Origin: an uncultured Bacteroidales bacterium
Lineage (GTDB): Bacteria > Bacteroidota > Bacteroidia > Bacteroidales > Bacteroidaceae
Assembly (NCBI GenBank): GCA_902779845.1
Contig: CACZCZ010000002.1
Location: 1 to 64,000 of the forward strand
DNA: 64,000 bases
Direction: 5' to 3'
Shown: positions 1 through 64,000 of the stretch, piece after piece
Numbering within the stretch: position 1 is the stretch's first letter
Layout of the letters: every line of letters begins with the position of its first letter
The notes under the pieces: generated by a model
What the model saw: only the letters and a program-made list of their open reading frames with translations
Database searches by the model: none
What the model was told of the DNA's origin: nothing
Position numbers and translations under genes: made by a program

Positions 1-139
1 TCGTGAAATTTGATAATAATTGAATCATACCAATAGGACATGCAAAAATAATTCGTGAAATTCGTTTAATTCGTGGTCTTAAAAAAAGAAAACTGATTGC
101 TTAACGTTTCAAACAAAATCCCTGTATAGGGTAAGAAGA

Positions 140-250
140 ATGAAGGAAAGTACTAAGAAGACACTGAAGAAGGTGGCGGAGATTGTCATCACGATCATCA
201 CCGCCCTGCTCACCACACTGGGCGCACATGCCGCCGGCATCGTGCAGTAA
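140..250 (+). CDS. smalltalk-type small peptide
   Basis: A 36-residue peptide with a basic, lysine-rich start (MKESTKKTLKKVAE) followed by a hydrophobic segment (IVITIITALLTTLGAHAAG). This matches the layout of the Bacteroidetes smalltalk family: a short charged N-terminus, then one hydrophobic helix with small residues. Members usually lie just downstream of an HU-like DNA-binding protein gene; whatever lies upstream here is outside the window. The ATG is preceded by a G/A-rich stretch (gtaagaaga). The molecular function of the family is unknown. It is convergent with aguA across a terminator. The call rests on length, composition and pattern memory only. Confidence 0.72.
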   Translation: MKESTKKTLKKVAEIVITIITALLTTLGAHAAGIVQ

Positions 251-310
251 GCCCGCCGTGATCCTGAATTGACACAAGACGAAAAGCGTTGCGCGTTGCA
301 GCGTTGCAGT

Positions 311-360
311 TAAAAAATGAAGCGCCTCGCGGCTCACAAGGGAGTGAGTGGCGAGGCGTT
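311..360 (-). terminator. terminator of aguA
   Basis: On the minus strand a GC-rich stem (gcctcgc pairing with gcgaggc, with partly paired flanks) is followed by a run of six T. It sits 35 bases past the aguA stop and separates aguA from the convergent small peptide gene. Confidence 0.65.
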
Positions 361-394
361 ATTGTGTGGCATGGGGTCATCACACGGGCGGTCA

Positions 395-1819
395 TCACAC
401 GAGGACACCGACGGGGAACTGCATGGTGGAGCAGTGGAGGGAGCCGTGCTGGCGGATGAGGACGCGGCAGTCGATGGGCACGATGTCGTACTTGGGAAAG
501 GCCTTCTGCAGCTGGCGACGGGCGAGGTCGTCGGTGTCGGGCTGACCATAGGTGGGCATCAGGACGGCGCCGTTGATGATGAGGAAGTTAGCGTAGGTGG
601 CGGGCAGGCGATGGCCGTCGTCGGGGTCGTAGATGGGCGACGGCATGGGAAGGGGGAGCAATTGGAAGGCCCCCTGTGGTCCCCCAGTGGGGGACGGTTG
701 AGGGTTGAGGGTTCTTGAAGGGTCAAGCGTCCCGATGGGCCGAGCGGAGGGTTCTCCAAGTGTGGAGCGTCCCGTTGGGCCGAGCGGAGGGTTGAGGGAT
801 GAGGGTTTATGGTTTATGGTTGAGAGGTTAGAGGTTAGAGAGGAGAGTTGTTCTTCCATCAAGTGGAGGGCCTCGTAGTGCTCGTCAGCGGGGTCGGTGC
901 ACTGCACGTAGGCGATGGTGCCGCCAGGGCAGAAGCGGGCGAGGGTGTCGATGTGGCTGTCGGTGTCGTCGCCGGCGAGGTAGCCGTGGTCGAGCCACAG
1001 GACGCGCTCGGCATGGAACCAGCGCAGCAGACGCTCCTCGATCTGCTGTTGGGTGAGGCCGGGGTTGCGGTTGGGCGAGAGCAGGCAGGCACTGGTGGTC
1101 ATGAGGGTGCCACGGCCGTCGCTCTCGATGCTGCCACCCTCGAAGACGAAGTCGAGGTGGGATTCATAGTCACCATGTAAAAGCCCCTCTCCAGCTCCCC
1201 CCGTGGGGGGGTAAGCCCCTCTCCCCGCTCCCCCCGTGGGGGGGAGGGCTGCGTTTCCGCTTGAAAGCCCCTCTGAGGACACAGAGTCCTCCCCCCCACG
1301 GGGGGAGTTAGAGAGGGGCCTATAGAGGGGCTTGAGTTTCCTATTGATCTCATTGTCCAATTCTGCGGGGAACTTGCCGCCCCAGCCGTTGAACTGAAAG
1401 TCGAGGAGGCGGGGACCGGACTCGGTCATGAGGGTGAGGAAGCCGTGGTCGCGGGCCCAGGTGTCGTTGGTGGGACACTCGAAATAGCGCACATGGGGCA
1501 GCAGGCGCGAGGGGATGCGCTCGTGGAAGAGGCTCTTGATGCGGTCGGGCTCGGGGGTGACGATGAGCAGAAGTTCATTGCGAACAAGTATCTCCAGGGC
1601 GATGCGAATGAAGCAGTCATCGACCTCGGCGAGCAGCGGGGCCCAGTCGGTGGCGGCATGGGGCCACGTCAGCTGCACGCCGCTCTGGGGGAACCATTCG
1701 GCAGGGAAGAAGGTGGAGCGGATCTCGGTCTGCTCGGGACCAGCGACGGGCTTGGCCATCTGCAGATGCAGGGTGAGGTCGCTGATGGTGGGGGTGCTGG
1801 GGGTGAAGTGGATGGACAT
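395..1819 (-). CDS. aguA: agmatine deiminase (peptidyl-arginine deiminase family)
   Basis: Hydrolyses agmatine to N-carbamoylputrescine and ammonia in the cytoplasm; the aguB product upstream takes the next step. Family motifs are visible: AEWFPQSGVQLTWPH near the N-terminus, TWARDHGF, the FVFEGGSIESDG block, DDTDSHIDTLARF, and the C-terminal GSLHCSTMQ with the likely nucleophile Cys463. At 474 residues it is about 100 longer than usual. The excess is two low-complexity inserts encoded by dispersed repeats: one before the FEGGS block (bases 1180-1334) and one before the segment LPLPMPSPI (bases 669-846). Both keep the frame. The true start could be the second Met (base 1759), since the first 20 residues look non-native. 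Whether the enzyme is active with the inserts is not known. Confidence 0.88.
   Translation of the reverse strand: MSIHFTPSTPTISDLTLHLQMAKPVAGPEQTEIRSTFFPAEWFPQSGVQLTWPHAATDWAPLLAEVDDCFIRIALEILVRNELLLIVTPEPDRIKSLFHERIPSRLLPHVRYFECPTNDTWARDHGFLTLMTESGPRLLDFQFNGWGGKFPAELDNEINRKLKPLYRPLSNSPRGGEDSVSSEGLSSGNAALPPTGGAGRGAYPPTGGAGEGLLHGDYESHLDFVFEGGSIESDGRGTLMTTSACLLSPNRNPGLTQQQIEERLLRWFHAERVLWLDHGYLAGDDTDSHIDTLARFCPGGTIAYVQCTDPADEHYEALHLMEEQLSSLTSNLSTINHKPSSLNPPLGPTGRSTLGEPSARPIGTLDPSRTLNPQPSPTGGPQGAFQLLPLPMPSPIYDPDDGHRLPATYANFLIINGAVLMPTYGQPDTDDLARRQLQKAFPKYDIVPIDCRVLIRQHGSLHCSTMQFPVGVLV
669..846. repeat. composite dispersed repeat inside aguA
   Basis: Starts with a GC-rich palindrome (gtcccccagtgggggac), then ggttgaggg/gttgaggg simple repeats. 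Two tandem 40-base units follow (711-750 and 751-790, both ending gggccgagcggagg), then more ggtttatggtt/gaggttaga repeats. It is read through in frame as Ser/Pro/Thr/Asn-rich sequence such as LNPQPSPTGGPQG. A relative of the 40-base unit occurs inside the ABC ATPase gene at 3772-3810. Confidence 0.85.
1180..1334. repeat. tandem GC-rich palindromic repeats inside aguA
   Basis: Two adjacent copies of an aagcccctct...ccccccgtgggggg element, then an inverted partner (tcctcccccccacggggggag ... gagaggggc). In the AguA reading frame this gives segments like LPPTGGAGRGA and YPPTGGAGEGL. Nearly the same unit lies outside genes at 1866-1903, so it is a dispersed element and not an aguA domain. Confidence 0.88.
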
Positions 1820-2297
1820 GGCAGGCGGCGGAGCCGCGGTTTATGGTTGAGGGTTCAAGATTCAAAGCCCCTCTCCCCGCTCCCCCCGTGGGGGGGAGGG
1901 CCTCGCAAGCGAGTGTCGAGGGTTGAGGGTTCAAGATTCAGGATTCAGGATTCAGGATTCAAGTTTTTTCTAACCACAGAGGCACAGAGGAACAGAGGCC
2001 TTTCCATTTACTTTCATTTGTACGGAGAGCCAGCCAAAACGCTACGCAGGTTTTGTCTTAGGCGAAGGACACAGAGCCTTTGTCCATTTGTCATTCTCAC
2101 TTGGTTAACATTCGAAAGCCGCGAAGCGTTTCGCCCTGTAATCCGTGAAATATAGAATTAAATTTTCAAGCTACAGGACATGTAATTCGTTTAATTTGAA
2201 TAATTAACTTTGTTGACTTTTGTCACGACTCGGCAATTCAAGCAAGCTTGATTGCTCTCGCTGCTCCAAAAGTTCGTTGTTAAAAAAATCTGTGTCA
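1820..2297. repeat. 478-base gap filled with dispersed and simple repeats
   Basis: No gene was found between aguA and aguB. The gap holds a ggtttatggttgaggg stretch, a GC-rich palindrome copy (1866-1903), four gattca(g/a)gattcaggattca-type repeats (about 1929-1962), accacagaggcacagagg and acacagag motifs, and a hairpin-bearing element with ttcaagcaagcttga (about 2224-2263) whose relative lies at 16243-16281. An attcgtttaattt phrase at 2187-2199 echoes bases 50-80. Confidence 0.8.
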
Positions 2298-3221
2298 TCA
2301 GCGTAATCTGTGGTGAAAAATGTTTTCGTTTTCGTTATCGTTTTCGTTGTCGCGGAAGCGGAGGAGGAGGTCCTGATAGGCATCGATGCGGCGGTCGCGG
2401 AGGAAGGGCCACCAGCGGCGCACCTGCTCGGAGCGGTGGAGGTCGAGATCCACGATGAGGTTCTCGGGCTCGGTCTGTGAAGCTTCAGCCAGGAGCTCGC
2501 CCTGGGGGCCACAGACGAAGCTGGTGCCCCAGAACTGTATGCCACGGGTCTGGCCGCTGGGATCGGGCTCGTGCCCTACCCTATTGACGGCCACGACGGG
2601 CAGACCGTTGGCCACGGCATGACCACGCTGCACGAGCTGCCATGCCTGGCGCTGGCGCGCCTGCTCCTCGGAGGTGTCGCTGCTCTCGTAGCCGATGGCG
2701 GTGGGATAGATGAGGATGTCGGCGCCGGCAAGGGCCATGAGGCGTGCGCCCTCGGGGTACCACTGGTCCCAGCAGACCTGCACGCCGAGGCGTCCGACGG
2801 AGGTTTGTATGGGCTGGAAGCCGAGGTCGCCGGGGGTGAAATAGAACTTCTCGTAGTAGGCGGGGTCGTCGGGGATGTGCATCTTGCGATGTATGCCGGC
2901 GATGGTGCCATCCTTCTCAAAGACGACGGCGGTGTTGTGGTATAGCCCTGCGGCACGGCGCTCGAAGAGGCTGGTGACGAGCACGACAGCGTGTTCACGC
3001 GCGAGCGCGCAATAGAAAGAGGTGGAGGGCCCGGGGATGGGCTCTGCCAGGTCGAAGAGCTCTACATTCTCTGTCTGACAGAAGTAGGGCGTATTGTGCA
3101 GTTCCTGCAGCACGACGAGCTCAGCGCCACGGGCTGCGACGTCGGCGATGGCGGCGGCGATGCGAGAGCGGTTCTCGTCAACCGAGGGTGTGCAGGGGTG
3201 TTGGATGAGGGCGAGCTTCAT
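2298..3221 (-). CDS. aguB: N-carbamoylputrescine amidase
   Basis: Nitrilase-superfamily enzyme converting N-carbamoylputrescine to putrescine, CO2 and ammonia. The Glu-Lys-Cys triad is readable: Glu40 (VVLQELHNTPYF), Lys113 (HRKMHIPDDP) and Cys150 (VQVCWDQWYPEGARLMAL). It is 307 residues. The last residues (RDNENDNENENIFHHRLR) look non-native: they are encoded by an aacgaaaacgataac simple repeat running into a ttcaccacagattacgctga phrase, which supplies the stop codon. It lies upstream of aguA on the same strand, so the pair covers agmatine to putrescine, although a repeat-filled gap of 478 bases separates them. Confidence 0.9.
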   Translation of the reverse strand: MKLALIQHPCTPSVDENRSRIAAAIADVAARGAELVVLQELHNTPYFCQTENVELFDLAEPIPGPSTSFYCALAREHAVVLVTSLFERRAAGLYHNTAVVFEKDGTIAGIHRKMHIPDDPAYYEKFYFTPGDLGFQPIQTSVGRLGVQVCWDQWYPEGARLMALAGADILIYPTAIGYESSDTSEEQARQRQAWQLVQRGHAVANGLPVVAVNRVGHEPDPSGQTRGIQFWGTSFVCGPQGELLAEASQTEPENLIVDLDLHRSEQVRRWWPFLRDRRIDAYQDLLLRFRDNENDNENENIFHHRLR

Positions 3222-3429
3222 TAATGAAAAGTGAAAAGTGAAAGAGTGAAAAATGGTAAATGAAAAATGAAGGAATGAAAAGTGAAAAATTGAAAGATTG
3301 AAAGATTGAGAATTGAAAATTGAAAATTAAACTCCTTAAACTTCTTAAACTCCTAAACTTGAATCCTGAATCCTGAATCCTGAATCTTGAACTCTTAAAC
3401 TCCTTAAACTTCTTAAACCTCTTAAACTC
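3222..3429. repeat. simple-repeat array between aguB and the ABC ATPase gene
   Basis: An AT-rich block of degenerate 8-10 base units: gtgaaaa/atgaaaa, then gattgaa, then cttaaactc, then gaatcct units. It contains no reading frame of note. Similar blocks lie at 9349-9405, 15150-15240 and 42877-43020. Confidence 0.8.
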
Positions 3430-4170
3430 TTAAAGGTTAGTCAAGTCGAGGACCTTATCGCAGAAGCGGAGGAAGACGGGGTCGTGGGAGACGACGAGGG
3501 CTGCACGGCCTTCCTCGTGGCAGGCCCGCAGCAGGGCGAGGGCTACGCGCTGGCTGTTCTCCTCGTCGAGCGCTGAAGTGGGCTCATCGAGCAGCAGCAG
3601 GGGCTTGGGGAGCGCGAGGGCTGCGGCAAGGAGGATGCGCTGGCGCTGGCCGCCGGAGAGCTTCGAGGCCTCCAGAGAGAGGAGGGAGGGGTCGATGGCG
3701 AGGGCGGTCAGTTGAGAGTTGAGGGTTGAGGGTTTATGGTTGAGAGAGGCCCCACCCCCGACCCCTCCCGTGTTCTTCAAGTGTGAAGCGTCGCTTTGCG
3801 CCGAGCGAGGGAGGGGAGATTGAGCAGAGGGGGATGAGGAGGACTCTAAAAGGGCGCGGTTGAAGGCAAGGGCGTGGGTGAGGGCGATGAGGGCTGCACC
3901 GTCCTCGGCAGGGGGCTGTAGCTCCTGGGGGACATAGGCTATCTTCTGGCGGATGGCATGGATATGGTGCACATCCAGGGGGAGGCCGCAGACCTCAATG
4001 GTGCCAGCGGTGATGGGGATGACGCCCACGATGGCGCGCAGCAGCGAGGTCTTGCCCGTTCCACTCTCGCCCGTGATGCCCACAAGCTGACCTCGGTCCA
4101 TGGTGAAATCGAGGCCGCTGAAGAGCGGGCGGTCGCTGTAGGCGAGGGTTAGGGAGCGGAGGGTAATCAA
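3430..4170 (-). CDS. ABC transporter ATP-binding protein
   Basis: Cytoplasmic ATPase subunit of an ABC transporter. Walker A GESGTGKTS (about residues 33-41), Q-loop YVPQELQPP, signature LSGGQRQR, Walker B LLLLDEPTSALD and an H-switch VSHD are all present and in order. The helical region between Q-loop and signature holds a repeat-encoded insert (SPSAQSPLPRSAQSDASHL onward to LNHKPSTLNSQL), lengthening a roughly 205-residue domain to 246. No permease gene is adjacent; neighbours are pheS upstream (22 bases away) and aguB downstream, so the substrate cannot be named. The family resembles short FtsE/LolD/YnjD-like ATPases. Confidence 0.82.
   Translation of the reverse strand: MITLRSLTLAYSDRPLFSGLDFTMDRGQLVGITGESGTGKTSLLRAIVGVIPITAGTIEVCGLPLDVHHIHAIRQKIAYVPQELQPPAEDGAALIALTHALAFNRALLESSSSPSAQSPLPRSAQSDASHLKNTGGVGGGASLNHKPSTLNSQLTALAIDPSLLSLEASKLSGGQRQRILLAAALALPKPLLLLDEPTSALDEENSQRVALALLRACHEEGRAALVVSHDPVFLRFCDKVLDLTNL
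3713..3835. repeat. nested dispersed repeats inside the ABC ATPase gene
   Basis: gttgagggttgagggtttatggttgag is followed by a GC-rich arm (cccacccccgacccctccc). A 39-base unit with two small hairpins comes next (3772-3810, ending gcgccgagcgagg), then the returning arm gggaggggag. The 39-base unit therefore sits in the loop of the GC-rich palindrome, as if one element had inserted into the other. The reading frame stays open. Confidence 0.82.
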
Positions 4171-4191
4171 TGAAAAATGAAAAGTGAAAAA

Positions 4192-5217
4192 TTAGTTGGC
4201 TGCCGTGAACTCTTCCAGGAAGCGGACGTCGTTCTCAGAGAAGAGGCGGAGGTCCTTGACCTGATACTTCAGGTTGGCGATGCGCTCGATGCCCATGCCG
4301 AAGGCGTAGCCGGTATAGACGCTGGAGTCGATGCCATTGGCCTCGAGGACAGCGGGATCTACCATGCCGCAGCCGAGAATCTCGAGCCAGCCGGAGCCCT
4401 TACACATGGAGCAGCCTTTGCCGCCGCAGATGGTGCAGCTGACGTCCATCTCTGCCGAGGGTTCGGTGAAGGGGAAGTAGCTGGGGCGCAGGCGAATCTG
4501 CGTCTCGGGGCCGAACATCTCCTGGGCAAAGAGCAGGAGGACTTGCTTGAGGTCCTTGAAGCTGACGTTCTTGTCGATATAGAGGCCTTCGACCTGGTGG
4601 AAGAAGCAGTGGGCACGGGCGCTGACGGCCTCGTTGCGATAGACACGGCCCGGGCAGATGACGCGGATGGGGGGCTGCTGCTTCTCCATGACGCGCGCCT
4701 GCACGCTAGAGGTGTGGGAGCGCAGGATGATGTCGGGGTGTGCCTCCACGAAGAAGGTGTCCTGCATGTCGCGCGCAGGGTGGTCGTCGGCGAAGTTCAT
4801 GGAGCTATAGACGTGCCAGTCGTCCTCCACCTCGGGGCCCTCGGCGAGGGTGAAGCCCAGGCGCGAGAAGATATCGACGATTTCGTTCTTGACGATGGTC
4901 AGGGGATGGCGCGTGCCCAGGGCGATGGGATACGGCGTGCGTGTGAGGTCGAGGTCGTCGGCGACCGTCTCCTGAGCGGCGGCAGCGGCCTTGAGCTGGT
5001 TGATGCGTTCGGTGGCGAAGTCCTTGAGCTCGTTGATGTGGCGCCCCACCTCCTTCTTCATGTCGTTGGGGATGGTGCGGAACTCCTCCATCAGCGCGTT
5101 GATCTCACCCTTCTTGCTCAGATACTTGATGCGCAGTGCCTCGACCTCCTCGGGCGAAGCGGCCGAAATCTGCTGTACTTCCTCAAGCATCTGCTTAATC
5201 TTTTCAAGCATATTCAT
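4192..5217 (-). CDS. pheS: phenylalanine--tRNA ligase alpha subunit
   Basis: Catalytic subunit of the (alpha-beta)2 phenylalanyl-tRNA synthetase, charging tRNA-Phe with phenylalanine in the cytoplasm. At 341 residues it has the normal bacterial length. An N-terminal coiled coil (about residues 1-90) that binds tRNA is followed by the class II catalytic core with motif 2 (RVICPGRVYRNEAVSARAH) and motif 3 (GYAFGMGIERIANLKY). pheT is not adjacent, which is common in Bacteroidetes. A TACCTTTG -7 element on the minus strand lies about 35 bases upstream. The start at 5217 gives MNMLEKIK; Met3 is equally possible. Confidence 0.97.
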   Translation of the reverse strand: MNMLEKIKQMLEEVQQISAASPEEVEALRIKYLSKKGEINALMEEFRTIPNDMKKEVGRHINELKDFATERINQLKAAAAAQETVADDLDLTRTPYPIALGTRHPLTIVKNEIVDIFSRLGFTLAEGPEVEDDWHVYSSMNFADDHPARDMQDTFFVEAHPDIILRSHTSSVQARVMEKQQPPIRVICPGRVYRNEAVSARAHCFFHQVEGLYIDKNVSFKDLKQVLLLFAQEMFGPETQIRLRPSYFPFTEPSAEMDVSCTICGGKGCSMCKGSGWLEILGCGMVDPAVLEANGIDSSVYTGYAFGMGIERIANLKYQVKDLRLFSENDVRFLEEFTAAN

Positions 5218-5251
5218 AGTCGTTGGATTGATTTATCTTCATAAAACGGCG

Positions 5252-5259
5252 CAAAGGTA
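5252..5259 (-). promoter_or_regulatory. -7 promoter element of pheS
   Basis: Minus strand reads TACCTTTG, a match to the Bacteroidetes TAnnTTTG consensus, 35 bases ahead of the pheS ATG. A T-rich tract but no clear TTTG lies at the -33 position. It faces a plus-strand promoter at 5304. Confidence 0.6.
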
Positions 5260-5303
5260 GCGAAATATTTGCGAAAAGCGTGCGTGGAGAATAAAATATG
5301 TTG

Positions 5304-5311
5304 TACTTTTG
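5304..5311 (+). promoter_or_regulatory. -7 promoter element of the DUF4348-like gene
   Basis: TACTTTTG matches TAnnTTTG and lies 43 bases before the ATG at 5354. It excludes any start codon upstream of about 5318. Confidence 0.55.
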
Positions 5312-5353
5312 CGCGATTTTTACCAAAAGAAAGATTATATTAAGGTCTTTTTT

Positions 5354-6223
5354 ATGAAAAGAAAACAGGCTGCGATTCTCATTGGTCTCGTTTGCATGGC
5401 ACTTGTGGTTGCCTGTGTAAGCCGTCAAAATGACACCCCTTCGGACACCGAAGAGAGTCTGCTGGATTCTCTTGCTGAGGACTCCATCGCCGCAGCGGCT
5501 GACACACTGCTGCTGGATTTGGAGACGCGCGACACGCCATTGCCGGAGACCGTGGACGAGGTCTTCGACGACTTCATCTTCAGTTTCGACCAGAGCAACC
5601 GTCTGCAGCGCTCGCGTATCGTCTTTCCGCTGCCTGTGACAGAGGGCAACGGCGAAAAGCACTACATCCAGCGCCAGGAGTGGCAACACCACTATCTCTT
5701 CCTGCATCAGGACTTCTGCACCGTACTGTGGAACTCGCGCCGGCAGATGGACCTGGCACAGGACTCCACCGTTCATGAGGCGCGCGTGGACCAGATCTAC
5801 CTGCACAGCAGGCAAATCAATTCCTTTGTCTTCCAGCGCGACAGCATGAGCGGCCAATGGATGCTGACAGAAGAGTGCATCATCCCCTTCGAACACACCG
5901 ACATAGCGCCCTTCCTGGACTTCTACAGCAAGTTCGCCACCGACAGCATTTTCCAACGCCACCACGTCGCCGACCCGCTGCGCTACAGCACCTCGGACAA
6001 TGAAGACTACGACACCGTAGAAGGCACCATCAACACCGACCAATGGTTTGAATTTCAGCCCGAGATGCCGCAGGATGTGCTCGTGCACATCGCCTACGGG
6101 CAGACCTTCGCCAACACCCATCGGATGCTGCTGCAGTTCCGTGGCATCAGAAATGGTTTCGAGAGTCTTTTTATTTTCCACCGCGACGGCGAACGCTGGC
6201 GCCTGACGGACTATGAAAATTGA
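5354..6223 (+). CDS. DUF4348-like lipoprotein
   Basis: A 289-residue protein with a basic N-terminus, a hydrophobic stretch and a lipobox-like end (CMALVVACVSRQ), so probably a lipoprotein exported to the periplasm or outer membrane. An acidic linker (residues about 25-60) leads to an alpha/beta domain with VFDDFIFSFDQSNRLQRSRI, IVFPLPV, and a C-terminal ESLFIFHRDGERWRLTDYEN block. This pattern fits the Bacteroidetes DUF4348 family, whose role is unknown. The ATG at 5354 was chosen because the promoter at 5304-5311 leaves the longer start at or above the transcription start. murB follows 11 bases after the stop, suggesting cotranscription. Confidence 0.75.
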   Translation: MKRKQAAILIGLVCMALVVACVSRQNDTPSDTEESLLDSLAEDSIAAAADTLLLDLETRDTPLPETVDEVFDDFIFSFDQSNRLQRSRIVFPLPVTEGNGEKHYIQRQEWQHHYLFLHQDFCTVLWNSRRQMDLAQDSTVHEARVDQIYLHSRQINSFVFQRDSMSGQWMLTEECIIPFEHTDIAPFLDFYSKFATDSIFQRHHVADPLRYSTSDNEDYDTVEGTINTDQWFEFQPEMPQDVLVHIAYGQTFANTHRMLLQFRGIRNGFESLFIFHRDGERWRLTDYEN

Positions 6224-6234
6224 AAAATTGAGAT

Positions 6235-7266
6235 ATGATCGTTAAGGACAACTACTCACTGAAAGAGCACAACACCTTCGGCATCGAAGCCACGGCGGCC
6301 CACTTCGTGGAGTACGACAGCGTTGACGAACTGCAGATGTTCGTAGGCCGTCGCGCCGCCAACGGCGACACCACTCCCCTGCTCCACATCGGCAGCGGCA
6401 GCAACCTGCTCTTCCTCGGCGACTACGCCGGCACCGTGCTGCATTCGCAGATCCGCGACATCACCGTCACGGCCAACGAGGGCGACTATGTCTATGTGCG
6501 CGTCGGCGCCGGCCTCGTCTGGGACGACTGGGTGCAGTACGCCGTTGACAGTCATTGGTATGGGCTCGAGAACCTCTCGCTCATCCCTGGCGAAGTGGGC
6601 GCTGCCGCCGTGCAGAACATCGGCGCCTACGGCAGCGAGGCCAAGGACTTCATCCTCTTCGTGGATACCGTGGACCTCGAGACCGGTGCCATCCGCCATT
6701 TCACGGCCGAGGAGTGCCGCTACGGCTATCGCGACAGCATCTTCAAGCAGGAGCTGCGCGGCCGCTATGCCATCACACATGTCCATTTCCGCCTGTCACA
6801 CAGCTTCCGCCCATGCCTGGACTACGGCGGCATACGCCGTGCGCTGGAGGAACGGGGCATCGACGATGTCAACATCACCGCCGAGCAGCTGCGACAGACC
6901 ATCATCGACATACGCCGCGAAAAGCTCCCCGACCCCACAGAGCTGGGCAATGCCGGCAGCTTCTTCATGAACCCCATCGTGGAAAGGAGCGTCTTCGAGC
7001 ACATCCAAAAATCCTACCCCGACGCCCCACACTACGAGGTCGATGCCGACCGCGTGAAGATTCCAGCAGGCTGGATGATTGAGCAATGCGGATGGAAAGG
7101 CAAGAGCGTGGGCCATGTCGGCGTCTATGAAAAACAAGCATTAGTACTCGTCAACCACGGAGGCGCAACAGGACAGGAAATCAGACAGTTGTGCGAATCT
7201 GTTCAAGCAGACGTTGAAGCCCGCTTCGGCATAAAGATTCATCCCGAAGTGAACTTCATCGCATAA
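6235..7266 (+). CDS. murB: UDP-N-acetylmuramate dehydrogenase
   Basis: Reduces UDP-GlcNAc-enolpyruvate to UDP-MurNAc with NADPH and FAD in the second step of peptidoglycan precursor synthesis. The N-terminal FAD-binding domain shows NTFGIEATA, GSGSNLLFLG, and SLIPGEVGAAAVQNIGAYGSE. The C-terminal domain shows NAGSFFMNPIV, with the serine that protonates the intermediate, and AGWMIEQCGWKGKSVG. At 343 residues it matches the type I (E. coli-like) enzyme. It follows the lipoprotein gene by 11 bases and is followed by nth after 6 bases, so the three probably form one transcript. Confidence 0.96.
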   Translation: MIVKDNYSLKEHNTFGIEATAAHFVEYDSVDELQMFVGRRAANGDTTPLLHIGSGSNLLFLGDYAGTVLHSQIRDITVTANEGDYVYVRVGAGLVWDDWVQYAVDSHWYGLENLSLIPGEVGAAAVQNIGAYGSEAKDFILFVDTVDLETGAIRHFTAEECRYGYRDSIFKQELRGRYAITHVHFRLSHSFRPCLDYGGIRRALEERGIDDVNITAEQLRQTIIDIRREKLPDPTELGNAGSFFMNPIVERSVFEHIQKSYPDAPHYEVDADRVKIPAGWMIEQCGWKGKSVGHVGVYEKQALVLVNHGGATGQEIRQLCESVQADVEARFGIKIHPEVNFIA

Positions 7267-7272
7267 GATTCC

Positions 7273-7917
7273 ATGACCAGAAGACAGCGCTATGAGGCCG
7301 TGATAGCCTATTTCGAGCAGACGATGCCGGTGGCAGAGACTGAGCTGCACTTCGGCAACGACTTCCAGCTCCTGGTGGCTGTGATGCTGAGCGCACAGTG
7401 CACGGACAAGCGCGTGAACATGGTGACGCCCGCACTCTTCGAGGCCTTCCCCACCCCTGCTGCCATGGCGGCAGCCACGGAAGAGGAGGTGCTGGCCTAC
7501 GTGAAGAGCGTCTCCTACCCCAACTCCAAGGCGAAGCATCTGGTGGAGGCGGCGCGGCAGCTGACAGAGCGCTTCGGCGGAGAGGTGCCCAGCACGCTGG
7601 ACGAGCTGACATCGCTGCCGGGCGTGGGGCGCAAGACGGCCAACGTGGTGATGAGCGTCGTCTTCGGCAAGGCCGCGATGGCCGTGGACACCCATGTCTT
7701 CCGCGTCAGCCACCGCATAGGACTCGTTGCAGAGGCAGCGAAGACGCCCCTGGCCGTGGAACTGGAACTGGTCAAGCATTTCCCCGAGGCCCTCATCCCC
7801 AAAGCACACCACTGGCTCATCCTCCACGGCAGATATGTCTGCACGGCTTTGAAGCCACGATGCATGGAGTGTGGGCTGCAACACGCGTGTGCGCACTATA
7901 AAAAATACAAAATATAA
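7273..7917 (+). CDS. nth: endonuclease III
   Basis: Base-excision repair DNA glycosylase/AP lyase that removes oxidised pyrimidines. It is 214 residues, standard length. The helix-hairpin-helix LPGVGRKTANVV carries the catalytic Lys121, followed by Asp139 (AVDTHVFRV). The C-terminal 4Fe-4S loop is intact with Cys190, Cys197, Cys200 and Cys206 in C-x6-C-x2-C-x5-C spacing. It lies 6 bases after murB in the same direction and is probably the last gene of that transcript, since pgk has its own promoter. Confidence 0.97.
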   Translation: MTRRQRYEAVIAYFEQTMPVAETELHFGNDFQLLVAVMLSAQCTDKRVNMVTPALFEAFPTPAAMAAATEEEVLAYVKSVSYPNSKAKHLVEAARQLTERFGGEVPSTLDELTSLPGVGRKTANVVMSVVFGKAAMAVDTHVFRVSHRIGLVAEAAKTPLAVELELVKHFPEALIPKAHHWLILHGRYVCTALKPRCMECGLQHACAHYKKYKI

Positions 7918-7948
7918 GATATAAAATATTAAATATAAGTCCTAATTT

Positions 7949-7980
7949 TTTGCTCACCTCGAAATAAAAGCGTACTTTTG
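7949..7980 (+). promoter_or_regulatory. pgk promoter
   Basis: A TTTG at 7949-7952, a 20-base spacer and TACTTTTG at 7973-7980: a full Bacteroidetes -33/-7 pair. The predicted transcript start leaves a leader of about 85 bases before the pgk ATG. The end of that leader is an aaatcataaatc simple repeat. Confidence 0.75.
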
Positions 7981-8074
7981 CACTCGCAAATAAGATGCAC
8001 CCAAGCAACAACGCATATAATCATAAGGTCTTTAAATCATAAATCATAAAATCTTTAAATCCTAAAATTACATT

Positions 8075-9343
8075 ATGACCATTAACGACTACAAATTCGC
8101 TGGCAAGAAAGCCATCGTACGTGTTGACTTCAATGTGCCCCTCGACGGCAATGGTAACATCACTGACGACACCCGCATCCGCGGTGCCCTGCCCACGCTG
8201 AAGAAAATCCTCAGCGACGGCGGTGCCCTCATCATCATGTCCCACATGGGCAAGCCCAAGGGCAAGGTGAACCCCAAACTCTCCCTGCAGCAGATCGTTC
8301 CCGCTGTGAGCGCTGCCCTCGGCGTGGAGGTGAAGTTCGCCCCCGACTGCGCTAAGGCTGCCGACCAGGCTGCTGCGCTGAAGCCCGGTGAGGTGCTGTT
8401 GCTGGAGAACCTCCGCTTCTACCCCGAAGAGGAAGGCAAGCCCGTGGGCATCGACAAGGAAGACCCCGCTTACGACGAGGCTAAGAAGGCCATGAAGGCC
8501 AGCCAGAAGGAGTTCGCCAAGACACTGGCCAGCTACGCTGACTGCTATGTCATGGACGCCTTCGGCACAGCTCACCGTCGCCACGCCAGCACCGCCGTCA
8601 TCGCTGACTACTTCGATGCCGACAACAAGATGCTCGGCCTCCTCATGGAGAAGGAAGTGACAGCTGTCGATAACGTGCTCAGCAACATCAAGCGCCCCTT
8701 CGTGGCCATCATGGGTGGTTCCAAGGTGAGCACCAAGATTGGTATCATCGAGAACCTGCTGGGCAAGGTCGATAAGCTCATCCTCTGCGGTGGCATGACC
8801 TACACCTTCATGAAGGCTCACGGCGGCGAGATCGGTAACTCCATCGTGGAGCTCGACAAGCTGGATGTGGCCCTCAACATCGAGGAGATGGCTAAGAAGA
8901 ACGGCGTGGAGCTCGTGCTGGCCGAGGACAGCGTAGCCTGCACAGGTTACGACTTCGCCACCTTCAGCGTGAAGCCCGGTGCTCAGATCAAGACTTTCCC
9001 CTCCAACGCTATCGAAGACGGTTGGGACGGCCTCGACGTAGGTCCCAAGAGCCAGGCTAAGTTCGCCAAGGCTATCGAGGGTGCCAAGACCATCCTCTGG
9101 AACGGTCCTGCAGGTTGCTTCGAGTGCGACGAGTTCACCGCTGGCAGCCGTGCCATCGGCGACGCTGTGGCTAAGGCAACAGCCGAGGGTGCTTTCTCCC
9201 TCATCGGTGGTGGCGACAGCATCGCTTGCGTACACAAGTTCGGCCTTGAGGACAAGGTCAGCTACATCTCCACGGGTGGTGGCGCCCTCCTCGAAGCTAT
9301 CGAGGGCAAGGTGCTCCCCGGCGTAGCTGCTATCAAGGGATAA
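8075..9343 (+). CDS. pgk: phosphoglycerate kinase
   Basis: Transfers phosphate from 1,3-bisphosphoglycerate to ADP in glycolysis. At 422 residues it spans the whole family. Landmarks are the N-terminal [12 protein letters not shown], the HMGKP loop, [24 protein letters not shown], and the C-terminal nucleotide-binding [27 protein letters not shown]. It has its own promoter (7949-7980) and a terminator (9425-9460) and so is probably monocistronic. Codon use is strongly biased compared with neighbours, as expected for a highly expressed gene. Confidence 0.98.
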
Positions 9344-9348
9344 GACAG

Positions 9349-9405
9349 GTTAACACGTTAACAAGTTAACAAATTAACAAGTTAACAGGTTAACAGGTTG
9401 ACAAG
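9349..9405. repeat. 8-base tandem repeat (GTTAACA units)
   Basis: About seven tandem 8-base units of the form gttaacan between the pgk stop and its terminator. Each unit contains or nearly contains the palindrome GTTAAC. Similar short-unit arrays occur in several other gaps of the window. Confidence 0.85.
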
Positions 9406-9424
9406 TCTATCAGATTATTAGATT

Positions 9425-9460
9425 AGAGGGCAGTAGTGATTGTGCTGCTGCCCTCTTTCT
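9425..9460 (+). terminator. pgk terminator
   Basis: Stem agagggcag / ctgccctct with an inner cag-ctg extension, followed by ttctttc. It lies 81 bases after the pgk stop. Confidence 0.75.
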
Positions 9461-9500
9461 TTCAACAATAACGAAAACGTCTCTGGCGCCACACCCTCAC

Positions 9501-10544
9501 ATGAAGTCCCTGAAAGAAGTCCACAACACCCTCAACGCCCATGTGCCTTGGTACAGACAGCACCCCCATAGAGTGCTGGCAGGTGTGCTGGCCGCCATCG
9601 CCATCCTGGTGGGCTTATGTCTCATGCCATCCGGCAGCAGCCATTCGGGACTCACGGCAGAAGAACAGGCGCAGCGCGATTCGGCGGCTCTGCACGTGGC
9701 GCTGATGCCCGTGCACGACTGCTTTCCGGCCTTCTACGCCCAGCGCATGGGCATCTATGATCGCCTCGGCCTCGACCTGCGCATCCTGACTTTGCAGGCG
9801 CAGCTCGACACCGACACGGCTCTCACACGCGGACGTGCCGAACTCATCTACAGCGACCTGGCACGCGCCATCTTCATGCAGCAGGACACCACACCCCTGC
9901 GTGCCGTGGCGGCCACCGAGGGAACGCTGCAACTCATCACCGCACGCCGCGGACGTGTGCGACAGCTGAATCAATTAAAGGAACGCATGGTGGCCGTGGC
10001 GCGCCACAGCATCACAGACTACTGGAGCGACCGCCTCACAGACACGGCCCGCATGGCACGCGCCGACATCTTCCGTCCGCAAATCAACAACGTCCGCATC
10101 CGAACTGACATGCTCTGCAACGGCACCATGGATGCGGCCTTCCTGCCTTCACCCTTCGCCGAGGAGGCGCTGCTGCGAGGCAACACGCTCAACTTCACCA
10201 CGCGCGACCTGTCACCCTGCCTCACGGCCTTCGTGGCCACCGAGAAGGCTGCCACCGACACCACCCGCCAGCGCCAGATACGCCTGTTCTTACAGGGCTA
10301 CGACGAAGCCGTGGAAGCCTTGAACAAAGGCGGCATCCGCGACACGCTCGTGGCGATGTACAAGCAGCTCTTCATGACACCCGACACGCTGGTTGACAGC
10401 ATCCTGCGCGCTACACCACGCTATACGCCCATTGCCGCCCCACAGCAGAGCGACGCCGAAGCTGCTCTGCAGTGGCTGAAGTCGCGTGGCAAAGTGAAGA
10501 AGGGCTACAGCGCAGACAGCCTGCTGCTGCCCCTGACACGCTAA
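9501..10544 (+). CDS. periplasmic substrate-binding-like protein (NMT1/SsuA-type fold), membrane-anchored
   Basis: A 347-residue protein with an N-terminal transmembrane helix (about residues 26-45, VLAGVLAAIAILVGLCLMP) and no clear cleavage site. The rest resembles type II solute-binding proteins of the NMT1/ABC nitrate-sulfonate group: HVALMPVHDCFPAFYAQRMGIYDRLGLDLRI, then a domain with GTMDAAFLPSPFAEEALLRGN. No transporter ATPase or permease lies next to it. The TPR gene follows 32 bases later. It may be an orphan binding protein or a ligand-sensing protein tethered to the membrane; the ligand is not deducible. Confidence 0.6.
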   Translation: MKSLKEVHNTLNAHVPWYRQHPHRVLAGVLAAIAILVGLCLMPSGSSHSGLTAEEQAQRDSAALHVALMPVHDCFPAFYAQRMGIYDRLGLDLRILTLQAQLDTDTALTRGRAELIYSDLARAIFMQQDTTPLRAVAATEGTLQLITARRGRVRQLNQLKERMVAVARHSITDYWSDRLTDTARMARADIFRPQINNVRIRTDMLCNGTMDAAFLPSPFAEEALLRGNTLNFTTRDLSPCLTAFVATEKAATDTTRQRQIRLFLQGYDEAVEALNKGGIRDTLVAMYKQLFMTPDTLVDSILRATPRYTPIAAPQQSDAEAALQWLKSRGKVKKGYSADSLLLPLTR

Positions 10545-10576
10545 CTCACCTACGGAATCACCCCCTCATAAGCCCT

Positions 10577-12808
10577 ATGGAACAAAAAGCGTTCATAAAA
10601 ATATACACCGAAGCCGAAGAGGCCATCGCGGAACACCGCTTCTACGACACACTTTCCCTGTGCGAAGCCATCTTCAAAGACACGCCCTACGGCAATGTGC
10701 TGGACGACATCGTGCAGATGCGCGAGGACTACAGCCAGCTGCTGCAGGAGATGCCATCGCTGACCCACGAAGAGCGCGTAGAACAATCCAACGAGCACTT
10801 CCGCAGCCTCATCGACCTGCTGCAGATGGCACGCGACTTCTGGAACCAAAGCCATCCCGCTACCGAGTACGCACGCATCTCCAGCCAGCTGCTCGACATG
10901 GAGGAAGACGACATTCTCCATCAGCTGCATTGTGCCAGCAAGAGCTGTGTTGGCAAGGAAGACTACCACCAGGCCCTCGATGCTGCCTTCGGACTCCTAT
11001 GGGGCACCATCGTGAGCCCGGTGGCTGTGCCCATGATGACCATCGCCCTGCAGACGTCCGACAGCTTCGCGCGCCGGACACTCGTGGGGGCTTTGTTACT
11101 GGGCATCCTCGAACGTTTCGCGCCCGAGAAGCTGCAGCTGCTGCTGGCACTCGGCAAAGCCAACGAAGGCGACAGCGAAGACGAGGCCGCAGACCTGGAA
11201 GCACGCGTGGCCGTAGCGCTGACCATCATCTATCAGCGCTACCAGGACTTCTTCACCTTCTACACCGACGAAGCCAAGCAGCTGCACGACTTCTTCTCAG
11301 CAAAGCGGCAGAAGGCCATCCTGCCGGAGATGCTGCAGGCCTTCACCAGTCAGTCCATGGTCAGCCGCATCGGCAAACGCGTGGATGACATCGTCCCCAT
11401 CGTACGCAGCTTCCTCGAGGAGCAACAACCACGTCTGGGCAATTCCGACGACGAAGAAGAGAAGAAAACGTCCAAGGACGAGGAAACAGGCATGCAAATT
11501 CAGGAGCTGTTCATCGACAAGGACTCCAACGAACGCCTGTTCCACAAGCTGGCGCACCACGCCCGCAAGGTCGATGAGATGCGCCAGGCCGACCTCGACG
11601 TCAACTACAGCAGCCAGGAGCACCTGAAGAACTTCGACTTTTTCAACCACGCCGCCCACTGGTTCTATCCCTTTGACACACAAGTTCCTGTCGTTCAGCA
11701 AAGCCTCACCCGCCCCAACGGCAAGCTCGACAAAATGACGCTCACCATCATGGAATCCAACCGTTTCTGCGCCAACGACAGCTACTCCTACGTTTGTATG
11801 ATGGGCAAGCTGCGTGCCAAGGGGCGCAGTAAATTGTCGGACATGCTGAGCGATCAGCTGGAAGAGTTGGAGGATGCCATTGGAGAATTCTGCAAAGAGG
11901 ATAAAATGCCCGCGCTGAACCGCGTCGTGGACTTCACGCAGGGCGTATATCGCTTCTTCTACAGCCACATCCGCACCAAGGACTTCCTCTACCACCCGTT
12001 TGCACCCGGCGCCACACCCTTTGCGCTGTTGCCGCTCTTCAACGGTCTGTTCGCCGATGCTGACGCCTTCAAGACCAGCATCGACAACGCCATCTACCTG
12101 GGCGACAACGAACTGGCCATCATCCTCATCGACTACGTCGCCGACCGCTTCGGCACCGACGGCCATCTGCTCTACAACCGCGGCTATGCCCTGATGCAGC
12201 TGAAACAGTGGCAGCGCGCACTGAACGCCTTCCAGCAGATGCTGCTCATCGACGAAGATCCGCAGGCGGAGCTCTGCATGGCCCGCTGCTTCGAGGCACA
12301 AGGGCAATGGGATCGCGCCCTGCCCTATCTGCTCAAGGAGGAGGAGCGTCGTGGCGACGACAACAGCGCTGAGACTGCTAACATCATTGAGGAGACCGGA
12401 CGCTGCCTGCTGCAGCTGCAACGCTGGGACGAGGCAGCACAACGCTTCTTCAGGCTGGAGTTCATGGAGCGTCACCCGAATGTGGCACGCCGCGCCATCG
12501 GCTGGTGCTCGCTGCATCAGGGGAAATACGAGCGCGCCGCCAACTACTACAGCCAGCTCATCGACCAGAAGAAAGCCACGTGGGAAGATCGCCTCAACAG
12601 GGGCCATGCGCTGTGGCTGCAGGGTCTCACGGAAGAGGCCATCACGGCCTACCGCCAGTCAATGACAACCTTCAACCGCACGAAGAAGGAAGAGCGCCAG
12701 CAGTTCCGCCACTGGACAGAAGCTTTTCAGGAGGATGCACGCGGCCTGCTCGCCACACACTTCGACGCTACAGACTGCGGTCTCATGATTGACGCAGTAA
12801 CGCATTAG
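10577..12808 (+). CDS. large TPR-repeat protein
   Basis: A 743-residue protein without signal peptide or membrane segments, so cytoplasmic. It is helix-rich throughout. An N-terminal helical region is followed by a charged stretch (SDDEEEKKTSKDEETG, about residues 295-310). The C-terminal third has clear tetratricopeptide-like units: LLYNRGYALMQLKQWQRALN, then ELCMARCFEAQGQWDRALPY, CLLQLQRWDEAAQRF, and LNRGHALWLQGLTEEAITA. Such repeats mediate protein-protein contacts; the partner is unknown. The ATG at 10577 was taken because the open frame upstream overlaps the preceding gene. The stop overlaps the convergent phospholipase D-like gene by four bases. Confidence 0.75.
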   Translation: MEQKAFIKIYTEAEEAIAEHRFYDTLSLCEAIFKDTPYGNVLDDIVQMREDYSQLLQEMPSLTHEERVEQSNEHFRSLIDLLQMARDFWNQSHPATEYARISSQLLDMEEDDILHQLHCASKSCVGKEDYHQALDAAFGLLWGTIVSPVAVPMMTIALQTSDSFARRTLVGALLLGILERFAPEKLQLLLALGKANEGDSEDEAADLEARVAVALTIIYQRYQDFFTFYTDEAKQLHDFFSAKRQKAILPEMLQAFTSQSMVSRIGKRVDDIVPIVRSFLEEQQPRLGNSDDEEEKKTSKDEETGMQIQELFIDKDSNERLFHKLAHHARKVDEMRQADLDVNYSSQEHLKNFDFFNHAAHWFYPFDTQVPVVQQSLTRPNGKLDKMTLTIMESNRFCANDSYSYVCMMGKLRAKGRSKLSDMLSDQLEELEDAIGEFCKEDKMPALNRVVDFTQGVYRFFYSHIRTKDFLYHPFAPGATPFALLPLFNGLFADADAFKTSIDNAIYLGDNELAIILIDYVADRFGTDGHLLYNRGYALMQLKQWQRALNAFQQMLLIDEDPQAELCMARCFEAQGQWDRALPYLLKEEERRGDDNSAETANIIEETGRCLLQLQRWDEAAQRFFRLEFMERHPNVARRAIGWCSLHQGKYERAANYYSQLIDQKKATWEDRLNRGHALWLQGLTEEAITAYRQSMTTFNRTKKEERQQFRHWTEAFQEDARGLLATHFDATDCGLMIDAVTH

Positions 12809-14172
12809 AAGAAACCACGGAAGAGGGAGAAGAAACGGCCTGTCAGCCGGTGTCCGAAGTTGAACTGCTTGCGGTAGTCCTCGGACCTGAACAGCGTGCA
12901 ATGCTGCTTGTCGCGCTCGAAGATGTGCTGGAGTTCGGCCGTCGTTTCGCGATCCAGGATGAAGCTGTTCACCTCGTAGTCATAGAGGAAGCTGCGACCG
13001 TCGAGATTCGTGCTGCCAACGGTGCAGAAGCGCCCGTCAATCATCATCACCTTGGAATGATGGAAACCCGTCTGGTTGTAATAGACCACAGCACCACGTT
13101 TGGCCAATCGCTTCATTTCCAGCGCCACGACATCGGGCGTGATGGGTACATCGCTCTTTGCCGACACCATGATTTCCAACCTCACACCACGCTTCAGTGC
13201 ACGACGCAACGCGCGTCGAACACTCTTGACATTTGTGGGATAGGGGTTGACAATCTGTATGAGCTCCTTCGCTGCATCGATGGCGGCGACATAAGCCATG
13301 CGCATATTCTTCGGGGTGTCAATGGGTCGGCGATCTACGACACCGATGACCTTATGGCCTGCTGTGGAGGAGGTATCTTGTAGAAGACGGAACTCGTCGC
13401 GCGAGCGTGCCAGTGAGATAATGCCTGAGAAGGCTTCGCCAGCGGCTGGTTTGTAGGCTGTGTAGCGCTCGTTCAGCAACACCTCGCCCGTCTGCTGCCA
13501 CCACATCCGGGCGAAGATGGCCTCGTACTGCGCCACCACATCGCCCGTCAGCTCCATGTGCATATCGCGCCACTCGCCGTACTCGGGGCGACCGTTGATG
13601 TAGTAGTCGGCCACATTCATGCCGCCTGCGTAGCACACAGCACCGTCGATGACCACAATCTTGCGGTGGTCGCGATGAAAGGCGTGGTTGACCCACGGGA
13701 ACTTGATGGGGTCGAATTCCTCGACCTGGATGCCCATGGCGCGCATAGCACGCAGGTGCTTGTTCTTCAGGGGAGAATCATTGCTGCTGTTGCCGAAACT
13801 GTCATACATCGCACGCACCTCAACGCCCTCGCGCGCCTTCCTTCCCAGCAGCTCAAACAGCGCCAGTCCGATGCTGTCGTTGCGGAAGTTGAAGTATTCG
13901 AGATGAACATAGCGCTTGGCCTGTCGGATGGCTGAGAACATGGCATCGAATTTATCCCGGCCCGTGTGCAGGAGCACGACAGTGTTGTTAGAGGTAAATT
14001 CTATACCCAGCTGGTCCTCCAACGCTTGCTTCAGCACCTGTTCCGATGGCATCTCCTCCGGCGTGGGCGGCAATGACGAATGCCCCAGCTCACGGTCTTC
14101 GATTTCCTCTGCCAACAGGCAGAGCGGCACCACCAGCAGAACAATCAACAATATCAACTTGAACATCTTCAC
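12805..14172 (-). CDS. phospholipase D family protein, cardiolipin synthase-like
   Basis: A 455-residue protein with an N-terminal hydrophobic segment (LILLIVLLVVPLCLLAEE) and two HKD motifs: HRDHRKIVVIDGAVCYAGG and HHSKVMMIDGRFCTVGSTNLD. These are the paired active sites of cardiolipin synthases and related phosphatidyltransferases, which join phosphatidylglycerol or similar lipids. The usual double N-terminal transmembrane segments of ClsA are reduced to one signal-like segment, so it may instead be a secreted or periplasmic PLD-family enzyme. It follows kdsD after 18 bases, likely in the same operon, linking it to envelope lipid synthesis. Confidence 0.82.
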   Translation of the reverse strand: MKMFKLILLIVLLVVPLCLLAEEIEDRELGHSSLPPTPEEMPSEQVLKQALEDQLGIEFTSNNTVVLLHTGRDKFDAMFSAIRQAKRYVHLEYFNFRNDSIGLALFELLGRKAREGVEVRAMYDSFGNSSNDSPLKNKHLRAMRAMGIQVEEFDPIKFPWVNHAFHRDHRKIVVIDGAVCYAGGMNVADYYINGRPEYGEWRDMHMELTGDVVAQYEAIFARMWWQQTGEVLLNERYTAYKPAAGEAFSGIISLARSRDEFRLLQDTSSTAGHKVIGVVDRRPIDTPKNMRMAYVAAIDAAKELIQIVNPYPTNVKSVRRALRRALKRGVRLEIMVSAKSDVPITPDVVALEMKRLAKRGAVVYYNQTGFHHSKVMMIDGRFCTVGSTNLDGRSFLYDYEVNSFILDRETTAELQHIFERDKQHCTLFRSEDYRKQFNFGHRLTGRFFSLFRGFF

Positions 14173-14190
14173 TGCTGTACTACATCTACT

Positions 14191-15147
14191 TTAAAGCATA
14201 CAACTGAAGGAATCAACGATGCCGATGAGGTGGTGCTGCTGATCGGTCACGAGCACAGCGTGAATTTTATTCTGATGCATCAGCTGTTGTATCTCACTGA
14301 TTTTCATATCTTCCGGCACACACTTCGGTGTCGTCGTCATGACATCTGCCACCGTGACATTGAAGAACTCCTGCTTCAGGCGTTCCATCGCACGGCGCAC
14401 ATCGCCGTCGGTGATGATGCCTACAACCTTCCCGTTCTCCACAGGCACTACCATCCCCAGTCGCGAACGGCTGACACAGATGACCGCCTCGCTAAGCGGC
14501 ATCGTCGTGGGCACGGTGGGCAGGTCCTCAGTACGCATCACATCGCGCGCGGTCGTCAGCAGACGGCGTCCCAGCGAACCGCCCGGGTGGAACTGGGCAT
14601 AGTCGCCAGCATCGAAATGGCGGGCTTCCATGAGCGTCACAGCCAAAGCATCGCCCAGCGCCAGCTGCGCCGTAGTGCTGCTCGTGGGTGCTAAGTTCAG
14701 GGGGCAGGCCTCGTGGGCTACATGCAGCAGGATATGCACGTCAGCGTGGCGTGCCAACAGCGACTCGGCATTGCCGGAGATACCTATAATCTTTACATGG
14801 CGATCCCTCAGCGAGGGGATAATGCGCAACAGCTCATCCGTCATGCCGCTATTGCTCAGCGCCACCACCACATCACCCTTCGACACCATCCCCAGATCAC
14901 CGTGGAAAGCATCCAGAGGGTTCAGGTAGAAGGACGGCGTGCCTGTGCTGGCCAGCGTGGCTGCAATCTTAGCGCCGACGTGTCCGCTCTTGCCGACGCC
15001 GGTGACCACAACCTTCCCCGTGCAATGAAGCATCAGCTCCACGGCGCGGTCGAAGGCGTCGTCCAGCTGTGGAATCGTCTGCAGAATGGCTTCAGCCTCA
15101 TCACGCAGACATTGAATGGCGATATCTCTTATTTGCATCTCTGTCAA
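14191..15147 (-). CDS. kdsD: D-arabinose-5-phosphate isomerase
   Basis: Interconverts ribulose-5-phosphate and arabinose-5-phosphate, the precursor of Kdo in lipopolysaccharide. The N-terminal SIS domain has VVVTGVGKSGHVGAKIAATLASTGTPS and SNSGMTDELL. Two CBS domains fill the C-terminal third (DVMRTEDLPTVP; DVMTTTPKCVPEDMKISEI). At 318 residues it matches KdsD/KpsF. It lies between kdsA upstream and the phospholipase D-like gene on the same strand, consistent with an envelope operon. Confidence 0.95.
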   Translation of the reverse strand: MTEMQIRDIAIQCLRDEAEAILQTIPQLDDAFDRAVELMLHCTGKVVVTGVGKSGHVGAKIAATLASTGTPSFYLNPLDAFHGDLGMVSKGDVVVALSNSGMTDELLRIIPSLRDRHVKIIGISGNAESLLARHADVHILLHVAHEACPLNLAPTSSTTAQLALGDALAVTLMEARHFDAGDYAQFHPGGSLGRRLLTTARDVMRTEDLPTVPTTMPLSEAVICVSRSRLGMVVPVENGKVVGIITDGDVRRAMERLKQEFFNVTVADVMTTTPKCVPEDMKISEIQQLMHQNKIHAVLVTDQQHHLIGIVDSFSCML

Positions 15148-15149
15148 CT

Positions 15150-15240
15150 GTCAACTTTAAGAGTTCAGGGCTTCAAGAGCTCAAGGGGTTTAAGGGTTTA
15201 AGGGTTCAAGAAGTTCAAGGAGTTCAAGAGTTTAAAGGAT
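15150..15240. repeat. simple-repeat array between kdsA and kdsD
   Basis: Degenerate units of 8-9 bases such as gttcaagag, ggtttaagg and gttcaagaa fill the gap and reach the kdsA stop codon. The array is followed by the GC-rich palindrome that encodes the kdsA C-terminus. Confidence 0.75.
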
Positions 15241-16050
15241 TCTACTCCCCTCGCCCTTTGGAGAGGGGTCGGGGGTGAGGCCTCTAATCACTTCTTCCAG
15301 ATCTTTTAACTTCAACATGTTAGGCCCGTCGCTCAGCGCGTGGTCGGGGTCGGGATGTGTCTCGAAGAAGTAGCCCGTGGCACCGAAGGCCTTGGCTGCC
15401 AGCGCCATCGATGGCACGAACTCGCGGTTGCCGCCCGTCTTGCCGCCAGCTGCACCAGGGCGCTGCACGCTGTGTGTACAGTCCATGATGACACGGGGCG
15501 TAAAGGCCAGCATATCGGGGATATTGCGAAAATCCACCACGAGGTTGTTGTACCCGAAGGAGTTTCCGCGCTCTGTCAGCCACACCTCCGTGGCGCCGCT
15601 CTCGCGAGCCTTCTCCACAGGATAACGCATATCCTGACCCGACAGGAACTGAGCCTTCTTGATATTCACCACCTTCCCCGTCTTCGCCGCTGCCACCAGC
15701 AAATCCGTCTGCCGGCACAGGAACGCGGGAATCTGCAGCACATCCACCACCTCGGCGGCAGGAGCTGCCTGCCAGGCTTCATGGATATCCGTCAGCAGAC
15801 GCAGCCCATGCTTCGCCTTCACATCGGCCAGCATCTGCAGGCCGTGCTCCAGACCAGGACCGCGGAAAGAGGAGAGACTCGTGCGGTTAGCCTTGTCGAA
15901 CGAAGCCTTGAAGAACAAATCCAAATGGTACTTCGTCTGCAGGCGCACCAGCTCCTCAGCCACTACATCCAGCACCTCGGCGCTTTCGATGACACAGGGT
16001 CCGGCGATGAACAAAGGGGACATTCGTTTAGAGAATTTTTCGTTTATCAA
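15232..16050 (-). CDS. kdsA: 3-deoxy-8-phosphooctulonate synthase
   Basis: Condenses arabinose-5-phosphate with phosphoenolpyruvate to Kdo-8-phosphate for lipid A-core assembly. Motifs include FIAGPCVIESAE, FKASFDKANRTS, SFRGPGLEHGLQML, RGNSFGYNNLVVDFRN, and FETHPDPDHALSDGPNML. The natural end is near LKDLEEVIRG. The last 13 or so residues (LTPDPSPKGEGSRIL) are encoded by a dispersed GC-rich palindrome (15239-15285) that now provides the C-terminus and stop. A -7 element TATTTTTG lies at 16101-16108. The start could be Met1 (MINEKF) or Met10 (MSPLFIAG). Confidence 0.95.
   Translation of the reverse strand: MINEKFSKRMSPLFIAGPCVIESAEVLDVVAEELVRLQTKYHLDLFFKASFDKANRTSLSSFRGPGLEHGLQMLADVKAKHGLRLLTDIHEAWQAAPAAEVVDVLQIPAFLCRQTDLLVAAAKTGKVVNIKKAQFLSGQDMRYPVEKARESGATEVWLTERGNSFGYNNLVVDFRNIPDMLAFTPRVIMDCTHSVQRPGAAGGKTGGNREFVPSMALAAKAFGATGYFFETHPDPDHALSDGPNMLKLKDLEEVIRGLTPDPSPKGEGSRIL
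15239..15285. repeat. GC-rich palindrome forming the 3' end of kdsA
   Basis: ctcccctcgccctttggagaggggtcgggggtgaggcc, inverted relative to kdsA, resembles copies in dsbD, the CobW gene, aguA and the GH2 gene. It encodes LTPDPSPKGEG at the KdsA end. Confidence 0.82.
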
Positions 16051-16100
16051 TTAGCGATTAGCGTTAAGAGTATTGCTTGAAGCTTCCTCTTTTTCGACTG

Positions 16101-16108
16101 CAAAAATA
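16101..16108 (-). promoter_or_regulatory. -7 promoter element of kdsA
   Basis: Minus strand reads TATTTTTG, matching TAnnTTTG, 50 bases before the kdsA ATG. No convincing -33 TTTG was seen at the right distance. Confidence 0.55.
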
Positions 16109-16182
16109 CACGATTTTACGCGCTTAAACAAGTTTTCACGTAAAAAAGCACCTTTTATACCTTATATTTGAATAAAAAGCAG

Positions 16183-16190
16183 TACTTTTG
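16183..16190 (+). promoter_or_regulatory. -7 promoter element of the MaoC gene
   Basis: TACTTTTG; an overlapping alternative TATATTTG lies at 16163-16170. The ATG at 16332 is about 140 bases downstream, so the leader carries the repeat block at 16201-16331. Confidence 0.5.
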
Positions 16191-16200
16191 CAGCGAATTT

Positions 16201-16331
16201 TAGAGATGTCATTCGTCATTGACCTTCGGTCGAGCCTGCTCACGCTCGGGAAAGTTCAAGCGAGCTTGACTCTCCTCTCGCTTAATCGCAGCCTTCATCA
16301 TTCATCATTCGTCATTAAACTCAATCACTAT
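16201..16331. repeat. leader repeat block with hairpin element
   Basis: Flanked by cattcgtcattga and catcattcatcattcgtcatt simple repeats. The middle holds gaccttcggtc (a small hairpin) and a longer element with gttcaagcgagcttgac whose arms are self-complementary. A related element lies at 2224-2263; both share the order cacg, ctcgg, ttcaagc-agcttga, ctctcgct. Confidence 0.7.
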
Positions 16332-16802
16332 ATGAACCCCGTTATCATCAACTGCTATGAGGACTTCGAAGCGCTCCTCGGCAAGGAAATAGGCAGCAGC
16401 GACTACATTCAAGTGAATCAGGACCGCATCAACATGTTCGCCGATGCCACCCTTGACCACCAGTGGATTCACGTCGATGAAGAGCGCTGCAAGACAGAGA
16501 GCCCCTTCCACCAGACCATCGTCCACGGCTACCTCACGCTCTCCCTCCTGCCCTACCTCTGGGACCAGATCATACAGGTCAACAACCTGGAGCGCCTCGT
16601 CAACTACGGCATGGACAAGATGAAGTTCGGCCAGCCCGTGCTCTCCGGACAGAGCGTGCGACTCACCACCCACATGGAGGCCCTCGCCAACCTGCGTGGT
16701 GCCATCCGCATGAGCATCCGCTTCACCATCGACATCAAGGAGACAGGCAAGACAGCCCTTGAGGGCGTCGCCACCTTCATCTACTTCTTCAAGAAGAATT
16801 AG
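16332..16802 (+). CDS. MaoC-like (R)-specific hydratase
   Basis: A 156-residue single hotdog-fold protein. The hydratase catalytic pair is readable in FADATLDHQWIHVDEERC as Asp42 and His47, followed by SPFHQTIVHGYLTLSLLP. Such enzymes hydrate trans-2-enoyl thioesters to (R)-3-hydroxyacyl thioesters; the physiological substrate here is unknown. The longer open frame upstream runs through repeat sequence and starts at the promoter, so the ATG in tatatgaacccc was chosen. dapA follows after 65 bases of caaattgtcaa-type repeats. Confidence 0.85.
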   Translation: MNPVIINCYEDFEALLGKEIGSSDYIQVNQDRINMFADATLDHQWIHVDEERCKTESPFHQTIVHGYLTLSLLPYLWDQIIQVNNLERLVNYGMDKMKFGQPVLSGQSVRLTTHMEALANLRGAIRMSIRFTIDIKETGKTALEGVATFIYFFKKN

Positions 16803-16867
16803 GCAACCAGACAACTTATCAATCATAAATTGTCAATTCGTAAATTGTCAAATCGTCAAATCCACTC

Positions 16868-17761
16868 ATGGCACAAAATAAATTCCGCGGCCTGGGCATC
16901 GCCCTCATCACCCCCTTCCGCGCCGATGGCAGCATCGATGAAGAAGCCCTCATCCGCCTGGTAGAATTCCAGATCAAAGGCGGCGCCGACTTCCTCTGCA
17001 TCATGGGCACCACCGCCGAGACACCCTGTCTCACGCCCGAAGAGAAACTGTGGCTGCGCCAGACCCTCGTGCAGCGCGTGGCAGGCCGCGTACCTCTGCT
17101 CATGGGATGCGGCGGCAACAACACAGCCGCTGTCGTGCGCGAACTGCAGGAGACCGACTGGACTGGCATTGACGGCGTCCTCAGCGTATGCCCCATGTAC
17201 AACAAGCCCTCGCAGGAAGGCCTCTACCAGCATTTCAGCGCCATCGCCAAGGCAAGCCCCGTACCCGTGGTATTATATAATGTACCCGGGCGCACGGGCG
17301 TGAACATGACTGCCGAGACCACGCTGCGTCTGGCCCGCGATTTCGAGAACATCGTAGCCATCAAGGAAGCCAGCGGCAACATCACCCAGATGGATGACAT
17401 CATCAAGAACAAGCCCGAGGGCTTCGACGTCATCTCCGGCGACGACGGCATCACCTTCCCCCTCATCACCCTCGGTGCCGTAGGCGTCATCAGCGTCATC
17501 GGCAACGCCCTGCCTCGCGAGTTCTCGCGCATGGTGCGCCTGGCCCTCAACGGCGACTACGCATCTGCCCTCACCATCCACCACAAGTTCACCGAGCTCT
17601 TCAAGCTCCTCTTCGTGGATGGCAACCCCGCCGGCGTCAAAGCCATGCTCCACGCCATGGGAATGATTGAGAACCAGCTCCGCCTGCCCCTCGTCCCCAC
17701 CCGCCTCACCACCATGGAGCAGATCTCCGCCATCCTGCGCGAGCTCAACATCAAGTACTAA
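16868..17761 (+). CDS. dapA: 4-hydroxy-tetrahydrodipicolinate synthase
   Basis: Condenses pyruvate and aspartate semialdehyde, the first committed step toward diaminopimelate and lysine. It is 297 residues, normal length. The TIM-barrel motifs are intact: ITPFRADGSID, GTTAETPCLTPEEK, the catalytic Tyr137 in VVLYNVPGRTG, and the Schiff-base Lys166 in NIVAIKEASGN. A bidirectional terminator directly follows the stop. Confidence 0.97.
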   Translation: MAQNKFRGLGIALITPFRADGSIDEEALIRLVEFQIKGGADFLCIMGTTAETPCLTPEEKLWLRQTLVQRVAGRVPLLMGCGGNNTAAVVRELQETDWTGIDGVLSVCPMYNKPSQEGLYQHFSAIAKASPVPVVLYNVPGRTGVNMTAETTLRLARDFENIVAIKEASGNITQMDDIIKNKPEGFDVISGDDGITFPLITLGAVGVISVIGNALPREFSRMVRLALNGDYASALTIHHKFTELFKLLFVDGNPAGVKAMLHAMGMIENQLRLPLVPTRLTTMEQISAILRELNIKY

Positions 17762-17774
17762 TCCCCTTATCGCA

Positions 17775-17809
17775 CAGCGCCCAGCCAATGAATGAGTGGC
17801 TGGGCGCTG
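17775..17809. terminator. bidirectional terminator
   Basis: A perfect 13-base stem (cagcgcccagcca / tggctgggcgctg) with a 9-base loop lies between the convergent dapA and the minus-strand lipoprotein gene. There is no long T-run on either side. Confidence 0.75.
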
Positions 17810-17828
17810 CTGATTACAGGATGTTGCG

Positions 17829-19769
17829 TTATTCGATGGTGATGCCGGAGGGCGCTATAACCATGTAAGTGCCGACCTCCTCGTTGTCCTCATTGACCAT
17901 CTTCAGTTTCTCGTCATTCTCGTCCTTGACATAGAACTTGTAGGTCTTCTCCACGCTGATTTTCTTGCCGGCGAGGTCTTTGGCCAGGTTATACCACTCG
18001 TTGCCAACCATCTGCTTCAGTTTGGCCTCGGTGGTGGCGGTGCGCCCTACGATTTGGCCGTCTTCGTCCGTGCGGATGAGTAAGTTGTAAAGCTGATGGA
18101 ATTGGCGGCTAACGTTGCCCAACGCCGTGGTCAGGTTGTTAAACTCTGCCAGGTCCTCAATCTCATCGACCGTCATTTCGTAGAGGTGGCGGTAGCGCTC
18201 GGGAACGGGCAGGTCAAAGGTGACATCAATAGTGCGGTCATAAGGAGTATATTCAATGTGCCAGATAGACTCTACCTTTTCGGTCTTTAAAGTGCCTGAC
18301 CAAGCCGATGAAGTCCTACCATCTGCTTCCAAATGCATTTCCACCGAGAAAGGTTCATCGCCACGCTTCTTAGTATCGCTAATCAGCCAATTCCACGACT
18401 GGTAAAACTGGAATCTTCCCGCGCAGGCGCTATTTCCGGGATCGCCGGGCTGCCCGAATTTGCCTTTTTTACCACTCCACCAGGGCTGGTTGTTGAATTT
18501 GTAGTGCCAGCGCATCCAGTTCCCATTGTAGTGCTGATCGTTGGAGAGTTCCACGTCGGCATCGAATTTGGTCACGGACTTCAAGTTTACTTTATCGTAA
18601 TTAAGTCTGCCGTCAATCCCCGATTTACCCATTGTTACGCCCATGCCTTTAACCCATCCGTTAATTTGGGTGGTAGCCTGAGGTTCAGCCGTTCCCCATG
18701 GCGAGAGGTTCCATTCGTCACGCACGTTATAGTCTGAATGGGGCCAATGCGTGCGCACATCAAGAGTGCTATAGGTGTATACAGACCTGCGTTCTTTGTT
18801 GTCTTGATACCAATAGGGCTCATATACTTTTTCTGGGAGATCGTATTCTGTGACTACATGATAGAAGTCCTCGTTGAGGTCGAAGTTGTACATGATATCA
18901 GCCCAAAGACGCAGCGTGATGTCATGCCAACTACAACCCCCATCAACATAACAGGTATTTACAACCAGTGTCACAGGAGGCATGTCGGTATCATCGGCGC
19001 GTGTGATTGCCCGGTTCTGTGCCAGCGATGCAGCCTCAATCTGTTTCATCCACTTGACAGCAGCCTCGGCAAAGCGACCATAAAGGTAGGGCGTCAGCTC
19101 GGGGAGCGTCACCACGATGGTGGTGTCGCGCGTGGTCTTGGTGCCGTCCTCACTCAAGATGGTGATGGTGCCGGTCCGCGTGATGGGCTTTGCATCGGGA
19201 TTATAGAGGTCAGGAAGGTAGAAGAGCTTGTGATTGGGACCGAAGCCCACAATGTCATACTTCCTGCCCGACTGGCTGTTCTGGTTGGCCGCGGCCTTGG
19301 CTCTAAGGCTCTTCACGGAGGTGTCTGCATCGGGCTCCCGCAGGAAATAGATGACATAGAAGAAGAGTTCAGCATTGGTGGGCTTATGGAACAGCAGCTG
19401 CAGAGAACCCTCATCATAGCGGCGCTTGAGCTCCTTCAGCCCTTCTTCCGAGATTTCGCCGTTGGAGGCGACGAAGACCGCTCTCACGCTCTCCGGAATG
19501 GTCGTGGTGTTTTTGTCGGCGCGGAACGTCTGTCCTTTGATGCGGGAAATCATGTACGAGGTGGTCTCGTCGAAGTCGTCGCCCAGCAGCAGCACGTCGG
19601 CGTCGAAGGTGGTTTTGATTTCATCATCTACGGGCTGCACGTAGGGCTCCACGTGTTCTTCATCGGTGTTGATGGAGCCGCCTACGTTGTCATCCTTACA
19701 CGCTGCGACCATCACGGAAGCGGCTGCTACGGCAACCACCGTCCAATGGAATAATCTCTTTGTAGTCAT
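17829..19769 (-). CDS. uncharacterised secreted lipoprotein
   Basis: A 646-residue protein. Signal peptide and lipobox-like end are clear (VVAVAAASVMVAACKDDN). No family was recognised. The mature part begins with an acidic linker, then an alpha/beta segment (TFDADVLLLGDDFDETTSYMIS), a Cys-containing stretch (VVNTCYVDGGCSWHDI), and an aromatic-rich middle with many Trp and Tyr. It ends with an all-beta region lacking a type IX sorting domain. The start at 19769 fits a TACTTTTG -7 element at 19803-19810; longer starts lie above the transcription start. Probably a Bacteroidales-restricted surface or periplasmic lipoprotein. Confidence 0.6.
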   Translation of the reverse strand: MTTKRLFHWTVVAVAAASVMVAACKDDNVGGSINTDEEHVEPYVQPVDDEIKTTFDADVLLLGDDFDETTSYMISRIKGQTFRADKNTTTIPESVRAVFVASNGEISEEGLKELKRRYDEGSLQLLFHKPTNAELFFYVIYFLREPDADTSVKSLRAKAAANQNSQSGRKYDIVGFGPNHKLFYLPDLYNPDAKPITRTGTITILSEDGTKTTRDTTIVVTLPELTPYLYGRFAEAAVKWMKQIEAASLAQNRAITRADDTDMPPVTLVVNTCYVDGGCSWHDITLRLWADIMYNFDLNEDFYHVVTEYDLPEKVYEPYWYQDNKERRSVYTYSTLDVRTHWPHSDYNVRDEWNLSPWGTAEPQATTQINGWVKGMGVTMGKSGIDGRLNYDKVNLKSVTKFDADVELSNDQHYNGNWMRWHYKFNNQPWWSGKKGKFGQPGDPGNSACAGRFQFYQSWNWLISDTKKRGDEPFSVEMHLEADGRTSSAWSGTLKTEKVESIWHIEYTPYDRTIDVTFDLPVPERYRHLYEMTVDEIEDLAEFNNLTTALGNVSRQFHQLYNLLIRTDEDGQIVGRTATTEAKLKQMVGNEWYNLAKDLAGKKISVEKTYKFYVKDENDEKLKMVNEDNEEVGTYMVIAPSGITIE

Positions 19770-19802
19770 TGTAGTTTGTGTTAAGAATCCATATTCCGCA
19801 CG

Positions 19803-19810
19803 CAAAAGTA
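19803..19810 (-). promoter_or_regulatory. -7 promoter element of the 646-residue lipoprotein gene
   Basis: Minus strand reads TACTTTTG, 33 bases before the chosen ATG. This sets the start at 19769 instead of the longer open frame. Confidence 0.6.
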
Positions 19811-19882
19811 CATCATAACTCAATACCATAGCACTTTTGTTATATTTCTTTAACACTTCAATGCAGCAAAAACCCACTACAC

Positions 19883-20017
19883 TTTGAGATCTCCTTGACA
19901 AGCAAGAGCATCACCAGCCTCCTGCACCGTCTCGTGCGCGAGGGGCGCCTCATCGCTTTAGGCAGCGGAGCGCAGACTCGCTATCGTCCGGCCACTTCGG
20001 GCGGTAGGAGACTATGA
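19883..20017 (+). pseudogene. 3' remnant encoding a winged-helix segment
   Basis: An open stretch with no usable start encodes about 44 residues: FEISLTSKSITSLLHRLV, then REGRLIALGSGAQTRYRPA, ending at TGA. The helix-turn-helix followed by a short wing looks like the C-terminal winged helix found on Fic-family and AlbA_2-type ATP-binding proteins. The sequence is GC-rich like the core genome. Nothing upstream extends it, so it appears to be the tail of a deleted gene. The rest of this 343-base gap holds the hairpin at 20026-20072. Confidence 0.45.
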
Positions 20018-20025
20018 GGTAGAAT

Positions 20026-20072
20026 GCACACCGCACAGATTCGCTTCTTGATGACGAATCTGTGCGGTGTGC
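20026..20072. terminator. strong hairpin after the CotH-like gene
   Basis: Perfect 18-base arms (gcacaccgcacagattcg / cgaatctgtgcggtgtgc) around an 11-base loop, 40 bases past the CotH-like stop on the minus strand. No T-run follows on either strand, so it may be a processing or protective stem as well as a terminator. Confidence 0.7.
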
Positions 20073-20112
20073 GCATGAAATTTGTTAAGAAATATTTTTT
20101 TAAATCGTACTG

Positions 20113-22761
20113 TTATTTGAGGAACTTGACGGTGCGACGGCGGCCATCGATAGTCCAAGTGACAAGGTAGAGGCCGCGAGGAAGACCGGCGAGGGTGGTG
20201 CCGGCGGAGGCACGGAAGGAACGGACGAGGCGGCCAGCGTGGTCATAGACGCTGACAGCGAAGGTGAGGGCGGAGAGATTGTCGGCTCCGAAATGGAGGC
20301 GTCCGCTCTGCGGGTCGTAGGCCAGGGCGAAGTCGATGGTGCTGTCGAAGTGGTCGATGGACGTAGGAATCACTGGGGCAACATCGGTGATAGCCCAAAG
20401 GCGGTTGTTGGAGACGGCATCGCGGTCGTCGCTGGTGTAGCTGAGCACCGAGGTGCCGTCGGAGGCGCTGCCGCCACGGAGATTGGCGACGTGCTGCGAG
20501 AAGCGGCTGACGAGGTTGTAGTAGCCGTCACGTGCCACGAAGTCCCACTGCTGGCGGATGTCCAGGGAATCGCCTGGTACGGTGTTGAGCTGTGCGCCGG
20601 TGAGCGTGGTGGCGGTAGGATTGCCCTCGGTGGGGTCGTTGAGGGCATAGCCTGTGGCACGGTTGACGACATAGAGATAGCCGTTGGACAGGGGATAGAC
20701 ACGCCACTGCTGGCTCTCGGACTCCTCGTCGCGAGCGTTGCAGACGATGAGGTCGTCAGCGGTGCTCACGTCGAAGAAGGTGCCTGTGCCCTTGTTGCTG
20801 ATGGCATAGTAGAGGAGTGTGTCGGCAGGGAAGTCCGGCTCTTTAGGTCCGGGCTCAGGACCTGGGCCAGGGTCGGGACCGGGTTCGGGCTCCTCGGGCG
20901 CAAGTTTCGCGAAGGCGTCGTCGAGGTAGATGAGATGGTCGTGGATGTAGTTGCGCAGGTCGCGGACATACTCGTCGTAGGTGCTGTAGAGGACACGCTC
21001 ACGCAGGGCGCGTGAATTGATGCTCCAGCGCTGGTAGTTGAGTTGCTGGGATTCATTGATGAGGGCCGTGAGACTGTCGATTTTCGCATTGAGGTAGTCC
21101 TCAATACCACTATCTACGAGTTCATGGAAGCGACGGTTGATGAGGCGACCGAACCAGGGATCCTCCCAGAAGCGGCGCACCCATTTGGTCATGCTGCCGT
21201 AGCCCACGTCCACCATGAGCTGGCGCAGTGTGTTGTTGCCCATGCCATTGCGGTCGCGATTGTCATTGTTGTAGGAGATGTCATAGTCCCACAGGGGGCC
21301 CCAGAAGATGTGGTCGTCCTGCTGCTCCTTGTAGAAGTAAGTGCTGTAGAGGCCATCGACATTGCCGCTGATCTCAGTGCAGATGTACCAGTTGGCCAGC
21401 GATGCGGAATCAACCATCACGCGGTAGCCCTCAACGGGGTCCTGGAAGTCCTCGGAATAGAGGCGGTACTCGAAGTCGTTGATGAACTGGCGTGCGTAGT
21501 TCAACTGCGAATAATCCAGGTCTTCGGGTTCGGGGTAATGAATGCGGACGGGCAGACCGTAATAGGGTGAGTCGAAGCCATCGGCCACGAGCGTGCGCTG
21601 CTCCTGGCTGTCCCAATAGTCGCTGTAATGGAAATCGCCCGAGTTGTCATTCTCAAAGAGGTAGCCGCCGGTGATGTCGGAATCCTCGGTGAGGGGCACA
21701 TCCTGTTCGGTGATGTTGACACGATGGGGGCGGACCTCCACCTGATCAGAAATCTGGTAGTTGCCGTCGAAGCGGTCGTTGAGGGTCAGGTCCACGAACT
21801 TGGCGGCGGGGTTGTACTTCAGGCCTGTGAATTCACCCATGAGGCTGGTGACGGCATTGCGGATGAGCGTCTTGTCGCCGTGGTTGGCCAGCATCGTCCA
21901 CTTCTTGGCATTGGCATAGCCCTTGCCCAGCAGCTTAGCCTTCTTGTTGAACTTGAGTTTATAGGGTTTCTTGGCCAGGCCCCATGTGGCATTGCCGCGA
22001 CCACGAATCTGCAGGGAATCGTAGAAGGTGACATTGTCATCCTCATCGACGTACCACATGCGGGCATAGACGTAGTTGTCCTTGCTCGTGATGAAACGGT
22101 TGTTGAAGGTGTTGATATAAACGTGCGGAATGTTGCTGAGGCGGGCGACCTCCTTCTCGGAAGGATCCACGGGTGTGGGCGGGTCGGCGACTCTCTCCAG
22201 ACGCCACACAAACTGGGGCGTGAGCGTGTAATCGGCATTGGGCAACTCGTCGGCGTCCGTATCACCGGCGACACACCAGAAAGCCTCGCAGCCCCATGAG
22301 CCGAGGGCGGTGGCATTGGTGGCGCGCACGGCATAGGTGTCGCCGTCCTTGTACCACACCTGACTTTCCCAGGCTGCATCACCACGGGTGTTCGTGCGGA
22401 TGTACCCGTGGTTGACCATCCACTCGCTGCGCTCGTTCCAGCAGTCGGGATTGGTGAAGCACTGGTCCACCTGCCAGCTGACGGGCATATAGAGACCATC
22501 TCCCGAGATCTTATGGAAGACGAAGGAGCCGGCCAGGTTCACATTATCGGTCAGCCGGCCGCCGTCCGTGAGATAGTAGCGCTCAGTGCCTTCCTCCCAT
22601 CCATCGTAGAGAGTGAAGATGCGATAAGTGGCCTCGGGTACGATGGCGGCCACAGCAGCCTCGTACTGTGCATCGGTGACCTCCTGCGCCGCAGCTGTCA
22701 TAGGCATCAGCGGAAAGAGCAGGAAAAGGAGATAGAGGGCTATGGATTTGAAGTGCTCCAT
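20113..22761 (-). CDS. CotH-kinase family secreted protein with sorting domain
   Basis: An 882-residue protein: signal peptide (LYLLFLLFPLMPMTAAAQE), then an N-terminal beta domain (about 25-190), the CotH region (about 205-620), a Pro/Gly/Glu linker (EEPEPGPDPGPGPEPG), a ricin-like/RICIN-type segment (about 650-790), and a C-terminal type IX-like sorting tail (SVYDHAGRLVRSFRA ... GLPRGLYLVTWTIDG). CotH landmarks are KPYKLKFNKKAKLLG, MLANHGDKTLIRN and FWGPLWDYDISYNND, the last with Asp residues of the kinase-like fold. CotH proteins phosphorylate proteins in spore coats and some eukaryote effectors; the target here is unknown. Last gene of a three-gene secreted operon. Confidence 0.85.
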   Translation of the reverse strand: MEHFKSIALYLLFLLFPLMPMTAAAQEVTDAQYEAAVAAIVPEATYRIFTLYDGWEEGTERYYLTDGGRLTDNVNLAGSFVFHKISGDGLYMPVSWQVDQCFTNPDCWNERSEWMVNHGYIRTNTRGDAAWESQVWYKDGDTYAVRATNATALGSWGCEAFWCVAGDTDADELPNADYTLTPQFVWRLERVADPPTPVDPSEKEVARLSNIPHVYINTFNNRFITSKDNYVYARMWYVDEDDNVTFYDSLQIRGRGNATWGLAKKPYKLKFNKKAKLLGKGYANAKKWTMLANHGDKTLIRNAVTSLMGEFTGLKYNPAAKFVDLTLNDRFDGNYQISDQVEVRPHRVNITEQDVPLTEDSDITGGYLFENDNSGDFHYSDYWDSQEQRTLVADGFDSPYYGLPVRIHYPEPEDLDYSQLNYARQFINDFEYRLYSEDFQDPVEGYRVMVDSASLANWYICTEISGNVDGLYSTYFYKEQQDDHIFWGPLWDYDISYNNDNRDRNGMGNNTLRQLMVDVGYGSMTKWVRRFWEDPWFGRLINRRFHELVDSGIEDYLNAKIDSLTALINESQQLNYQRWSINSRALRERVLYSTYDEYVRDLRNYIHDHLIYLDDAFAKLAPEEPEPGPDPGPGPEPGPKEPDFPADTLLYYAISNKGTGTFFDVSTADDLIVCNARDEESESQQWRVYPLSNGYLYVVNRATGYALNDPTEGNPTATTLTGAQLNTVPGDSLDIRQQWDFVARDGYYNLVSRFSQHVANLRGGSASDGTSVLSYTSDDRDAVSNNRLWAITDVAPVIPTSIDHFDSTIDFALAYDPQSGRLHFGADNLSALTFAVSVYDHAGRLVRSFRASAGTTLAGLPRGLYLVTWTIDGRRRTVKFLK

Positions 22762-22785
22762 GTCGTGATAATCTTATGTTTGTTT

Positions 22786-24348
22786 TTATAATGAGATGTT
22801 CTCAAAGCGGACCTGATAGGGCCATTGTTCGTCGTTGGACTCATCGTCGTCCCACGGATGACGCCAGTACGTAGTTGGCGCACCCATGACCACAAAGAAG
22901 ATTTTCTTGCAGTTGACTGGCACAGTGAGCGTGGCCGTGCCCTCGGGGTTCTGGCTGGTGGCACCCTGCACGTCGCCATAGACGCGCTCGCCACTGGTGG
23001 TCAAGGCCACGAAGGCGTAGCGCCAACCGCCACTCGACGTGCGGATGCTGCGATAGCCCTCAGCACCGATGATGCCTTTGAAGTGAGCTTTGATGACAGT
23101 GCCGGCAGCGACGCTGTTGAGCGTGGTCACGTTGAAGCCGAAGTTCTGCGGGCAGTAGGCAGCGGGGATGACCCAGGTGTCCGCGGTGCCGGCGACCTTC
23201 ACGAGGCGATTGGGATAGGGATAGCGGTTCACCTTGGCAGAGGCATTAGCGCGCACGGCATCGATATCTACGGTCGCCATACGCAGACAACCCTCGAACT
23301 GTTCGGCCGTGAACTCCTCGAGCGTCAAGCCACACAGCCGCATGTAGGCTTCGATGGGGTCTTCAGGGCGCACGCTCTCGCGCCACAGGCGGCCCACGAA
23401 GTCGGTGCCATGCTTCTGGCACCACCAGTCCTGCATGAAACAGTTGTGATAGCGCAAGTCCTCGTGCATGAAGTTCTCATGTGTGCGGGCGATGTAGTTC
23501 TCGAAATACTCGCCGTCGGTGAACTGGCGGTCGGGGAAGACCTTGTACATCTGCCAGTCGGCACAGGACTCCCACCAGCCGTTGCCGCCCGACTCATTGG
23601 GGCCGTAGCCGTAGTCGAAGCCGTGGTTCCATGCCACATCCACGTGAACAAGGTACTGGAAGGTGTGGCCCACCTCATGGGCCACGGTACCACCGCCGCG
23701 CGAGACGGCAGCCCAGGGATTGAAATGTCCCAGACCCGTCTTGCCACCGTTGACGCCATCGGTGCCGGAGGCATCAGCGCGCCACTCACTCTGATAAGGG
23801 ATGTAGAGTTGTATCTTGAAGTTGTCTGTTGAGGACTCGCCAGGCTTGATGAAGCCCAGTTCCACGTACTTGTCCCAGCAGCGCTCGCAGATATCCAACA
23901 CAGTATAGGCATTGGCGACATTGCCGTCACCGGGGTACTGGATTTTCTTAGGGTTCTCGCCATAGCGCACATCCCAGAAAACAGCATAGTGCTCGCTTTC
24001 CACCATGTGTGCAAAGTTGTAGCCTTGTGTGGCAGCGGCGTTGGTATAGTCGGTGCCGCCGTATGTGTTGGGTTTCAAGAGATAGCGGCCGGGGTCAGTG
24101 AACATCATGTCAGCAGCATCCACGGGAAGCAACGAGCTGACGCTCTTGGTAGAATAGCCGGTGGGCAAGGTGGAATTGTATAATCTGAACTGCGAGGGAC
24201 GCACCTCTATGGAGTCCACATTTTCCAAGGAGATGGTGGCGTTGGCCTTGAAGCGGTCAGCATAGCGAATCCATATCATGTCCTGTGCCTGCAACGTGAG
24301 GACAACAGCAACAAGGGTAAGCGTGGTGAGAATCTTACGTGTCTTCAT
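22786..24348 (-). CDS. secreted metallopeptidase-like protein (DUF6055-like)
   Basis: A 520-residue secreted protein with signal peptide ILTTLTLVAVVLTLQAQD. A zinc-metallopeptidase-type motif GGGTVAHEVGHTFQYLVH lies near residue 205-220, within a domain showing ESEHYAVFWDVRYGENP and ESCADWQMYKVFPDRQF, typical of DUF6055. The C-terminal part (about 370-520) is a beta domain. The start MKTRKIL is fixed by an aaggagga Shine-Dalgarno site directly upstream, itself inside a longer frame (MKEDRK...). It lies 24 bases before the CotH-like gene and 14 bases after the preceding stop, so the three are probably cotranscribed and secreted together. Confidence 0.75.
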   Translation of the reverse strand: MKTRKILTTLTLVAVVLTLQAQDMIWIRYADRFKANATISLENVDSIEVRPSQFRLYNSTLPTGYSTKSVSSLLPVDAADMMFTDPGRYLLKPNTYGGTDYTNAAATQGYNFAHMVESEHYAVFWDVRYGENPKKIQYPGDGNVANAYTVLDICERCWDKYVELGFIKPGESSTDNFKIQLYIPYQSEWRADASGTDGVNGGKTGLGHFNPWAAVSRGGGTVAHEVGHTFQYLVHVDVAWNHGFDYGYGPNESGGNGWWESCADWQMYKVFPDRQFTDGEYFENYIARTHENFMHEDLRYHNCFMQDWWCQKHGTDFVGRLWRESVRPEDPIEAYMRLCGLTLEEFTAEQFEGCLRMATVDIDAVRANASAKVNRYPYPNRLVKVAGTADTWVIPAAYCPQNFGFNVTTLNSVAAGTVIKAHFKGIIGAEGYRSIRTSSGGWRYAFVALTTSGERVYGDVQGATSQNPEGTATLTVPVNCKKIFFVVMGAPTTYWRHPWDDDESNDEQWPYQVRFENISL

Positions 24349-24362
24349 CTTTCTGTCCTCCT

Positions 24363-25430
24363 TCATTTGATAACCACTTTACGACCACCTACCACATAGA
24401 TGCCAGGCTTCAAGCCGGCAGCAGACAAGGGCGTTGTGCCTACGCGGCGACCTCCCAAGTCGTAGATGCCATCATTGTCATTCATTCCATGAGGCGCGGA
24501 CTGCTGCAGATCGGCAATGCCGTCGGCAATGATCGCCTCGCCATCGACATAGAACTTGAGGCTGTGCTGCTCGTCGCTGATTTCGTCCACCCACGAACAG
24601 AAGGCTTTCACCTCGGCAGCTTCCACGTTCTGATGCATCTGGCCATCATCGCCAATCATGTAAGTGCCTGGTTCAATGCGTTTGTTGCGGATGTACACGC
24701 CCTCCACAACGGAGTCGTCCAACTTCAGGTAGGTGCCGCGGAAACGCACCTTCACACTCTCGTCGCCCGACGTGAACGACTGGATACGAGGCGAAGCTTT
24801 AGACTTCATGGAGACATTGGGAATCAGATAGATGGGTCCGTACAGACGTGTGCCGCTCTTGAAAGTGGTGTTCAACTTACCAGCTGCCAGGTCTGGCTCG
24901 CGACGCGGACGTATCAAGTAGTGATAGTTGGCCTGAATGACCTCGGCACCGGGTGTCATCTCCACCGTTTGCAGCTCTACGGCTGTGGCATCGTCCTCAC
25001 GCAAACCACGCGGCTTGGCCACCTCTGTGCCCTCGCCAAAAGCGTCAATGACCTGCTCGGTAGTCAGGCTCATCGGCAACACCAGCGAGTTCCATTTGTC
25101 CACCACAAACGAGCGGCGCAGTGCCACAAGACCATGATCGACGGCCAATGTCCTGTCGTACGTGGTGCTGTCCTCATCAAAGATGAAATGCGGCAGAGCA
25201 TGGAAGCGAATGGACTGAATGTCAGACACGGCAAAGACATCGCCACCGATGTTGATGCCACCGTCCTGGAAACGCATCATCTGGTAGTCGTTATTACTCA
25301 CGAGATAGTAATATGCCGTGCCGTTCGTCTTCGTCACCATCAGATTCTTTGCTCCAACCAGCGCCGACATACGACTCGTCTGCCCCTGTGCCGCAAACGG
25401 CACAAGCATCACTGCCACAGTAAGCAGCAT
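24363..25430 (-). CDS. secreted protein with C-terminal sorting-like tail
   Basis: A 355-residue protein with signal peptide (MLLTVAVMLVPFAAQGQTS). No catalytic family was recognised. The middle is beta-rich (VVDKWNSLVLPMSLTTEQV; IEPGTYMIGDDGQMHQN). The end, GIYDLGGRRVGTTPLSAAGLKPGIYVVGGRKVV, is the Bacteroidetes C-terminal sorting pattern. The frame opens earlier at 25484, but the -7 element TACCTTTG at 25482-25489 overlaps that ATG, so the mRNA cannot include it. The Met at 25430 gives a proper signal peptide. First gene of the operon with the HEVGH and CotH-like proteins. Confidence 0.68.
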   Translation of the reverse strand: MLLTVAVMLVPFAAQGQTSRMSALVGAKNLMVTKTNGTAYYYLVSNNDYQMMRFQDGGINIGGDVFAVSDIQSIRFHALPHFIFDEDSTTYDRTLAVDHGLVALRRSFVVDKWNSLVLPMSLTTEQVIDAFGEGTEVAKPRGLREDDATAVELQTVEMTPGAEVIQANYHYLIRPRREPDLAAGKLNTTFKSGTRLYGPIYLIPNVSMKSKASPRIQSFTSGDESVKVRFRGTYLKLDDSVVEGVYIRNKRIEPGTYMIGDDGQMHQNVEAAEVKAFCSWVDEISDEQHSLKFYVDGEAIIADGIADLQQSAPHGMNDNDGIYDLGGRRVGTTPLSAAGLKPGIYVVGGRKVVIK

Positions 25431-25481
25431 TTTATGCAGTTTTCTGTCCACTTTCTTGTTATTTTTAAGTATTTTACGCCG

Positions 25482-25489
25482 CAAAGGTA
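25482..25489 (-). promoter_or_regulatory. -7 element of the three-gene secreted operon
   Basis: Minus strand reads TACCTTTG. Transcription would begin near 25475, inside the longer open frame, and this decides the downstream start at 25430. Confidence 0.65.
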
Positions 25490-25569
25490 TGTAAAAAACT
25501 TGAATACAAACAAGAAATGTGGCCTAAAAGATAGAATCTTTTAGAAGGAAATGCGTTTCGGCGGGCAAA

Positions 25570-26940
25570 TTACTTGACGAGACAGGCATCGAGAGCCGCT
25601 GTGATGGCGTCGCGATCAAGGTGCTGCCCAATGAAAACGAGCTTTTGCATTCGATCACCGTAGCGTTCATCCCAGTCGCGCTGTAAATCGGGGTTCTGAG
25701 CCTTGAAATCGGCCAGCTCGTCGGCCGGCATCGTTGCGTACCATTGTCCTGCATCTCGCAACGACACTTGCTTGCCTGCCTGCTCGAAGACATAGCAGGT
25801 GTCTGGCTCACCATAGAACCAGCAAATGCCCTTGGCACGAATGATGGAAGCGGGCCACTTACGGGCGACATACTCATCGAAGAGCCCCATATTCAGGGGG
25901 GCGCGGCGATAATATACAAAGGTGCCTATACCATACTCTTCGGCTTCACCTTCATCATGATGATGGTGGTGGTGGTGATGGGAAGACCCACCCCCAGCCC
26001 CTCCCGTTAGGGAGGGGTGTGGCTGCGCGTGGTCATCATCGTCGTCATCGTCGTCATGATGGTGATGGTCATCATCATGGTCATGGTGATGGTGATGGTC
26101 ATCGTCATGGTCGTGGTGATGGTGATGGTCATCGTCATGGTCATGGTCGTGGTCATGGTGATGGTCATGGTCGTGATCATCATCATCGTCGTCTTCTTCC
26201 TCTCCATGATGATTTTCAATGGCATCAATCCACGCCGCCGAAGTCGCCACCTTGTCGAAGTCGAAAGCATGGGTGTTCAGCAGCTGGTCAAAATCCACAT
26301 CGCAGTAGTCACACTCAATAATTTGTGCCTTGGGCTGCAGGGCACGGATGATCTCACGGATGCGGCCTAACTCGTGGGGCGTCACCTCGGAGGCTTTGTT
26401 CAGAAGTATCAGGTTGCAGAACTCAATCTGTTGGATGACAAGGTTTTCGATGTCATCCTCGTCGAGATTGGGGCGCAGCAGATCCTTGCCGCTACCGAAC
26501 TCATCACGCATACGCAGCGCGTCCACCACCGTAGCAATGCAGTCGAGAACAGGCACGCCGTCACGCATATACTCTAATCCCATGGTGGGGATGGAACAGA
26601 TGGTCTGGGCTATGGGGGCCGGCTCACAGATGCCACTAGCCTCAATGACGATGTAGTCGAAACGCTGCTGGCGCGTGATGTCACGCAGCTGTTCCACGAG
26701 GTCCATCTTCAGCGTGCAGCAGATACAACCATTCTGGAGGGCCACGAGGCTCTCGTCCTTCTGGGCCACCACCCCACCCTTTTCAATGAGGTCGGCATCG
26801 ATGTTTACCTCACCGATATCGTTGACAATCACAGCAAAACGAATGCCACGACGATTGTTGAGGATACGATTCAAAAGTGTTGTCTTACCGCTGCCGAGAT
26901 AACCGGTCAGCAGAAGAACAGGTATTGCTTGTGCAGACAT
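25570..26940 (-). CDS. CobW/COG0523 family GTPase with His/Asp-rich metal-binding region
   Basis: A 456-residue G3E-family GTPase. Walker A is GYLGSGKT (residues 13-20), the metal-binding CICC motif is residues 72-75 in NGCICCTLKMDL, with VIEASGICEPAPIA and LILLNKASEV following. Such proteins insert or ferry metal ions, often zinc, using GTP hydrolysis. Between the GTPase and the C-terminal CobW_C domain lies an exceptional run of alternating His and Asp residues (roughly 245-310), then a repeat-encoded PHPSLTGGAGGG insert and eight more His. The ATG at 26940 gives a natural N-terminus. It may be a zinc store or chaperone; no Zur site was recognised. Confidence 0.88.
   Translation of the reverse strand: MSAQAIPVLLLTGYLGSGKTTLLNRILNNRRGIRFAVIVNDIGEVNIDADLIEKGGVVAQKDESLVALQNGCICCTLKMDLVEQLRDITRQQRFDYIVIEASGICEPAPIAQTICSIPTMGLEYMRDGVPVLDCIATVVDALRMRDEFGSGKDLLRPNLDEDDIENLVIQQIEFCNLILLNKASEVTPHELGRIREIIRALQPKAQIIECDYCDVDFDQLLNTHAFDFDKVATSAAWIDAIENHHGEEEDDDDDDHDHDHHHDHDHDHDDDHHHHHDHDDDHHHHHDHDDDHHHHDDDDDDDDHAQPHPSLTGGAGGGSSHHHHHHHHDEGEAEEYGIGTFVYYRRAPLNMGLFDEYVARKWPASIIRAKGICWFYGEPDTCYVFEQAGKQVSLRDAGQWYATMPADELADFKAQNPDLQRDWDERYGDRMQKLVFIGQHLDRDAITAALDACLVK
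25981..26024. repeat. GC-rich palindrome inside the CobW-type gene
   Basis: acccacccccagcccctcccgttagggaggggtgtggct, a copy of the dispersed element, translated in frame as AQPHPSLTGGAGGGSS between two histidine tracts. Confidence 0.85.
26040..26200. repeat. low-complexity trinucleotide-rich tract (His/Asp codons)
   Basis: Degenerate gatggtcat / gatggtgat units encode the His/Asp run of the CobW-type GTPase on the minus strand. The unit length is a multiple of three, so copy number can change without breaking the frame. Confidence 0.8.
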
Positions 26941-27001
26941 GATTATATGTATTTTAACGTTTTGCGATTCGTATTCAATGTTCGACAGCATGAAAACAAA
27001 G

Positions 27002-27023
27002 AAGGCCACCATTTGGTGGCCTT
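27002..27023 (-). terminator. terminator of the tRNA operon
   Basis: Perfect stem aaggccacca / tggtggcctt with a 2-base loop. The minus strand continues ctttgttttc. It lies about 30 bases past tRNA-Leu(GAG). Confidence 0.8.
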
Positions 27024-27051
27024 TCGTTGTGTGACTGTTGAACAGCTGTAG

Positions 27052-27135
27052 TGAAGAGGAGGAGACTCGAACTCCCACGTCATAATCGACACTACCCCCT
27101 CAAAGTAGCGCGTCTACCAATTCCGCCACCTCTCC
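27052..27135 (-). tRNA. tRNA-Leu (GAG anticodon)
   Basis: Minus-strand cloverleaf: acceptor GGAGAGG with CCTCTTC (one G-T pair), D-arm with TGGTAGACGCGC, anticodon loop TTGAGGG with a ctact/ggtag stem, a long class II variable arm, and T-loop TTCGAGT. Anticodon GAG reads CUC/CUU. No encoded CCA. Confidence 0.93.
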
Positions 27136-27168
27136 AAATTGAGTTCATGACCTACGTCGTAGGAAACA

Positions 27169-27251
27169 GTGCCCAGAACAGGACTCGAACCTGCACGTCT
27201 CTCAACACTCGCACCTGAAACGAGCGCGTCTACCATTCCGCCACCTGGGCA
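27169..27251 (-). tRNA. tRNA-Leu (CAG anticodon)
   Basis: Acceptor TGCCCAG / CTGGGCA, anticodon stem ctcgt/gcgag with loop TTCAGGT (CAG, reads CUG), long variable arm and TTCGAGT T-loop. It lies 33 bases upstream of tRNA-Leu(GAG) in the same transcript. Confidence 0.93.
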
Positions 27252-27289
27252 GGCTCTGTGCGACGATATCGTCATTTCACTCTTGCGGT

Positions 27290-27365
<76 letters not shown>

Positions 27366-27429
27366 AAAAAGTTGTTCCAACCAACTGTTCAAACTGTCAA
27401 AATCATAGGCAATCCCCTGATTGCGGATG

Positions 27430-27460
27430 CAAAGGTACTGCTTTTTCTTGAACTGGCAAG
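27430..27460 (-). promoter_or_regulatory. promoter of the tRNA operon
   Basis: Minus strand: CTTG at 27460-27457, a 19-base spacer, and TACCTTTG at 27437-27430. It is 65 bases before tRNA-Gly. Confidence 0.65.
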
Positions 27461-27513
27461 GGATTTCAGCAGTTTTTTTTGCGTTTGAATGCATTTTTTC
27501 TGTTTTTCGGGCT

Positions 27514-28665
27514 CTAATCCATTCGGTCGCGGTAGTCTTCGTAGTGAAATTCTCGCAAAAGCTCTACCTTTCCGTCCAGACGTTTCATGGCAATGGAGGG
27601 GTGATGAACACCGTTGAAGGTGGTCGTCTTGACGGTCGTGTAGTGAATCATATCCTCGAAAATGATTTCATCACCGACCTTTAGTTCATGCGGGAAGCGC
27701 CATGTGCCCATGAAATCACCCGAGAGACACGAGTTGCCGCCGAGGCGGTAGGCTGAGTCGGTGCCCTCCGGCACCAACTCAGCGCCACGAACATCCGGAT
27801 GATAAGGCATCTCCAGGCAGTCCGGCATGTGGCAGGTGAAGCTGACGTCGAGGATGGCGGTCTTGATGCCGTGGTTCTCCACAATATCCACTACAGATGA
27901 CACCAGCGGACCCGACTGCCAGGCAAAGGCGGAGCCGGGTTCAAGAATCATTCGCAAGTGGGGCCAACGGGCGTGGAAGTCACGGAGCGTGTGAATGAGC
28001 AGTTCCACATCATAGTCCTTTCTGGTCATGAGGTGACCACCACCGAAATTAATCCACTTTAGCTGCGGGAACCAAGGGGAGAACTTATTTATAATATGTA
28101 CGAGCGTGCGCGCAAAGGCATCGGCACCACTCTCGCAATGGCAATGGATGTGAAAACCTTCGATGGCTGCGGGGAGCTGGGCGGGAAGATCTTCCGCCAG
28201 CACGCCGAAACGGGAGCCAGGGGCACAGGGGTTGTAGAGCTCGGTCTCTATCTCGCTGTACTCGGGGTTCACACGCAGGCCTATAGAAGTTGAGAGTTGA
28301 GGGTTGAGGGTTGAGGGATGAGCGTTCCATTGCTCGACCATTGGGCCAAACCGATGGAACTGCGAGAGGCTGTTGAAGGTGATGTGCGAGGAGCAGCGTA
28401 GAATCTCGGGGAAGTCGTGCTCGGTGTAGGCAGGGCTGTAGGTGTGGGCAGGGCTGCCGAATTCCTCCAGCGCCAAGCGGGCCTCATCGGGCGATGAGGC
28501 TGTAGTGTGGCTGATATATTCGCGGAAGATGGGGAAGGTCTTCCACAGGGCAAAGGCCTTGAAGGCCAAGATGATCTCGGCTCCACTGCGGTCTGCAACA
28601 TCTTTAATCAGGGCAAGGTTGCGTCGCAGTTTCTCTTCTTCAACAAGATAATAAGGTGTTTGCAA
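27514..28665 (-). CDS. nspC: carboxynorspermidine decarboxylase
   Basis: PLP enzyme of the alanine-racemase-fold decarboxylase group, decarboxylating carboxyspermidine/carboxynorspermidine to the polyamine. The PLP Lys is residue 36 (EIILAFKAFALWKTF). Further motifs are GFHIHCHCESGADAF, INFGGGHLMT, LEPGSAFAW, and the second-subunit loop GGNSCLSGDFMGTW with the catalytic Cys. A short repeat-encoded insert (WNAHPSTLNPQLSTSIG, bases 28288-28325) precedes LRVNPEY. Together with aguA/aguB it suggests putrescine-to-spermidine synthesis through the carboxyspermidine route. Start is 9 bases after the PCMD gene stop, last in the pfp operon. Confidence 0.93.
   Translation of the reverse strand: MQTPYYLVEEEKLRRNLALIKDVADRSGAEIILAFKAFALWKTFPIFREYISHTTASSPDEARLALEEFGSPAHTYSPAYTEHDFPEILRCSSHITFNSLSQFHRFGPMVEQWNAHPSTLNPQLSTSIGLRVNPEYSEIETELYNPCAPGSRFGVLAEDLPAQLPAAIEGFHIHCHCESGADAFARTLVHIINKFSPWFPQLKWINFGGGHLMTRKDYDVELLIHTLRDFHARWPHLRMILEPGSAFAWQSGPLVSSVVDIVENHGIKTAILDVSFTCHMPDCLEMPYHPDVRGAELVPEGTDSAYRLGGNSCLSGDFMGTWRFPHELKVGDEIIFEDMIHYTTVKTTTFNGVHHPSIAMKRLDGKVELLREFHYEDYRDRMD
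28288..28325. repeat. gttgaggg-type simple repeat inside nspC
   Basis: gttgagagttgagggttgagggttgaggg encodes LNPQLSTS-like residues in frame. The same phrase occurs in the aguA and ABC ATPase inserts. Confidence 0.75.
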
Positions 28666-28674
28666 TTGAAATAA

Positions 28675-29619
28675 CTAGTATATTAATTTTACATTATCAA
28701 CCCAGAAGGTAGTACCGTCGGCACCGATATAAGCACCGCCGTAGCTGCTGGCAAACTGCAGGCAGAGATGTGTGGGTGTTTCGTCGGCAGTCCCCCACTC
28801 CACTTCCTGCACGGGCACCATCTTGCCCTTACTATTCTTGGCATATTTCTGGTCATCGCCATTGAAAAGGTGCATATAGGATTTGTAGAACGGCCCTTGT
28901 GAGATGTCACCATAATGAATCTCAAAGGTGGCACCATGAACCCAGTCGGTGTTCTTGCTGAAACGCTGTACCAGTGTACCTATACGCCGGGCAAAGATAT
29001 TGCCTTTCTCGTCCTCCCAGCGCTTTTGGAGAAGACAAACGGCCATCGGCATATCAGCACCTGCAATGGTCTTGACTGCGCTGAACCCCGTCTGACGAAT
29101 ACGATCGCTCTTTCCTGAGAGTTGTACTTTATAGTCAAACTGTACGGCCTTGGGCTTCTCTGTGAAAGGGATGCCGTAGTTGAGTTTGCTCATGGGATTA
29201 GAAGAGCTGGTAATGGGCTCCACCATCTCACCCAAATAAACAGATCCTGCCGCAAGGACATTGATATTGATGAGGCCAAGCACTTTAATACCAACAGTAT
29301 GTGTGACCAACTTAGCACAGTGGCCGCCAGCGTGGTCATCGCGATAGACACTGGAATTGGTTTTGACGATGCCGGCAACCTTTGCCATTACATTACTGGT
29401 AGCCCATGGCGACCCACCCTGATTGACATAGGGCTTCTTTCCGTTCCATTTCGTATTGGGAGCAATCTCATACAGCGTCTGTGTCTTTCCACCGATGATA
29501 GGACTCTCCTTAACATCACGTGTCAACCACGAGTTGAAATCACTGTATTTCAATTGTTGCTGTGCCTGTATCTCTGAAACGGCAGCCAGCAAAACGAATG
29601 ATAGGATGCTATATTTCAT
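28675..29619 (-). CDS. PCMD-domain secreted protein (putative carbohydrate metabolism domain)
   Basis: A 314-residue secreted protein: signal peptide ILSFVLLAAVSEIQAQQ, then a beta-sandwich domain. Recognisable features are KYSDFNSWLTRDVKES, PWATSNVMAKVAG, AAGSVYLGEMV, KPKAVQFDYKVQLSG, and the ending GADGTTFWVDNVKLIY, the pattern of PCMD domains, which resemble carbohydrate-binding modules. The ATG overlaps the GH25 stop (ATGA), so translation is coupled. A role in binding or processing surface glycans is inferred only from the fold and the lysozyme next to it. Confidence 0.75.
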   Translation of the reverse strand: MKYSILSFVLLAAVSEIQAQQQLKYSDFNSWLTRDVKESPIIGGKTQTLYEIAPNTKWNGKKPYVNQGGSPWATSNVMAKVAGIVKTNSSVYRDDHAGGHCAKLVTHTVGIKVLGLININVLAAGSVYLGEMVEPITSSSNPMSKLNYGIPFTEKPKAVQFDYKVQLSGKSDRIRQTGFSAVKTIAGADMPMAVCLLQKRWEDEKGNIFARRIGTLVQRFSKNTDWVHGATFEIHYGDISQGPFYKSYMHLFNGDDQKYAKNSKGKMVPVQEVEWGTADETPTHLCLQFASSYGGAYIGADGTTFWVDNVKLIY

Positions 29620-30473
29620 TGCATTGAGTATTCTTCTGATGGTATAGTAAGTGCATAAAGCTGAGGCAATTCGCCATTGAAGATGTTAAAATCCACATAA
29701 CCACGAATGCCATCGATGCGCCCCACATCGGTGTATTGCCAAAACGACCACGGCCCCTTATACTCCAGCTGCTCCACATAGTAGTGAGCAATCCAGTAAG
29801 GATAAGCATCGAAGACCGCATCGTTCAGGTATTTCAGTTTGAAGTGATACCCTGTGTAAATAATGGGTTTCACGCCATAGTGTTTTTCAACAATCCCCAA
29901 CCATTTGCGAACAGCTGTCTGAAGCTCCTTCGTTGACAGTTTCCCTGCTTTCTCAACATCCAGCACGGGGGGCAAATCGCCCGGTTCCAGATGCACCTGT
30001 TTCATAAAGAACAGTGCTTGACGGGCGGGATCTTCACTTGGCACAAAGAAGTGGTAAGCGCCTCGTATCAAGTCGTTTTGTCGCGCTTGATAAAAGTTTT
30101 CGTTAAAGTTTTCGTCAATAATGCTGACACCCTCCGTGGCCTTGATCATAACAAAGCGCAGGGGCTGTCCTTTCACCTGAGCATTGCGCAGGCGTGACCA
30201 ATCAATAGTCTCCTGATAGTGACTGATGTCAATGCCACGCACTTCGAAGCCATCGGGTTCCACTGGCTCGCCATAGATGGCATTCCAACGGAACGAGAAG
30301 GGATTCACGAAGACGCGGACAAAGATGAATATCCACAACGCAACCGAAAGAACAGCTCCTCCCGTCACTACCCACCAGGGGTAGCGACGGAAGGCTGCAT
30401 TCTTTTTCTGTTGGCGCGGACGCCGCTTGATACGGGTCGCGCGTGGAGTTGATGTCGTTTTACGCTTGCTCAA
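29616..30473 (-). CDS. GH25 family lysozyme, membrane-anchored
   Basis: A 285-residue protein with a very basic start ([23 protein letters not shown]), one transmembrane helix ([19 protein letters not shown]), then the GH25 barrel: [52 protein letters not shown], and YPYWIAHYY. The Asp/Glu active-site residues (DIS, DVE) are present, so it should cleave muramic acid linkages in peptidoglycan. No ATG fits; a TTG at 30473 gives a start overlapping the pfp stop by 14 bases, while longer frames run deep into pfp. Overlaps on both sides indicate coupled translation in the pfp operon. Confidence 0.85.
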
Positions 30474-32094
30474 GCTGCAAGGTCTTAGTCGGTTGGTCGC
30501 AAACCTCGGAAGGACCGAAGTACTGGATAGGACCGGGATAGACATAGCTGGTGTTCTTAGCCCACTCATCGCGGTTAGCAGCGAAGAACTTGAAGGGAGC
30601 ACCGTCCAGCTCTACGAGGGCCTTGCGGATAACGGGCTTGTCGGCACCGTTGCGACGCTCGATGTTCATCATCATCGTGATGGGCACACCACCGGCAATC
30701 CACTCAGCAGCAGGCGCTGTGGTGTTCTTGATGATGCTCATGTAGCCCGTCTTGCCATTGGCAATGAGGCGGCTGGCATTGAAGCCGAGGCTGTAGCAGT
30801 AGTCGGCATCGTAGTTGCTGGGAGCTGCGCAGCGGCCTTCGTAGCCGAAGAAGTGGTGCTGAGCGCTGAACTTGGGCGCACGGCCTGTATCCTTCAGCTT
30901 CTTGGCCACCATACGGCTCAGCAGCTTCTCGGTCTCGATGAGGCTGACCTGCACGTTGCCGTGGGGGTCGCGGTCGAGGCAGAGCTGACGGGCCACATCC
31001 TCGGGCAGGCTCTCCAGCACGGCGAGGTTGTCCTTGGCGATGCTCTTCTTCACGAAGGCGATCTGAGCGTCGGCACTCTCAAACTCACGCGGTTCGCCGG
31101 TAGCGGGATCGGTCAGCACCTCGTTGAGCTCCTTGATGAGTTTCTTGATGGCAGGGATGAACTCGATGAGGCCCTCGGGGATGAGCACAGTGCCGAAGTG
31201 GTTGCCCTGCTCAGCGCGAGCGGCAACGATGTCGGCGATGTAGTTCACCACGTCGTCCAAGCTCATCTCCTTGGCCTCCACCTCCTCACTGACGAGGCAG
31301 ATGTTGGGCTGTGTCTGCAGGGCGCACTCCAGTGCGATATGGCTGGCGCTGCGGCCCATGAGCTTGATGAAGTGCCAGTACTTGCGGGCACTGTTGCAGT
31401 CGCGCTGGATGTTACCGATGAGCTCGCTGTAGGTCTTGCAAGCGGTGTCGAAGCCGAAGCTGGTCTCGATCTGCTCGTTCTTCAGGTCGCCGTCGATGGT
31501 CTTGGGGCAGCCGATGACCTGCACGCCATACTTCTTGGCGGCATAGTACTCAGCGAGTACGCAAGCATTGGTATTGCTATCGTCGCCACCAATGATGACG
31601 AGTGCCTTGATGTCCAGCTTGCGCAGGATCTCAATGCCCTTCTCGAACTGCTCCACCTTCTCCAGCTTCGTGCGGCCAGAGCCGATGATGTCGAAGCCAC
31701 CGGTGTTGCGATATTCGTCGATGATATCGGCAGTGAGCTCCATATACTTATGATCCACGAGACCGCCGGGGCCGAGGATGAAGCCGTAGAGCTTGGAGGC
31801 GGGATTGATGCTCTTGATGCCGTCGAAGAGACCGCTGATTACATTGTGACCGCCAGGAGCCTGGCCACCGCTGAGGATGACGCCCACATTGATGGCGGGC
31901 AGCTGCTGTGCCGCACCTGCTTCGAACTCGATAACGGGGAGCCCGTAGGTATTGGGGAACAACTCCTTGATCTTAGCCTGGTCGCCGACACTCTGTGTGG
32001 CAGCACCTTCCTTAGCCTTTACAGGGCCCTGCAAGGCCTTGGGGAGCTTGGGCTGATAGGCAGCCCGCGCAATTTGCAATGCACTTTTTGTCAT
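30460..32094 (-). CDS. pfp: diphosphate--fructose-6-phosphate 1-phosphotransferase
   Basis: Phosphorylates fructose-6-phosphate with pyrophosphate, a reversible glycolytic step. It is 544 residues, the long PPi-dependent clade. The phosphoryl-donor loop reads [12 protein letters not shown] (GGDDS, the PPi-type signature, instead of ATP-type GGDGS), with [11 protein letters not shown] and [14 protein letters not shown] also visible. A TACCTTTG element lies at 32181-32188. It is the first gene of an operon with the lysozyme, PCMD protein and nspC, an odd mixture of functions. Confidence 0.96.
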
Positions 32095-32180
32095 TGTTTT
32101 GAAAGTTTATGAATGAATGAATTTAATTGGTGAATGTCTGGATTACAAAGGATTACATATTTCGCTTACGAAAACGTGCA

Positions 32181-32188
32181 CAAAGGTA
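32181..32188 (-). promoter_or_regulatory. -7 promoter element of the pfp operon
   Basis: Minus strand reads TACCTTTG, 87 bases ahead of the pfp ATG. Confidence 0.6.
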
Positions 32189-32234
32189 GGCATTTTCTGC
32201 GATATACGCCAAAAAAATCAAAGATTTTTAAGAA

Positions 32235-34763
32235 TCAACGGCCCATCAGGGAGAAACGATAGGTGAAGCTGAGCAATATATAATTGGTGACACTGTGCGG
32301 ATAGGTGGCCTCTACTCGCTCCGCTGCCGACGTGGCGGTTCGTGCAAAGCTGTGCTGACGCAAGAGGTCGCAGACCTGCAGTCGGACTTCGGCGCTGCGC
32401 CCCTTGAGAAATGCATAAGCCACCTCGAAATCCACAAGCCATTCGTCGTCATTATCGACCGCTTCCGTGAAGCCGCGACGACTCTGACGAGAAGCATCAA
32501 TGGCCGCACTCCAACCGTTCAGCGATTCCAAACGGAAGAGAAGTCCGACACCCAGCAGCCATAGGTTGGAAGGATCCTTACTGAGCAGACGTGTTCTGAC
32601 ACCGTTGTAGGAACAGAATCCATACGGCTTGACAGAGACGATGCCCGGATGCCATTGCAAACCAATATATTGACGGAGCAAAGTCTGGTGGGTCACGAAT
32701 GGTTTATCCACAATGGAGGACGACGTGGCCGAGGTCGCATTCTCCCGTTCCTCTTGTATGCCTACACGACGGGCATGTGTGAGGTCTCCCTGGAAATCAA
32801 GCGTCCAATGCGAACCCGGCACGAAGTCGGAAGAGATATTCCACGACCCTCCGAACTGGCGACAACCTTCAACATTGGTTACCGAGGTGCGGCGAATGCC
32901 CTGAACGGGATCTACTTCAACGACATCTGTCATAGCATGTACCTCCCACTGCCCGATGCCTTGCAGGTTGACTTGCGTTTGCGAGTTCTGGTCGAAATAG
33001 AAGAACGTGGTATTCACCTGATGCAAGAACGACGGTTTTAGTCCGGGATTGCCCACGCGCAGGTGAAGCGGGTCGGTGTCATCCACTATAGGCAGCAGAC
33101 TGAGCAGCGAAGGCTGACGAGTGCTGCCAGAATACTGCGCCGTCAAATTCCAGCCATGCTTGGAGCGGTAGTAGAAGTTCAGTTCCGGAGCCAAGTTATC
33201 CACGCGGCGCGTCTTCTTCAGTTCGAAACCTTCCTTGCGATAATTGATCGACGATGCCACAGGGTTGTAGTGACCACCGATGCTCAAGAAGAGCTCCTCC
33301 GACGGCGACCACTGCACCAGCAGACGGGCTATCTGATTGATAAAACGATAGGTGGCATCACGTGAGCGCTGAGGGGAATAGACGGAATCGGCGAAGACCT
33401 TTTCCTGAATGCGTTCATGGCGAAAGGAGAAGCTATATTCTCCCTTCAACTTCACATACCTTGAGAGCGGCTCAATCCACGCTACACGCACACTGACCTG
33501 CTGGTCACGGTCGGGAGCATCGGAATAGCGCGACTGGCGTTCGTCACTTTCCGTTCGATAGTACTTCGTCTCTGCGAAGGACGAGGCATGAGCGTTCATG
33601 TCCGTTAATGACCAGGAAGCGGTAGCTGTCAACGCACGACCCTTGGCACTCAGGCGGCGACGCAGACGGGCTGTGAGGGATGCATCCCAGACGCGGGTGT
33701 CATCTGAATTGGCCGTCGTCTGACGGTTCAGAAGGAAGGGTGAGAATGCCAAGTCATCCCACTCCAGCACCTCGTTCAAAGCGCGTGTCGAAGAGGCACC
33801 CAAATACTTATTCTCACTACGTTGCTTCGACCATGACACCTGGGGGTCAAAGGTGATGGTGGTCATCGAATCACGCCGCTCGATATGCCCGGATGCCGTG
33901 ATGGCATGGGTACGGTCTACACCTTCAGAGGAAGTACGGGAGAACAGACGACCCGTCGTGAGAAAGTGTTCCGTGAAACTCTCGGCACCCTGATCCGTCT
34001 TCGTATTGGTATAAGAGATGGAGCCCGAGGTGTCCCAATGCGAGGTCTTACGGCCAAGTATGACACTGACGTTACGGTGATGCGAATCACCTGTTTGTGA
34101 GGACTTTTCGAGTTTGTCGTAGAACGACTCACCCAAGCCGAACGCCTCAGGGAGATTGTCGGCTGAGGCGGAAATCATGTGCTGATATTGCTCATCAAAA
34201 CGACTGGCGTTGGCGTTAACGGAATAACGGCGATCATAGCCGCCGGCACCTGTAACATCCGCAAACCATCCACGATTGTTATCGGGCATCGTGGTCAAAT
34301 CCATGACACGGTCGGTGCGACTGCGAATACCCGTGTCCTCCTCATCCTTCTGAACACGTTCATAAATTTTGACATCTAACAGCACCCCAGCGGGTAAGTT
34401 GTCAAGAACTATGGAGCGGTTTCCGGAGAAGAATTCACGACCGTTCAAAAGAAGGTAACTAATAGGCTTCCCCTGCGCCGTGATAACTCCGTCAGCGGTC
34501 ACTTCGATGCCGGGTAAGCGCAACAGAAGTTCCCTTAACCGTGAACCCTCTGGAAGAGGAAAAGATGCGACATCGTAGATTAAAGTGTCACCACGTTGAA
34601 CGACAGGGTGCAATGCACCCGTCACCGTCAGTTCACGAAGCGTGATGGTGTCTGTTTCGATTTTCAAGGTATCCAACTGATTATCAGCACGCGCCATCAC
34701 CGCCGACAACAGCATCAGCAGCAACAGGAACAACCTATTCGTATGGGAATGCGAAACAAGCAT
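32235..34763 (-). CDS. outer-membrane beta-barrel protein (TonB receptor-like)
   Basis: An 842-residue protein with signal peptide (LFLLLLMLLSAVMARAD), a plug-like region (GDTLIYDVASFPLPEGSRLRELLLRLPGIEVTADG ends a carboxypeptidase-like start), and a long alternating-hydrophobicity barrel ending in LLSFTYRFSLMGR with the usual terminal aromatic pattern. It fits the Bacteroidetes family of TonB-dependent-receptor-like barrels without a SusD partner. The substrate is unknown. A -7 element at 34777-34784 supports the ATG at 34763 and not the longer frame. Divergent from dsbD. Confidence 0.8.
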   Translation of the reverse strand: MLVSHSHTNRLFLLLLMLLSAVMARADNQLDTLKIETDTITLRELTVTGALHPVVQRGDTLIYDVASFPLPEGSRLRELLLRLPGIEVTADGVITAQGKPISYLLLNGREFFSGNRSIVLDNLPAGVLLDVKIYERVQKDEEDTGIRSRTDRVMDLTTMPDNNRGWFADVTGAGGYDRRYSVNANASRFDEQYQHMISASADNLPEAFGLGESFYDKLEKSSQTGDSHHRNVSVILGRKTSHWDTSGSISYTNTKTDQGAESFTEHFLTTGRLFSRTSSEGVDRTHAITASGHIERRDSMTTITFDPQVSWSKQRSENKYLGASSTRALNEVLEWDDLAFSPFLLNRQTTANSDDTRVWDASLTARLRRRLSAKGRALTATASWSLTDMNAHASSFAETKYYRTESDERQSRYSDAPDRDQQVSVRVAWIEPLSRYVKLKGEYSFSFRHERIQEKVFADSVYSPQRSRDATYRFINQIARLLVQWSPSEELFLSIGGHYNPVASSINYRKEGFELKKTRRVDNLAPELNFYYRSKHGWNLTAQYSGSTRQPSLLSLLPIVDDTDPLHLRVGNPGLKPSFLHQVNTTFFYFDQNSQTQVNLQGIGQWEVHAMTDVVEVDPVQGIRRTSVTNVEGCRQFGGSWNISSDFVPGSHWTLDFQGDLTHARRVGIQEERENATSATSSSIVDKPFVTHQTLLRQYIGLQWHPGIVSVKPYGFCSYNGVRTRLLSKDPSNLWLLGVGLLFRLESLNGWSAAIDASRQSRRGFTEAVDNDDEWLVDFEVAYAFLKGRSAEVRLQVCDLLRQHSFARTATSAAERVEATYPHSVTNYILLSFTYRFSLMGR

Positions 34764-34776
34764 GGTAAAGTCGGTG

Positions 34777-34784
34777 CAAAGATA
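34777..34784 (-). promoter_or_regulatory. -7 promoter element of the beta-barrel gene
   Basis: Minus strand reads TATCTTTG just 13 bases before the ATG, implying a very short leader. Confidence 0.55.
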
Positions 34785-34891
34785 CGGCTTTCTGCAACAC
34801 CAAGGACAATAAATTGTGATAAGAAACATAAAAAGCAAAGGCTTGAAATGATAAAATGTGCAAAAACAGATGTCATCTCGACTTTTTGACG

Positions 34892-34899
34892 TATCTTTG
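34892..34899 (+). promoter_or_regulatory. -7 promoter element of dsbD
   Basis: TATCTTTG, 26 bases before the dsbD ATG, divergent from the beta-barrel promoter. No TTTG at the standard -33 distance. Confidence 0.55.
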
Positions 34900-34925
34900 C
34901 ACCCGCAAAAGGAAATGACAGCATA

Positions 34926-37019
34926 ATGAAGAAGGTATCAACCATTTTATTTTTTATAATGTTCGCGTGCGCGTTAGCGTTCGCGCAGGTTGGGATGACC
35001 AACCCTGTAAAGGTTCAAGTGGAACAACAGGCTGTAAAAGGTCACGATGATTTGCTCGATATAGTTTTCACGTTCACCATCAATAGCGGTTGGCACGTGT
35101 ATAGCCCCGACAACAACGGTGGCCCCACGCCCATGACCATCACGTTGGAAACGCTGGAGGGCGCCCAACTTTCCGGGGCGCTGAAGCTCTCTCCTACTCC
35201 CACCCGCATCGATGACCCCGTATTTGAGTGTGAGGTCACTTATGTTGAGCGCTCTGCCAAAGCCACACAACGCCTTCGTCTCACGGGCGGTAAATGGAAA
35301 GCAACAGGATACCTGCGCTATGGAGCCTGCAACGATGAGGAATGTATGCCTCCCACCAATGTGGAGTTCAGCTATGAGGGGGAGAGAAAGGCCACGGACC
35401 CCTCCTCTGCCTCCCCCAAAGGGGAGGAGTTGTCACCTGACAAGACTGGAGAACAGGCTGACATTGAACAGCAAAATATAGAACAAAAGGAAACAACAGA
35501 TACTACTGCTCAAGCGCAAACTGCTCCCTCCCTCACAGGAAGGGCGGGAGGAGGGTCTTTATGGACTCCCGTCATCGATGAACTGAAAGCCATTGATGTT
35601 GCCAGCGACACACAGTCGCGTTCCCTTTGGGGTATCTTTCTCCTGGGCATTGTCGGCGGCTTGATTGCCCTGCTGACACCTTGCGTGTGGCCCATCATCC
35701 CGATGACCGTCTCCTTCTTCCTTAAACGCGCCAAGGATGACAAACGAAAAGGCCTCCGCGACGCCATCCTCTACGGGCTTTCCATCGTAGTCATCTACGT
35801 GGGACTCGGTCTGCTGGTGACGCTCATCTGGGGACCGTCATCCTTGAACGCCCTGAGCACCAACGCCATCTTCAACCTCTTCCTCTTTGCCCTGCTGGTA
35901 GTCTTCGCCGCATCGTTTCTTGGCGGTTTCGAGATTACACTACCATCTTCATGGAGCACGAAGATGGACGAGAAAGCCAGCTCCACCACGGGCCTGCTGA
36001 GCATCTTCTTCATGGCGCTGACATTGGTGGTTGTGAGTTTTTCCTGCACAGGCCCTATCATCGGACTGTTGCTCGTGGATATGGTCACCAGCGGCTCCGT
36101 TGTGGCCCCGACCGTCGGCATGTTGGGCTTCGCCCTCGCGCTGGCAGCGCCTTTCACGCTCTTTGCGATGTTCCCGACATGGCTGAAGTCAGCACCCAAG
36201 AGCGGCAACTGGATGAATGTCATCAAGGTGGTCCTCGGCCTCGTGGAACTGGCCTTTGCGCTGAAGTTCCTCAGTGTCGCCGACCTGGCCTATGGCTGGC
36301 GTCTGCTGGATCGCGAGACGTTCCTCTGCTTGTGGATTCTCATCTTCGCCCTCATGGGTTTCTACCTTCTGGGTTGGATTCGCCTGCCGCACGACGAAGA
36401 TGAATATGATGACGAGGGCAATGTCATCGCCCGTCCGAGGATTGGCGTGACACGCTTCCTCTCGGCCCTCTGTGTGCTGGCCTTCGCGCTGTACATGGTG
36501 CCAGGCCTATGGGGCGCTCCCTGCAAGGCCGTCAGTGCTTTTGCACCTCCCATGTGGACACAGGACTTCAATCTCAATCCCCACACCGTTGAGGCCGTCT
36601 ATACAGACTATGAGGAAGGTATGGCAGCAGCTCAGAAAGCGGGTAAACCCGTCATGCTGGACTTCACCGGATTCGGCTGTGTCAACTGCCGCAAGATGGA
36701 GGCTGCCGTCTGGCCCGATGCCAAAGTGCGTCAGCTGATGACCGAAGACTACATCCTCGTAAGCCTTTACGTGGATGACAAGACACCCCTTCCCGCCACC
36801 ATTGAAGTCACCGAGAGCGACGGCACTGTCCGCAAGCTCCGCACCATAGGTGACAAATGGAGCTACCTGCAGCGCTCTAAGTTCGGTGCCCAGACACAGC
36901 CCTTTTATGTCCTGGTGGACCACAATGCACGGCCCTTGGCACCTGCATACAGCTACGACGAGGATGTCAACGCTTTTGTGCGCTGGCTTGAACACGGTAT
37001 AGCACAATTCAAGAAATAA
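34926..37019 (+). CDS. dsbD: thiol:disulfide interchange protein DsbD-like
   Basis: Carries reducing power across the inner membrane to periplasmic thioredoxin-fold proteins. Domain order over 697 residues: signal peptide; periplasmic N-terminal domain with the Cys pair in YGACNDEECMPP; linker; about eight transmembrane helices with LTPCVWPIIPM and SFSCTGPIIG; and a C-terminal thioredoxin-like domain with DFTGFGCVNCRKME (CVNC). The linker before the membrane part carries two repeat-encoded inserts (PSSASPKGEEL and PSLTGRAGGG). The papain-like protease gene follows after 36 bases. Confidence 0.93.
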   Translation: MKKVSTILFFIMFACALAFAQVGMTNPVKVQVEQQAVKGHDDLLDIVFTFTINSGWHVYSPDNNGGPTPMTITLETLEGAQLSGALKLSPTPTRIDDPVFECEVTYVERSAKATQRLRLTGGKWKATGYLRYGACNDEECMPPTNVEFSYEGERKATDPSSASPKGEELSPDKTGEQADIEQQNIEQKETTDTTAQAQTAPSLTGRAGGGSLWTPVIDELKAIDVASDTQSRSLWGIFLLGIVGGLIALLTPCVWPIIPMTVSFFLKRAKDDKRKGLRDAILYGLSIVVIYVGLGLLVTLIWGPSSLNALSTNAIFNLFLFALLVVFAASFLGGFEITLPSSWSTKMDEKASSTTGLLSIFFMALTLVVVSFSCTGPIIGLLLVDMVTSGSVVAPTVGMLGFALALAAPFTLFAMFPTWLKSAPKSGNWMNVIKVVLGLVELAFALKFLSVADLAYGWRLLDRETFLCLWILIFALMGFYLLGWIRLPHDEDEYDDEGNVIARPRIGVTRFLSALCVLAFALYMVPGLWGAPCKAVSAFAPPMWTQDFNLNPHTVEAVYTDYEEGMAAAQKAGKPVMLDFTGFGCVNCRKMEAAVWPDAKVRQLMTEDYILVSLYVDDKTPLPATIEVTESDGTVRKLRTIGDKWSYLQRSKFGAQTQPFYVLVDHNARPLAPAYSYDEDVNAFVRWLEHGIAQFKK
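35396..35430. repeat. GC-rich palindrome 1 in dsbD
   Basis: gacccctcctctgcctcccccaaaggggaggag encodes DPSSASPKGEE in the linker before the membrane domain. Confidence 0.78.
35523..35560. repeat. GC-rich palindrome 2 in dsbD
   Basis: ctccctccctcacaggaagggcgggaggagggtct, in the opposite orientation to copy 1, encodes PSLTGRAGGGS about 40 residues further on. Confidence 0.8.
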
Positions 37020-37055
37020 TTATATTGGATACATAACAACTAACTACTACGACCT

Positions 37056-40000
37056 ATGAAGACCTACAAATCTTTGTTAACGACTGTCATGCTCTTAGCC
37101 ATGACAGGGAATATCCTTGCCCAGGATGTCAAATGGGATAAAGAAAAATACCCCGACTACAATCCCACGCCTCATGTGGATCAAGCCCAGCTGACACGCA
37201 TGAAGAAGCGTTTACAGCTGCAGGCTGCACAGGGCAAGCAGCGCCCCGACCACTGGAATAATGCGCTCTCCACCGCCTTCCCGCCCGTCATGAACCAGAG
37301 CGCCGGCTCGTGCGGCTCAGCTTCGCGTATATATTATATGTTCGCACACGAAATGAACGCAGCCCGCTGGGCAGATGGTTCCAAGGCCGAGAACATCTAT
37401 CCTACCCACTTCACATGGTTGCTCACGTGGACAGGCGATAACAGTCACTCCCAAGGCAAGGAGATGATAGCGCAGTTCAACGGTGTTCCCAACAGCGAGG
37501 TATATGGCGGCTACACCTACAGCGATGTCTTCGGCTATCAGGACTGCGACGACGGGCAGAGCAACTACGGCTGGATGCAAGGCTATGACAAATGGTTTCA
37601 TGCCATGAGCAACCGCATCACCGGAACGGCCAATTTCGCACAGGCGCTGAATACCGAAGAGGGACGCGAAATGGTAAAGAACTACCTCTGGAACCACTGC
37701 GGTGATGAGAGCTACAGCACAGGTGGCATCGTAGGTGTCGGCGTGGCTTCAGGTCTCACCTCTGGCACGATAGCCAAGACAACAGCCAACACCGCTGCTG
37801 GCGTTGTTGGAATGAAATATGTCAAGTACTGGGGTACAAGCATCGACCACGCACTCACCATCGTCGGATATGACGACCGCATTGAATTCGACCTCGACGG
37901 CAATGGCAAATACGGCGAGAAGGAGAAGGACGAGGTCGGCGCATGGATCATCGTCAATTCCTGGGGATCCGGCTGGATGAACAAAGGCTTCATCTACTGC
38001 CCCTACGCCGAAGCACGTCCTACGAAAGACGGCACAAGCTACTGGGCTCCCGAATACTATACGCCCCGCCGCGACTACCGTCCGCTGCGCACACTGAAAG
38101 TGAAGATGGACTATGACCACCGCTCGGAAATCGCGCTGTTTGTCGGCGTCTCCTCCAACCTCAACGCCACAAAGGCCGACAAGGAGGTTTGGCTGCGTCA
38201 CTTCTACTACTCTGGCCTTGGCAAGGGCGTCACCGTGAGTGCTGACAACCCCGACCCCGCTATCCCGATGCTGGGCCGTTGGGCCGACGGCAACCTGCAC
38301 AGTGAGCCGATGGAGTTCGGCTACGACATCACCGACCTCGTCAGTGGCTACGACAACGGTCAACCGCTGAAATACTTCTTCCGTGTCGAGACACGCGCCT
38401 GGGCACAGGGAACCGGTAAGATTTACAACGCCAGCATCATCGACTACACCACCGACCGCGAGGGCGTGGAGATCCCCTTCGAGATTGTCGAAGGCGGTAA
38501 GGAGATTGCCAACAAGGGCGCGAAGACCACCATCACCACAGCAGCCCGCTACGAGAACATTCCCGCTCCGCAGAACCTGAATGTCAACGGCACAACGCTC
38601 ACATGGGAAGCTCCCGTCGGCGCACCCTATGACATCAGGAACTACAGCATCTATCAAGATGGCACCTTGCTGACAACCGTGGATGCCACGACCCTCAACG
38701 CCACCATCGGCGAGAACGGCACCTATACCGTTACCGCCACCTACCAAGTCGGCAACAGCGTCTTCGAGAGCCAGCCCTCGTCACCCATCCTCATCGGCTC
38801 TGCGGCCAGCCCCACAGAAGACACTTACATGTCACTCACCGACGGACACTTCACCGTACCCGCCTTCACAACAGGCGGCCTCACCGAATACACCATAGAG
38901 TTCTGGCTGAAGCCTGAATCCTTCGCAGAGAAGTCATTCGGCATCAAGGCCTCATCGGGCAAGTTCCTGTTCTACGTCAACGCCAACAAGAAGGTGGTTG
39001 TAGGCTTCGACGGCGGCGACTTCACCACGTCCACCACGTCTCTCACCACAGACTGGCAGCACATCGCCATTGTGGTGAAGAACTCCAACGTCACCGTCTA
39101 TCGCACAACTACGGCAGCAACTACCAGCACGATAAACGCCATCATCAACTGGAACAGCGGTTGGAGCAATAGTGGCATCAATGGCAACAACGACCTGATG
39201 TTCGGTAAGACCGAGGGAACCGGTAGCGGAAGCAGCGACTACAAGACCGTTGTTGATGCGCCCTGGAACGGGCTCATTGACGAACTTCGCGTATGGAACT
39301 ACGCCCGCACACAATCTGAGATTAAGAGCACCGTAGGTGACGCTTACGTACTGCCGGGCAACTATGAGAAGCTCACACATTACTATATGATGAACACGCG
39401 AGAGAGGGCCGACGGGACGCTCATGCTGGTGGACAGCAAGGGCAAGAATGATGCCGCCCTAGGCAGTGGTCAGTTCACCCCCGGCACCATCGCTCTCAAC
39501 GAAACGAGCAAGCACCCCCACCGAGTAATGTCCTCGACAGCCAAGTTCTCGTTGAGCGTCACCAAGCCCGTGGTAGGACAGCCCGTCACCATCATCGACG
39601 GCAGCAGCCCCAGCACCTCCCAGTGGTCTTGGACATTCACGGGTGCTGAACCCACCGCCAGCCACGTCAGTCGTCCCGTCGTTGTCTTCAACCAAGCGGG
39701 CGAGCAGACGATAGAGCTGACCACCACGAACCTCAAGGGCGAGACCAAGAGCACCAGCAAGACCATCACCGTCGTGGAGGCCGAGAAGCCCGTGGCCGAC
39801 TTCCGCCTGCCCAGCGGAGCCATTGCTGCAGGCCAGCATGTCACGTTCATCAACACCTCCACACCGCTGGACGATGCCTCCTATACATGGACGCTGGATG
39901 GCGCTGCCATCACCACCCTCAACACGATGAACGCCACCGCCACCTATCTTGCCAACGGCACATACACCGTGCGGCTTGAAGCTCGGAATGCAGCCGGTTA

Positions 40001-41708
40001 CAGCGTGGTAGAGAAGCAGGTGGAAGTCGTCAAGGTGGCTCCCGAGGCAGCCTTCAACATCCAGAATAATGTCGCCATCGTGAATGAGCCTATCAACATC
40101 ATCGATGCTTCAAAATACGAACCCGAGAGCTGGGAATGGATGATTCGTAACGACAACCACACCTTCCTTGTGAAAACCCAGAGTGGTAGTGTCAAGATGG
40201 ATAAGCCCGGCATTTACGACGTCACGCTGAAGGTAGGCAACGACATGGGTTCCAACGCCCTGACACGCCAACGTGCCATCACCGTCTGCAATGCCGACGG
40301 ACAGACTGGTCTGAACTTCGACAATCTCGACGACGAGCTGTCGGCAGCTTCTCCCGGTGTCGCACTGAATGTCACCATCGAGTGGTGGATGTATCCGGGT
40401 AGCATCAGCAACACGTGTCTGAAGATGGGCGACAGCGAGAACACCTTCCTGCTGACAACCGAGAGCGACCGCAGCATGAAAGCCACCGTCAAAGGCAAAG
40501 TTGCACAGTCCCTTGCCAGCTACGTCCTCGAGAACGAATGGCACCACTACGCTGTCACCTATTCCTACTCGAAAGCCACCGTCAGTTTCTACCGCGATGG
40601 TGTCCTGTACAACAGCGTCACCAATGCAGGCAAGAACAGCACGAAATGGGCTTCCTTCAAGATGGGCGGCGCCGATGCTCCCATGAATGCCATCGTGGAT
40701 GAGCTGCGTATCTGGAGCAAGGTCATGACCGTTGATGAGATTCGCCAGGTTGCCAACAGCCCCATCGCCAACCCTGCCGACGAAGAGAAGCTGGTGCTCT
40801 ACTATGACTTCAACCAATCTACGGGCGATGTCATCGACCGTAGCGCCAGCAACCTCACCGGCACGCGCACCAACTTCGGTCCCGACGGTGATGCCTGGAC
40901 CAGTTCACGCGGCATCTTCTTCCTCGACTTCGACAGCGAGGCCAAGGATGTCACCGCCACTTACCTGAAGAACTACATGGCTCCGTTTACTACGGGTTCC
41001 GGTTATATCAACCCCAGCGGTGGCACTCGCTTTAAGAAGATGGGAGCACCCTGGACACAGGAAAACAGCGTTGTCAAAGACAACATCACCACTGAGTTCC
41101 ACGTTGATGCCAACAAGAACAACTACATGACCCTCTCCACCTCATGGGACGGCTTCGCCTCCGAGGTGAAGAACCTGAAGATATATCAGACGGTAACGCT
41201 GCCTGCAGGAGCCTATGAATTCGGCACGTGGACGGACAAGGAGGCACAGCTCGGTGCCAACTACCTCGTAGCAGCTGCCGGCACAGGATTCCCCGACTTC
41301 ACGGAACTCGCCGACCAAGCCTTGGGCTACTCTCCGAGCAATGCCACCTGTAAGTTCATTCTGAGCGAGGAGACCCCTGTCAGCCTCGGCATCCTCAGCA
41401 TGATGAGCGGCCAGGCCTGCCACACCGTCAAGCAGTTTGCCCTGTCCATGTCACCCGTCATCGAACTTAAAGCCGGCGAGATCTACGATGCCATCGAAGG
41501 CGTCACCGAGGAAGTGAATGCAGAACCTACGCTGCAGGCCTTTGGAGGTCTCGGCACTATCCGCATCGCTGTCAGCGAGCCGCAGGAAGTCGTGGTGGTA
41601 GCACTCAACGGTGCTGTCATCTGGCAGGGCTTCGTGGTCAAGCAAGCCACCATCCCCGCTCGCAAGGGACTCTATATCGTCAACCACCAGAAGATCATCG
41701 TGAGATAA
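37056..41708 (+). CDS. secreted papain-like (C1) multidomain protein
   Basis: A 1550-residue secreted protein. Signal peptide (1-22, ending NILAQD), then a C1-type peptidase domain with Gln81 and Cys86 (MNQSAGSCGSAS), His265 (SIDHALTIVGYDD) and Asn301 (IIVNSWGSGW). After it come a beta domain, a fibronectin III-like segment (about 500-590), a LamG-like lectin fold (about 595-790), three PKD-like repeats (about 830-1090), a second LamG (about 1090-1285), a DUF5013-like domain (about 1295-1470), and a C-terminal sorting tail (AVIWQGFVVKQATIPARKGLYIV). The catalytic set is complete, so it is probably an active surface protease with sugar- or protein-binding arms. Located between dsbD and the efflux operon. 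Confidence 0.85.
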   Translation: MKTYKSLLTTVMLLAMTGNILAQDVKWDKEKYPDYNPTPHVDQAQLTRMKKRLQLQAAQGKQRPDHWNNALSTAFPPVMNQSAGSCGSASRIYYMFAHEMNAARWADGSKAENIYPTHFTWLLTWTGDNSHSQGKEMIAQFNGVPNSEVYGGYTYSDVFGYQDCDDGQSNYGWMQGYDKWFHAMSNRITGTANFAQALNTEEGREMVKNYLWNHCGDESYSTGGIVGVGVASGLTSGTIAKTTANTAAGVVGMKYVKYWGTSIDHALTIVGYDDRIEFDLDGNGKYGEKEKDEVGAWIIVNSWGSGWMNKGFIYCPYAEARPTKDGTSYWAPEYYTPRRDYRPLRTLKVKMDYDHRSEIALFVGVSSNLNATKADKEVWLRHFYYSGLGKGVTVSADNPDPAIPMLGRWADGNLHSEPMEFGYDITDLVSGYDNGQPLKYFFRVETRAWAQGTGKIYNASIIDYTTDREGVEIPFEIVEGGKEIANKGAKTTITTAARYENIPAPQNLNVNGTTLTWEAPVGAPYDIRNYSIYQDGTLLTTVDATTLNATIGENGTYTVTATYQVGNSVFESQPSSPILIGSAASPTEDTYMSLTDGHFTVPAFTTGGLTEYTIEFWLKPESFAEKSFGIKASSGKFLFYVNANKKVVVGFDGGDFTTSTTSLTTDWQHIAIVVKNSNVTVYRTTTAATTSTINAIINWNSGWSNSGINGNNDLMFGKTEGTGSGSSDYKTVVDAPWNGLIDELRVWNYARTQSEIKSTVGDAYVLPGNYEKLTHYYMMNTRERADGTLMLVDSKGKNDAALGSGQFTPGTIALNETSKHPHRVMSSTAKFSLSVTKPVVGQPVTIIDGSSPSTSQWSWTFTGAEPTASHVSRPVVVFNQAGEQTIELTTTNLKGETKSTSKTITVVEAEKPVADFRLPSGAIAAGQHVTFINTSTPLDDASYTWTLDGAAITTLNTMNATATYLANGTYTVRLEARNAAGYSVVEKQVEVVKVAPEAAFNIQNNVAIVNEPINIIDASKYEPESWEWMIRNDNHTFLVKTQSGSVKMDKPGIYDVTLKVGNDMGSNALTRQRAITVCNADGQTGLNFDNLDDELSAASPGVALNVTIEWWMYPGSISNTCLKMGDSENTFLLTTESDRSMKATVKGKVAQSLASYVLENEWHHYAVTYSYSKATVSFYRDGVLYNSVTNAGKNSTKWASFKMGGADAPMNAIVDELRIWSKVMTVDEIRQVANSPIANPADEEKLVLYYDFNQSTGDVIDRSASNLTGTRTNFGPDGDAWTSSRGIFFLDFDSEAKDVTATYLKNYMAPFTTGSGYINPSGGTRFKKMGAPWTQENSVVKDNITTEFHVDANKNNYMTLSTSWDGFASEVKNLKIYQTVTLPAGAYEFGTWTDKEAQLGANYLVAAAGTGFPDFTELADQALGYSPSNATCKFILSEETPVSLGILSMMSGQACHTVKQFALSMSPVIELKAGEIYDAIEGVTEEVNAEPTLQAFGGLGTIRIAVSEPQEVVVVALNGAVIWQGFVVKQATIPARKGLYIVNHQKIIVR

Positions 41709-41754
41709 TCATCATACAAAAAAACATATCATTTATTAATAAGGTAAAAAGAAC

Positions 41755-42876
41755 ATGAAGAAAGAAATGAAGCTGACGACCATTCTCGTAATGGCTGTTA
41801 GTATGACGTTGATTACATCTTGCGGAGGCAAGAAGCAACAGCAAAGTGCGACATCCGCACCCATCGCCTACAAGACCGTGAAGGTGAAGGCTGAAGACCG
41901 CATCATCGACACAAAGTACAGTGCCACCATTCGCGGCCGTCAGGATATTCAGGTCCTGCCGCAGGTCAGCGGCCAGCTGCGCCAGCTATGCGTCACAGAA
42001 GGTCAGCATGTGCGCAAGGGCCAGACCCTGTTCATCATTGACCAGGTTCCCTATCAGGCAGCATTGAACACCGCAACAGCCAACCTCGAAGCCGCGAAGG
42101 CTGCCGAGGCAACGGCAAAGCTCTCTCTGGAAAGCACACAGAACCTGCACGCTCAGCAGGTGGTCAGCGACTTCGACCTGCAGACAGCCACCAACGCCTA
42201 TGCACAGGCAAAGGCTACGGTAGCACAGGCCACAGCCGCTGTTGTGAATGCTAAGAATTCTCTCTCCTACACGGTCGTCACCAGTCCTGCCGACGGCGTT
42301 GTGGGCACACTGCCCTACCGTGTCGGTGCCCTCGTGGGTCCCACCATCCCCACTCCCCTGACAACCGTTTCTGACAACCATCAGATGTATGTCTATTTCT
42401 CCATGAGCGAGAATCAGCTGCTGCAAAAGATACGTGAGGCCGGCAGCGCAGATGCTGCTGTCAAAGCTCTGCCTCCTGTGCGCTTACAGCTGGTTGACGG
42501 CACTGAATATGAGGAAACAGGTACCGTAGAAACCGCCAGCGGCGTAGTGGACTCCTCCACAGGCAGCGTGCAGCTCCGCGCAGTGTTCAACAACCCCAAG
42601 GGCATCCTTCATTCCGGTTCCACGGGTAATGTCATCATTCCCGTCACCGTCAATGGCATCATCGTGCCTGCTGCTGGAACCAAGAAGCTGCAGACGGTTT
42701 ATCAGGTCTTCAAGGTCGTCAGCAAGGACGGACAGCGCACGGCTGTTGGTACTGACGTGGAGGTTGCCCCCTACAACACCGGCAAGGAGTTTATCATCAC
42801 CAAGGGCTTGAAAGTCGGTGACGAAATCATCGCTGAAGGTGCCGGCATGGTCAAGGAAGGAGCACTGGTGAAATAA
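41755..42876 (+). CDS. RND efflux periplasmic adaptor subunit
   Basis: A 373-residue membrane fusion protein, lipidated (ITSCGGKKQQQ), that bridges an inner-membrane RND pump and an outer-membrane channel. The beta-barrel and lipoyl halves read VLPQVSGQLRQLCVTEGQHVRKGQTLFIID and SYTVVTSPADGVVGTLPYRVGALVG, with an alpha-helical hairpin of alanine-rich heptads between them (about 100-165). First of three consecutive genes of a tripartite pump; substrates cannot be predicted. Confidence 0.93.
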   Translation: MKKEMKLTTILVMAVSMTLITSCGGKKQQQSATSAPIAYKTVKVKAEDRIIDTKYSATIRGRQDIQVLPQVSGQLRQLCVTEGQHVRKGQTLFIIDQVPYQAALNTATANLEAAKAAEATAKLSLESTQNLHAQQVVSDFDLQTATNAYAQAKATVAQATAAVVNAKNSLSYTVVTSPADGVVGTLPYRVGALVGPTIPTPLTTVSDNHQMYVYFSMSENQLLQKIREAGSADAAVKALPPVRLQLVDGTEYEETGTVETASGVVDSSTGSVQLRAVFNNPKGILHSGSTGNVIIPVTVNGIIVPAAGTKKLQTVYQVFKVVSKDGQRTAVGTDVEVAPYNTGKEFIITKGLKVGDEIIAEGAGMVKEGALVK

Positions 42877-43020
42877 TATCTCGCTTACGCGAAGTTTAAG
42901 GTTTAATGTTTAATGTTTAACGACCTCCGGCAACGAATAAACATTAAACATTATGGGCAGAGCCCATTTCCTTAAACATTAAACTTTAAACATTAAACTG
43001 CGGCTTTGCTGCGAATAAAA
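42877..43020. repeat. hairpin-rich repeat between adaptor and permease genes
   Basis: Contains tcgc-ttac-gcga, a perfect 16-base inverted repeat (42904-42919 with 42938-42953, built of gtttaat units), an atgggc-aga-gcccat stem (42953-42967) and further attaaac units up to the permease start. The RNA would fold strongly between two cotranscribed genes. Confidence 0.82.
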
Positions 43021-46000
43021 ATGAAAGGCAATATATTTATCAAAAGGCCGGTGATGGCGATGTCTATCGCTATTGTCATCGTGCTGTTGGGAGCCGTCAG
43101 CTACTTCAATCTGGCTGTCGAGCAGTTCCCCGATATCGCACCTCCTACGGTGGTCGTCAATGCCACCTACCCAGGTGCCTCGGCTGAGACCGTAACAAAA
43201 GCGGTGATTCAACCCCTTGAAGAGAGCATCAACGGTGTGGAGAACATGACCTATATGACCTCCACAGCCACCAACTCCGGTACGGGAACGATTACCGTCT
43301 ATTTCAAGCAGGGTTCTAACCCCGATATGGCTGCCGTCAACGTGCAGAACCGTGTCTCCATGGCACAAGGTCTCCTGCCACAGGAAGTCACCATGATTGG
43401 TGTGACCACCTTCAAGCGACAGACCTCCATGCTGCAGATCAACGTCATGGTCAGCGACAACCCCGACTACGACGCGAACTTTATGGGCAACTACATGGCT
43501 ATCAACGTAACGCCGCAGCTCAAGCGTGTGCAAGGCGTCGGCGAGGTGATGGCCCTGTCTGCCGCCTACTCTCTCCGCATCTGGCTTAAGCCCGAGGTGA
43601 TGGCACAATATGGGTTGAACCCCAGCGACATCACAGCATGTCTGGCCGAGCAGAACTTGGAAGCTGCCGTGGGTAAGTTCGGCGAGAAGCCTATGGAAGG
43701 CGGCCACGGTGAAGGCGTTGACAATGTCTATCAGTACACGCTGCGCTACACCGGCCGACTGAAGGAAGTCTCTGAATTTGAGAACATCGTCATACAGGCC
43801 AAGCCCGACGGTTCACTCCTTCGCCTGAAGGATGTCGCAGATCTTGAATTGGGCCAGGCCGACTACGGCTACAGCGGTAAGTTCAACGGCAAGCCCTCCG
43901 TCACCTTCATGGCCTTCCAGCTCGCTGGTGCCAACGCCAAGGAAACCAACGACCGACTCAGCGCTGCGTTAGCTGAGATGGAGAAGACGCTGCCGAAAGG
44001 CCTTCACTTTGAGCAGATGATGTCCACCAATGACTTCCTGCTTGAGTCCATGGCCAATGTGGAAGAGACGCTTGTCATCGCCATCATCCTCGTCATCCTC
44101 GTGGTGTATTTCTTCCTGCAGGACTTCCGTGCGACACTCATCCCGTCCATCTCCATCATCATTTCGCTCATCGGCACCTTTGCCGCCCTGATGGTGGCGG
44201 GCTTCACCTTGAACCTGCTGACGCTCTTCGCACTGGTGCTGGCCATCGGTACGGTGGTGGATGATGCCATCGTCGTCGTAGAAGCCGTCCAGGCCAAGTT
44301 CGATGCAGGCTACACATCCAGCTATCAGGCTACCAAGGATGCCATGTCTGATGTGACAATGGCTGTGCTCTCCTGTACCTTCGTCTTCATGGCCGTGTTT
44401 ATTCCTGTCGCCATGATGGGTGGTACCACGGGTATGTTCTTCACCCAGTTCGGTGTCACGCTGGCCACTGCCGTAGGTATCTCCTGCGTCTCGGCCCTTG
44501 TCGTCTGCCCTGCCCTCTGCGCCATGCTGATGCGCCCGGCTAAGAAGAACCGCACTGCCGACAACAGCATCAACGCTTTCTTTATCGGACTGAACAAGCG
44601 CACACGCGCTGCGTATGAAGCCAGCTTCGGCGCCATCATGGGTAAGTACACGAAATGGTTGCACGCCGTCATCGGCCGCCGTTGGCTTGCCCCCCTCTCC
44701 TTCATCATTGCAGCCCTGCTCCTCGTATTCTTCATGGGTGTACTGCCCAAAGGACTCGTTCCTCAGGAAGACCAGGGCGTGATGATGGTCAATGTGACCT
44801 GTCCTCCCGGTTCTAACTTGGCCTACACCGAAGGCGTACTGGATAAGGTACAGAAGATTCTGGAGGGCGATGAAGACATCAAGAACTACACACGTGTCTC
44901 CGGTTACGGCATGATGTCCGGTCAGGGTGCTGCCAATGGTATGGTCATCCTGCGAATGAAACACTGGGATGAACGTCACGGCATTCAGCACAGCACCAGC
45001 ATCAAGAAGCTGATGTTGATGCTGAAGATGATGCAGGAGATTCCCGAAGCACAGATCTTCGTCTTCGAACCGGGTATGATTCCCGGCTATGGCTTGGGCT
45101 CCAATGTGGACCTCCACCTGCAAGACCGCAGCGACGGCGACAAGGGTGTCTTCCTGGAGCAGACGCAGGCCTTCCTCGCTGCCCTCAACGAGCGCCCTGA
45201 GATTCAGATGGCTATGACAACCTACGCCCGCAACTATCCGCAATATCAAGTCGAGGTGGATGCTGCGCAGTGCAAGCTTTCTGGTATCTCCCCCGCCACC
45301 GTTCTCAGCGCCATGAGTGGTTATCTGGGCGGCAGCTACGTCTCCAACTTCAACCAGTTCGGTAAGGTCTATCGCGTGATGATGCAGACCGATCCCAAGT
45401 ACCGCACCTCTGAAGCCGACTTATCAAATATGTACGTACGCGGAAGCAAGGGCATGGCCCCCATCTCTCAGTTCGTCAAGCTGACGCCGGTGCTCGGTCC
45501 TGAAATCGACACCCACTTCAACCTCTTCTCAGAGATCTCCTGTATGGTACAGCCTGCACAGGGCTACACCACCAGTGATGCCATGCGCGCCATTCAGGAA
45601 GTGCATGATCAGACGCTCCCCGACCACATCACCTTCGAGTACGGCAGCATCTCACGCGAGGAGTACGAGCAGATGGGCTCCAACCAGACCATCCTCATCT
45701 ACGCCATCTGCGTAGTCCTCATCTTCCTCATCCTCTCCTGCCTCTACGAGAGCTTCCTGGTGCCTTTCGCCGTCATCCTTTCCGTACCTGCAGGTCTGAT
45801 GGGTTCCTTCGGCTTCGCATGGCTCTGGAATCAGGTCTCAGTAGGCATCGGCCGTGCCCTCACTGGTGCGGACATGTATGTCATCGGACAGATTGAGAAC
45901 AACATCTACCTGCAGACTGGTGTCATCATGCTTATCGGTCTGTTGGCTAAGACCGCCATCCTGATTACCGAGTTCGCTCTGGAGCGTCGCCGCAAGGGGA

Positions 46001-46341
46001 TGGGCATTGTCGAAGCCGCCTACGCAGCCTGCGAAGCTCGTCTGCGCCCGATTCTGATGACCGTGCTCACCTGTGTGCTTGGTATGCTCCCGCTTGTCTT
46101 CGCCAGCGGTGCCGGTGCCAACGGTAACCGCACCATCGGCTTGGGCGTCATCGGTGGTATGATTGTCGGCACGCTGGCCATCCTGTTCACTGTGCCCGTC
46201 TTCTTCATCTTCTTCGAGTACCTGCAGGAGAAGATTCGCCCCGCCATGAAGGTGGAGGCCGACCAGCAGTTCCTCAAGGAACAGGCCCACAGCCAGCAGG
46301 AGCGCCAGGAAAGTACGATAGAAGATGAAAATGATAAATAA
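43021..46341 (+). CDS. RND efflux pump inner-membrane permease
   Basis: A 1106-residue AcrB/MexB-type proton-driven transporter with twelve transmembrane helices in two groups of six and two large periplasmic loops. Typical motifs are IKRPVMAMSIAIVIVLLGAV at the N-terminus, NPDMAAVNVQNR, AIGTVVDDAIVVVEAVQ (helix 4 with the proton-relay Asp pair), and ILITEFALERRRKGMG. The ATG at 43021 was preferred over one five codons earlier because family members begin with the first membrane helix. The last residues (DENDK) come from the AT-rich repeat that runs on into the next gene. Confidence 0.95.
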   Translation: MKGNIFIKRPVMAMSIAIVIVLLGAVSYFNLAVEQFPDIAPPTVVVNATYPGASAETVTKAVIQPLEESINGVENMTYMTSTATNSGTGTITVYFKQGSNPDMAAVNVQNRVSMAQGLLPQEVTMIGVTTFKRQTSMLQINVMVSDNPDYDANFMGNYMAINVTPQLKRVQGVGEVMALSAAYSLRIWLKPEVMAQYGLNPSDITACLAEQNLEAAVGKFGEKPMEGGHGEGVDNVYQYTLRYTGRLKEVSEFENIVIQAKPDGSLLRLKDVADLELGQADYGYSGKFNGKPSVTFMAFQLAGANAKETNDRLSAALAEMEKTLPKGLHFEQMMSTNDFLLESMANVEETLVIAIILVILVVYFFLQDFRATLIPSISIIISLIGTFAALMVAGFTLNLLTLFALVLAIGTVVDDAIVVVEAVQAKFDAGYTSSYQATKDAMSDVTMAVLSCTFVFMAVFIPVAMMGGTTGMFFTQFGVTLATAVGISCVSALVVCPALCAMLMRPAKKNRTADNSINAFFIGLNKRTRAAYEASFGAIMGKYTKWLHAVIGRRWLAPLSFIIAALLLVFFMGVLPKGLVPQEDQGVMMVNVTCPPGSNLAYTEGVLDKVQKILEGDEDIKNYTRVSGYGMMSGQGAANGMVILRMKHWDERHGIQHSTSIKKLMLMLKMMQEIPEAQIFVFEPGMIPGYGLGSNVDLHLQDRSDGDKGVFLEQTQAFLAALNERPEIQMAMTTYARNYPQYQVEVDAAQCKLSGISPATVLSAMSGYLGGSYVSNFNQFGKVYRVMMQTDPKYRTSEADLSNMYVRGSKGMAPISQFVKLTPVLGPEIDTHFNLFSEISCMVQPAQGYTTSDAMRAIQEVHDQTLPDHITFEYGSISREEYEQMGSNQTILIYAICVVLIFLILSCLYESFLVPFAVILSVPAGLMGSFGFAWLWNQVSVGIGRALTGADMYVIGQIENNIYLQTGVIMLIGLLAKTAILITEFALERRRKGMGIVEAAYAACEARLRPILMTVLTCVLGMLPLVFASGAGANGNRTIGLGVIGGMIVGTLAILFTVPVFFIFFEYLQEKIRPAMKVEADQQFLKEQAHSQQERQESTIEDENDK

Positions 46342-46440
46342 TAAATGATAAATAATAGATTATAAATAGCCAACGTATTATGAGCATCAAGAATATCAAA
46401 CAGCATCTGATAAAGTTATCATTTATCATTTGTTATTTAT
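46334..46440. repeat. 24-base inverted repeat around the outer-membrane factor start
   Basis: Arms 46334-46357 and 46417-46440 (ataaataa units against tatcattt units) pair at 22 of 24 positions, one of the rest being G-U in RNA. The left arm covers the permease stop; the right arm lies in the signal-peptide codons of the next gene; the loop holds its ATG. Confidence 0.8.
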
Positions 46441-47798
46441 TATTTATGATTTCTCTGACAGGCTGCGGCCTCTACAAGAACTACGAGCGGCCGGCCGACC
46501 TCCGCACCGACGGCCTCTATGGCTCTGCGCAGGTGGGCAACACCGAGCAGAGCCTGGGTGCCAAGGCGTGGCGCGAGTTCTTCACCGACCCGACACTGCA
46601 GGCCCTCATCGAGCGCGGTTTGTCACAGAACGCTAACATGCGTCAGGTCGATCTGCAGATTCAGGAGGCTCAGGCCTATCTGAAGGTCGCCAAGCTCGCT
46701 TACATCCCGTCACTCTCACTGGCACCTCAGGGACAGCTGTCGTCGATGGACTGGAACAAGCCGCTGAAGTTTTATTCCGTACCCCTCACCGCAACATGGC
46801 AAATCGGAAGCCTGGGCAGCCTGCGCAACGCCAGGAAGTCAGCACAGGTGGCTTTGGAGCAGAGCAAGACGGTGCGTCAGGCTGTACAGCAGAACCTCGT
46901 GTCGAATATCGCCAACCTCTACTACACCCTTTGTTCCCTCGATGCGCAGCTGGCGCTCAGCCAATCGACCGCTAAGAACTGGAGACAGAGCGTAGAGATG
47001 ACGAAGAAACTCATGGAAGCAGGTCGCTCCAACAAGGCTGCTGTGTCACAGACAGAGGCTAACTGCCTGAGTGTTGAAGCCAGCGTCCTGGATTTGGAGG
47101 ATGCCATCCGCCAGACAGAGAACGCCCTCTGCACCATTCTTGGCGAAGCGCCCCATCACATCGAGCGCACCAGCCTCGCCTCCTTCCAGGCTCCGGCCGT
47201 CATCGAGACAGGTATTCCCTTGGCGCTGCTGCAGAACCGCCCCGATGTGAAGCAAGCTGAACTGCAGCTGGCCAGTGCCTTCTACGCTGTCAACAGCGCT
47301 ACGGCCAACTTCTTCCCCTCGCTCACCATCAGCGGCACGCTGGGCTTCACCAACAATGGTGGTGCTCTGGAGCTCTCTCCGGGCCAGTGGATCTGGAATG
47401 CACTGGGACAACTCCTGCAGCCCATCTTCCAGAACGGACGCCTGCGTGCGCAGAAGAAGGTGGCTAAGTTGAAACAGGAGGAAGCCAAGATTGCCTTCCA
47501 GCAGAGCCTCGTGGCGGCGGGTAACGAAGTCAACAGCGCGCTGGCATCACTGCAGACCGCAGAAGCCAAGAAGAGCTTCATGACCCAGCAAGTGGCAGCC
47601 CTCACCAATGCCGTGCAGGCTACCGAAGCCCTCTACAAGGACAATGTCTCGCGCCAGGTCAACTACCTCAACGTGTTGACAGCACAGACGGGTCTCCTGA
47701 ACGCTCAGATGGGACAAATCGGCAACGACCTCACTGCCATCCAGGCCACCATCGATCTCTATCAGGCTCTCGGTGGAGGTTCCCTTCAGACGCCATAG
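46380..47798 (+). CDS. RND efflux outer-membrane factor (TolC/OprM family lipoprotein)
   Basis: A 472-residue lipoprotein (LFMISLTGCGLYKNYERP) forming the outer-membrane exit channel of the pump. Two OEP repeats, each with long heptad helices, are visible: FTDPTLQALIERGLSQNANMRQ in the first and AVNSATANFFPSLTISGTLG in the second, ending DLYQALGGGS. Family length is about 460-480. Its signal peptide is partly encoded by a repeat of tatcattt units. Confidence 0.92.
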   Translation: MSIKNIKQHLIKLSFIICYLLFMISLTGCGLYKNYERPADLRTDGLYGSAQVGNTEQSLGAKAWREFFTDPTLQALIERGLSQNANMRQVDLQIQEAQAYLKVAKLAYIPSLSLAPQGQLSSMDWNKPLKFYSVPLTATWQIGSLGSLRNARKSAQVALEQSKTVRQAVQQNLVSNIANLYYTLCSLDAQLALSQSTAKNWRQSVEMTKKLMEAGRSNKAAVSQTEANCLSVEASVLDLEDAIRQTENALCTILGEAPHHIERTSLASFQAPAVIETGIPLALLQNRPDVKQAELQLASAFYAVNSATANFFPSLTISGTLGFTNNGGALELSPGQWIWNALGQLLQPIFQNGRLRAQKKVAKLKQEEAKIAFQQSLVAAGNEVNSALASLQTAEAKKSFMTQQVAALTNAVQATEALYKDNVSRQVNYLNVLTAQTGLLNAQMGQIGNDLTAIQATIDLYQALGGGSLQTP

Positions 47799-47836
47799 CA
47801 TCTGACACCCCATCCACAGACACACATCAAAAAAAT

Positions 47837-50410
47837 ATGACACACCTTTCTAACATTACCCTCTTCACGCACAAGGCACACCGGGCTACCATTCAGCCCC
47901 GTGCCTTGTGCGCCGTTTTATTCTTCCTTCTCCCCTTCTTAGCGGTTAACTCCGCCCCTCCCGTCGTGGGAGCTGAGGGGACCAGTTCCCCCACCGGCTT
48001 CGGCCAAGCCCGCCTGCTCAACAGCGGCTGGCTCTTCCAGTTGGCCGATGACAGCGCCGCCATCGCTCCCGCCTTCGACGACATGCGTTGGCAACACGTC
48101 AGCCTGCCTCATGACTGGAGTGTGCGCCAGCCCATGTCGCCCGACTGCGGATCCTGCCAGGGCTACCTCCCCGGCGGCATCGGCTGGTACCGTCGCCACC
48201 TCAGCGTCAACGCCGCCGACCTCGCCGACGGCCGCAAGCTGTACATCTACTTCGAGGGCGTCTATAACCGCTCCACCGTCTATCTCAACGGCCACCGCCT
48301 CGGCTACCGCCCCAGCGGCTTCGCCTCGTTCCTCTATGACCTGACACCCTACCTCCACGCAGGCGAGGACAATGTCCTGGCCGTGCGCGTGGATCACTCC
48401 CGCCAAAACGACTCACGCTGGTACACGGGTTCCGGCATCTACCGCCCCGTGTGGCTCGTCAGCGCCCCCGCCACACACCTGGCACTATGGGGCACCTCAT
48501 GGAAGGTGAAGAGCCTCAACAGCAAGAAGGCGGTGGTGGAAGTTAAAATAGAAAGCCCGGACTCTCCCCCCGCCCTCCCTATAAGGGAGGGAGCAGTCAC
48601 ATCTCAAGATAAGACATCTTCAAGAACCATCCAAATTGAAATTATAGATGCTGACGGGAATGTCATAGCCAGCAGCAAAAGTAACCACTCCCTCCCTTAT
48701 AGGGAGGGCGGGGGGAGAGTCTGCTCTTTCTCCATCCCCTCCCCAAAGTTTTGGACCCTCGACTCCCCTTATCTATATAAGGTACGCGCGCGCCTGATGG
48801 CCAACGGCCAGGAGGTAGATCGCTCCGAGGTGCCGATGGGACTGCGCACGCTGGAGTTCTCTCCCGACAAAGGCTTTGCCCTCAACGGCGAGTGGATGAA
48901 GGTCAAGGGCGTCTGCGTGCACGACGATGCCGGCACCCTCGGCACCGCCGTTCCTGCCGGCGTGTGGAAACATCGCCTCCTCAACCTCAAGTCCATTGGC
49001 GTCAACGCCCTCCGCATGAGCCACAACCCTCATGCCCCCGCCCTCTACGCCCTCTGCGACTCGCTCGGCCTGCTCGTCATGGACGAGGCCAGCGACGAAT
49101 GGGAGTTCCCCAAGCGCAAGTGGCTGAAGGGTTGGAACCAGGGCAAGCCCGGCTTCGAAGGCACCTTTGACTATTTCGAGGAATGGATAGACCGCGACGT
49201 GGCCGACATGGTGCGCCGCGACCGCTGCCACCCCAGCATCTTCCTCTGGAGCATCGGCAATGAAGTCGATTACCCCAACGACCCCTACTCCCACCCCGTC
49301 CTCAACGGCGGTGGCAGCGACTTCACCCAGCCTGCCTATGGCGGCTACAAACCCGACCAGCCCAATGCCGAGCGCATCGGCATCATCGCACAGCGTCTGG
49401 CCAAGATTGTGCGCGACATCGATGACTCACGTGCCGTCACGGGCGCCCTCGCCGGTGTCGTCATGAGCAACGAGACTGCCTACCCCGAGGCCGTGGATGT
49501 CGTGGGTTACAACTACACCGAGAGCCGCTACGCCACCGACCATCAGCGCTATCCCAAGCGCGTCATCTACGGCAGCGAGAACCGCCACGACCTCCCCGCA
49601 TGGAAAGCCGTGCGAGACAACGAGCACATCTTCGGACAGTTCCTGTGGACCGGCATCGACTACCTCGGCGAGAGCGGCCCCTGGCCAGCCCGCGGTTCCT
49701 CGGCCGGCCTCCTCGACCTCGCCGGCAACATCAAGCCCAACGGCCACTACCGCGCTGCGCTGTGGGCAGAGCAACCCGTCTGCTACATCGGCACCTATCC
49801 CGCCATGCAACCTGGCGGCCGCCGCAATCGCAGCCGCAGCTGGGTCTCCCCCTACGCTCCCGCCATCTGGAACTATGACGAAGGCCAGCGCGTCCGCGTC
49901 GTCTGCTACACCAATGCCCCGTCAGCACGCCTGCTGCTCAACGGCCAGCCCGTAGGCGGCGACCCCAAGCGCGACGAAGACACCGACATCCTCTACTGGG
50001 ACATCGACTACCAAGCCGGAACACTCAGCTGCGAGGCCACCAACGGTGCCACCTCCGCCATCACCACCTGCGGCCGTCCCTATGCCCTGCGCGCCACCCT
50101 CGACCCCGCAGCATCGGCGTCCGGCGACGTCGTCCTCATCCATGTCGAAGTCATCGATGAAGACGGCAATCTCGTGCCTCTCGCCGACAACGACATCACC
50201 TGCCACATCGACGGCACCTCGCGCCTGCTCGGTTTGGAGAACGGCGACATCAGCGACACCTCCAACAAAACCGACCGCCACGAACGCGCCCACGCCGGCC
50301 GCCTTCTGGCCTACATCACCCCCGGCACCGCCACCATCCGCTTCACCTCACCCCTCCTACGCCCTGCTGAAGTCAAGTGTGCCCCCGCAAGTCCGATGAC
50401 TCACAAATAA
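47837..50410 (+). CDS. GH2 family glycoside hydrolase (beta-galactosidase-like)
   Basis: An 857-residue secreted enzyme. A weak N-terminal signal segment (AVLFFLLPFLAVNSAPP) is followed by the jelly-roll sugar-binding domain (WQHVSLPHDWSVRQPM), an immunoglobulin-like domain, and the TIM barrel with WSIGNEVDYPN (acid/base Glu) and VIYGSENRHDL (likely nucleophile Glu), then C-terminal beta domains. It probably releases beta-galactose or a related sugar; specificity is not deducible. Inside the Ig-like domain lie two 34-base copies of a dispersed repeat in inverted orientation, encoding SPPALPIREGA and NHSLPYREGGGR. A hairpin terminator follows. Confidence 0.9.
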   Translation: MTHLSNITLFTHKAHRATIQPRALCAVLFFLLPFLAVNSAPPVVGAEGTSSPTGFGQARLLNSGWLFQLADDSAAIAPAFDDMRWQHVSLPHDWSVRQPMSPDCGSCQGYLPGGIGWYRRHLSVNAADLADGRKLYIYFEGVYNRSTVYLNGHRLGYRPSGFASFLYDLTPYLHAGEDNVLAVRVDHSRQNDSRWYTGSGIYRPVWLVSAPATHLALWGTSWKVKSLNSKKAVVEVKIESPDSPPALPIREGAVTSQDKTSSRTIQIEIIDADGNVIASSKSNHSLPYREGGGRVCSFSIPSPKFWTLDSPYLYKVRARLMANGQEVDRSEVPMGLRTLEFSPDKGFALNGEWMKVKGVCVHDDAGTLGTAVPAGVWKHRLLNLKSIGVNALRMSHNPHAPALYALCDSLGLLVMDEASDEWEFPKRKWLKGWNQGKPGFEGTFDYFEEWIDRDVADMVRRDRCHPSIFLWSIGNEVDYPNDPYSHPVLNGGGSDFTQPAYGGYKPDQPNAERIGIIAQRLAKIVRDIDDSRAVTGALAGVVMSNETAYPEAVDVVGYNYTESRYATDHQRYPKRVIYGSENRHDLPAWKAVRDNEHIFGQFLWTGIDYLGESGPWPARGSSAGLLDLAGNIKPNGHYRAALWAEQPVCYIGTYPAMQPGGRRNRSRSWVSPYAPAIWNYDEGQRVRVVCYTNAPSARLLLNGQPVGGDPKRDEDTDILYWDIDYQAGTLSCEATNGATSAITTCGRPYALRATLDPAASASGDVVLIHVEVIDEDGNLVPLADNDITCHIDGTSRLLGLENGDISDTSNKTDRHERAHAGRLLAYITPGTATIRFTSPLLRPAEVKCAPASPMTHK
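48560..48593. repeat. GC-rich element, left copy in the GH2 gene
   Basis: gactctccccccgccctccc-tataa-gggagggag. Identical to the reverse complement of the copy at 48688-48721, 94 bases away. Confidence 0.9.
48688..48721. repeat. GC-rich element, right inverted copy in the GH2 gene
   Basis: Perfect 34-base inverted partner of 48560-48593. The two copies together could fold into a long stem with a 94-base loop, yet both are translated in frame. Confidence 0.9.
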
Positions 50411-50438
50411 CAATAAATACCGAAAGCATTCACCCTTC

Positions 50439-50468
50439 GCCTTCCCATTCACGTGGGAAGGCTTTTTT
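50439..50468 (+). terminator. terminator of the GH2 gene (left repeat copy)
   Basis: Stem gccttccca / tgggaaggc, loop ttcacg, then six T. Confidence 0.85.
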
Positions 50469-50522
50469 GTGCCCCACCCTGAAAAAAGACGATATTTTTG
50501 CCGCACGTAATAAAATAATGTG

Positions 50523-50530
50523 TAACTTTG
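50523..50530 (+). promoter_or_regulatory. -7 promoter element of the DUF3791 cassette
   Basis: TAACTTTG, with a TTTG at about -33 (22-base spacer). It drives the cassette, 42 bases before the first ATG. Confidence 0.6.
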
Positions 50531-50571
50531 TGCCGTCTCACGCAGAAAAGCTTCAAAAACTCAGAAATAGG

Positions 50572-50790
50572 ATGTACCCAATTAAAGACATCGCAGAATA
50601 TATCGTAGCACTCATCGCTGCGTTTGCCCGCCGCTTTTCCATGACCGAAACAGAGGCGTACCAGTATCTCCATCGCTATGGGGCTATATCTGTTGCCCAC
50701 GAATACTATGACGTGATGCACACCCAGTCCTTCAATGACATGGTGGAGAGTATGACTTCATACTGCCGTAGGAAAGGAGGTCAGCTATGA
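50572..50790 (+). CDS. DUF3791-like small protein
   Basis: A 72-residue helical protein (MYPIKDIAEYIVALIAAFAR, then EAYQYLHRYGAISVAHEYYDVMHTQSF, ending YCRRKGGQL). This is the DUF3791 pattern: a small protein usually found next to a DUF3990 gene of ADP-ribosyltransferase-like fold and a third small gene, an arrangement resembling a toxin with partners. The role of DUF3791 is not established. Its stop overlaps the next start (ATGA) inside a strong Shine-Dalgarno context (aaaggaggtcagct). The cassette lies between 139-base direct repeats. Confidence 0.75.
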   Translation: MYPIKDIAEYIVALIAAFARRFSMTETEAYQYLHRYGAISVAHEYYDVMHTQSFNDMVESMTSYCRRKGGQL

Positions 50791-50810
50791 TGAAGCTCAC
50801 AAAGGTATGA
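50787..50810 (+). pseudogene. seven-codon scar, probably of a deleted DUF3990-like gene
   Basis: A perfect Shine-Dalgarno (aaaggaggt) precedes ATGATGAAGCTCACAAAGGTATGA, encoding MMKLTKV and stop. It keeps ATGA overlaps with both the DUF3791 gene and the 67-residue gene, as a full-length middle gene would. DUF3990 proteins begin with similar MK-L residues, so this looks like an internal deletion that left both ends. The identity of the lost gene is inference. Confidence 0.45.
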
Positions 50811-51010
50811 ATGTATCAGAGAAAGATTTTCTGTACCTGAAGGAACAGGTAACAGCAAAGATGATTGCTATCCTCACAGAGGAACAGGGGCTACCTTTGG
50901 AACTGGCCATAGACAAAGTCTATTCTTCTGAGCTTTTTCAGAAGCTTTGCAATGCAGAGACGGGACTGTTCTTTCAATCCCCTCGATATTTATTATCATA
51001 CATTCAATAA
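50807..51010 (+). CDS. 67-residue partner protein of the DUF3791 cassette
   Basis: A short acidic helical protein: VSEKDFLYLKEQVTAKMIAI, then LTEEQGLPLELAIDKVYSSELFQKL, ending FFQSPRYLLSYIQ. I recall similar proteins beside DUF3791/DUF3990 genes, but no named family. It starts by ATGA overlap with the seven-codon scar. Probably a further accessory or antitoxin-like part of the module; function unknown. Confidence 0.65.
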   Translation: MNVSEKDFLYLKEQVTAKMIAILTEEQGLPLELAIDKVYSSELFQKLCNAETGLFFQSPRYLLSYIQ

Positions 51011-51032
51011 ATACCGAAAACATTCACCCTTC

Positions 51033-51062
51033 GCCTTCCCATTCACGTGGGAAGGCTTTTTT
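51033..51062 (+). terminator. terminator of the DUF3791 cassette (right repeat copy)
   Basis: Same gccttccca / tgggaaggc stem and T-run as the left copy, 594 bases further on. Confidence 0.85.
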
Positions 51063-51116
51063 GTGCCCCACCTTGAAAAAAGACGATATTTTTGTCGCAC
51101 GTAATAAAATAATGTG

Positions 51117-51124
51117 TAACTTTG
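51117..51124 (+). promoter_or_regulatory. -7 promoter element of the FtsK-gamma gene
   Basis: TAACTTTG from the right repeat copy. The ATG of the next gene is about 80 bases downstream. Confidence 0.55.
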
Positions 51125-51206
51125 TGCCGTCTCACGCAGAAAACATCCCCTTTGAGGGACGTGGAAGGGTGGGATGTATATACATAAATATTGATATTTG
51201 TAAAGA

Positions 51207-51626
51207 ATGGACTACGACGGCAGATTTATCATGCAGAAAACAGTGGACTGGTCACTGTTAAATGACGGGATGACCATTCCTGTGTCGGCATGTGCGCTGC
51301 TGAAAGCTTGGGACGAGTCCATATTGAAGAATGCGCCCTTTGCCCTACCGAGCACAGCCATGGTGAACACTGACGAATCGACCGACGTTGATATGAACCA
51401 CCTCGACCCGTTGTTCACAGAGACCGCACGACTGATTATATCTAAGCAGCAAGGCTCCACCTCCATGATCCAGCGTAAATTCTCCATCGGCTACAACCGT
51501 GCAGAACGGTTAATGAATCAGTTAGAAAAAGCTGGCGTTGTAGGTGTCGCTCATGGTAGCAGGCCTCGTGACGTTCTTATTCCAGACGAAAACAGTCTAG
51601 AAAATCTCCTTAACAGTCTTTTATAA
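51207..51626 (+). CDS. free-standing FtsK gamma-domain protein
   Basis: A 139-residue protein. The C-terminal two thirds (LDPLFTETARLIISKQQG, then STSMIQRKFSIGYNRAERLMNQLEKAGVVG) are the FtsK gamma winged helix, the domain that reads the KOPS sequence for the DNA translocase, but the motor domain is absent. The N-terminus (VDWSLLNDGMTIPVSACALLKAWD) is unlike FtsK. It may be a small DNA-binding regulator using the gamma fold. The start could also be the Met at 51231 (MQKTVDWSLL). It is transcribed from the right direct repeat. Confidence 0.72.
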   Translation: MDYDGRFIMQKTVDWSLLNDGMTIPVSACALLKAWDESILKNAPFALPSTAMVNTDESTDVDMNHLDPLFTETARLIISKQQGSTSMIQRKFSIGYNRAERLMNQLEKAGVVGVAHGSRPRDVLIPDENSLENLLNSLL

Positions 51627-51699
51627 TGGGGATTATCCATGATTCCTATATTCAAAACAAAGTAAACAGAATTGTTAAAGCAACTAAAGACATAAGAAA

Positions 51700-52320
51700 A
51701 TGAAGAATTATTTTTATTTGGCATTTTTTACATTTGCGCTGGTCGCATGTAGTCAGTCTCAAGAACAGAAGGCTGAAGCGTTAATTAAGGAGAGTTTGAA
51801 GAAGTCTCTATACAAACCTGACACATATTTACCAGTTGAGACAAAAGTAGATAGCGCTTTTGCGCCGTATGATGACCCTGCTTTCTTTGAAGAGTTAGCA
51901 GAATTAGGGAAAATGAACTCTGAGTATGAGGTATTGGAAGAAAAAGCTAAACGCGCTAAGTCTTCAATGGCAATATGGATTGGACCTTATCAAACGGCAT
52001 ATGGAAGAAATGAATATCAGGAAGCCAAAGAAGAGTATGACGAGGCAAATGCCCAAATAGACATGTTAAAGACGAAAGGCGAGAAACAGTATCAGAAATT
52101 ATTATCAATGCTTCAAGGTGAACGGAAGTTCATAGGATATAAAGCACTACATAACTACCGTGCTGATAATAATGCTGGCAACACCTTGATTGGTAACACC
52201 ATTTTCTTTATTGATGAAAACTTTACTGAAGTCCAATATTCTATGGAGGCAGAAGAGTATGAAAAAATACAAAATGCCATTAGTCAGTTTAAAGAGCTGA
52301 TAGAAGGAACTGAAGAGTAG
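51700..52320 (+). CDS. uncharacterised lipoprotein
   Basis: A 206-residue protein with lipobox FTFALVACSQSQ. The mature part is charged and helical with a coiled-coil-like middle (EYEVLEEKAKRAKSSMA; YQEAKEEYDEANAQIDMLK), followed by a short beta segment (FIGYKALHNYRADNN; TIFFIDENFTEVQYS). No family was recognised. AT-rich compared with the core genes. The HNH gene starts three bases after its stop. Confidence 0.6.
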   Translation: MKNYFYLAFFTFALVACSQSQEQKAEALIKESLKKSLYKPDTYLPVETKVDSAFAPYDDPAFFEELAELGKMNSEYEVLEEKAKRAKSSMAIWIGPYQTAYGRNEYQEAKEEYDEANAQIDMLKTKGEKQYQKLLSMLQGERKFIGYKALHNYRADNNAGNTLIGNTIFFIDENFTEVQYSMEAEEYEKIQNAISQFKELIEGTEE

Positions 52321-52323
52321 CAT

Positions 52324-53331
52324 ATGATAAGCATCGACGATTATAACGAAGTCAAAGATTGTATCTACAAGGACGAGCATTATTCAGTTCGCGATAATGG
52401 CGCTGTAATGCGTCATCAGCGTGAGGGGATGCGCGTTAGAAAGGATGATAATGTCTGGACTTTTGGAAAGCCTAACGACAAGACAGGGTATATGGAAATT
52501 GCAGGGCAACGTGTTCATAGAATAGTCGCTTTTGCTTTTCTTGGTAATCCTCCAACAGACCAACATGTCGTTGACCATATAGACACTAATCGTCGAAACA
52601 ATCGGCCTGAAAATCTTCGATGGCTCACACGTTTAGAGAATGCATTGAATAATCCTATTACACGAGCTAGAATAGAAAATCTTTGTGGAAGCATTGAGGT
52701 TTTCCTTGCAGACCCATCTGTTTTGAGAGGGCATGAAAGAATCGATCCCAATTTCAGTTGGATGCGAGCTGTTTCACCAGAAGAAGCCCACACATCATTG
52801 GATCGTTTGACTAATTGGGCCAAAGAACATCCAAAGCCTAAAGGAGGTATCCTTGGTGAGTGGGTGTTTCAAGAGCGGAAAGCCGATTTTGATGCTCCAT
52901 TAAGGAATATTGGTTCAGCTCTATCTATACCGACAGAAGATTATTTTGAAGAAACAGGAGAAAGAGAACCGATGAAAACTCAGTCGTTAACGCCAAATGC
53001 CATACAATTAGATTGGAAACATCCCGTAGAATTTCCATGTTGTCCGCAGCATGTATTAGATAAACCACTGGATACGTACATGTCGAATCTGGCAGAAGGT
53101 AAGGTTTTCAGCAAGAATAATTTTGGTGAATCTACCATCTTAAAATTTGGAATGACTAATTCTGAAAACTTATGGGTTATGTGCAATATCAGTATTGGTT
53201 GGAAATCGCACGCTATTACCAAAATAACCTATAAAGATGGAATCTTCTATCATGAGAATATGGGGGTCTTTGACTTTGGCGATGATCCAGAAGCTATTTT
53301 TAACTCAATCCTAAACGGAAAAGAAATATAG
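52324..53331 (+). CDS. HNH endonuclease
   Basis: A 335-residue protein with an N-terminal NUMOD-like segment and an HNH core VVDHIDTNRRNNRPENLRWLTRLENALNN (about residues 83-110), as in phage and intron homing-type nucleases. The rest (about 130-335) is unassigned, with a beta-rich end. It is probably a DNA nuclease of a mobile or defence region; its target is unknown. Adjacent to a lipoprotein gene and upstream of the NERD/CoiA-like operon. Confidence 0.78.
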   Translation: MISIDDYNEVKDCIYKDEHYSVRDNGAVMRHQREGMRVRKDDNVWTFGKPNDKTGYMEIAGQRVHRIVAFAFLGNPPTDQHVVDHIDTNRRNNRPENLRWLTRLENALNNPITRARIENLCGSIEVFLADPSVLRGHERIDPNFSWMRAVSPEEAHTSLDRLTNWAKEHPKPKGGILGEWVFQERKADFDAPLRNIGSALSIPTEDYFEETGEREPMKTQSLTPNAIQLDWKHPVEFPCCPQHVLDKPLDTYMSNLAEGKVFSKNNFGESTILKFGMTNSENLWVMCNISIGWKSHAITKITYKDGIFYHENMGVFDFGDDPEAIFNSILNGKEI

Positions 53332-53348
53332 CACATGATTCTCCATCT

Positions 53349-53508
53349 ATGACATGGAAAGAAATGTACGATAGTCTTGCTCAAGATGTGAAGAATGCAT
53401 TAATTAGGATGAACAAGACATATCATAAGCTATTATAACAAATAGTATTTTGAATACATGGAGGCGCTGTATGAAAGACGTGCAAAACTTATACGGAAAG
53501 GTTCATAG
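53349..53508 (+). pseudogene. short broken frame between HNH and NERD genes
   Basis: ATG at 53349 gives MTWKEMYDSLAQDVKNALIR and stops after 29 residues. In another frame, from 53458, MEALYERRAKLIRKGS follows. The two pieces together look like remains of one small gene shifted by one base, but neither half was recognised. The remaining bases up to 53536 show nothing else. Confidence 0.25.
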
Positions 53509-53536
53509 CGGTACTATATTGTAGAAAGCCCAAAAT

Positions 53537-54334
53537 ATGGTCATATTCCAATACATAATTATTGCCGTAGTTGTTGGAGGTGCTATCATCCTTAATAGGT
53601 GGTATAATTCACCTAAATACAAAGGTAAGAAAGGTGAAAAAAGAATTCACAATATCCTCATGCAATTGCCAGACTATTATGTAATACTGGATGATATTGT
53701 TCTGAAGACGAATAGAGGTACAACGCAGATAGACCATATCATTGTTTCAAGATATGGGGTATTCGCCATTGAGACTAAAAACTATCGAGGGGATATCTAT
53801 GGAGATGACAATCGTAAAGAGTGGACTCAATTAATTGTCACAGAAGTGACGTATGCAAAGAAATGGTGGAAGACCTATACCTACGTAACGAAGAATCACT
53901 TCTATAACCCTGTCAAGCAATCTGTTGGCCATGCCCTTCGAATTAAAGAAGTGGTAGTGAATGCATACCCTAATTTAAAGGTTATTCCGATTGTCGTTTT
54001 CACTGGTAATGTCAATCTGAGTAACATTGTAAGCAAGTATCAAGTCATCTACGAGGAGAGTCTTCTAGAAGTGATTCAAGGTTATAAAGCCATTTCTATG
54101 ACAGATGCAGATGTTCAAAAAATCGTATGTACTCTTGTGAGTAACAATGTTCGACCAGCTGTGAACGATAGGCAACATGTTAAGAACCTTAGGCTTGCAG
54201 CACAAGAAGTGCGAACAACAATCATTTCTGGAATCTGTCCGAAGTGTGGTGGTCATCTCGTAGAACGAAACGGTAAGTATGGCACATTCTATGGGTGTTC
54301 AAATTATCCTAATTGTAGATTTACGACAAAATGA
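53537..54334 (+). CDS. NERD-domain nuclease with topoisomerase zinc ribbon
   Basis: A 265-residue protein: an N-terminal membrane segment (IIIAVVVGGAIILNRWYNS), then a NERD domain. RGTTQIDHIIVSRYGVFAIETKNYRG carries the PD-(D/E)xK-type residues (D...E-x-K). It ends in a four-cysteine zinc ribbon, ICPKCGGHLVERNGKYGTFYGCSNYPNCRF, of the topoisomerase I C-terminal kind. NERD proteins are predicted DNA nucleases. The stop overlaps the CoiA-like start (ATGA), so the two are cotranslated. Confidence 0.88.
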   Translation: MVIFQYIIIAVVVGGAIILNRWYNSPKYKGKKGEKRIHNILMQLPDYYVILDDIVLKTNRGTTQIDHIIVSRYGVFAIETKNYRGDIYGDDNRKEWTQLIVTEVTYAKKWWKTYTYVTKNHFYNPVKQSVGHALRIKEVVVNAYPNLKVIPIVVFTGNVNLSNIVSKYQVIYEESLLEVIQGYKAISMTDADVQKIVCTLVSNNVRPAVNDRQHVKNLRLAAQEVRTTIISGICPKCGGHLVERNGKYGTFYGCSNYPNCRFTTK

Positions 54335-56034
54335 GTAGTAGCAAAACATACCTTACATGGGCCCTCAATCAAGATGGCGATTTAGTACATGTTGATAAAG
54401 TGCCAAATGGTAATGAGTGTGGGTGTGTTTGTCCTCATTGTAAGAGTGCGCTATGTGCTAAAAATGGTGGCGATAAAGATATAAAGGTTCACCACTTCGC
54501 CCATTTGAGTGGAGTAGATTGTGTTGGCGCTGTAGAATCAGCTTTGCATAAGATGGCCAAAGACGCATTATTGGAAGCAAAATGTGTTTACCTTCCCAAC
54601 CGATTTGACGGACGGCAGGGAGAGCAACTTCATTTTTACCGAGTGGAAGTGGAATACTATGATAAAGATACAAGACTACGTCCAGATAGTATTGGATACT
54701 ATGACGAAAAATGTTTATGGATTGAGTTTAAAAGAACACATGCGGTAGACTCAAAAAAGAGGGGGAAGATTATTTCAGCACATATTGACTGTATTGAGAT
54801 TGATTTGAACGGATGCCCTCTTGACCCCATTGAAGTAAAAAAATTCATTACGAGCTCGGCAGAAAGCAGAAAATGGATTCGTGACATTAGTGTATCAAAT
54901 CGAAAAGCTGGACATTCTTCTGGTCCTGGTTATTGTAACAGATACGATGACCATTATGGTGACTATCGCCACGTGAATCGGACCTTTGCAAAAGACGAGA
55001 AAGGCCAACTGGTAAATCTAATTCACGACGATGCCAATATGAACGAGCATTTATATTTTTGTTTAGCTTGCGGAAAAGAACTGACTATTGATATTGGTAA
55101 TGATGGTTCATATCTGTTTACTCACATTGAAGAACAACCACATTGTGAAGATGACATGTATTTGCATGAGGCTGCCAAGGAAATAATATATGCTAGATTT
55201 TATGATTCTGATGAATTTGTAATTTCAGTTCCACAACATCATTCATGTAGAGATGGTTCATCTTGTGCTTTTTACAATAAGGCAGAATGCGTCAAAGAAT
55301 TTCAAATCCCATACGATTTGAAAAAATACGGATATGTTGAGTGCATAAAGGAATACAAGTTTCTAAATGCCAAACACAAATGTGACTTAGTTATTAAACG
55401 AGCAGATTCATTCGACCAGGCAATCATATTAAGTATAGACGCTGGGAGTTGTCATGTGGAAGCAACTTCTTTGGACAATAGAATTATAGAACTGGAAGTA
55501 TACGATGAGGACTCGCTCATAGGATTGCTGGACGAACCTATTGGATATGGTGGTAATGCATCCTTTTTGAATTTTAAGAAGAATAATATCGCTACTGTTG
55601 TCCATGAAGAAATTGACCGAGACATTAGTAAGTTTCAACTCTTCTCTAGTGGCAAATATCATTTAGATAAAGTCCCTTGCACCCAGATAAATAACAAAAA
55701 AAGGAGTACTATCTATGAAATCATTTTTTCAAATAGTACAATGAATGTGTACGAAGCCAAATATTATGCTTTGCTTATGTGCTACAAAAAAAAGAGAAAA
55801 GCATGTTTTTGTGAGTTATGCTTCTTTTGCGTAGAGGTCACAGGTTATGAAATGACTGAAACAATTTGTAAGCGATATAGAACGAAGGGCACACCTCATT
55901 ATCCTATGCAAACAATGCCTGTGGACTGTCCCCACTTCTCCTTAAATTCCGCTCTGGTGTCAAACATAAAAATGGTATCCAAAGATATTGTAGTGATAGA
56001 GAGAGACTTTGATCCAATAAACAGCAAGAATTAA
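54331..56034 (+). CDS. double-module CoiA-like predicted nuclease
   Basis: A 567-residue protein. Residues about 30-60 hold a zinc-finger start (CVCPHCKSALC ... HHFAH) and a CoiA-type nuclease motif about residue 120-150 (RPDSIGYYDEKCLWIEFKRTH, with PD...E-x-K). A second copy of the same order follows (about 245-410): YFCLACGKEL with a Cys/His knuckle, then HKCDLVIKRAD and ILSIDAGSC, where the expected Lys is missing. A third Cys-rich cluster (CELCFFC; CPHF) is near the C-terminus. CoiA acts in competence in Gram-positives; here a role in handling foreign DNA is inferred. Translated with the NERD gene (ATGA overlap). Confidence 0.72.
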   Translation: MSSSKTYLTWALNQDGDLVHVDKVPNGNECGCVCPHCKSALCAKNGGDKDIKVHHFAHLSGVDCVGAVESALHKMAKDALLEAKCVYLPNRFDGRQGEQLHFYRVEVEYYDKDTRLRPDSIGYYDEKCLWIEFKRTHAVDSKKRGKIISAHIDCIEIDLNGCPLDPIEVKKFITSSAESRKWIRDISVSNRKAGHSSGPGYCNRYDDHYGDYRHVNRTFAKDEKGQLVNLIHDDANMNEHLYFCLACGKELTIDIGNDGSYLFTHIEEQPHCEDDMYLHEAAKEIIYARFYDSDEFVISVPQHHSCRDGSSCAFYNKAECVKEFQIPYDLKKYGYVECIKEYKFLNAKHKCDLVIKRADSFDQAIILSIDAGSCHVEATSLDNRIIELEVYDEDSLIGLLDEPIGYGGNASFLNFKKNNIATVVHEEIDRDISKFQLFSSGKYHLDKVPCTQINNKKRSTIYEIIFSNSTMNVYEAKYYALLMCYKKKRKACFCELCFFCVEVTGYEMTETICKRYRTKGTPHYPMQTMPVDCPHFSLNSALVSNIKMVSKDIVVIERDFDPINSKN

Positions 56035-56215
56035 AGCTTCTCAATATAGCGATAATTAGTACCGAAGCTGTCTAATGTCGGAAAAAGATGACACAATTGT
56101 CAAAAATGAAAAAAACAAAGAGTCTAAAATCAACACGTAAGATATCTCGCGTCCAGTTGTCTGAATTATAAGGACTGGAAAACAGATATGCTAAATCAAA
56201 GAGCCTGTCCTTGAA

Positions 56216-56451
56216 ATGGGAGAGGTGATTGTGGCTAAACCCGTACTCATCATGGCATTGATAGATGGTGTTGATAGTGGCGAGTACACGAATAATGTTT
56301 TCCAACTGAATGAGTGGTTGGAGAAGCGTTACGAGACGCCTTGCGCGACTACATCATCGAGCATAAGCTGAGCGATGACCATGAGGGTTGGGGCACAATG
56401 GCTGCCGAAGCGTTGGGCTCCCTGACCACTCTCCTACTCTTTGCGGCATAA
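56216..56451 (+). pseudogene. frameshifted remnant resembling the start of HNH restriction-type nucleases
   Basis: A 51-residue frame (MGEVIVAKPVLIMALIDGVD, GEYTNNVFQLNEWLEKRYE) breaks at about 56330 and continues in another frame with LRDALRDYIIEHKLSDDHEGW, ending TAA at 56449. The KPVLIMALIDGVDSGEYTNN pattern resembles the N-terminus of some HNH restriction endonucleases. The rest of this 556-base gap shows no further gene; the minus-strand frame here looks like a shadow. Confidence 0.4.
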
Positions 56452-56497
56452 GGGGGCGGTGACATAAAAAATTGGTGAGACTTGAAGAATTTCTCTT

Positions 56498-56522
56498 AAA
56501 TTCGTAGTTTTCTTACGAATTT
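56498..56522. repeat. inverted repeat before the AbiL-like operon
   Basis: Arms aaattcgta / tacgaattt with a 7-base loop, 12 bases upstream of the predicted promoter. It could be an operator or a weak terminator. Confidence 0.5.
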
Positions 56523-56533
56523 TAACGAAATTA

Positions 56534-56565
56534 TTTGCATGTTATAATATTATTTATTTCCTTTG
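56534..56565 (+). promoter_or_regulatory. promoter of the AbiL-like operon
   Basis: TTTG (56534-56537), a 20-base spacer, TTCCTTTG (56558-56565): standard -33 and a -7 element with one mismatch to TAnnTTTG. The ATG lies 25 bases further. Confidence 0.65.
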
Positions 56566-56590
56566 CGCTAGAAAATTAATATCAAATGCA

Positions 56591-57883
56591 ATGATTAGAG
56601 AATTTTGGGTTGAAAACTTCCTGTCAATAAGAAATCGACAAACGCTCAATTTTGAGACCAAATCCAGAGACGATGAATGGGCTTCTGTCGATTTGGGGAA
56701 TGGTAAGCGTGTTAACAAATTGGCCGTAATATATGGACCCAATGCTTCTGGCAAGTCTAACATGCTTTATGCTATACAATGTGTTTTTGAAATACTCTTC
56801 TATACAAGAAGTAAGCGTACAGATCAAGTCCACGCTCGTAAAGCCTTTGCCTTATGCCAAAACAGCCCGACAAGAATGTATGTTTCCTTCTATGCCAATC
56901 GTATTAGATATGATTATTCAATCTCATTCAATCGCGATTGTATTTTTGAAGAGAAAATGGACTGGTATCCAAACGGTGCCAAATCATTATTCTATGAGCG
57001 TCACTTTATTTCAGAAGAATCACAAACCGATATAAAGTTTGGGGTTAGTGTTGGAGTTTCAGCCAAAACAAAGGACGTATTTCTACAAAACACATTAAAT
57101 AATCATTCTGTACTCTCTGTATTTGAAAAAATTGCATTCGAAACAGACGCGAAACCTATTGCAGATCTTTATCTTTGGATGGCATCCTATATGCATGATG
57201 TTGCTAATAGCCAGAACGAGTCGCTTACTCGAATCATGCGTACTGCTGAAAAGGATACTCGGATGAAAGATTTTTTCTTGACAATGTTGAAGAAAGCAGA
57301 TTTCAATATTGTTGATTTCCATACAGAGACCAAGAGTGTAGAGGTTCCTATCGGGGCTCCCATATCTTTGGATGATGGGGCTACGGTTGCACTTGGAGAT
57401 GAGATGGTGAAAATGGATAAAACAAAAGTGTCATTTACCAGTGAAGCTGGCTCTACGAAATTTGATTTATCATTATCCGAACAATCCAAAGGGACTCAGA
57501 AGTTTCTGACTAACTTGTATTTGCTGTATCGTGCTCTTTCTGAAAACCACATCTTTTTGATAGATGAGATAGACTCTGAGATTCATGATGATTTGCTACT
57601 TTATTACCTGAACATCTTCTTAATGAATTCAAAAGAATCGCAGCTCATATTTACAAGCCAAGAAACTTCATTATTAAATGAAGATCTGCTCAATACTCAC
57701 CGTGACTGCGTTTTCTTTGCGGAGAAGAACCATGAAGGCGCATACTCAGAATATACTCGTGCAGACGAATATGGTCTTCACAAGAATCTGTCTCTTTATA
57801 AGTCATATCGGAATGGGAGACTGGGCGCGATTCCACAATTAGGCTCACCATTATTATATTTTAATGAAGATGAAAAAGCTTAA
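56591..57883 (+). CDS. AAA ATPase of an AbiL-type abortive infection pair
   Basis: A 430-residue ATP-binding protein. Walker A GPNASGKS is residues 49-56. Later come SLSEQSKGTQKFLTNLYLL (signature-like), Walker B HIFLIDEIDSEIHDDLL and the switch LIFTSQETSLL. This is the AAA_15/21 group seen in OLD, RloA and AbiLi. The next gene, overlapping by 20 bases, is RloB-like, and the pair corresponds to AbiL phage-defence systems. The trigger and target are unknown. Start is at the ATG following a good promoter. Confidence 0.85.
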   Translation: MIREFWVENFLSIRNRQTLNFETKSRDDEWASVDLGNGKRVNKLAVIYGPNASGKSNMLYAIQCVFEILFYTRSKRTDQVHARKAFALCQNSPTRMYVSFYANRIRYDYSISFNRDCIFEEKMDWYPNGAKSLFYERHFISEESQTDIKFGVSVGVSAKTKDVFLQNTLNNHSVLSVFEKIAFETDAKPIADLYLWMASYMHDVANSQNESLTRIMRTAEKDTRMKDFFLTMLKKADFNIVDFHTETKSVEVPIGAPISLDDGATVALGDEMVKMDKTKVSFTSEAGSTKFDLSLSEQSKGTQKFLTNLYLLYRALSENHIFLIDEIDSEIHDDLLLYYLNIFLMNSKESQLIFTSQETSLLNEDLLNTHRDCVFFAEKNHEGAYSEYTRADEYGLHKNLSLYKSYRNGRLGAIPQLGSPLLYFNEDEKA

Positions 57884-58484
57884 AGATGCTATAACAATAA
57901 TTGGTGAGGGCATTACAGAGTTCTACTATTTCAACTCTGTAAAGGATGAGTATAAGCAGCTCAACTTAAAACCGTCATATCCTAAACATTCAACGAGTTT
58001 GATAGATTTAGAGTATGAGATAGAAAAGGCTGTTGACAGAGAATATTCAAAGATATTCTGTGTTATAGATATGGATAACAAAAAGGACGGTGCTGAGAAG
58101 AAAGCCTATGAGGACCTTAAACAGAGATTTGAAGGAAAACATTTTATTAAGAGAACGAATTTCAACTATGAGATTCGATTCATCGAAACGGAACGCTGTA
58201 CAGAATTGTTCTTCCTATTCTATTTTGCTTATACCTCCAAACTTTTCTACAGCCAATCTGATTTGTTGAAGGAATTGAACAAGTATTGCCGGTATGAGAA
58301 AAATGAAAGTTTCTTCAAGACGCATAGTTTGCACCAATATTTTCAGAAACAAGGCGGAGACTTCATGGCAGCTTTAGGGAATGCTGCTAAATCAATGAAG
58401 GAGAAAGAAGCTGGTCGTGATTACACGTACTCTCAAATGAAAGAGTTGTTTGATGCTTTACACATTTCTCATAGAAATGGCTGA
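57864..58484 (+). CDS. RloB-like protein (AbiLii-type partner)
   Basis: A 206-residue protein of the RloB family: ITIIGEGITEFYYFNSVKDEY at the N-terminus, then KIFCVIDMDNKKDGAE, and a helical C-terminal half. The EGxTE and D-x-D pattern matches the TOPRIM fold proposed for AbiLii/RloB nucleases. It overlaps the ATPase gene by 20 bases and so is translated with it. The start could be the Met two codons later. Confidence 0.85.
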   Translation: MKMKKLKDAITIIGEGITEFYYFNSVKDEYKQLNLKPSYPKHSTSLIDLEYEIEKAVDREYSKIFCVIDMDNKKDGAEKKAYEDLKQRFEGKHFIKRTNFNYEIRFIETERCTELFFLFYFAYTSKLFYSQSDLLKELNKYCRYEKNESFFKTHSLHQYFQKQGGDFMAALGNAAKSMKEKEAGRDYTYSQMKELFDALHISHRNG

Positions 58485-58564
58485 AGCGTGAAGATCGTCG
58501 CACAATTGAGCGTGATTGAAATAAGGTATGTTCGCGCGCGTACACGCGAGATTTTGCCCGAAAA

Positions 58565-58663
58565 AACCTACACACCTACACCAATAGTAGTTAATCAGCA
58601 GTAAATAAATCGGATAAGCGGGTGTAGGTTCGGGTGTAGGCAAGCTGAAAAGGTGTAGGTTTT
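58565..58663. repeat. inverted ccta-cacc / ggtgtagg elements
   Basis: aacctacacacctacacc (58565-58582) faces gggtgtaggttcgggtgtagg (from 58620) and aaggtgtaggtttt (58650-58663): two units in one direction and three in the other around a 37-base AT-rich centre. No gene overlaps. Together with the tandem palindromes at 58884-58968, this fills the 540-base gap before the esterase gene. Confidence 0.7.
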
Positions 58664-58783
58664 AACATTATTTTGGCCGTTCATACGAAATGGCGCTGGG
58701 AGAATGTCATGGTCTGCTTGCCGTGAGAACCGTTTTTTCAACAAACTTTTTCCATTTTCTGCGTGGCGTAAAGAAATAATCGC

Positions 58784-58791
58784 TATCTTTG
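58784..58791 (+). promoter_or_regulatory. possible -7 promoter element upstream of the esterase
   Basis: TATCTTTG matches the consensus. If used for the esterase it gives a leader of over 220 bases that carries the tandem palindromes at 58884-58968. Confidence 0.4.
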
Positions 58792-58883
58792 TGCCGTGAA
58801 AGGACACGAAAGTATATGATTCCAACAATAACAAGATAGCAAACATTCATGGACTTCTGCGCAACACCATACTATCTGATCGT

Positions 58884-58968
58884 TTTTGCCACTGGTGGCA
58901 AAAGGTTTTCTCATAGGTGAGAAAATGTTTTCTCACAGGTGAGAAAAATGTTTCTCACAAGTGAGAAA
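58884..58968. repeat. four tandem palindromes, 22-base period
   Basis: 58884-58903 (TTTTGCCAC-TG-GTGGCAAAA), 58906-58925 (TTTTCTCAT-AG-GTGAGAAAA), 58928-58947 (TTTTCTCAC-AG-GTGAGAAAA) and 58951-58968 (TTTCTCAC-AA-GTGAGAAA). Each is a near-perfect inverted repeat; the spacers between them are 2-3 bases. The array ends about 57 bases before the esterase start. Confidence 0.9.
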
Positions 58969-59025
58969 AAGCAAGTCGTCATGGAGTGCCGGCCCGAAGA
59001 TAACACTCGAACTAAATAAACAACT

Positions 59026-59877
59026 ATGAAACATCTCCTTCTTGTGATGGCTGCCTGTGTGGCAAGTGTCACGGCCCTCGCGGGCAGAGTAATCACCGAC
59101 AGTGTCCGGAGCCAGGTGCTCGGCGCTACAGTCAAGTACAACATTTACTTGCCGAACGGCTTTGCGCAGAGCGGCAAGAGCTACCCTGTGGTATATCTGC
59201 TTCACGGCTTCACCGACGACTACACGGCGTGGCGCGACAAAGGGCAGATGCAGACGGTGGCCGACGAGCTGATAGAGAGCGGCGAGATCTGCGAGATGAT
59301 CATCGTGATGCCCAACGCCGGCGGCCCGCGTACGATGGAGACGTGGAACGGCTACTTCAACATGCCGGGTTGGAACTACGAGGACTTCTTCTTCCAGGAG
59401 TTCATGCCGCAGGTGGAACAGAAGTACCGCGGCATTGGCGACAAGGGTCATCGCGCCGTCATGGGTCTGTCGATGGGCGGCGGCGGCAGCACGGTCTATG
59501 CGCAGCGCCACCCCGACCTGTTCTCATCGTGCTACTGCATGAGCGGTTGGTTGGAGAGCGACGGCGGCAAGCAGCGCGTGGAGGGCGTTGACGACAAGGT
59601 GTATCTCGTCAGCCAAGCCGTGAAGAACCATTCCGCGCTGGCATTTGTAGAAAACGCTGACGCTGCCACGGTGGAGCGTCTGCGCACGGTGAAATGGTTC
59701 TTTGACTGCGGCGATGACGATTTCCTCTTCGACCTCTCGGTGAAGCTGCACCAGCTCATGCGCGAGAAGCGTATCAAGGATGAACTGCGCATCCGCAACG
59801 GTGTGCACAACTGGGAGTACTGGCATCAAGCCATCCGCATAGCCCTGCCCTTTGCCTCGCGCAACTTCAGCAAGTAA
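59026..59877 (+). CDS. secreted esterase of the alpha/beta hydrolase (esterase D) family
   Basis: A 283-residue protein with signal peptide (LLLVMAACVASVTALAG). Alpha/beta-hydrolase landmarks are YPVVYLLHGFTDDYTAW (oxyanion region), the nucleophile elbow VMGLSMGGGGS, an acidic residue near CGDDDFLF, and the C-terminal His in GVHNWEYWHQAI. Feruloyl and acetyl-xylan esterases share this layout, so hydrolysis of a carbohydrate ester is likely; the substrate is not shown. GC-rich and core-like, unlike both flanks. Confidence 0.85.
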   Translation: MKHLLLVMAACVASVTALAGRVITDSVRSQVLGATVKYNIYLPNGFAQSGKSYPVVYLLHGFTDDYTAWRDKGQMQTVADELIESGEICEMIIVMPNAGGPRTMETWNGYFNMPGWNYEDFFFQEFMPQVEQKYRGIGDKGHRAVMGLSMGGGGSTVYAQRHPDLFSSCYCMSGWLESDGGKQRVEGVDDKVYLVSQAVKNHSALAFVENADAATVERLRTVKWFFDCGDDDFLFDLSVKLHQLMREKRIKDELRIRNGVHNWEYWHQAIRIALPFASRNFSK

Positions 59878-59943
59878 TTCCGGCACACAGCACTTAAATG
59901 ATGTTAAAAATTTATGCTTGGGGATGAAAAAGGTCCCAAGCTA

Positions 59944-59974
59944 TTGGTTTTATTTCCAAAAATCGTGATATTTG
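59944..59974 (+). promoter_or_regulatory. possible promoter of the AbiE pair
   Basis: TTGG at 59944-59947, 19 bases, GATATTTG at 59967-59974 (one mismatch to TAnnTTTG). The ATG follows 28 bases later. Confidence 0.45.
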
Positions 59975-60002
59975 CAGTATTTTAGAAACAAAACATTCAA
60001 AA

Positions 60003-60620
60003 ATGGACTTTCTGACCTTCAGAGAAAGGATGTACCCAATGGGGTGTTTCAACATCAATCAGGTGCTGTTGTGGGAGAAGGATTTCGACCGTAACAACCT
60101 GACACGATGGTGCCGACGGGGTCTGCTTACGAAACTTCGCAACCAGTATTATGCGTTTCCAGAATATCGTCAGGTTCCCGATTTCTCACGCTATGTTGCC
60201 AACCGCATTTACGCACCCTCGTACATCAGCCTGCACAGCGCCCTGTCATTCTATGGAATGGTACCTGAAGAGGTAGTGCAGCTGACAAGTGTGACTACGC
60301 TCAAGACAGCTAAGTTCGACAATGCTTTCGGCACATTCCACTATCAGAACATAAAGACACCGCTTTATTTCGGTTACGAGATTAAGATGATGCAGGACGG
60401 GCGGGGGCTGCTGTTTGCCACACCAGAAAAGGCATTGCTCGACCTTCTCTACTTGAACCCCTACTACAAAACGGAACAGGACATGGAAGAACTCCGGTTA
60501 GACGAAGATTTCATGCAAAACGAGTTCCGCACGGAACGTCTTGCGGATTATCTCGCAAGAATCGGTAGCAAGACTTTAACTCAAAGAGTCAAACGCCTGC
60601 TAAAAACCTATGATCTATGA
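60003..60620 (+). CDS. abiEi: AbiEi-type antitoxin
   Basis: A 205-residue protein with an N-terminal winged helix (FNINQVLLWEKDFDRNNLTRW, CRRGLLTKLRNQYYAFPE) and the AbiEi region around YISLHSALSFYGMVPE and LFATPEKALLDLLYL. In type IV toxin-antitoxin AbiE systems this protein represses its own promoter and counteracts AbiEii. The stop overlaps the AbiEii start (ATGA). Confidence 0.87.
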   Translation: MDFLTFRERMYPMGCFNINQVLLWEKDFDRNNLTRWCRRGLLTKLRNQYYAFPEYRQVPDFSRYVANRIYAPSYISLHSALSFYGMVPEEVVQLTSVTTLKTAKFDNAFGTFHYQNIKTPLYFGYEIKMMQDGRGLLFATPEKALLDLLYLNPYYKTEQDMEELRLDEDFMQNEFRTERLADYLARIGSKTLTQRVKRLLKTYDL

Positions 60621-61399
60621 TTGACATTGAATACATACGCAGTTTCTTCCCTGCCACGATTGCCAAAGAAAGCCGTTTTGACCGCTATATGCTGAAGGAG
60701 TATCTGCAACTGTTGATACTCGACCATCTTTCAACCACACCTTATATCAATAAGGTGGCGTTCATCGGTGGTACAAATCTAAGACTTATCCAAGGCATCG
60801 ATCGCTTTTCTGAAGACTTGGATTTCGACTGCAAGGAGTTGAGCGAAGAAGAGTTCATGGCAATGACGGATAGTGTAGTGTCTTATCTGCGCCAGAATAA
60901 TATTGATGTGGAAACTCGTGACAAGGCCAATCCGAAGCTGACAGCGTTTAGGCGTAATCTCTATTTCCCGGAGATGCTGTTTGACTTGGGACTGACGGGA
61001 CACAAGGAAGAGCGCCTTTTGTTAAAAGTTGAAGCGCAGGATCAGGGCGTTACATACCAACCCGTTGTTGCCAACATCAACAGGATGGGGTTTTTCTTCA
61101 GTGTTCAGGTGCCGCCGTTAGATGTGCTCTGCGCTATGAAGTTCGCTGCCATACTCTCCCGCCAGAAAGGGCGCGACTTTTACGATGCCATCTTTCTGCT
61201 GTCGAAGACAAAGCCGAATTTGGATTTCCTGTCTGCCAGAGCAGGGATTTCCTCCGTTGATGAACTCAAAACAGCCATCACTGAAAGGCTGAAGGGCATT
61301 GACCTGAACCATAAGAAGCGGGACTTCTCTCATCTGGTTTTCAATGAACATCATGCAGAGAGAATACTGCGGTTCCCTGATGTCGTAGAAGCACTGTGA
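60617..61399 (+). CDS. abiEii: AbiEii-type nucleotidyltransferase toxin
   Basis: A 260-residue protein of the AbiEii/DUF1814 nucleotidyltransferase family. The catalytic signature AFIGGTNLRLIQGIDRFSED continues LDFD, giving Gly51-Gly52, Arg63, Ser65, Asp67 and Asp69. Downstream motifs RNLYFPEMLFDLGL, RLLLKVEAQ and the Lys-Gly-Arg-Asp segment RQKGRDFYDAIFLL also match. It is thought to transfer a nucleotide to tRNA and arrest growth during phage infection. ATGA overlap with AbiEi shows coupled translation. Confidence 0.9.
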   Translation: MIDIEYIRSFFPATIAKESRFDRYMLKEYLQLLILDHLSTTPYINKVAFIGGTNLRLIQGIDRFSEDLDFDCKELSEEEFMAMTDSVVSYLRQNNIDVETRDKANPKLTAFRRNLYFPEMLFDLGLTGHKEERLLLKVEAQDQGVTYQPVVANINRMGFFFSVQVPPLDVLCAMKFAAILSRQKGRDFYDAIFLLSKTKPNLDFLSARAGISSVDELKTAITERLKGIDLNHKKRDFSHLVFNEHHAERILRFPDVVEAL

Positions 61400-61527
61400 A
61401 ATGTTAAAACCAATACATTAAAACTTTCAGTTTACCGCAATTTGCTTAAATCATAAATCTCGCTATCTAACCCGCCTAAAGAAACAACCTAAAACCTCGC
61501 GATGTATAGGGAATCGTGGAAATAGTT

Positions 61528-62169
61528 ATGGAAAATAGAAGAAAATTTTATAGTTCAAATTTTAGGGGGAACCCTGGTTTGTGGAGTCAAGATACGTTTG
61601 ATCAAAGATATGATCATATCTGCGATGTATTAAATATTCACTCAATTATGGATGATGAAGACCTGAAATTTATTATTAAAAACGCTTTTGTCTCACGAAT
61701 TTATATTTCGCGTAAAGCAGAGAAAAAACTGAGAGCGGAAAAACTAAATAGCCTTCAATCACTTTATAATCAACTTATAGAAGATGGTGTCTTGGATTTG
61801 CAGGACGGCAAACATGGTTCTATATTGAGCCCATATTTTGATATATGTAAATTAGGCGATAAAGGTTTGGGTATCAGTATTGAGCATGTAGTTCCAGGTG
61901 ATGTTTGCAAGCAAGCTGCTCTAAATAGTTTTAGTAGATCTGACTTTGCCAATATTTTTAACAATGCATATATATGTCTTGTTACATCTGACCAAGCAAA
62001 GGCTCTAGACAAAAAATGGAAAAGTAATTTACCTCCAAATCCCCAAACAGGTAAACCATTCGACTTTACAAAGCATCCTTTTGCCAGATATGATCAATCA
62101 CTCGGAGGGGTCGGTATTGAAATTCATGGTTGGAAATTTAAAGATGGCAAACTTGACAAACAACCATAA
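61528..62169 (+). CDS. HNH-like protein of unknown function
   Basis: A 213-residue protein. Residues about 115-165 contain LGISIEHVVPGDVCKQ and FNNAYICLVTSDQAKALD, resembling the beta-beta-alpha HNH core (EH..P, then N..L..(N)..K). The final His of a classical HNH is not clear, so activity is uncertain. A coiled-coil-like region precedes it. A GTG start at 61516 is also possible. It lies directly after the AbiE pair and before the small-gene series with the repeated promoter. Confidence 0.5.
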   Translation: MENRRKFYSSNFRGNPGLWSQDTFDQRYDHICDVLNIHSIMDDEDLKFIIKNAFVSRIYISRKAEKKLRAEKLNSLQSLYNQLIEDGVLDLQDGKHGSILSPYFDICKLGDKGLGISIEHVVPGDVCKQAALNSFSRSDFANIFNNAYICLVTSDQAKALDKKWKSNLPPNPQTGKPFDFTKHPFARYDQSLGGVGIEIHGWKFKDGKLDKQP

Positions 62170-62186
62170 AAGGATAGGTAAGGCGA

Positions 62187-62217
62187 TTTGAATTTTTCTC
62201 CTAATCTTCCTATATTA
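62187..62217 (+). promoter_or_regulatory. iterated 31-base promoter element, copy 1
   Basis: TTTGAATTTTTCTCC, eight variable bases plus C, then TATATTA. TTTG and TATATTA are 20 bases apart, as for -33/-7 elements. It serves the 45-residue gene at 62250. Confidence 0.72.
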
Positions 62218-62249
62218 ACCTAAAGTTTAACCTTTCAAACAAAACTCTT

Positions 62250-62387
62250 ATGAAATTAAGAATTAACAAAGACTCTATAAGTGCTAATCAGTCCAAAGAA
62301 GGCATACTTCGCGCTAAAGTTGACGTACTTTTAAGAAAGATTGAGGAAATGAGGGAGGAGCTTGAAGAGTTGAAAAATAAGATTTAA
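62250..62387 (+). CDS. 45-residue coiled-coil peptide
   Basis: MKLRINKDSISANQSKEGIL, then RAKVDVLLRKIEEMREELEELKNKI. The second half is a clear heptad coiled coil (leucine/isoleucine a-d positions with Glu/Lys between). It is preceded by iterated element copy 1 at 33 bases. No family was recognised; oligomerisation or binding to a partner is inferred from the coil. Too short to judge by codon use, but the promoter supports it as real. Confidence 0.65.
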   Translation: MKLRINKDSISANQSKEGILRAKVDVLLRKIEEMREELEELKNKI

Positions 62388-62396
62388 ACCTCATCT

Positions 62397-62427
62397 TTTG
62401 AATTTGCCTCACAGTCTTTCTATATTA
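62397..62427 (+). promoter_or_regulatory. iterated 31-base promoter element, copy 2
   Basis: TTTGAATTTGCCTCA ... CTATATTA, same spacing as copy 1. The TATATTA ends only five bases before the ATG at 62433, so the transcript would be essentially leaderless. Confidence 0.72.
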
Positions 62428-62432
62428 TATAC

Positions 62433-62615
62433 ATGGAAGTCATCGGTATCATCCTTCTTCTCATCATTGCCTTTGTAGTCCTTGGCCTTCTGGGCTGGGG
62501 ACTAAAAGGCATTGGGGTGATCTTTGACTTTCTTTGGGAGGGTTGCACTACGAGCATCGGCTGCCTCTTCTGGGTTGTCATCATCCTACTATTCATCGTA
62601 GGACTGGCGCTTTGA
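62433..62615 (+). CDS. 60-residue two-helix membrane protein
   Basis: Two hydrophobic helices (GIILLLIIAFVVLGLLGWGL; IGCLFWVVIILLFIVGLAL) separated by a short loop with two cysteines and acidic residues (FDFLWEGCTTSIGC). Probably an inner-membrane protein; no named family was recognised. It sits directly after promoter copy 2, and the predicted mRNA start coincides with the ATG. Confidence 0.6.
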   Translation: MEVIGIILLLIIAFVVLGLLGWGLKGIGVIFDFLWEGCTTSIGCLFWVVIILLFIVGLAL

Positions 62616-62668
62616 AGTCCTGTTTACAAAAATCTGCATATTTGTCGTGTTAAAAAAAACGAACGTGA

Positions 62669-62699
62669 TTTAAATTTTTCTGGCATTGTGTCTATATTG
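62669..62699 (+). promoter_or_regulatory. iterated 31-base promoter element, copy 3
   Basis: TTTAAATTTTTCTGG ... CTATATTG, same internal spacing; one change in TTTG and one in TATATTA. It lies 27 bases before the AAA ATPase gene. Confidence 0.7.
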
Positions 62700-62725
62700 T
62701 GTTTGTTATGTAAATTGAATGCAAT

Positions 62726-63568
62726 ATGTACTACTTACACAATTTTCAGCCCTACATGGATAGCAAGCATCTCTATCCTTGGCGTGTCATCTATCCAATG
62801 CAGTTAGAACACATAGAGTTTGCTCCCATCACCATTTTCTATGGTAACAACGGTTGTGGAAAATCCACACTCTTAAATGTTATTGCAGAGCGCATCGGAA
62901 TAAAAAACAAAACGCAGGGAAATAGCAATGAGTATTTTGAGAACTATGTGAAGAAATGCACATATTCAGGTGATGACGAGATGCCAGAAGACAGCGCTTT
63001 CATCCGTAGTGAGGACATTATGGCAGGCATAACCAAGAGACGCGAAAGGTTTGCCCGAATGAAAGCAGAATTGCTGAATGGAAAAATGAGTAAGGATATT
63101 AAGGATTATGGAGTTAGCACAAGACTATATCAAAAAGCGCTGACGGCCCCTGACGAAGTAGATCCTTCTGAATATGCTAGGCTGTCGAGATTATCCGATT
63201 TTGCCAGCACCCGCTCTGCATTAGCATCGGGCAGCGTAGATTTTATGTCGAATGGCGAGAAGGCTTTGGAGTTCTTTAGGGATCATTTGTTTGAAGATAC
63301 ACTCTATTTGCTTGACGAACCTGAGAATTCGATGGCACCTGCCTATCAGCAGGAACTGGCCAGAGAAATCTCGCTCTTGGCATATCGTCTTCATAGCCAA
63401 TTCATCATTGCTACCCATTCGCCATTTATGCTTTCAATAGAACATGCCAGAATCTATGATCTGGATGCAAGGCCGGCACGAATGCGGGAGTGGTACCAAT
63501 TAGAGAATATGCAGACATACTACCAGCTATTCAAGCGGTTTGAAAAAAGATTCGAAGGGAACCATTGA
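62726..63568 (+). CDS. AAA_21-like ATPase
   Basis: A 280-residue ABC/SMC-type ATPase. Walker A GNNGCGKS is residues 40-47 in ITIFYGNNGCGKSTLLNVIAER. A signature-like MSNGEKALEFF follows a helical insert, then Walker B TLYLLDEPENSM (about 195) and the switch FIIATHSPFML. Such single-domain ATPases often partner a nuclease or effector in defence systems, but no obvious effector overlaps. A 93-residue acidic protein follows 82 bases later. Driven by promoter copy 3. Confidence 0.82.
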   Translation: MYYLHNFQPYMDSKHLYPWRVIYPMQLEHIEFAPITIFYGNNGCGKSTLLNVIAERIGIKNKTQGNSNEYFENYVKKCTYSGDDEMPEDSAFIRSEDIMAGITKRRERFARMKAELLNGKMSKDIKDYGVSTRLYQKALTAPDEVDPSEYARLSRLSDFASTRSALASGSVDFMSNGEKALEFFRDHLFEDTLYLLDEPENSMAPAYQQELAREISLLAYRLHSQFIIATHSPFMLSIEHARIYDLDARPARMREWYQLENMQTYYQLFKRFEKRFEGNH

Positions 63569-63650
63569 TCCTGTCTGAAAAAGTTGAACGATTTATGAAA
63601 ATCTCTGATGATGTGACTAAATTAGTAAAGAATCATTGACAATAATCACC

Positions 63651-63932
63651 ATGCAAGACTGGAGCAAATATATTGAGATGCCTTATAAAGAGGTGCTGGC
63701 GGAACTGATAGCAGAGGGCTATCAGGTAGTGGATGACAGCCTCTTTGCTGGATATAGAAATACAGAACTGCAAAAGGATGACATCAAGATCCAATTGCTT
63801 TGCGATCCTTTTGATATGGATGACTTCGAGGAGAAAGAAAGATCAGAAGAAGTATTCAGCTTAGATGATTCCGAATGGGTTGTTGAAGATGTCTTTGAGA
63901 ATGGAGAATCATATATAGAGGCCAACTGGTAA
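63651..63932 (+). CDS. 93-residue acidic protein
   Basis: MQDWSKYIEMPYKEVLAELI, then a very acidic second half (CDPFDMDDFEEKERSEEVF, SLDDSEWVVEDVFENGE). No family was recognised. Acidic small proteins next to ATPases can be inhibitors or antitoxins, but that is speculation. It follows the AAA ATPase and precedes promoter copy 4. A start at 63636 (TTG) is less likely. Confidence 0.55.
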   Translation: MQDWSKYIEMPYKEVLAELIAEGYQVVDDSLFAGYRNTELQKDDIKIQLLCDPFDMDDFEEKERSEEVFSLDDSEWVVEDVFENGESYIEANW

Positions 63933-63948
63933 AAAAGTCACCCTGATT

Positions 63949-63979
63949 TTTGAATTTTTCTCCAATAGTTACTATATTA
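63949..63979 (+). promoter_or_regulatory. iterated 31-base promoter element, copy 4
   Basis: TTTGAATTTTTCTCC ... CTATATTA, identical to copy 1 in both blocks. It faces a gene beyond the window end. Confidence 0.72.
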
Positions 63980-64000
63980 TCATCGAAAACCAATATAAAC

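Follow-up and report, generated by a model that had tools for sequence, protein, structure and literature searches.

Near the right end of a 64,000-nucleotide stretch of DNA from an uncultured Bacteroidales bacterium (the window, positions 1 to 64,000 of contig C2), a 31-bp promoter-like element is repeated ahead of small unrelated genes, which raises the question of what reads it and to what system its genes belong. A preliminary description of this DNA had placed copies at 62187, 62397, 62669 and 63949 and proposed a small regulon with its own sigma factor or activator. All four copies are present at these positions, and the features of the region are as follows.

60003..60620, + strand: AbiEi-like antitoxin gene at the array's left edge (PADLOC 9e-79)
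60617..61399, + strand: AbiEii-like toxin gene at the array's left edge (PADLOC 1.3e-104)
61494..61516, + strand: second repeated motif, ACCTCGCGATGTATAGGGAATCG, just ahead of a start codon (61528)
62187..62217, + strand: promoter element copy 1, TTTGAATTTTTCTCCTAATCTTCCTATATTA; TTGAAT-17-TATATT, with an ATG 32 nt downstream
62250..62387, + strand: gene behind copy 1, for a 45-aa peptide described earlier as coiled-coil-like; no Pfam family over cut-off
62397..62427, + strand: promoter element copy 2, TTTGAATTTGCCTCACAGTCTTTCTATATTA; ATG 5 nt downstream (62433)
62433..62615, + strand: gene for a 60-aa two-helix membrane protein, with a homologue in phage contig G140 (55.6% over 45 aa)
62669..62699, + strand: promoter element copy 3, TTTAAATTTTTCTGGCATTGTGTCTATATTG; TTTA at the start and TATATTG at the end, ATG 26 nt downstream (62726)
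62726..63568, + strand: gene for a 280-aa AAA_21/AAA_15 ATPase, PtuA-like by PADLOC (4.6e-17)
63594..63624, + strand: possible degenerate copy, GTGACTAAATTA; weak and perhaps due to chance, ATG 26 nt downstream (63651)
63651..63932, + strand: gene for a 93-aa protein starting MQDWSKYIE; no Pfam family, and an ORF with a similar start at C2:72837
63949..63979, + strand: promoter element copy 4, TTTGAATTTTTCTCCAATAGTTACTATATTA; its gene begins past the window, at C2:64008
C2:64008-64778: gene behind copy 4, an NT5C 5'-nucleotidase fused to a truncated sigma-70 region 1.2/2

Copies and anatomy of the element

A search of the window with the consensus given in the preliminary description returned 3 matches at ≤3 mismatches against an average of 0.00 in 100 shuffled windows, so the motif is not equally frequent in random sequence. 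That consensus suits three of the copies; copy 3 departs from it (TTTA, CTGG and a final G) and is not among the matches. Since the ATG of copy 2 lies only 5 nt downstream, its transcript may be nearly leaderless. The possible copy at 63594 scored 15.3 with our first matrix, a value within reach of simulated DNA (the best of 20 simulated 11.6-kb regions reached 20.8), and it is absent from the list of the later matrix at score ≥10. To cover the whole genome (2.92 Mb, an incomplete assembly) we used the pattern TTTRAATTTTTCT-N10-CTATATTA at ≤3 mismatches, with the reversed pattern as control. Out of 9 matches, against 0 in the control, 8 lie on C2 at 62187-73032, all on the + strand, and the ninth (3 mismatches) falls within a coding region on C5. 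Strong copies beyond the window stand at C2 65112, 70739, 72349 and 73002, with a weak one at C2 64874. The array thus comprises 8 strong co-oriented copies across 11 kb, up to contig position 73032, of which the preliminary description had seen only the left end. On its left the array borders an esterase/AbiE region; on its right lie, as identified by eye, TPR-like and peptide deformylase-like genes. Rfam returned a single match on 61380-64000, far under the cut-off and taken as chance.

We built a logo from 68 copies; like the first matrix it still included look-alikes upstream of rpoD, the loci of which the second matrix leaves out. It shows an A-tract at -18 to -13, then TTTGAATTTTTCT, GTKAC and TATATTAT, with a purine following 6 nt later. 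Relatives also keep the fixed length and the C ahead of TATATTA that had been pointed out earlier (C in 68/68 copies, the search pattern itself having demanded C). Positions 2-3 are TT in nearly all copies and position 4 is G in 48/68 and A in 20/68, which means that the -33 TTTG of the canonical Bacteroidetes promoter is present in part of the copies. Rather than as -33/-7-like boxes, the earlier reading, the geometry is better given as TTGAAT-17-TATATT, a spacing seen in 117 host copies (16 bp in 3 more). An ATG ORF of at least 45 aa starts 20-40 nt downstream of 98 out of 146 host copies. At shifted places such an ORF follows in 0-22 of 135-143 cases, and in the opposite direction in 5 of 142. 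The element is thus directional and mostly located at a fixed distance ahead of an ATG. From this position and from its anatomy we are confident in predicting that it is a promoter, with transcription probably beginning on the purine located some 6 nt beyond TATATTA.

The canonical consensus of Bacteroidetes promoters is -33 TTTG and -7 TAnnTTTG in the accessible part of the source (PMC7366714). Like this sigma-ABfr promoter, the element has TTTG or TTTA at its 5' end and TAnnTT in its downstream box. In contrast to it, the element reads TATATTAt and not TAnnTTTG, conserves AATTTTTCT after TTTG, and keeps its hexamers at a spacing nearly fixed at 17 bp. The canonical -7 box TAnnTTYG[CT] occurs in 29/30 rpoD upstream regions of the genus, and TAnnTTTG[CT] precedes 8 of the 43 window ORFs (0.8 expected). 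Around the elements, at -40..+30, TAnnTTTG[CT] occurs in only 7 out of 146 cases, as the preliminary description had anticipated in setting the element apart from TAnnTTTG promoters; it very likely represents a class distinct from the host's usual one. Genus matches in three genomes (G006, G018 and G077) precede rpoD, which was considered as a regulon member and rejected. Since rpoD regions carry the canonical box, which the look-alikes overlap, and mostly score negative on the element matrix (21/30), these three genomes were dropped. A literature search, with subscription journals mostly outside its reach, returned no title or abstract opening on the element.

Spread and gene content of the array

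At ≤1 mismatch the element matched 18/139 genomes of the genus, with no control match in any of them, and 15 remain after removal of the rpoD look-alikes. Scanning genome_contigs for exact copies returned 40 stretches with the element, 38 of them labelled Bacteroidales, Prevotellaceae, Prevotella, Bacteroidaceae or Porphyromonadaceae (one of these, L074, is an rpoD look-alike). The other two are labelled Lachnospiraceae and Firmicutes, the latter being phage contig G141. Many titles of element-bearing records name ruminants or the RUG series, which we take to be from rumen. The 16 genomes from the exact scan hold 1 to 10 matches each at ≤3 mismatches; some of these are chance matches, because controls reach 0-1 each. 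At least 4 co-oriented copies lie on one contig in 8 of the 16 (G148, G149, G151, G152, G155, G159, G160 and G162), a single copy occurs in 3 (G153, G157 and G161), and copies are scattered or on mixed strands in G150, G156 and G158. Prevotella sp. ne3005 (G148), a record without a MAG label, has five copies on contig NZ_FOCK01000009 (C17), at 72158, 79066, 80909, 85944 and 86486. The end of its cluster adjoins thrS, infC, rpmI and rplT (genes read by eye), an arrangement in favor of a chromosomal location.

Defence genes were sought with PADLOC in 10 proteins, 7 from the array and its edge and 3 from relatives. Apart from the matches listed above, this gave IetA-like (9.4e-33) and PDC-S26 (3.8e-29) similarities in the array and a PDC-S31 similarity in G104; two proteins had no match and two more had partial or weak ones (MzaA over the sigma part, Cas4). 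Judged by similarity, known defence genes are clustered here as in a defence island. No defence function is known for the majority of genes in the array. The AbiEi gene has no element ahead of it in the window, and its homologue in G081 (L056 +10528, homology by eye) stands behind a strong copy. When 121 proteins encoded behind elements were grouped by linkage, a set that includes rpoD look-alikes and a few phage proteins, the linked groups were sigma/NT5C (21), a 70-aa family ending in ALAA (15), an MDKEQ-type protein group (12), AAA proteins (5), PDDEXK-type nucleases (4) and smaller ones, beside many singletons. Among 29 array and edge proteins scanned with Pfam we recognized no virion genes and named no integrase, packaging or hijack genes.

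Truncated RpoD-like proteins, with region 1.2-2.4 or region 2 alone, are array members in several genomes. They retain the -10 helix of RpoD, stop before region 3 and lack region 4. The members, one of them fused to the nucleotidase, and those of the family of about 70 aa are located as follows.

C2:64008-64778; L070:7621-7998; L071:4663-4884; L055:8986-9192; L255:13126-13458: truncated RpoD-like members
L041:299-511; L070:5810-6028; L079:3891-4106; others; own copy near C2:73062-73283: ALAA family of about 70 aa

We also considered truncated sigmas as a necessary reader of the element and rejected this, as none of 12 loci chosen by protein and blind to the element (11 short sigmas and 1 rpoD fragment) lies behind it. 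These loci mostly represent a separate family of short chromosomal RpoD-like sigmas (L180-L190, 116-210 aa), which has a conserved upstream region with CGTATA and no element.

Several further observations concern the array. The C-terminal ALAA of the family of about 70 aa resembles the ssrA degradation tag; 11 of 12 members listed end in ALAA and 1 in AHAA, and the endings ALVA and AHVA occur in another set, which was selected on the ending. A tmRNA origin of this ending was discarded, ARAGORN having found no tmRNA in 7 loci. In some loci a gene for a 555-561-aa AAA+ ATPase lies near this family. The right end of the array carries second copies of the two-helix membrane gene (C2:72639-72821, with no element of its own directly upstream) and of the MQDWSKYIE gene start (C2:72837-73283). 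The second motif, ACCTCRCGATGTATAGGnAATCG, stands just before start codons, may form a CGAT/ATCG stem and is found in 15/139 genomes of the genus, 8 of which also bear the element (Fisher p=1e-5); the phage loci examined hold no copy of it within 4 mismatches.

The element in large phages

The exact element is present in four IMG/VR contigs, two of which are very large (G140, 193 kb, and G141, 410 kb). At ≤3 mismatches G140 has 16 matches and G141 has 10, with 0 in the control. The top-ranking upstream 8-mers of G140, G144 and G145 are pieces of the element, which are also among the top ones in G141; the upstream regions of G140 and G141 are enriched in these pieces and nearly without TAnnTTTG. 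With a matrix trained on host copies only, summing spacers of 17 and 16 bp at score 15, we scanned parts of contigs G140, G141, G143, G144, G145 and G147. This gave 16 sites in G140, 24 in G141, 23 in G145 (140 kb), 7 in G144 and 7 in G147, and none in G143 or in 150 kb of DNA of Lak, a group of Prevotella megaphages, with 0-0.7 in simulated DNA. The spacer is mostly 16 bp in the phages that carry the sigma factor described below, and 17 bp in the chromosomal copies and in G140. The array element very probably belongs to the same class as the megaphage promoter (TTGAAT, 16-17 bp, CTATATTA), with 17 bp in the array copies.

Genes are shared as well. ORFs directly behind elements match phage DNA in 16 of 125 cases and distant ORFs in 0 of 65 (Fisher p=0.0015), although the 16 cases are not independent, since 7 are NT5C and 4 sigma fragments; the rest are 2 repeat proteins, 2 leucine-rich-type proteins and 1 other. 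The homologue of the two-helix protein in G140 stands behind an element-like promoter (a TTAAAT variant), and so does an NT5C in G141 that resembles the NT5C of the array (44.4% over 153 aa). Searching IMG/VR for NT5C gave one further relative, 79% identical and with no element nearby. Matches to Lak DNA were obtained for 9/125 ORFs behind elements, all through the sigma part, and for 0/65 distant ORFs. Among 50,697 phage records the topoisomerase of G140 is nearest to Lak phages; its identity is 87.5% to that of G141, 64.5% to G144, 62.0% to G143, 52.7% to Lak-B1 and 52.5% to G145 and G146.

G141 encodes a 412-aa sigma factor, for which tblastn gave no match at 1e-5 in the 50,697 phage records and none at E≤1e-12 in the 139 genomes of the genus (a search without positive control). 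A scan with this protein led to five more contigs (G143, G144, G145, G146 and G147). Although found by the sigma alone, four of the five show the element, exactly or by matrix: G145 has 20 exact copies (control 1), G146 has 9 (0) and G144 has 2 (1), and G147 has matrix sites. Exact copies number 0 in G143, G147, Lak-A2 and Lak-B1. Measured by topoisomerase, G145 and Lak-B1 stand at nearly the same distance from G141 (53.5% and 54.0% identity), and only the sigma-bearing G145 has the element. G141, having been found through the element, does not belong to this blind test, and the number of independent phages in it is small, since G145 and G146, with the same sigma identity and several identical sites, look like one lineage. 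As judged by eye, and with irregular spacing of up to 19, an element-like sequence precedes the sigma gene in G141, G144, G145, G146 and G147. None precedes it in G143, which has a 72%-identical sigma and no element. In the 193-kb fragment of G140 no such sigma was seen, though the topoisomerase of G140 is close to that of G141. As a separate observation, genes of G143 (L196, L205-L207) are preceded by CTATTTTA-type sequences, which may represent a shifted promoter.

Candidate readers of the element and known systems

The explanation that we favor, with a probability of about 0.48, is a defence or accessory array in gut Prevotella whose promoters would be read by a megaphage sigma factor during infection. 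In this explanation the element is a non-canonical promoter, with an upstream A-tract, TTGAAT(TTTTCT), 17 bp and C-TATATT-A, placed before many separate genes of a chromosomal array. The same class serves large phages related to Lak, one of which, with its kin, carries the 412-aa protein of sigma-70 type. Together with the host core RNA polymerase, this phage sigma would read the chromosomal copies during a putative infection, so that an array little used until the arrival of the megaphage would be transcribed alongside the phage genes. Reading of the element by the megaphage sigma in infected cells, taken by itself, has in our estimate slightly short of even odds. Co-occurrence of sigma and promoter in the phages suggests both the recognition and the induction on infection, and gene content together with the promoter suggests an infection-triggered defence. 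Several points count against this explanation: the spacers differ (16 versus 17 bp), G140 shows no sigma, G143 has the sigma without the element, and exact copies number only 2 in G144, where the control gives 1, and 0 in G147. A more elaborate version, in which promoters matched to the sigma of infecting megaphages fire the defence and the RpoD stubs of the array interfere with or tune the phage holoenzyme, we consider unlikely.

Alternatively, a host sigma might read the element, either RpoD tolerating TATATTA or an alternative/ECF factor; the phages would borrow it, and the array would be constitutive or stress-expressed. We regard this as possible although doubtful. It would account for G140, which uses the element with no sigma detected, and for the few rpoD promoters that hold an element-like stretch, but those stretches overlap the TAnnTTYG box of the genus's ordinary promoters. 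A precedent may be PM2 of B. thetaiotaomicron, with boxes near -10/-30 and no known sigma in the accessible part of its source (PMC7366714), the comparison here covering box positions. Against a host sigma, strong copies in the source genome occur only within the array, Lak phages show TATCTTTG instead, and the copy-rich genome G104 (about 85% complete) has no RpoD-like paralogue at E≤1e-5. The array could also be a decayed or domesticated piece of a megaphage, or its morons, with promoters that are relics and have no present regulatory role. The shared gene families, and the element-like promoters that NT5C and the two-helix protein have in phage too, agree with such an origin, which is nevertheless quite improbable given that the element is kept in 15/139 genomes of the genus and in other species with a spacer nearly fixed at 17, and that no virion genes were recognized among the 29 proteins scanned. 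Finally, that the truncated RpoD fragments (region 1.2-2.4 only), alone or partnered, form a dedicated holoenzyme in a self-contained regulon is very improbable: they do recur directly behind the element, once fused to NT5C behind copy 4, but they end before region 3, lack region 4 and keep the -10 helix of RpoD, G104 has many copies and no such fragment at E≤1e-5, and no element precedes any of the 11 short sigmas encoded elsewhere in the genus.

Returning to the favored reading by a megaphage sigma, the proposal of a dedicated sigma factor may have been right in spirit, as the promoter marks phage contigs with the 412-aa sigma, the RpoD fragments of the array being improbable as readers. The proposed small regulon holds in that an element of its own class precedes recurring genes; strong copies in the source genome are nevertheless confined to one accessory array, with no sign of an ordinary host regulon. 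If the favored reading is true, a bacterial defence would be made conditional simply by wiring it to the invader's transcription signal. The promoter would then be a signature for a megaphage group known here from metagenome records only and a lead for linking these megaphages to hosts, and further phage-tied gene arrays could be found by promoter alone.

Among known systems, one close comparison is with the Lak megaphages. The topoisomerase II of G140, G141, G143, G144, G145 and G146 is related to that of Lak (52.7% and 54.0% identity to Lak-B1 for G140 and G141), and both phage groups carry a sigma-70 factor. The Lak sigma, however, is another protein (339 aa, in Lak-A2), so that an initial assumption of Lak phages without a sigma of their own was wrong, and Lak upstream regions show TATCTTTG in place of the element. 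Loose matches, at 3 mismatches, numbered 2 each in Lak-A2 and Lak-C1, versus 1 each in the control. We also observed a TGTATCTTTGT promoter-like signal ahead of genes in Lak-A2 and Lak-B1 (L192, L193, L194).

Phage-encoded multisubunit RNA polymerases are divergent, and the RNA polymerase beta domain PF00562 was not found in G139-G142, records that may be fragments. The early promoters of the phiKZ/AR9 virion RNA polymerase offer a likeness, since the AR9 consensus, AAATATATATTAT-6N-G in the accessible part of its source (PMC5312081), contains the TATATTAT of the element. The element differs in that its motif includes a TTGAAT box 16-17 bp upstream. PLE and PICI are phage-inducible islands. 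The jumbo-phage satellite I55 travels with a jumbo phage and carries genes with a putative role in defence, according to the accessible part of its source (PMC12595487). As in PLE, PICI and I55, chromosomal genes would here be tied to one phage group; unlike in these systems, the connection is made at each gene separately, through a shared promoter, with no integrase or hijack genes recognized in the proteins scanned. RsoA/SigO of Bacillus is a two-subunit sigma with a region-2-only sigma protein. The fragments of the array are likewise sigma proteins of the region-2-only type, but they resemble RpoD.
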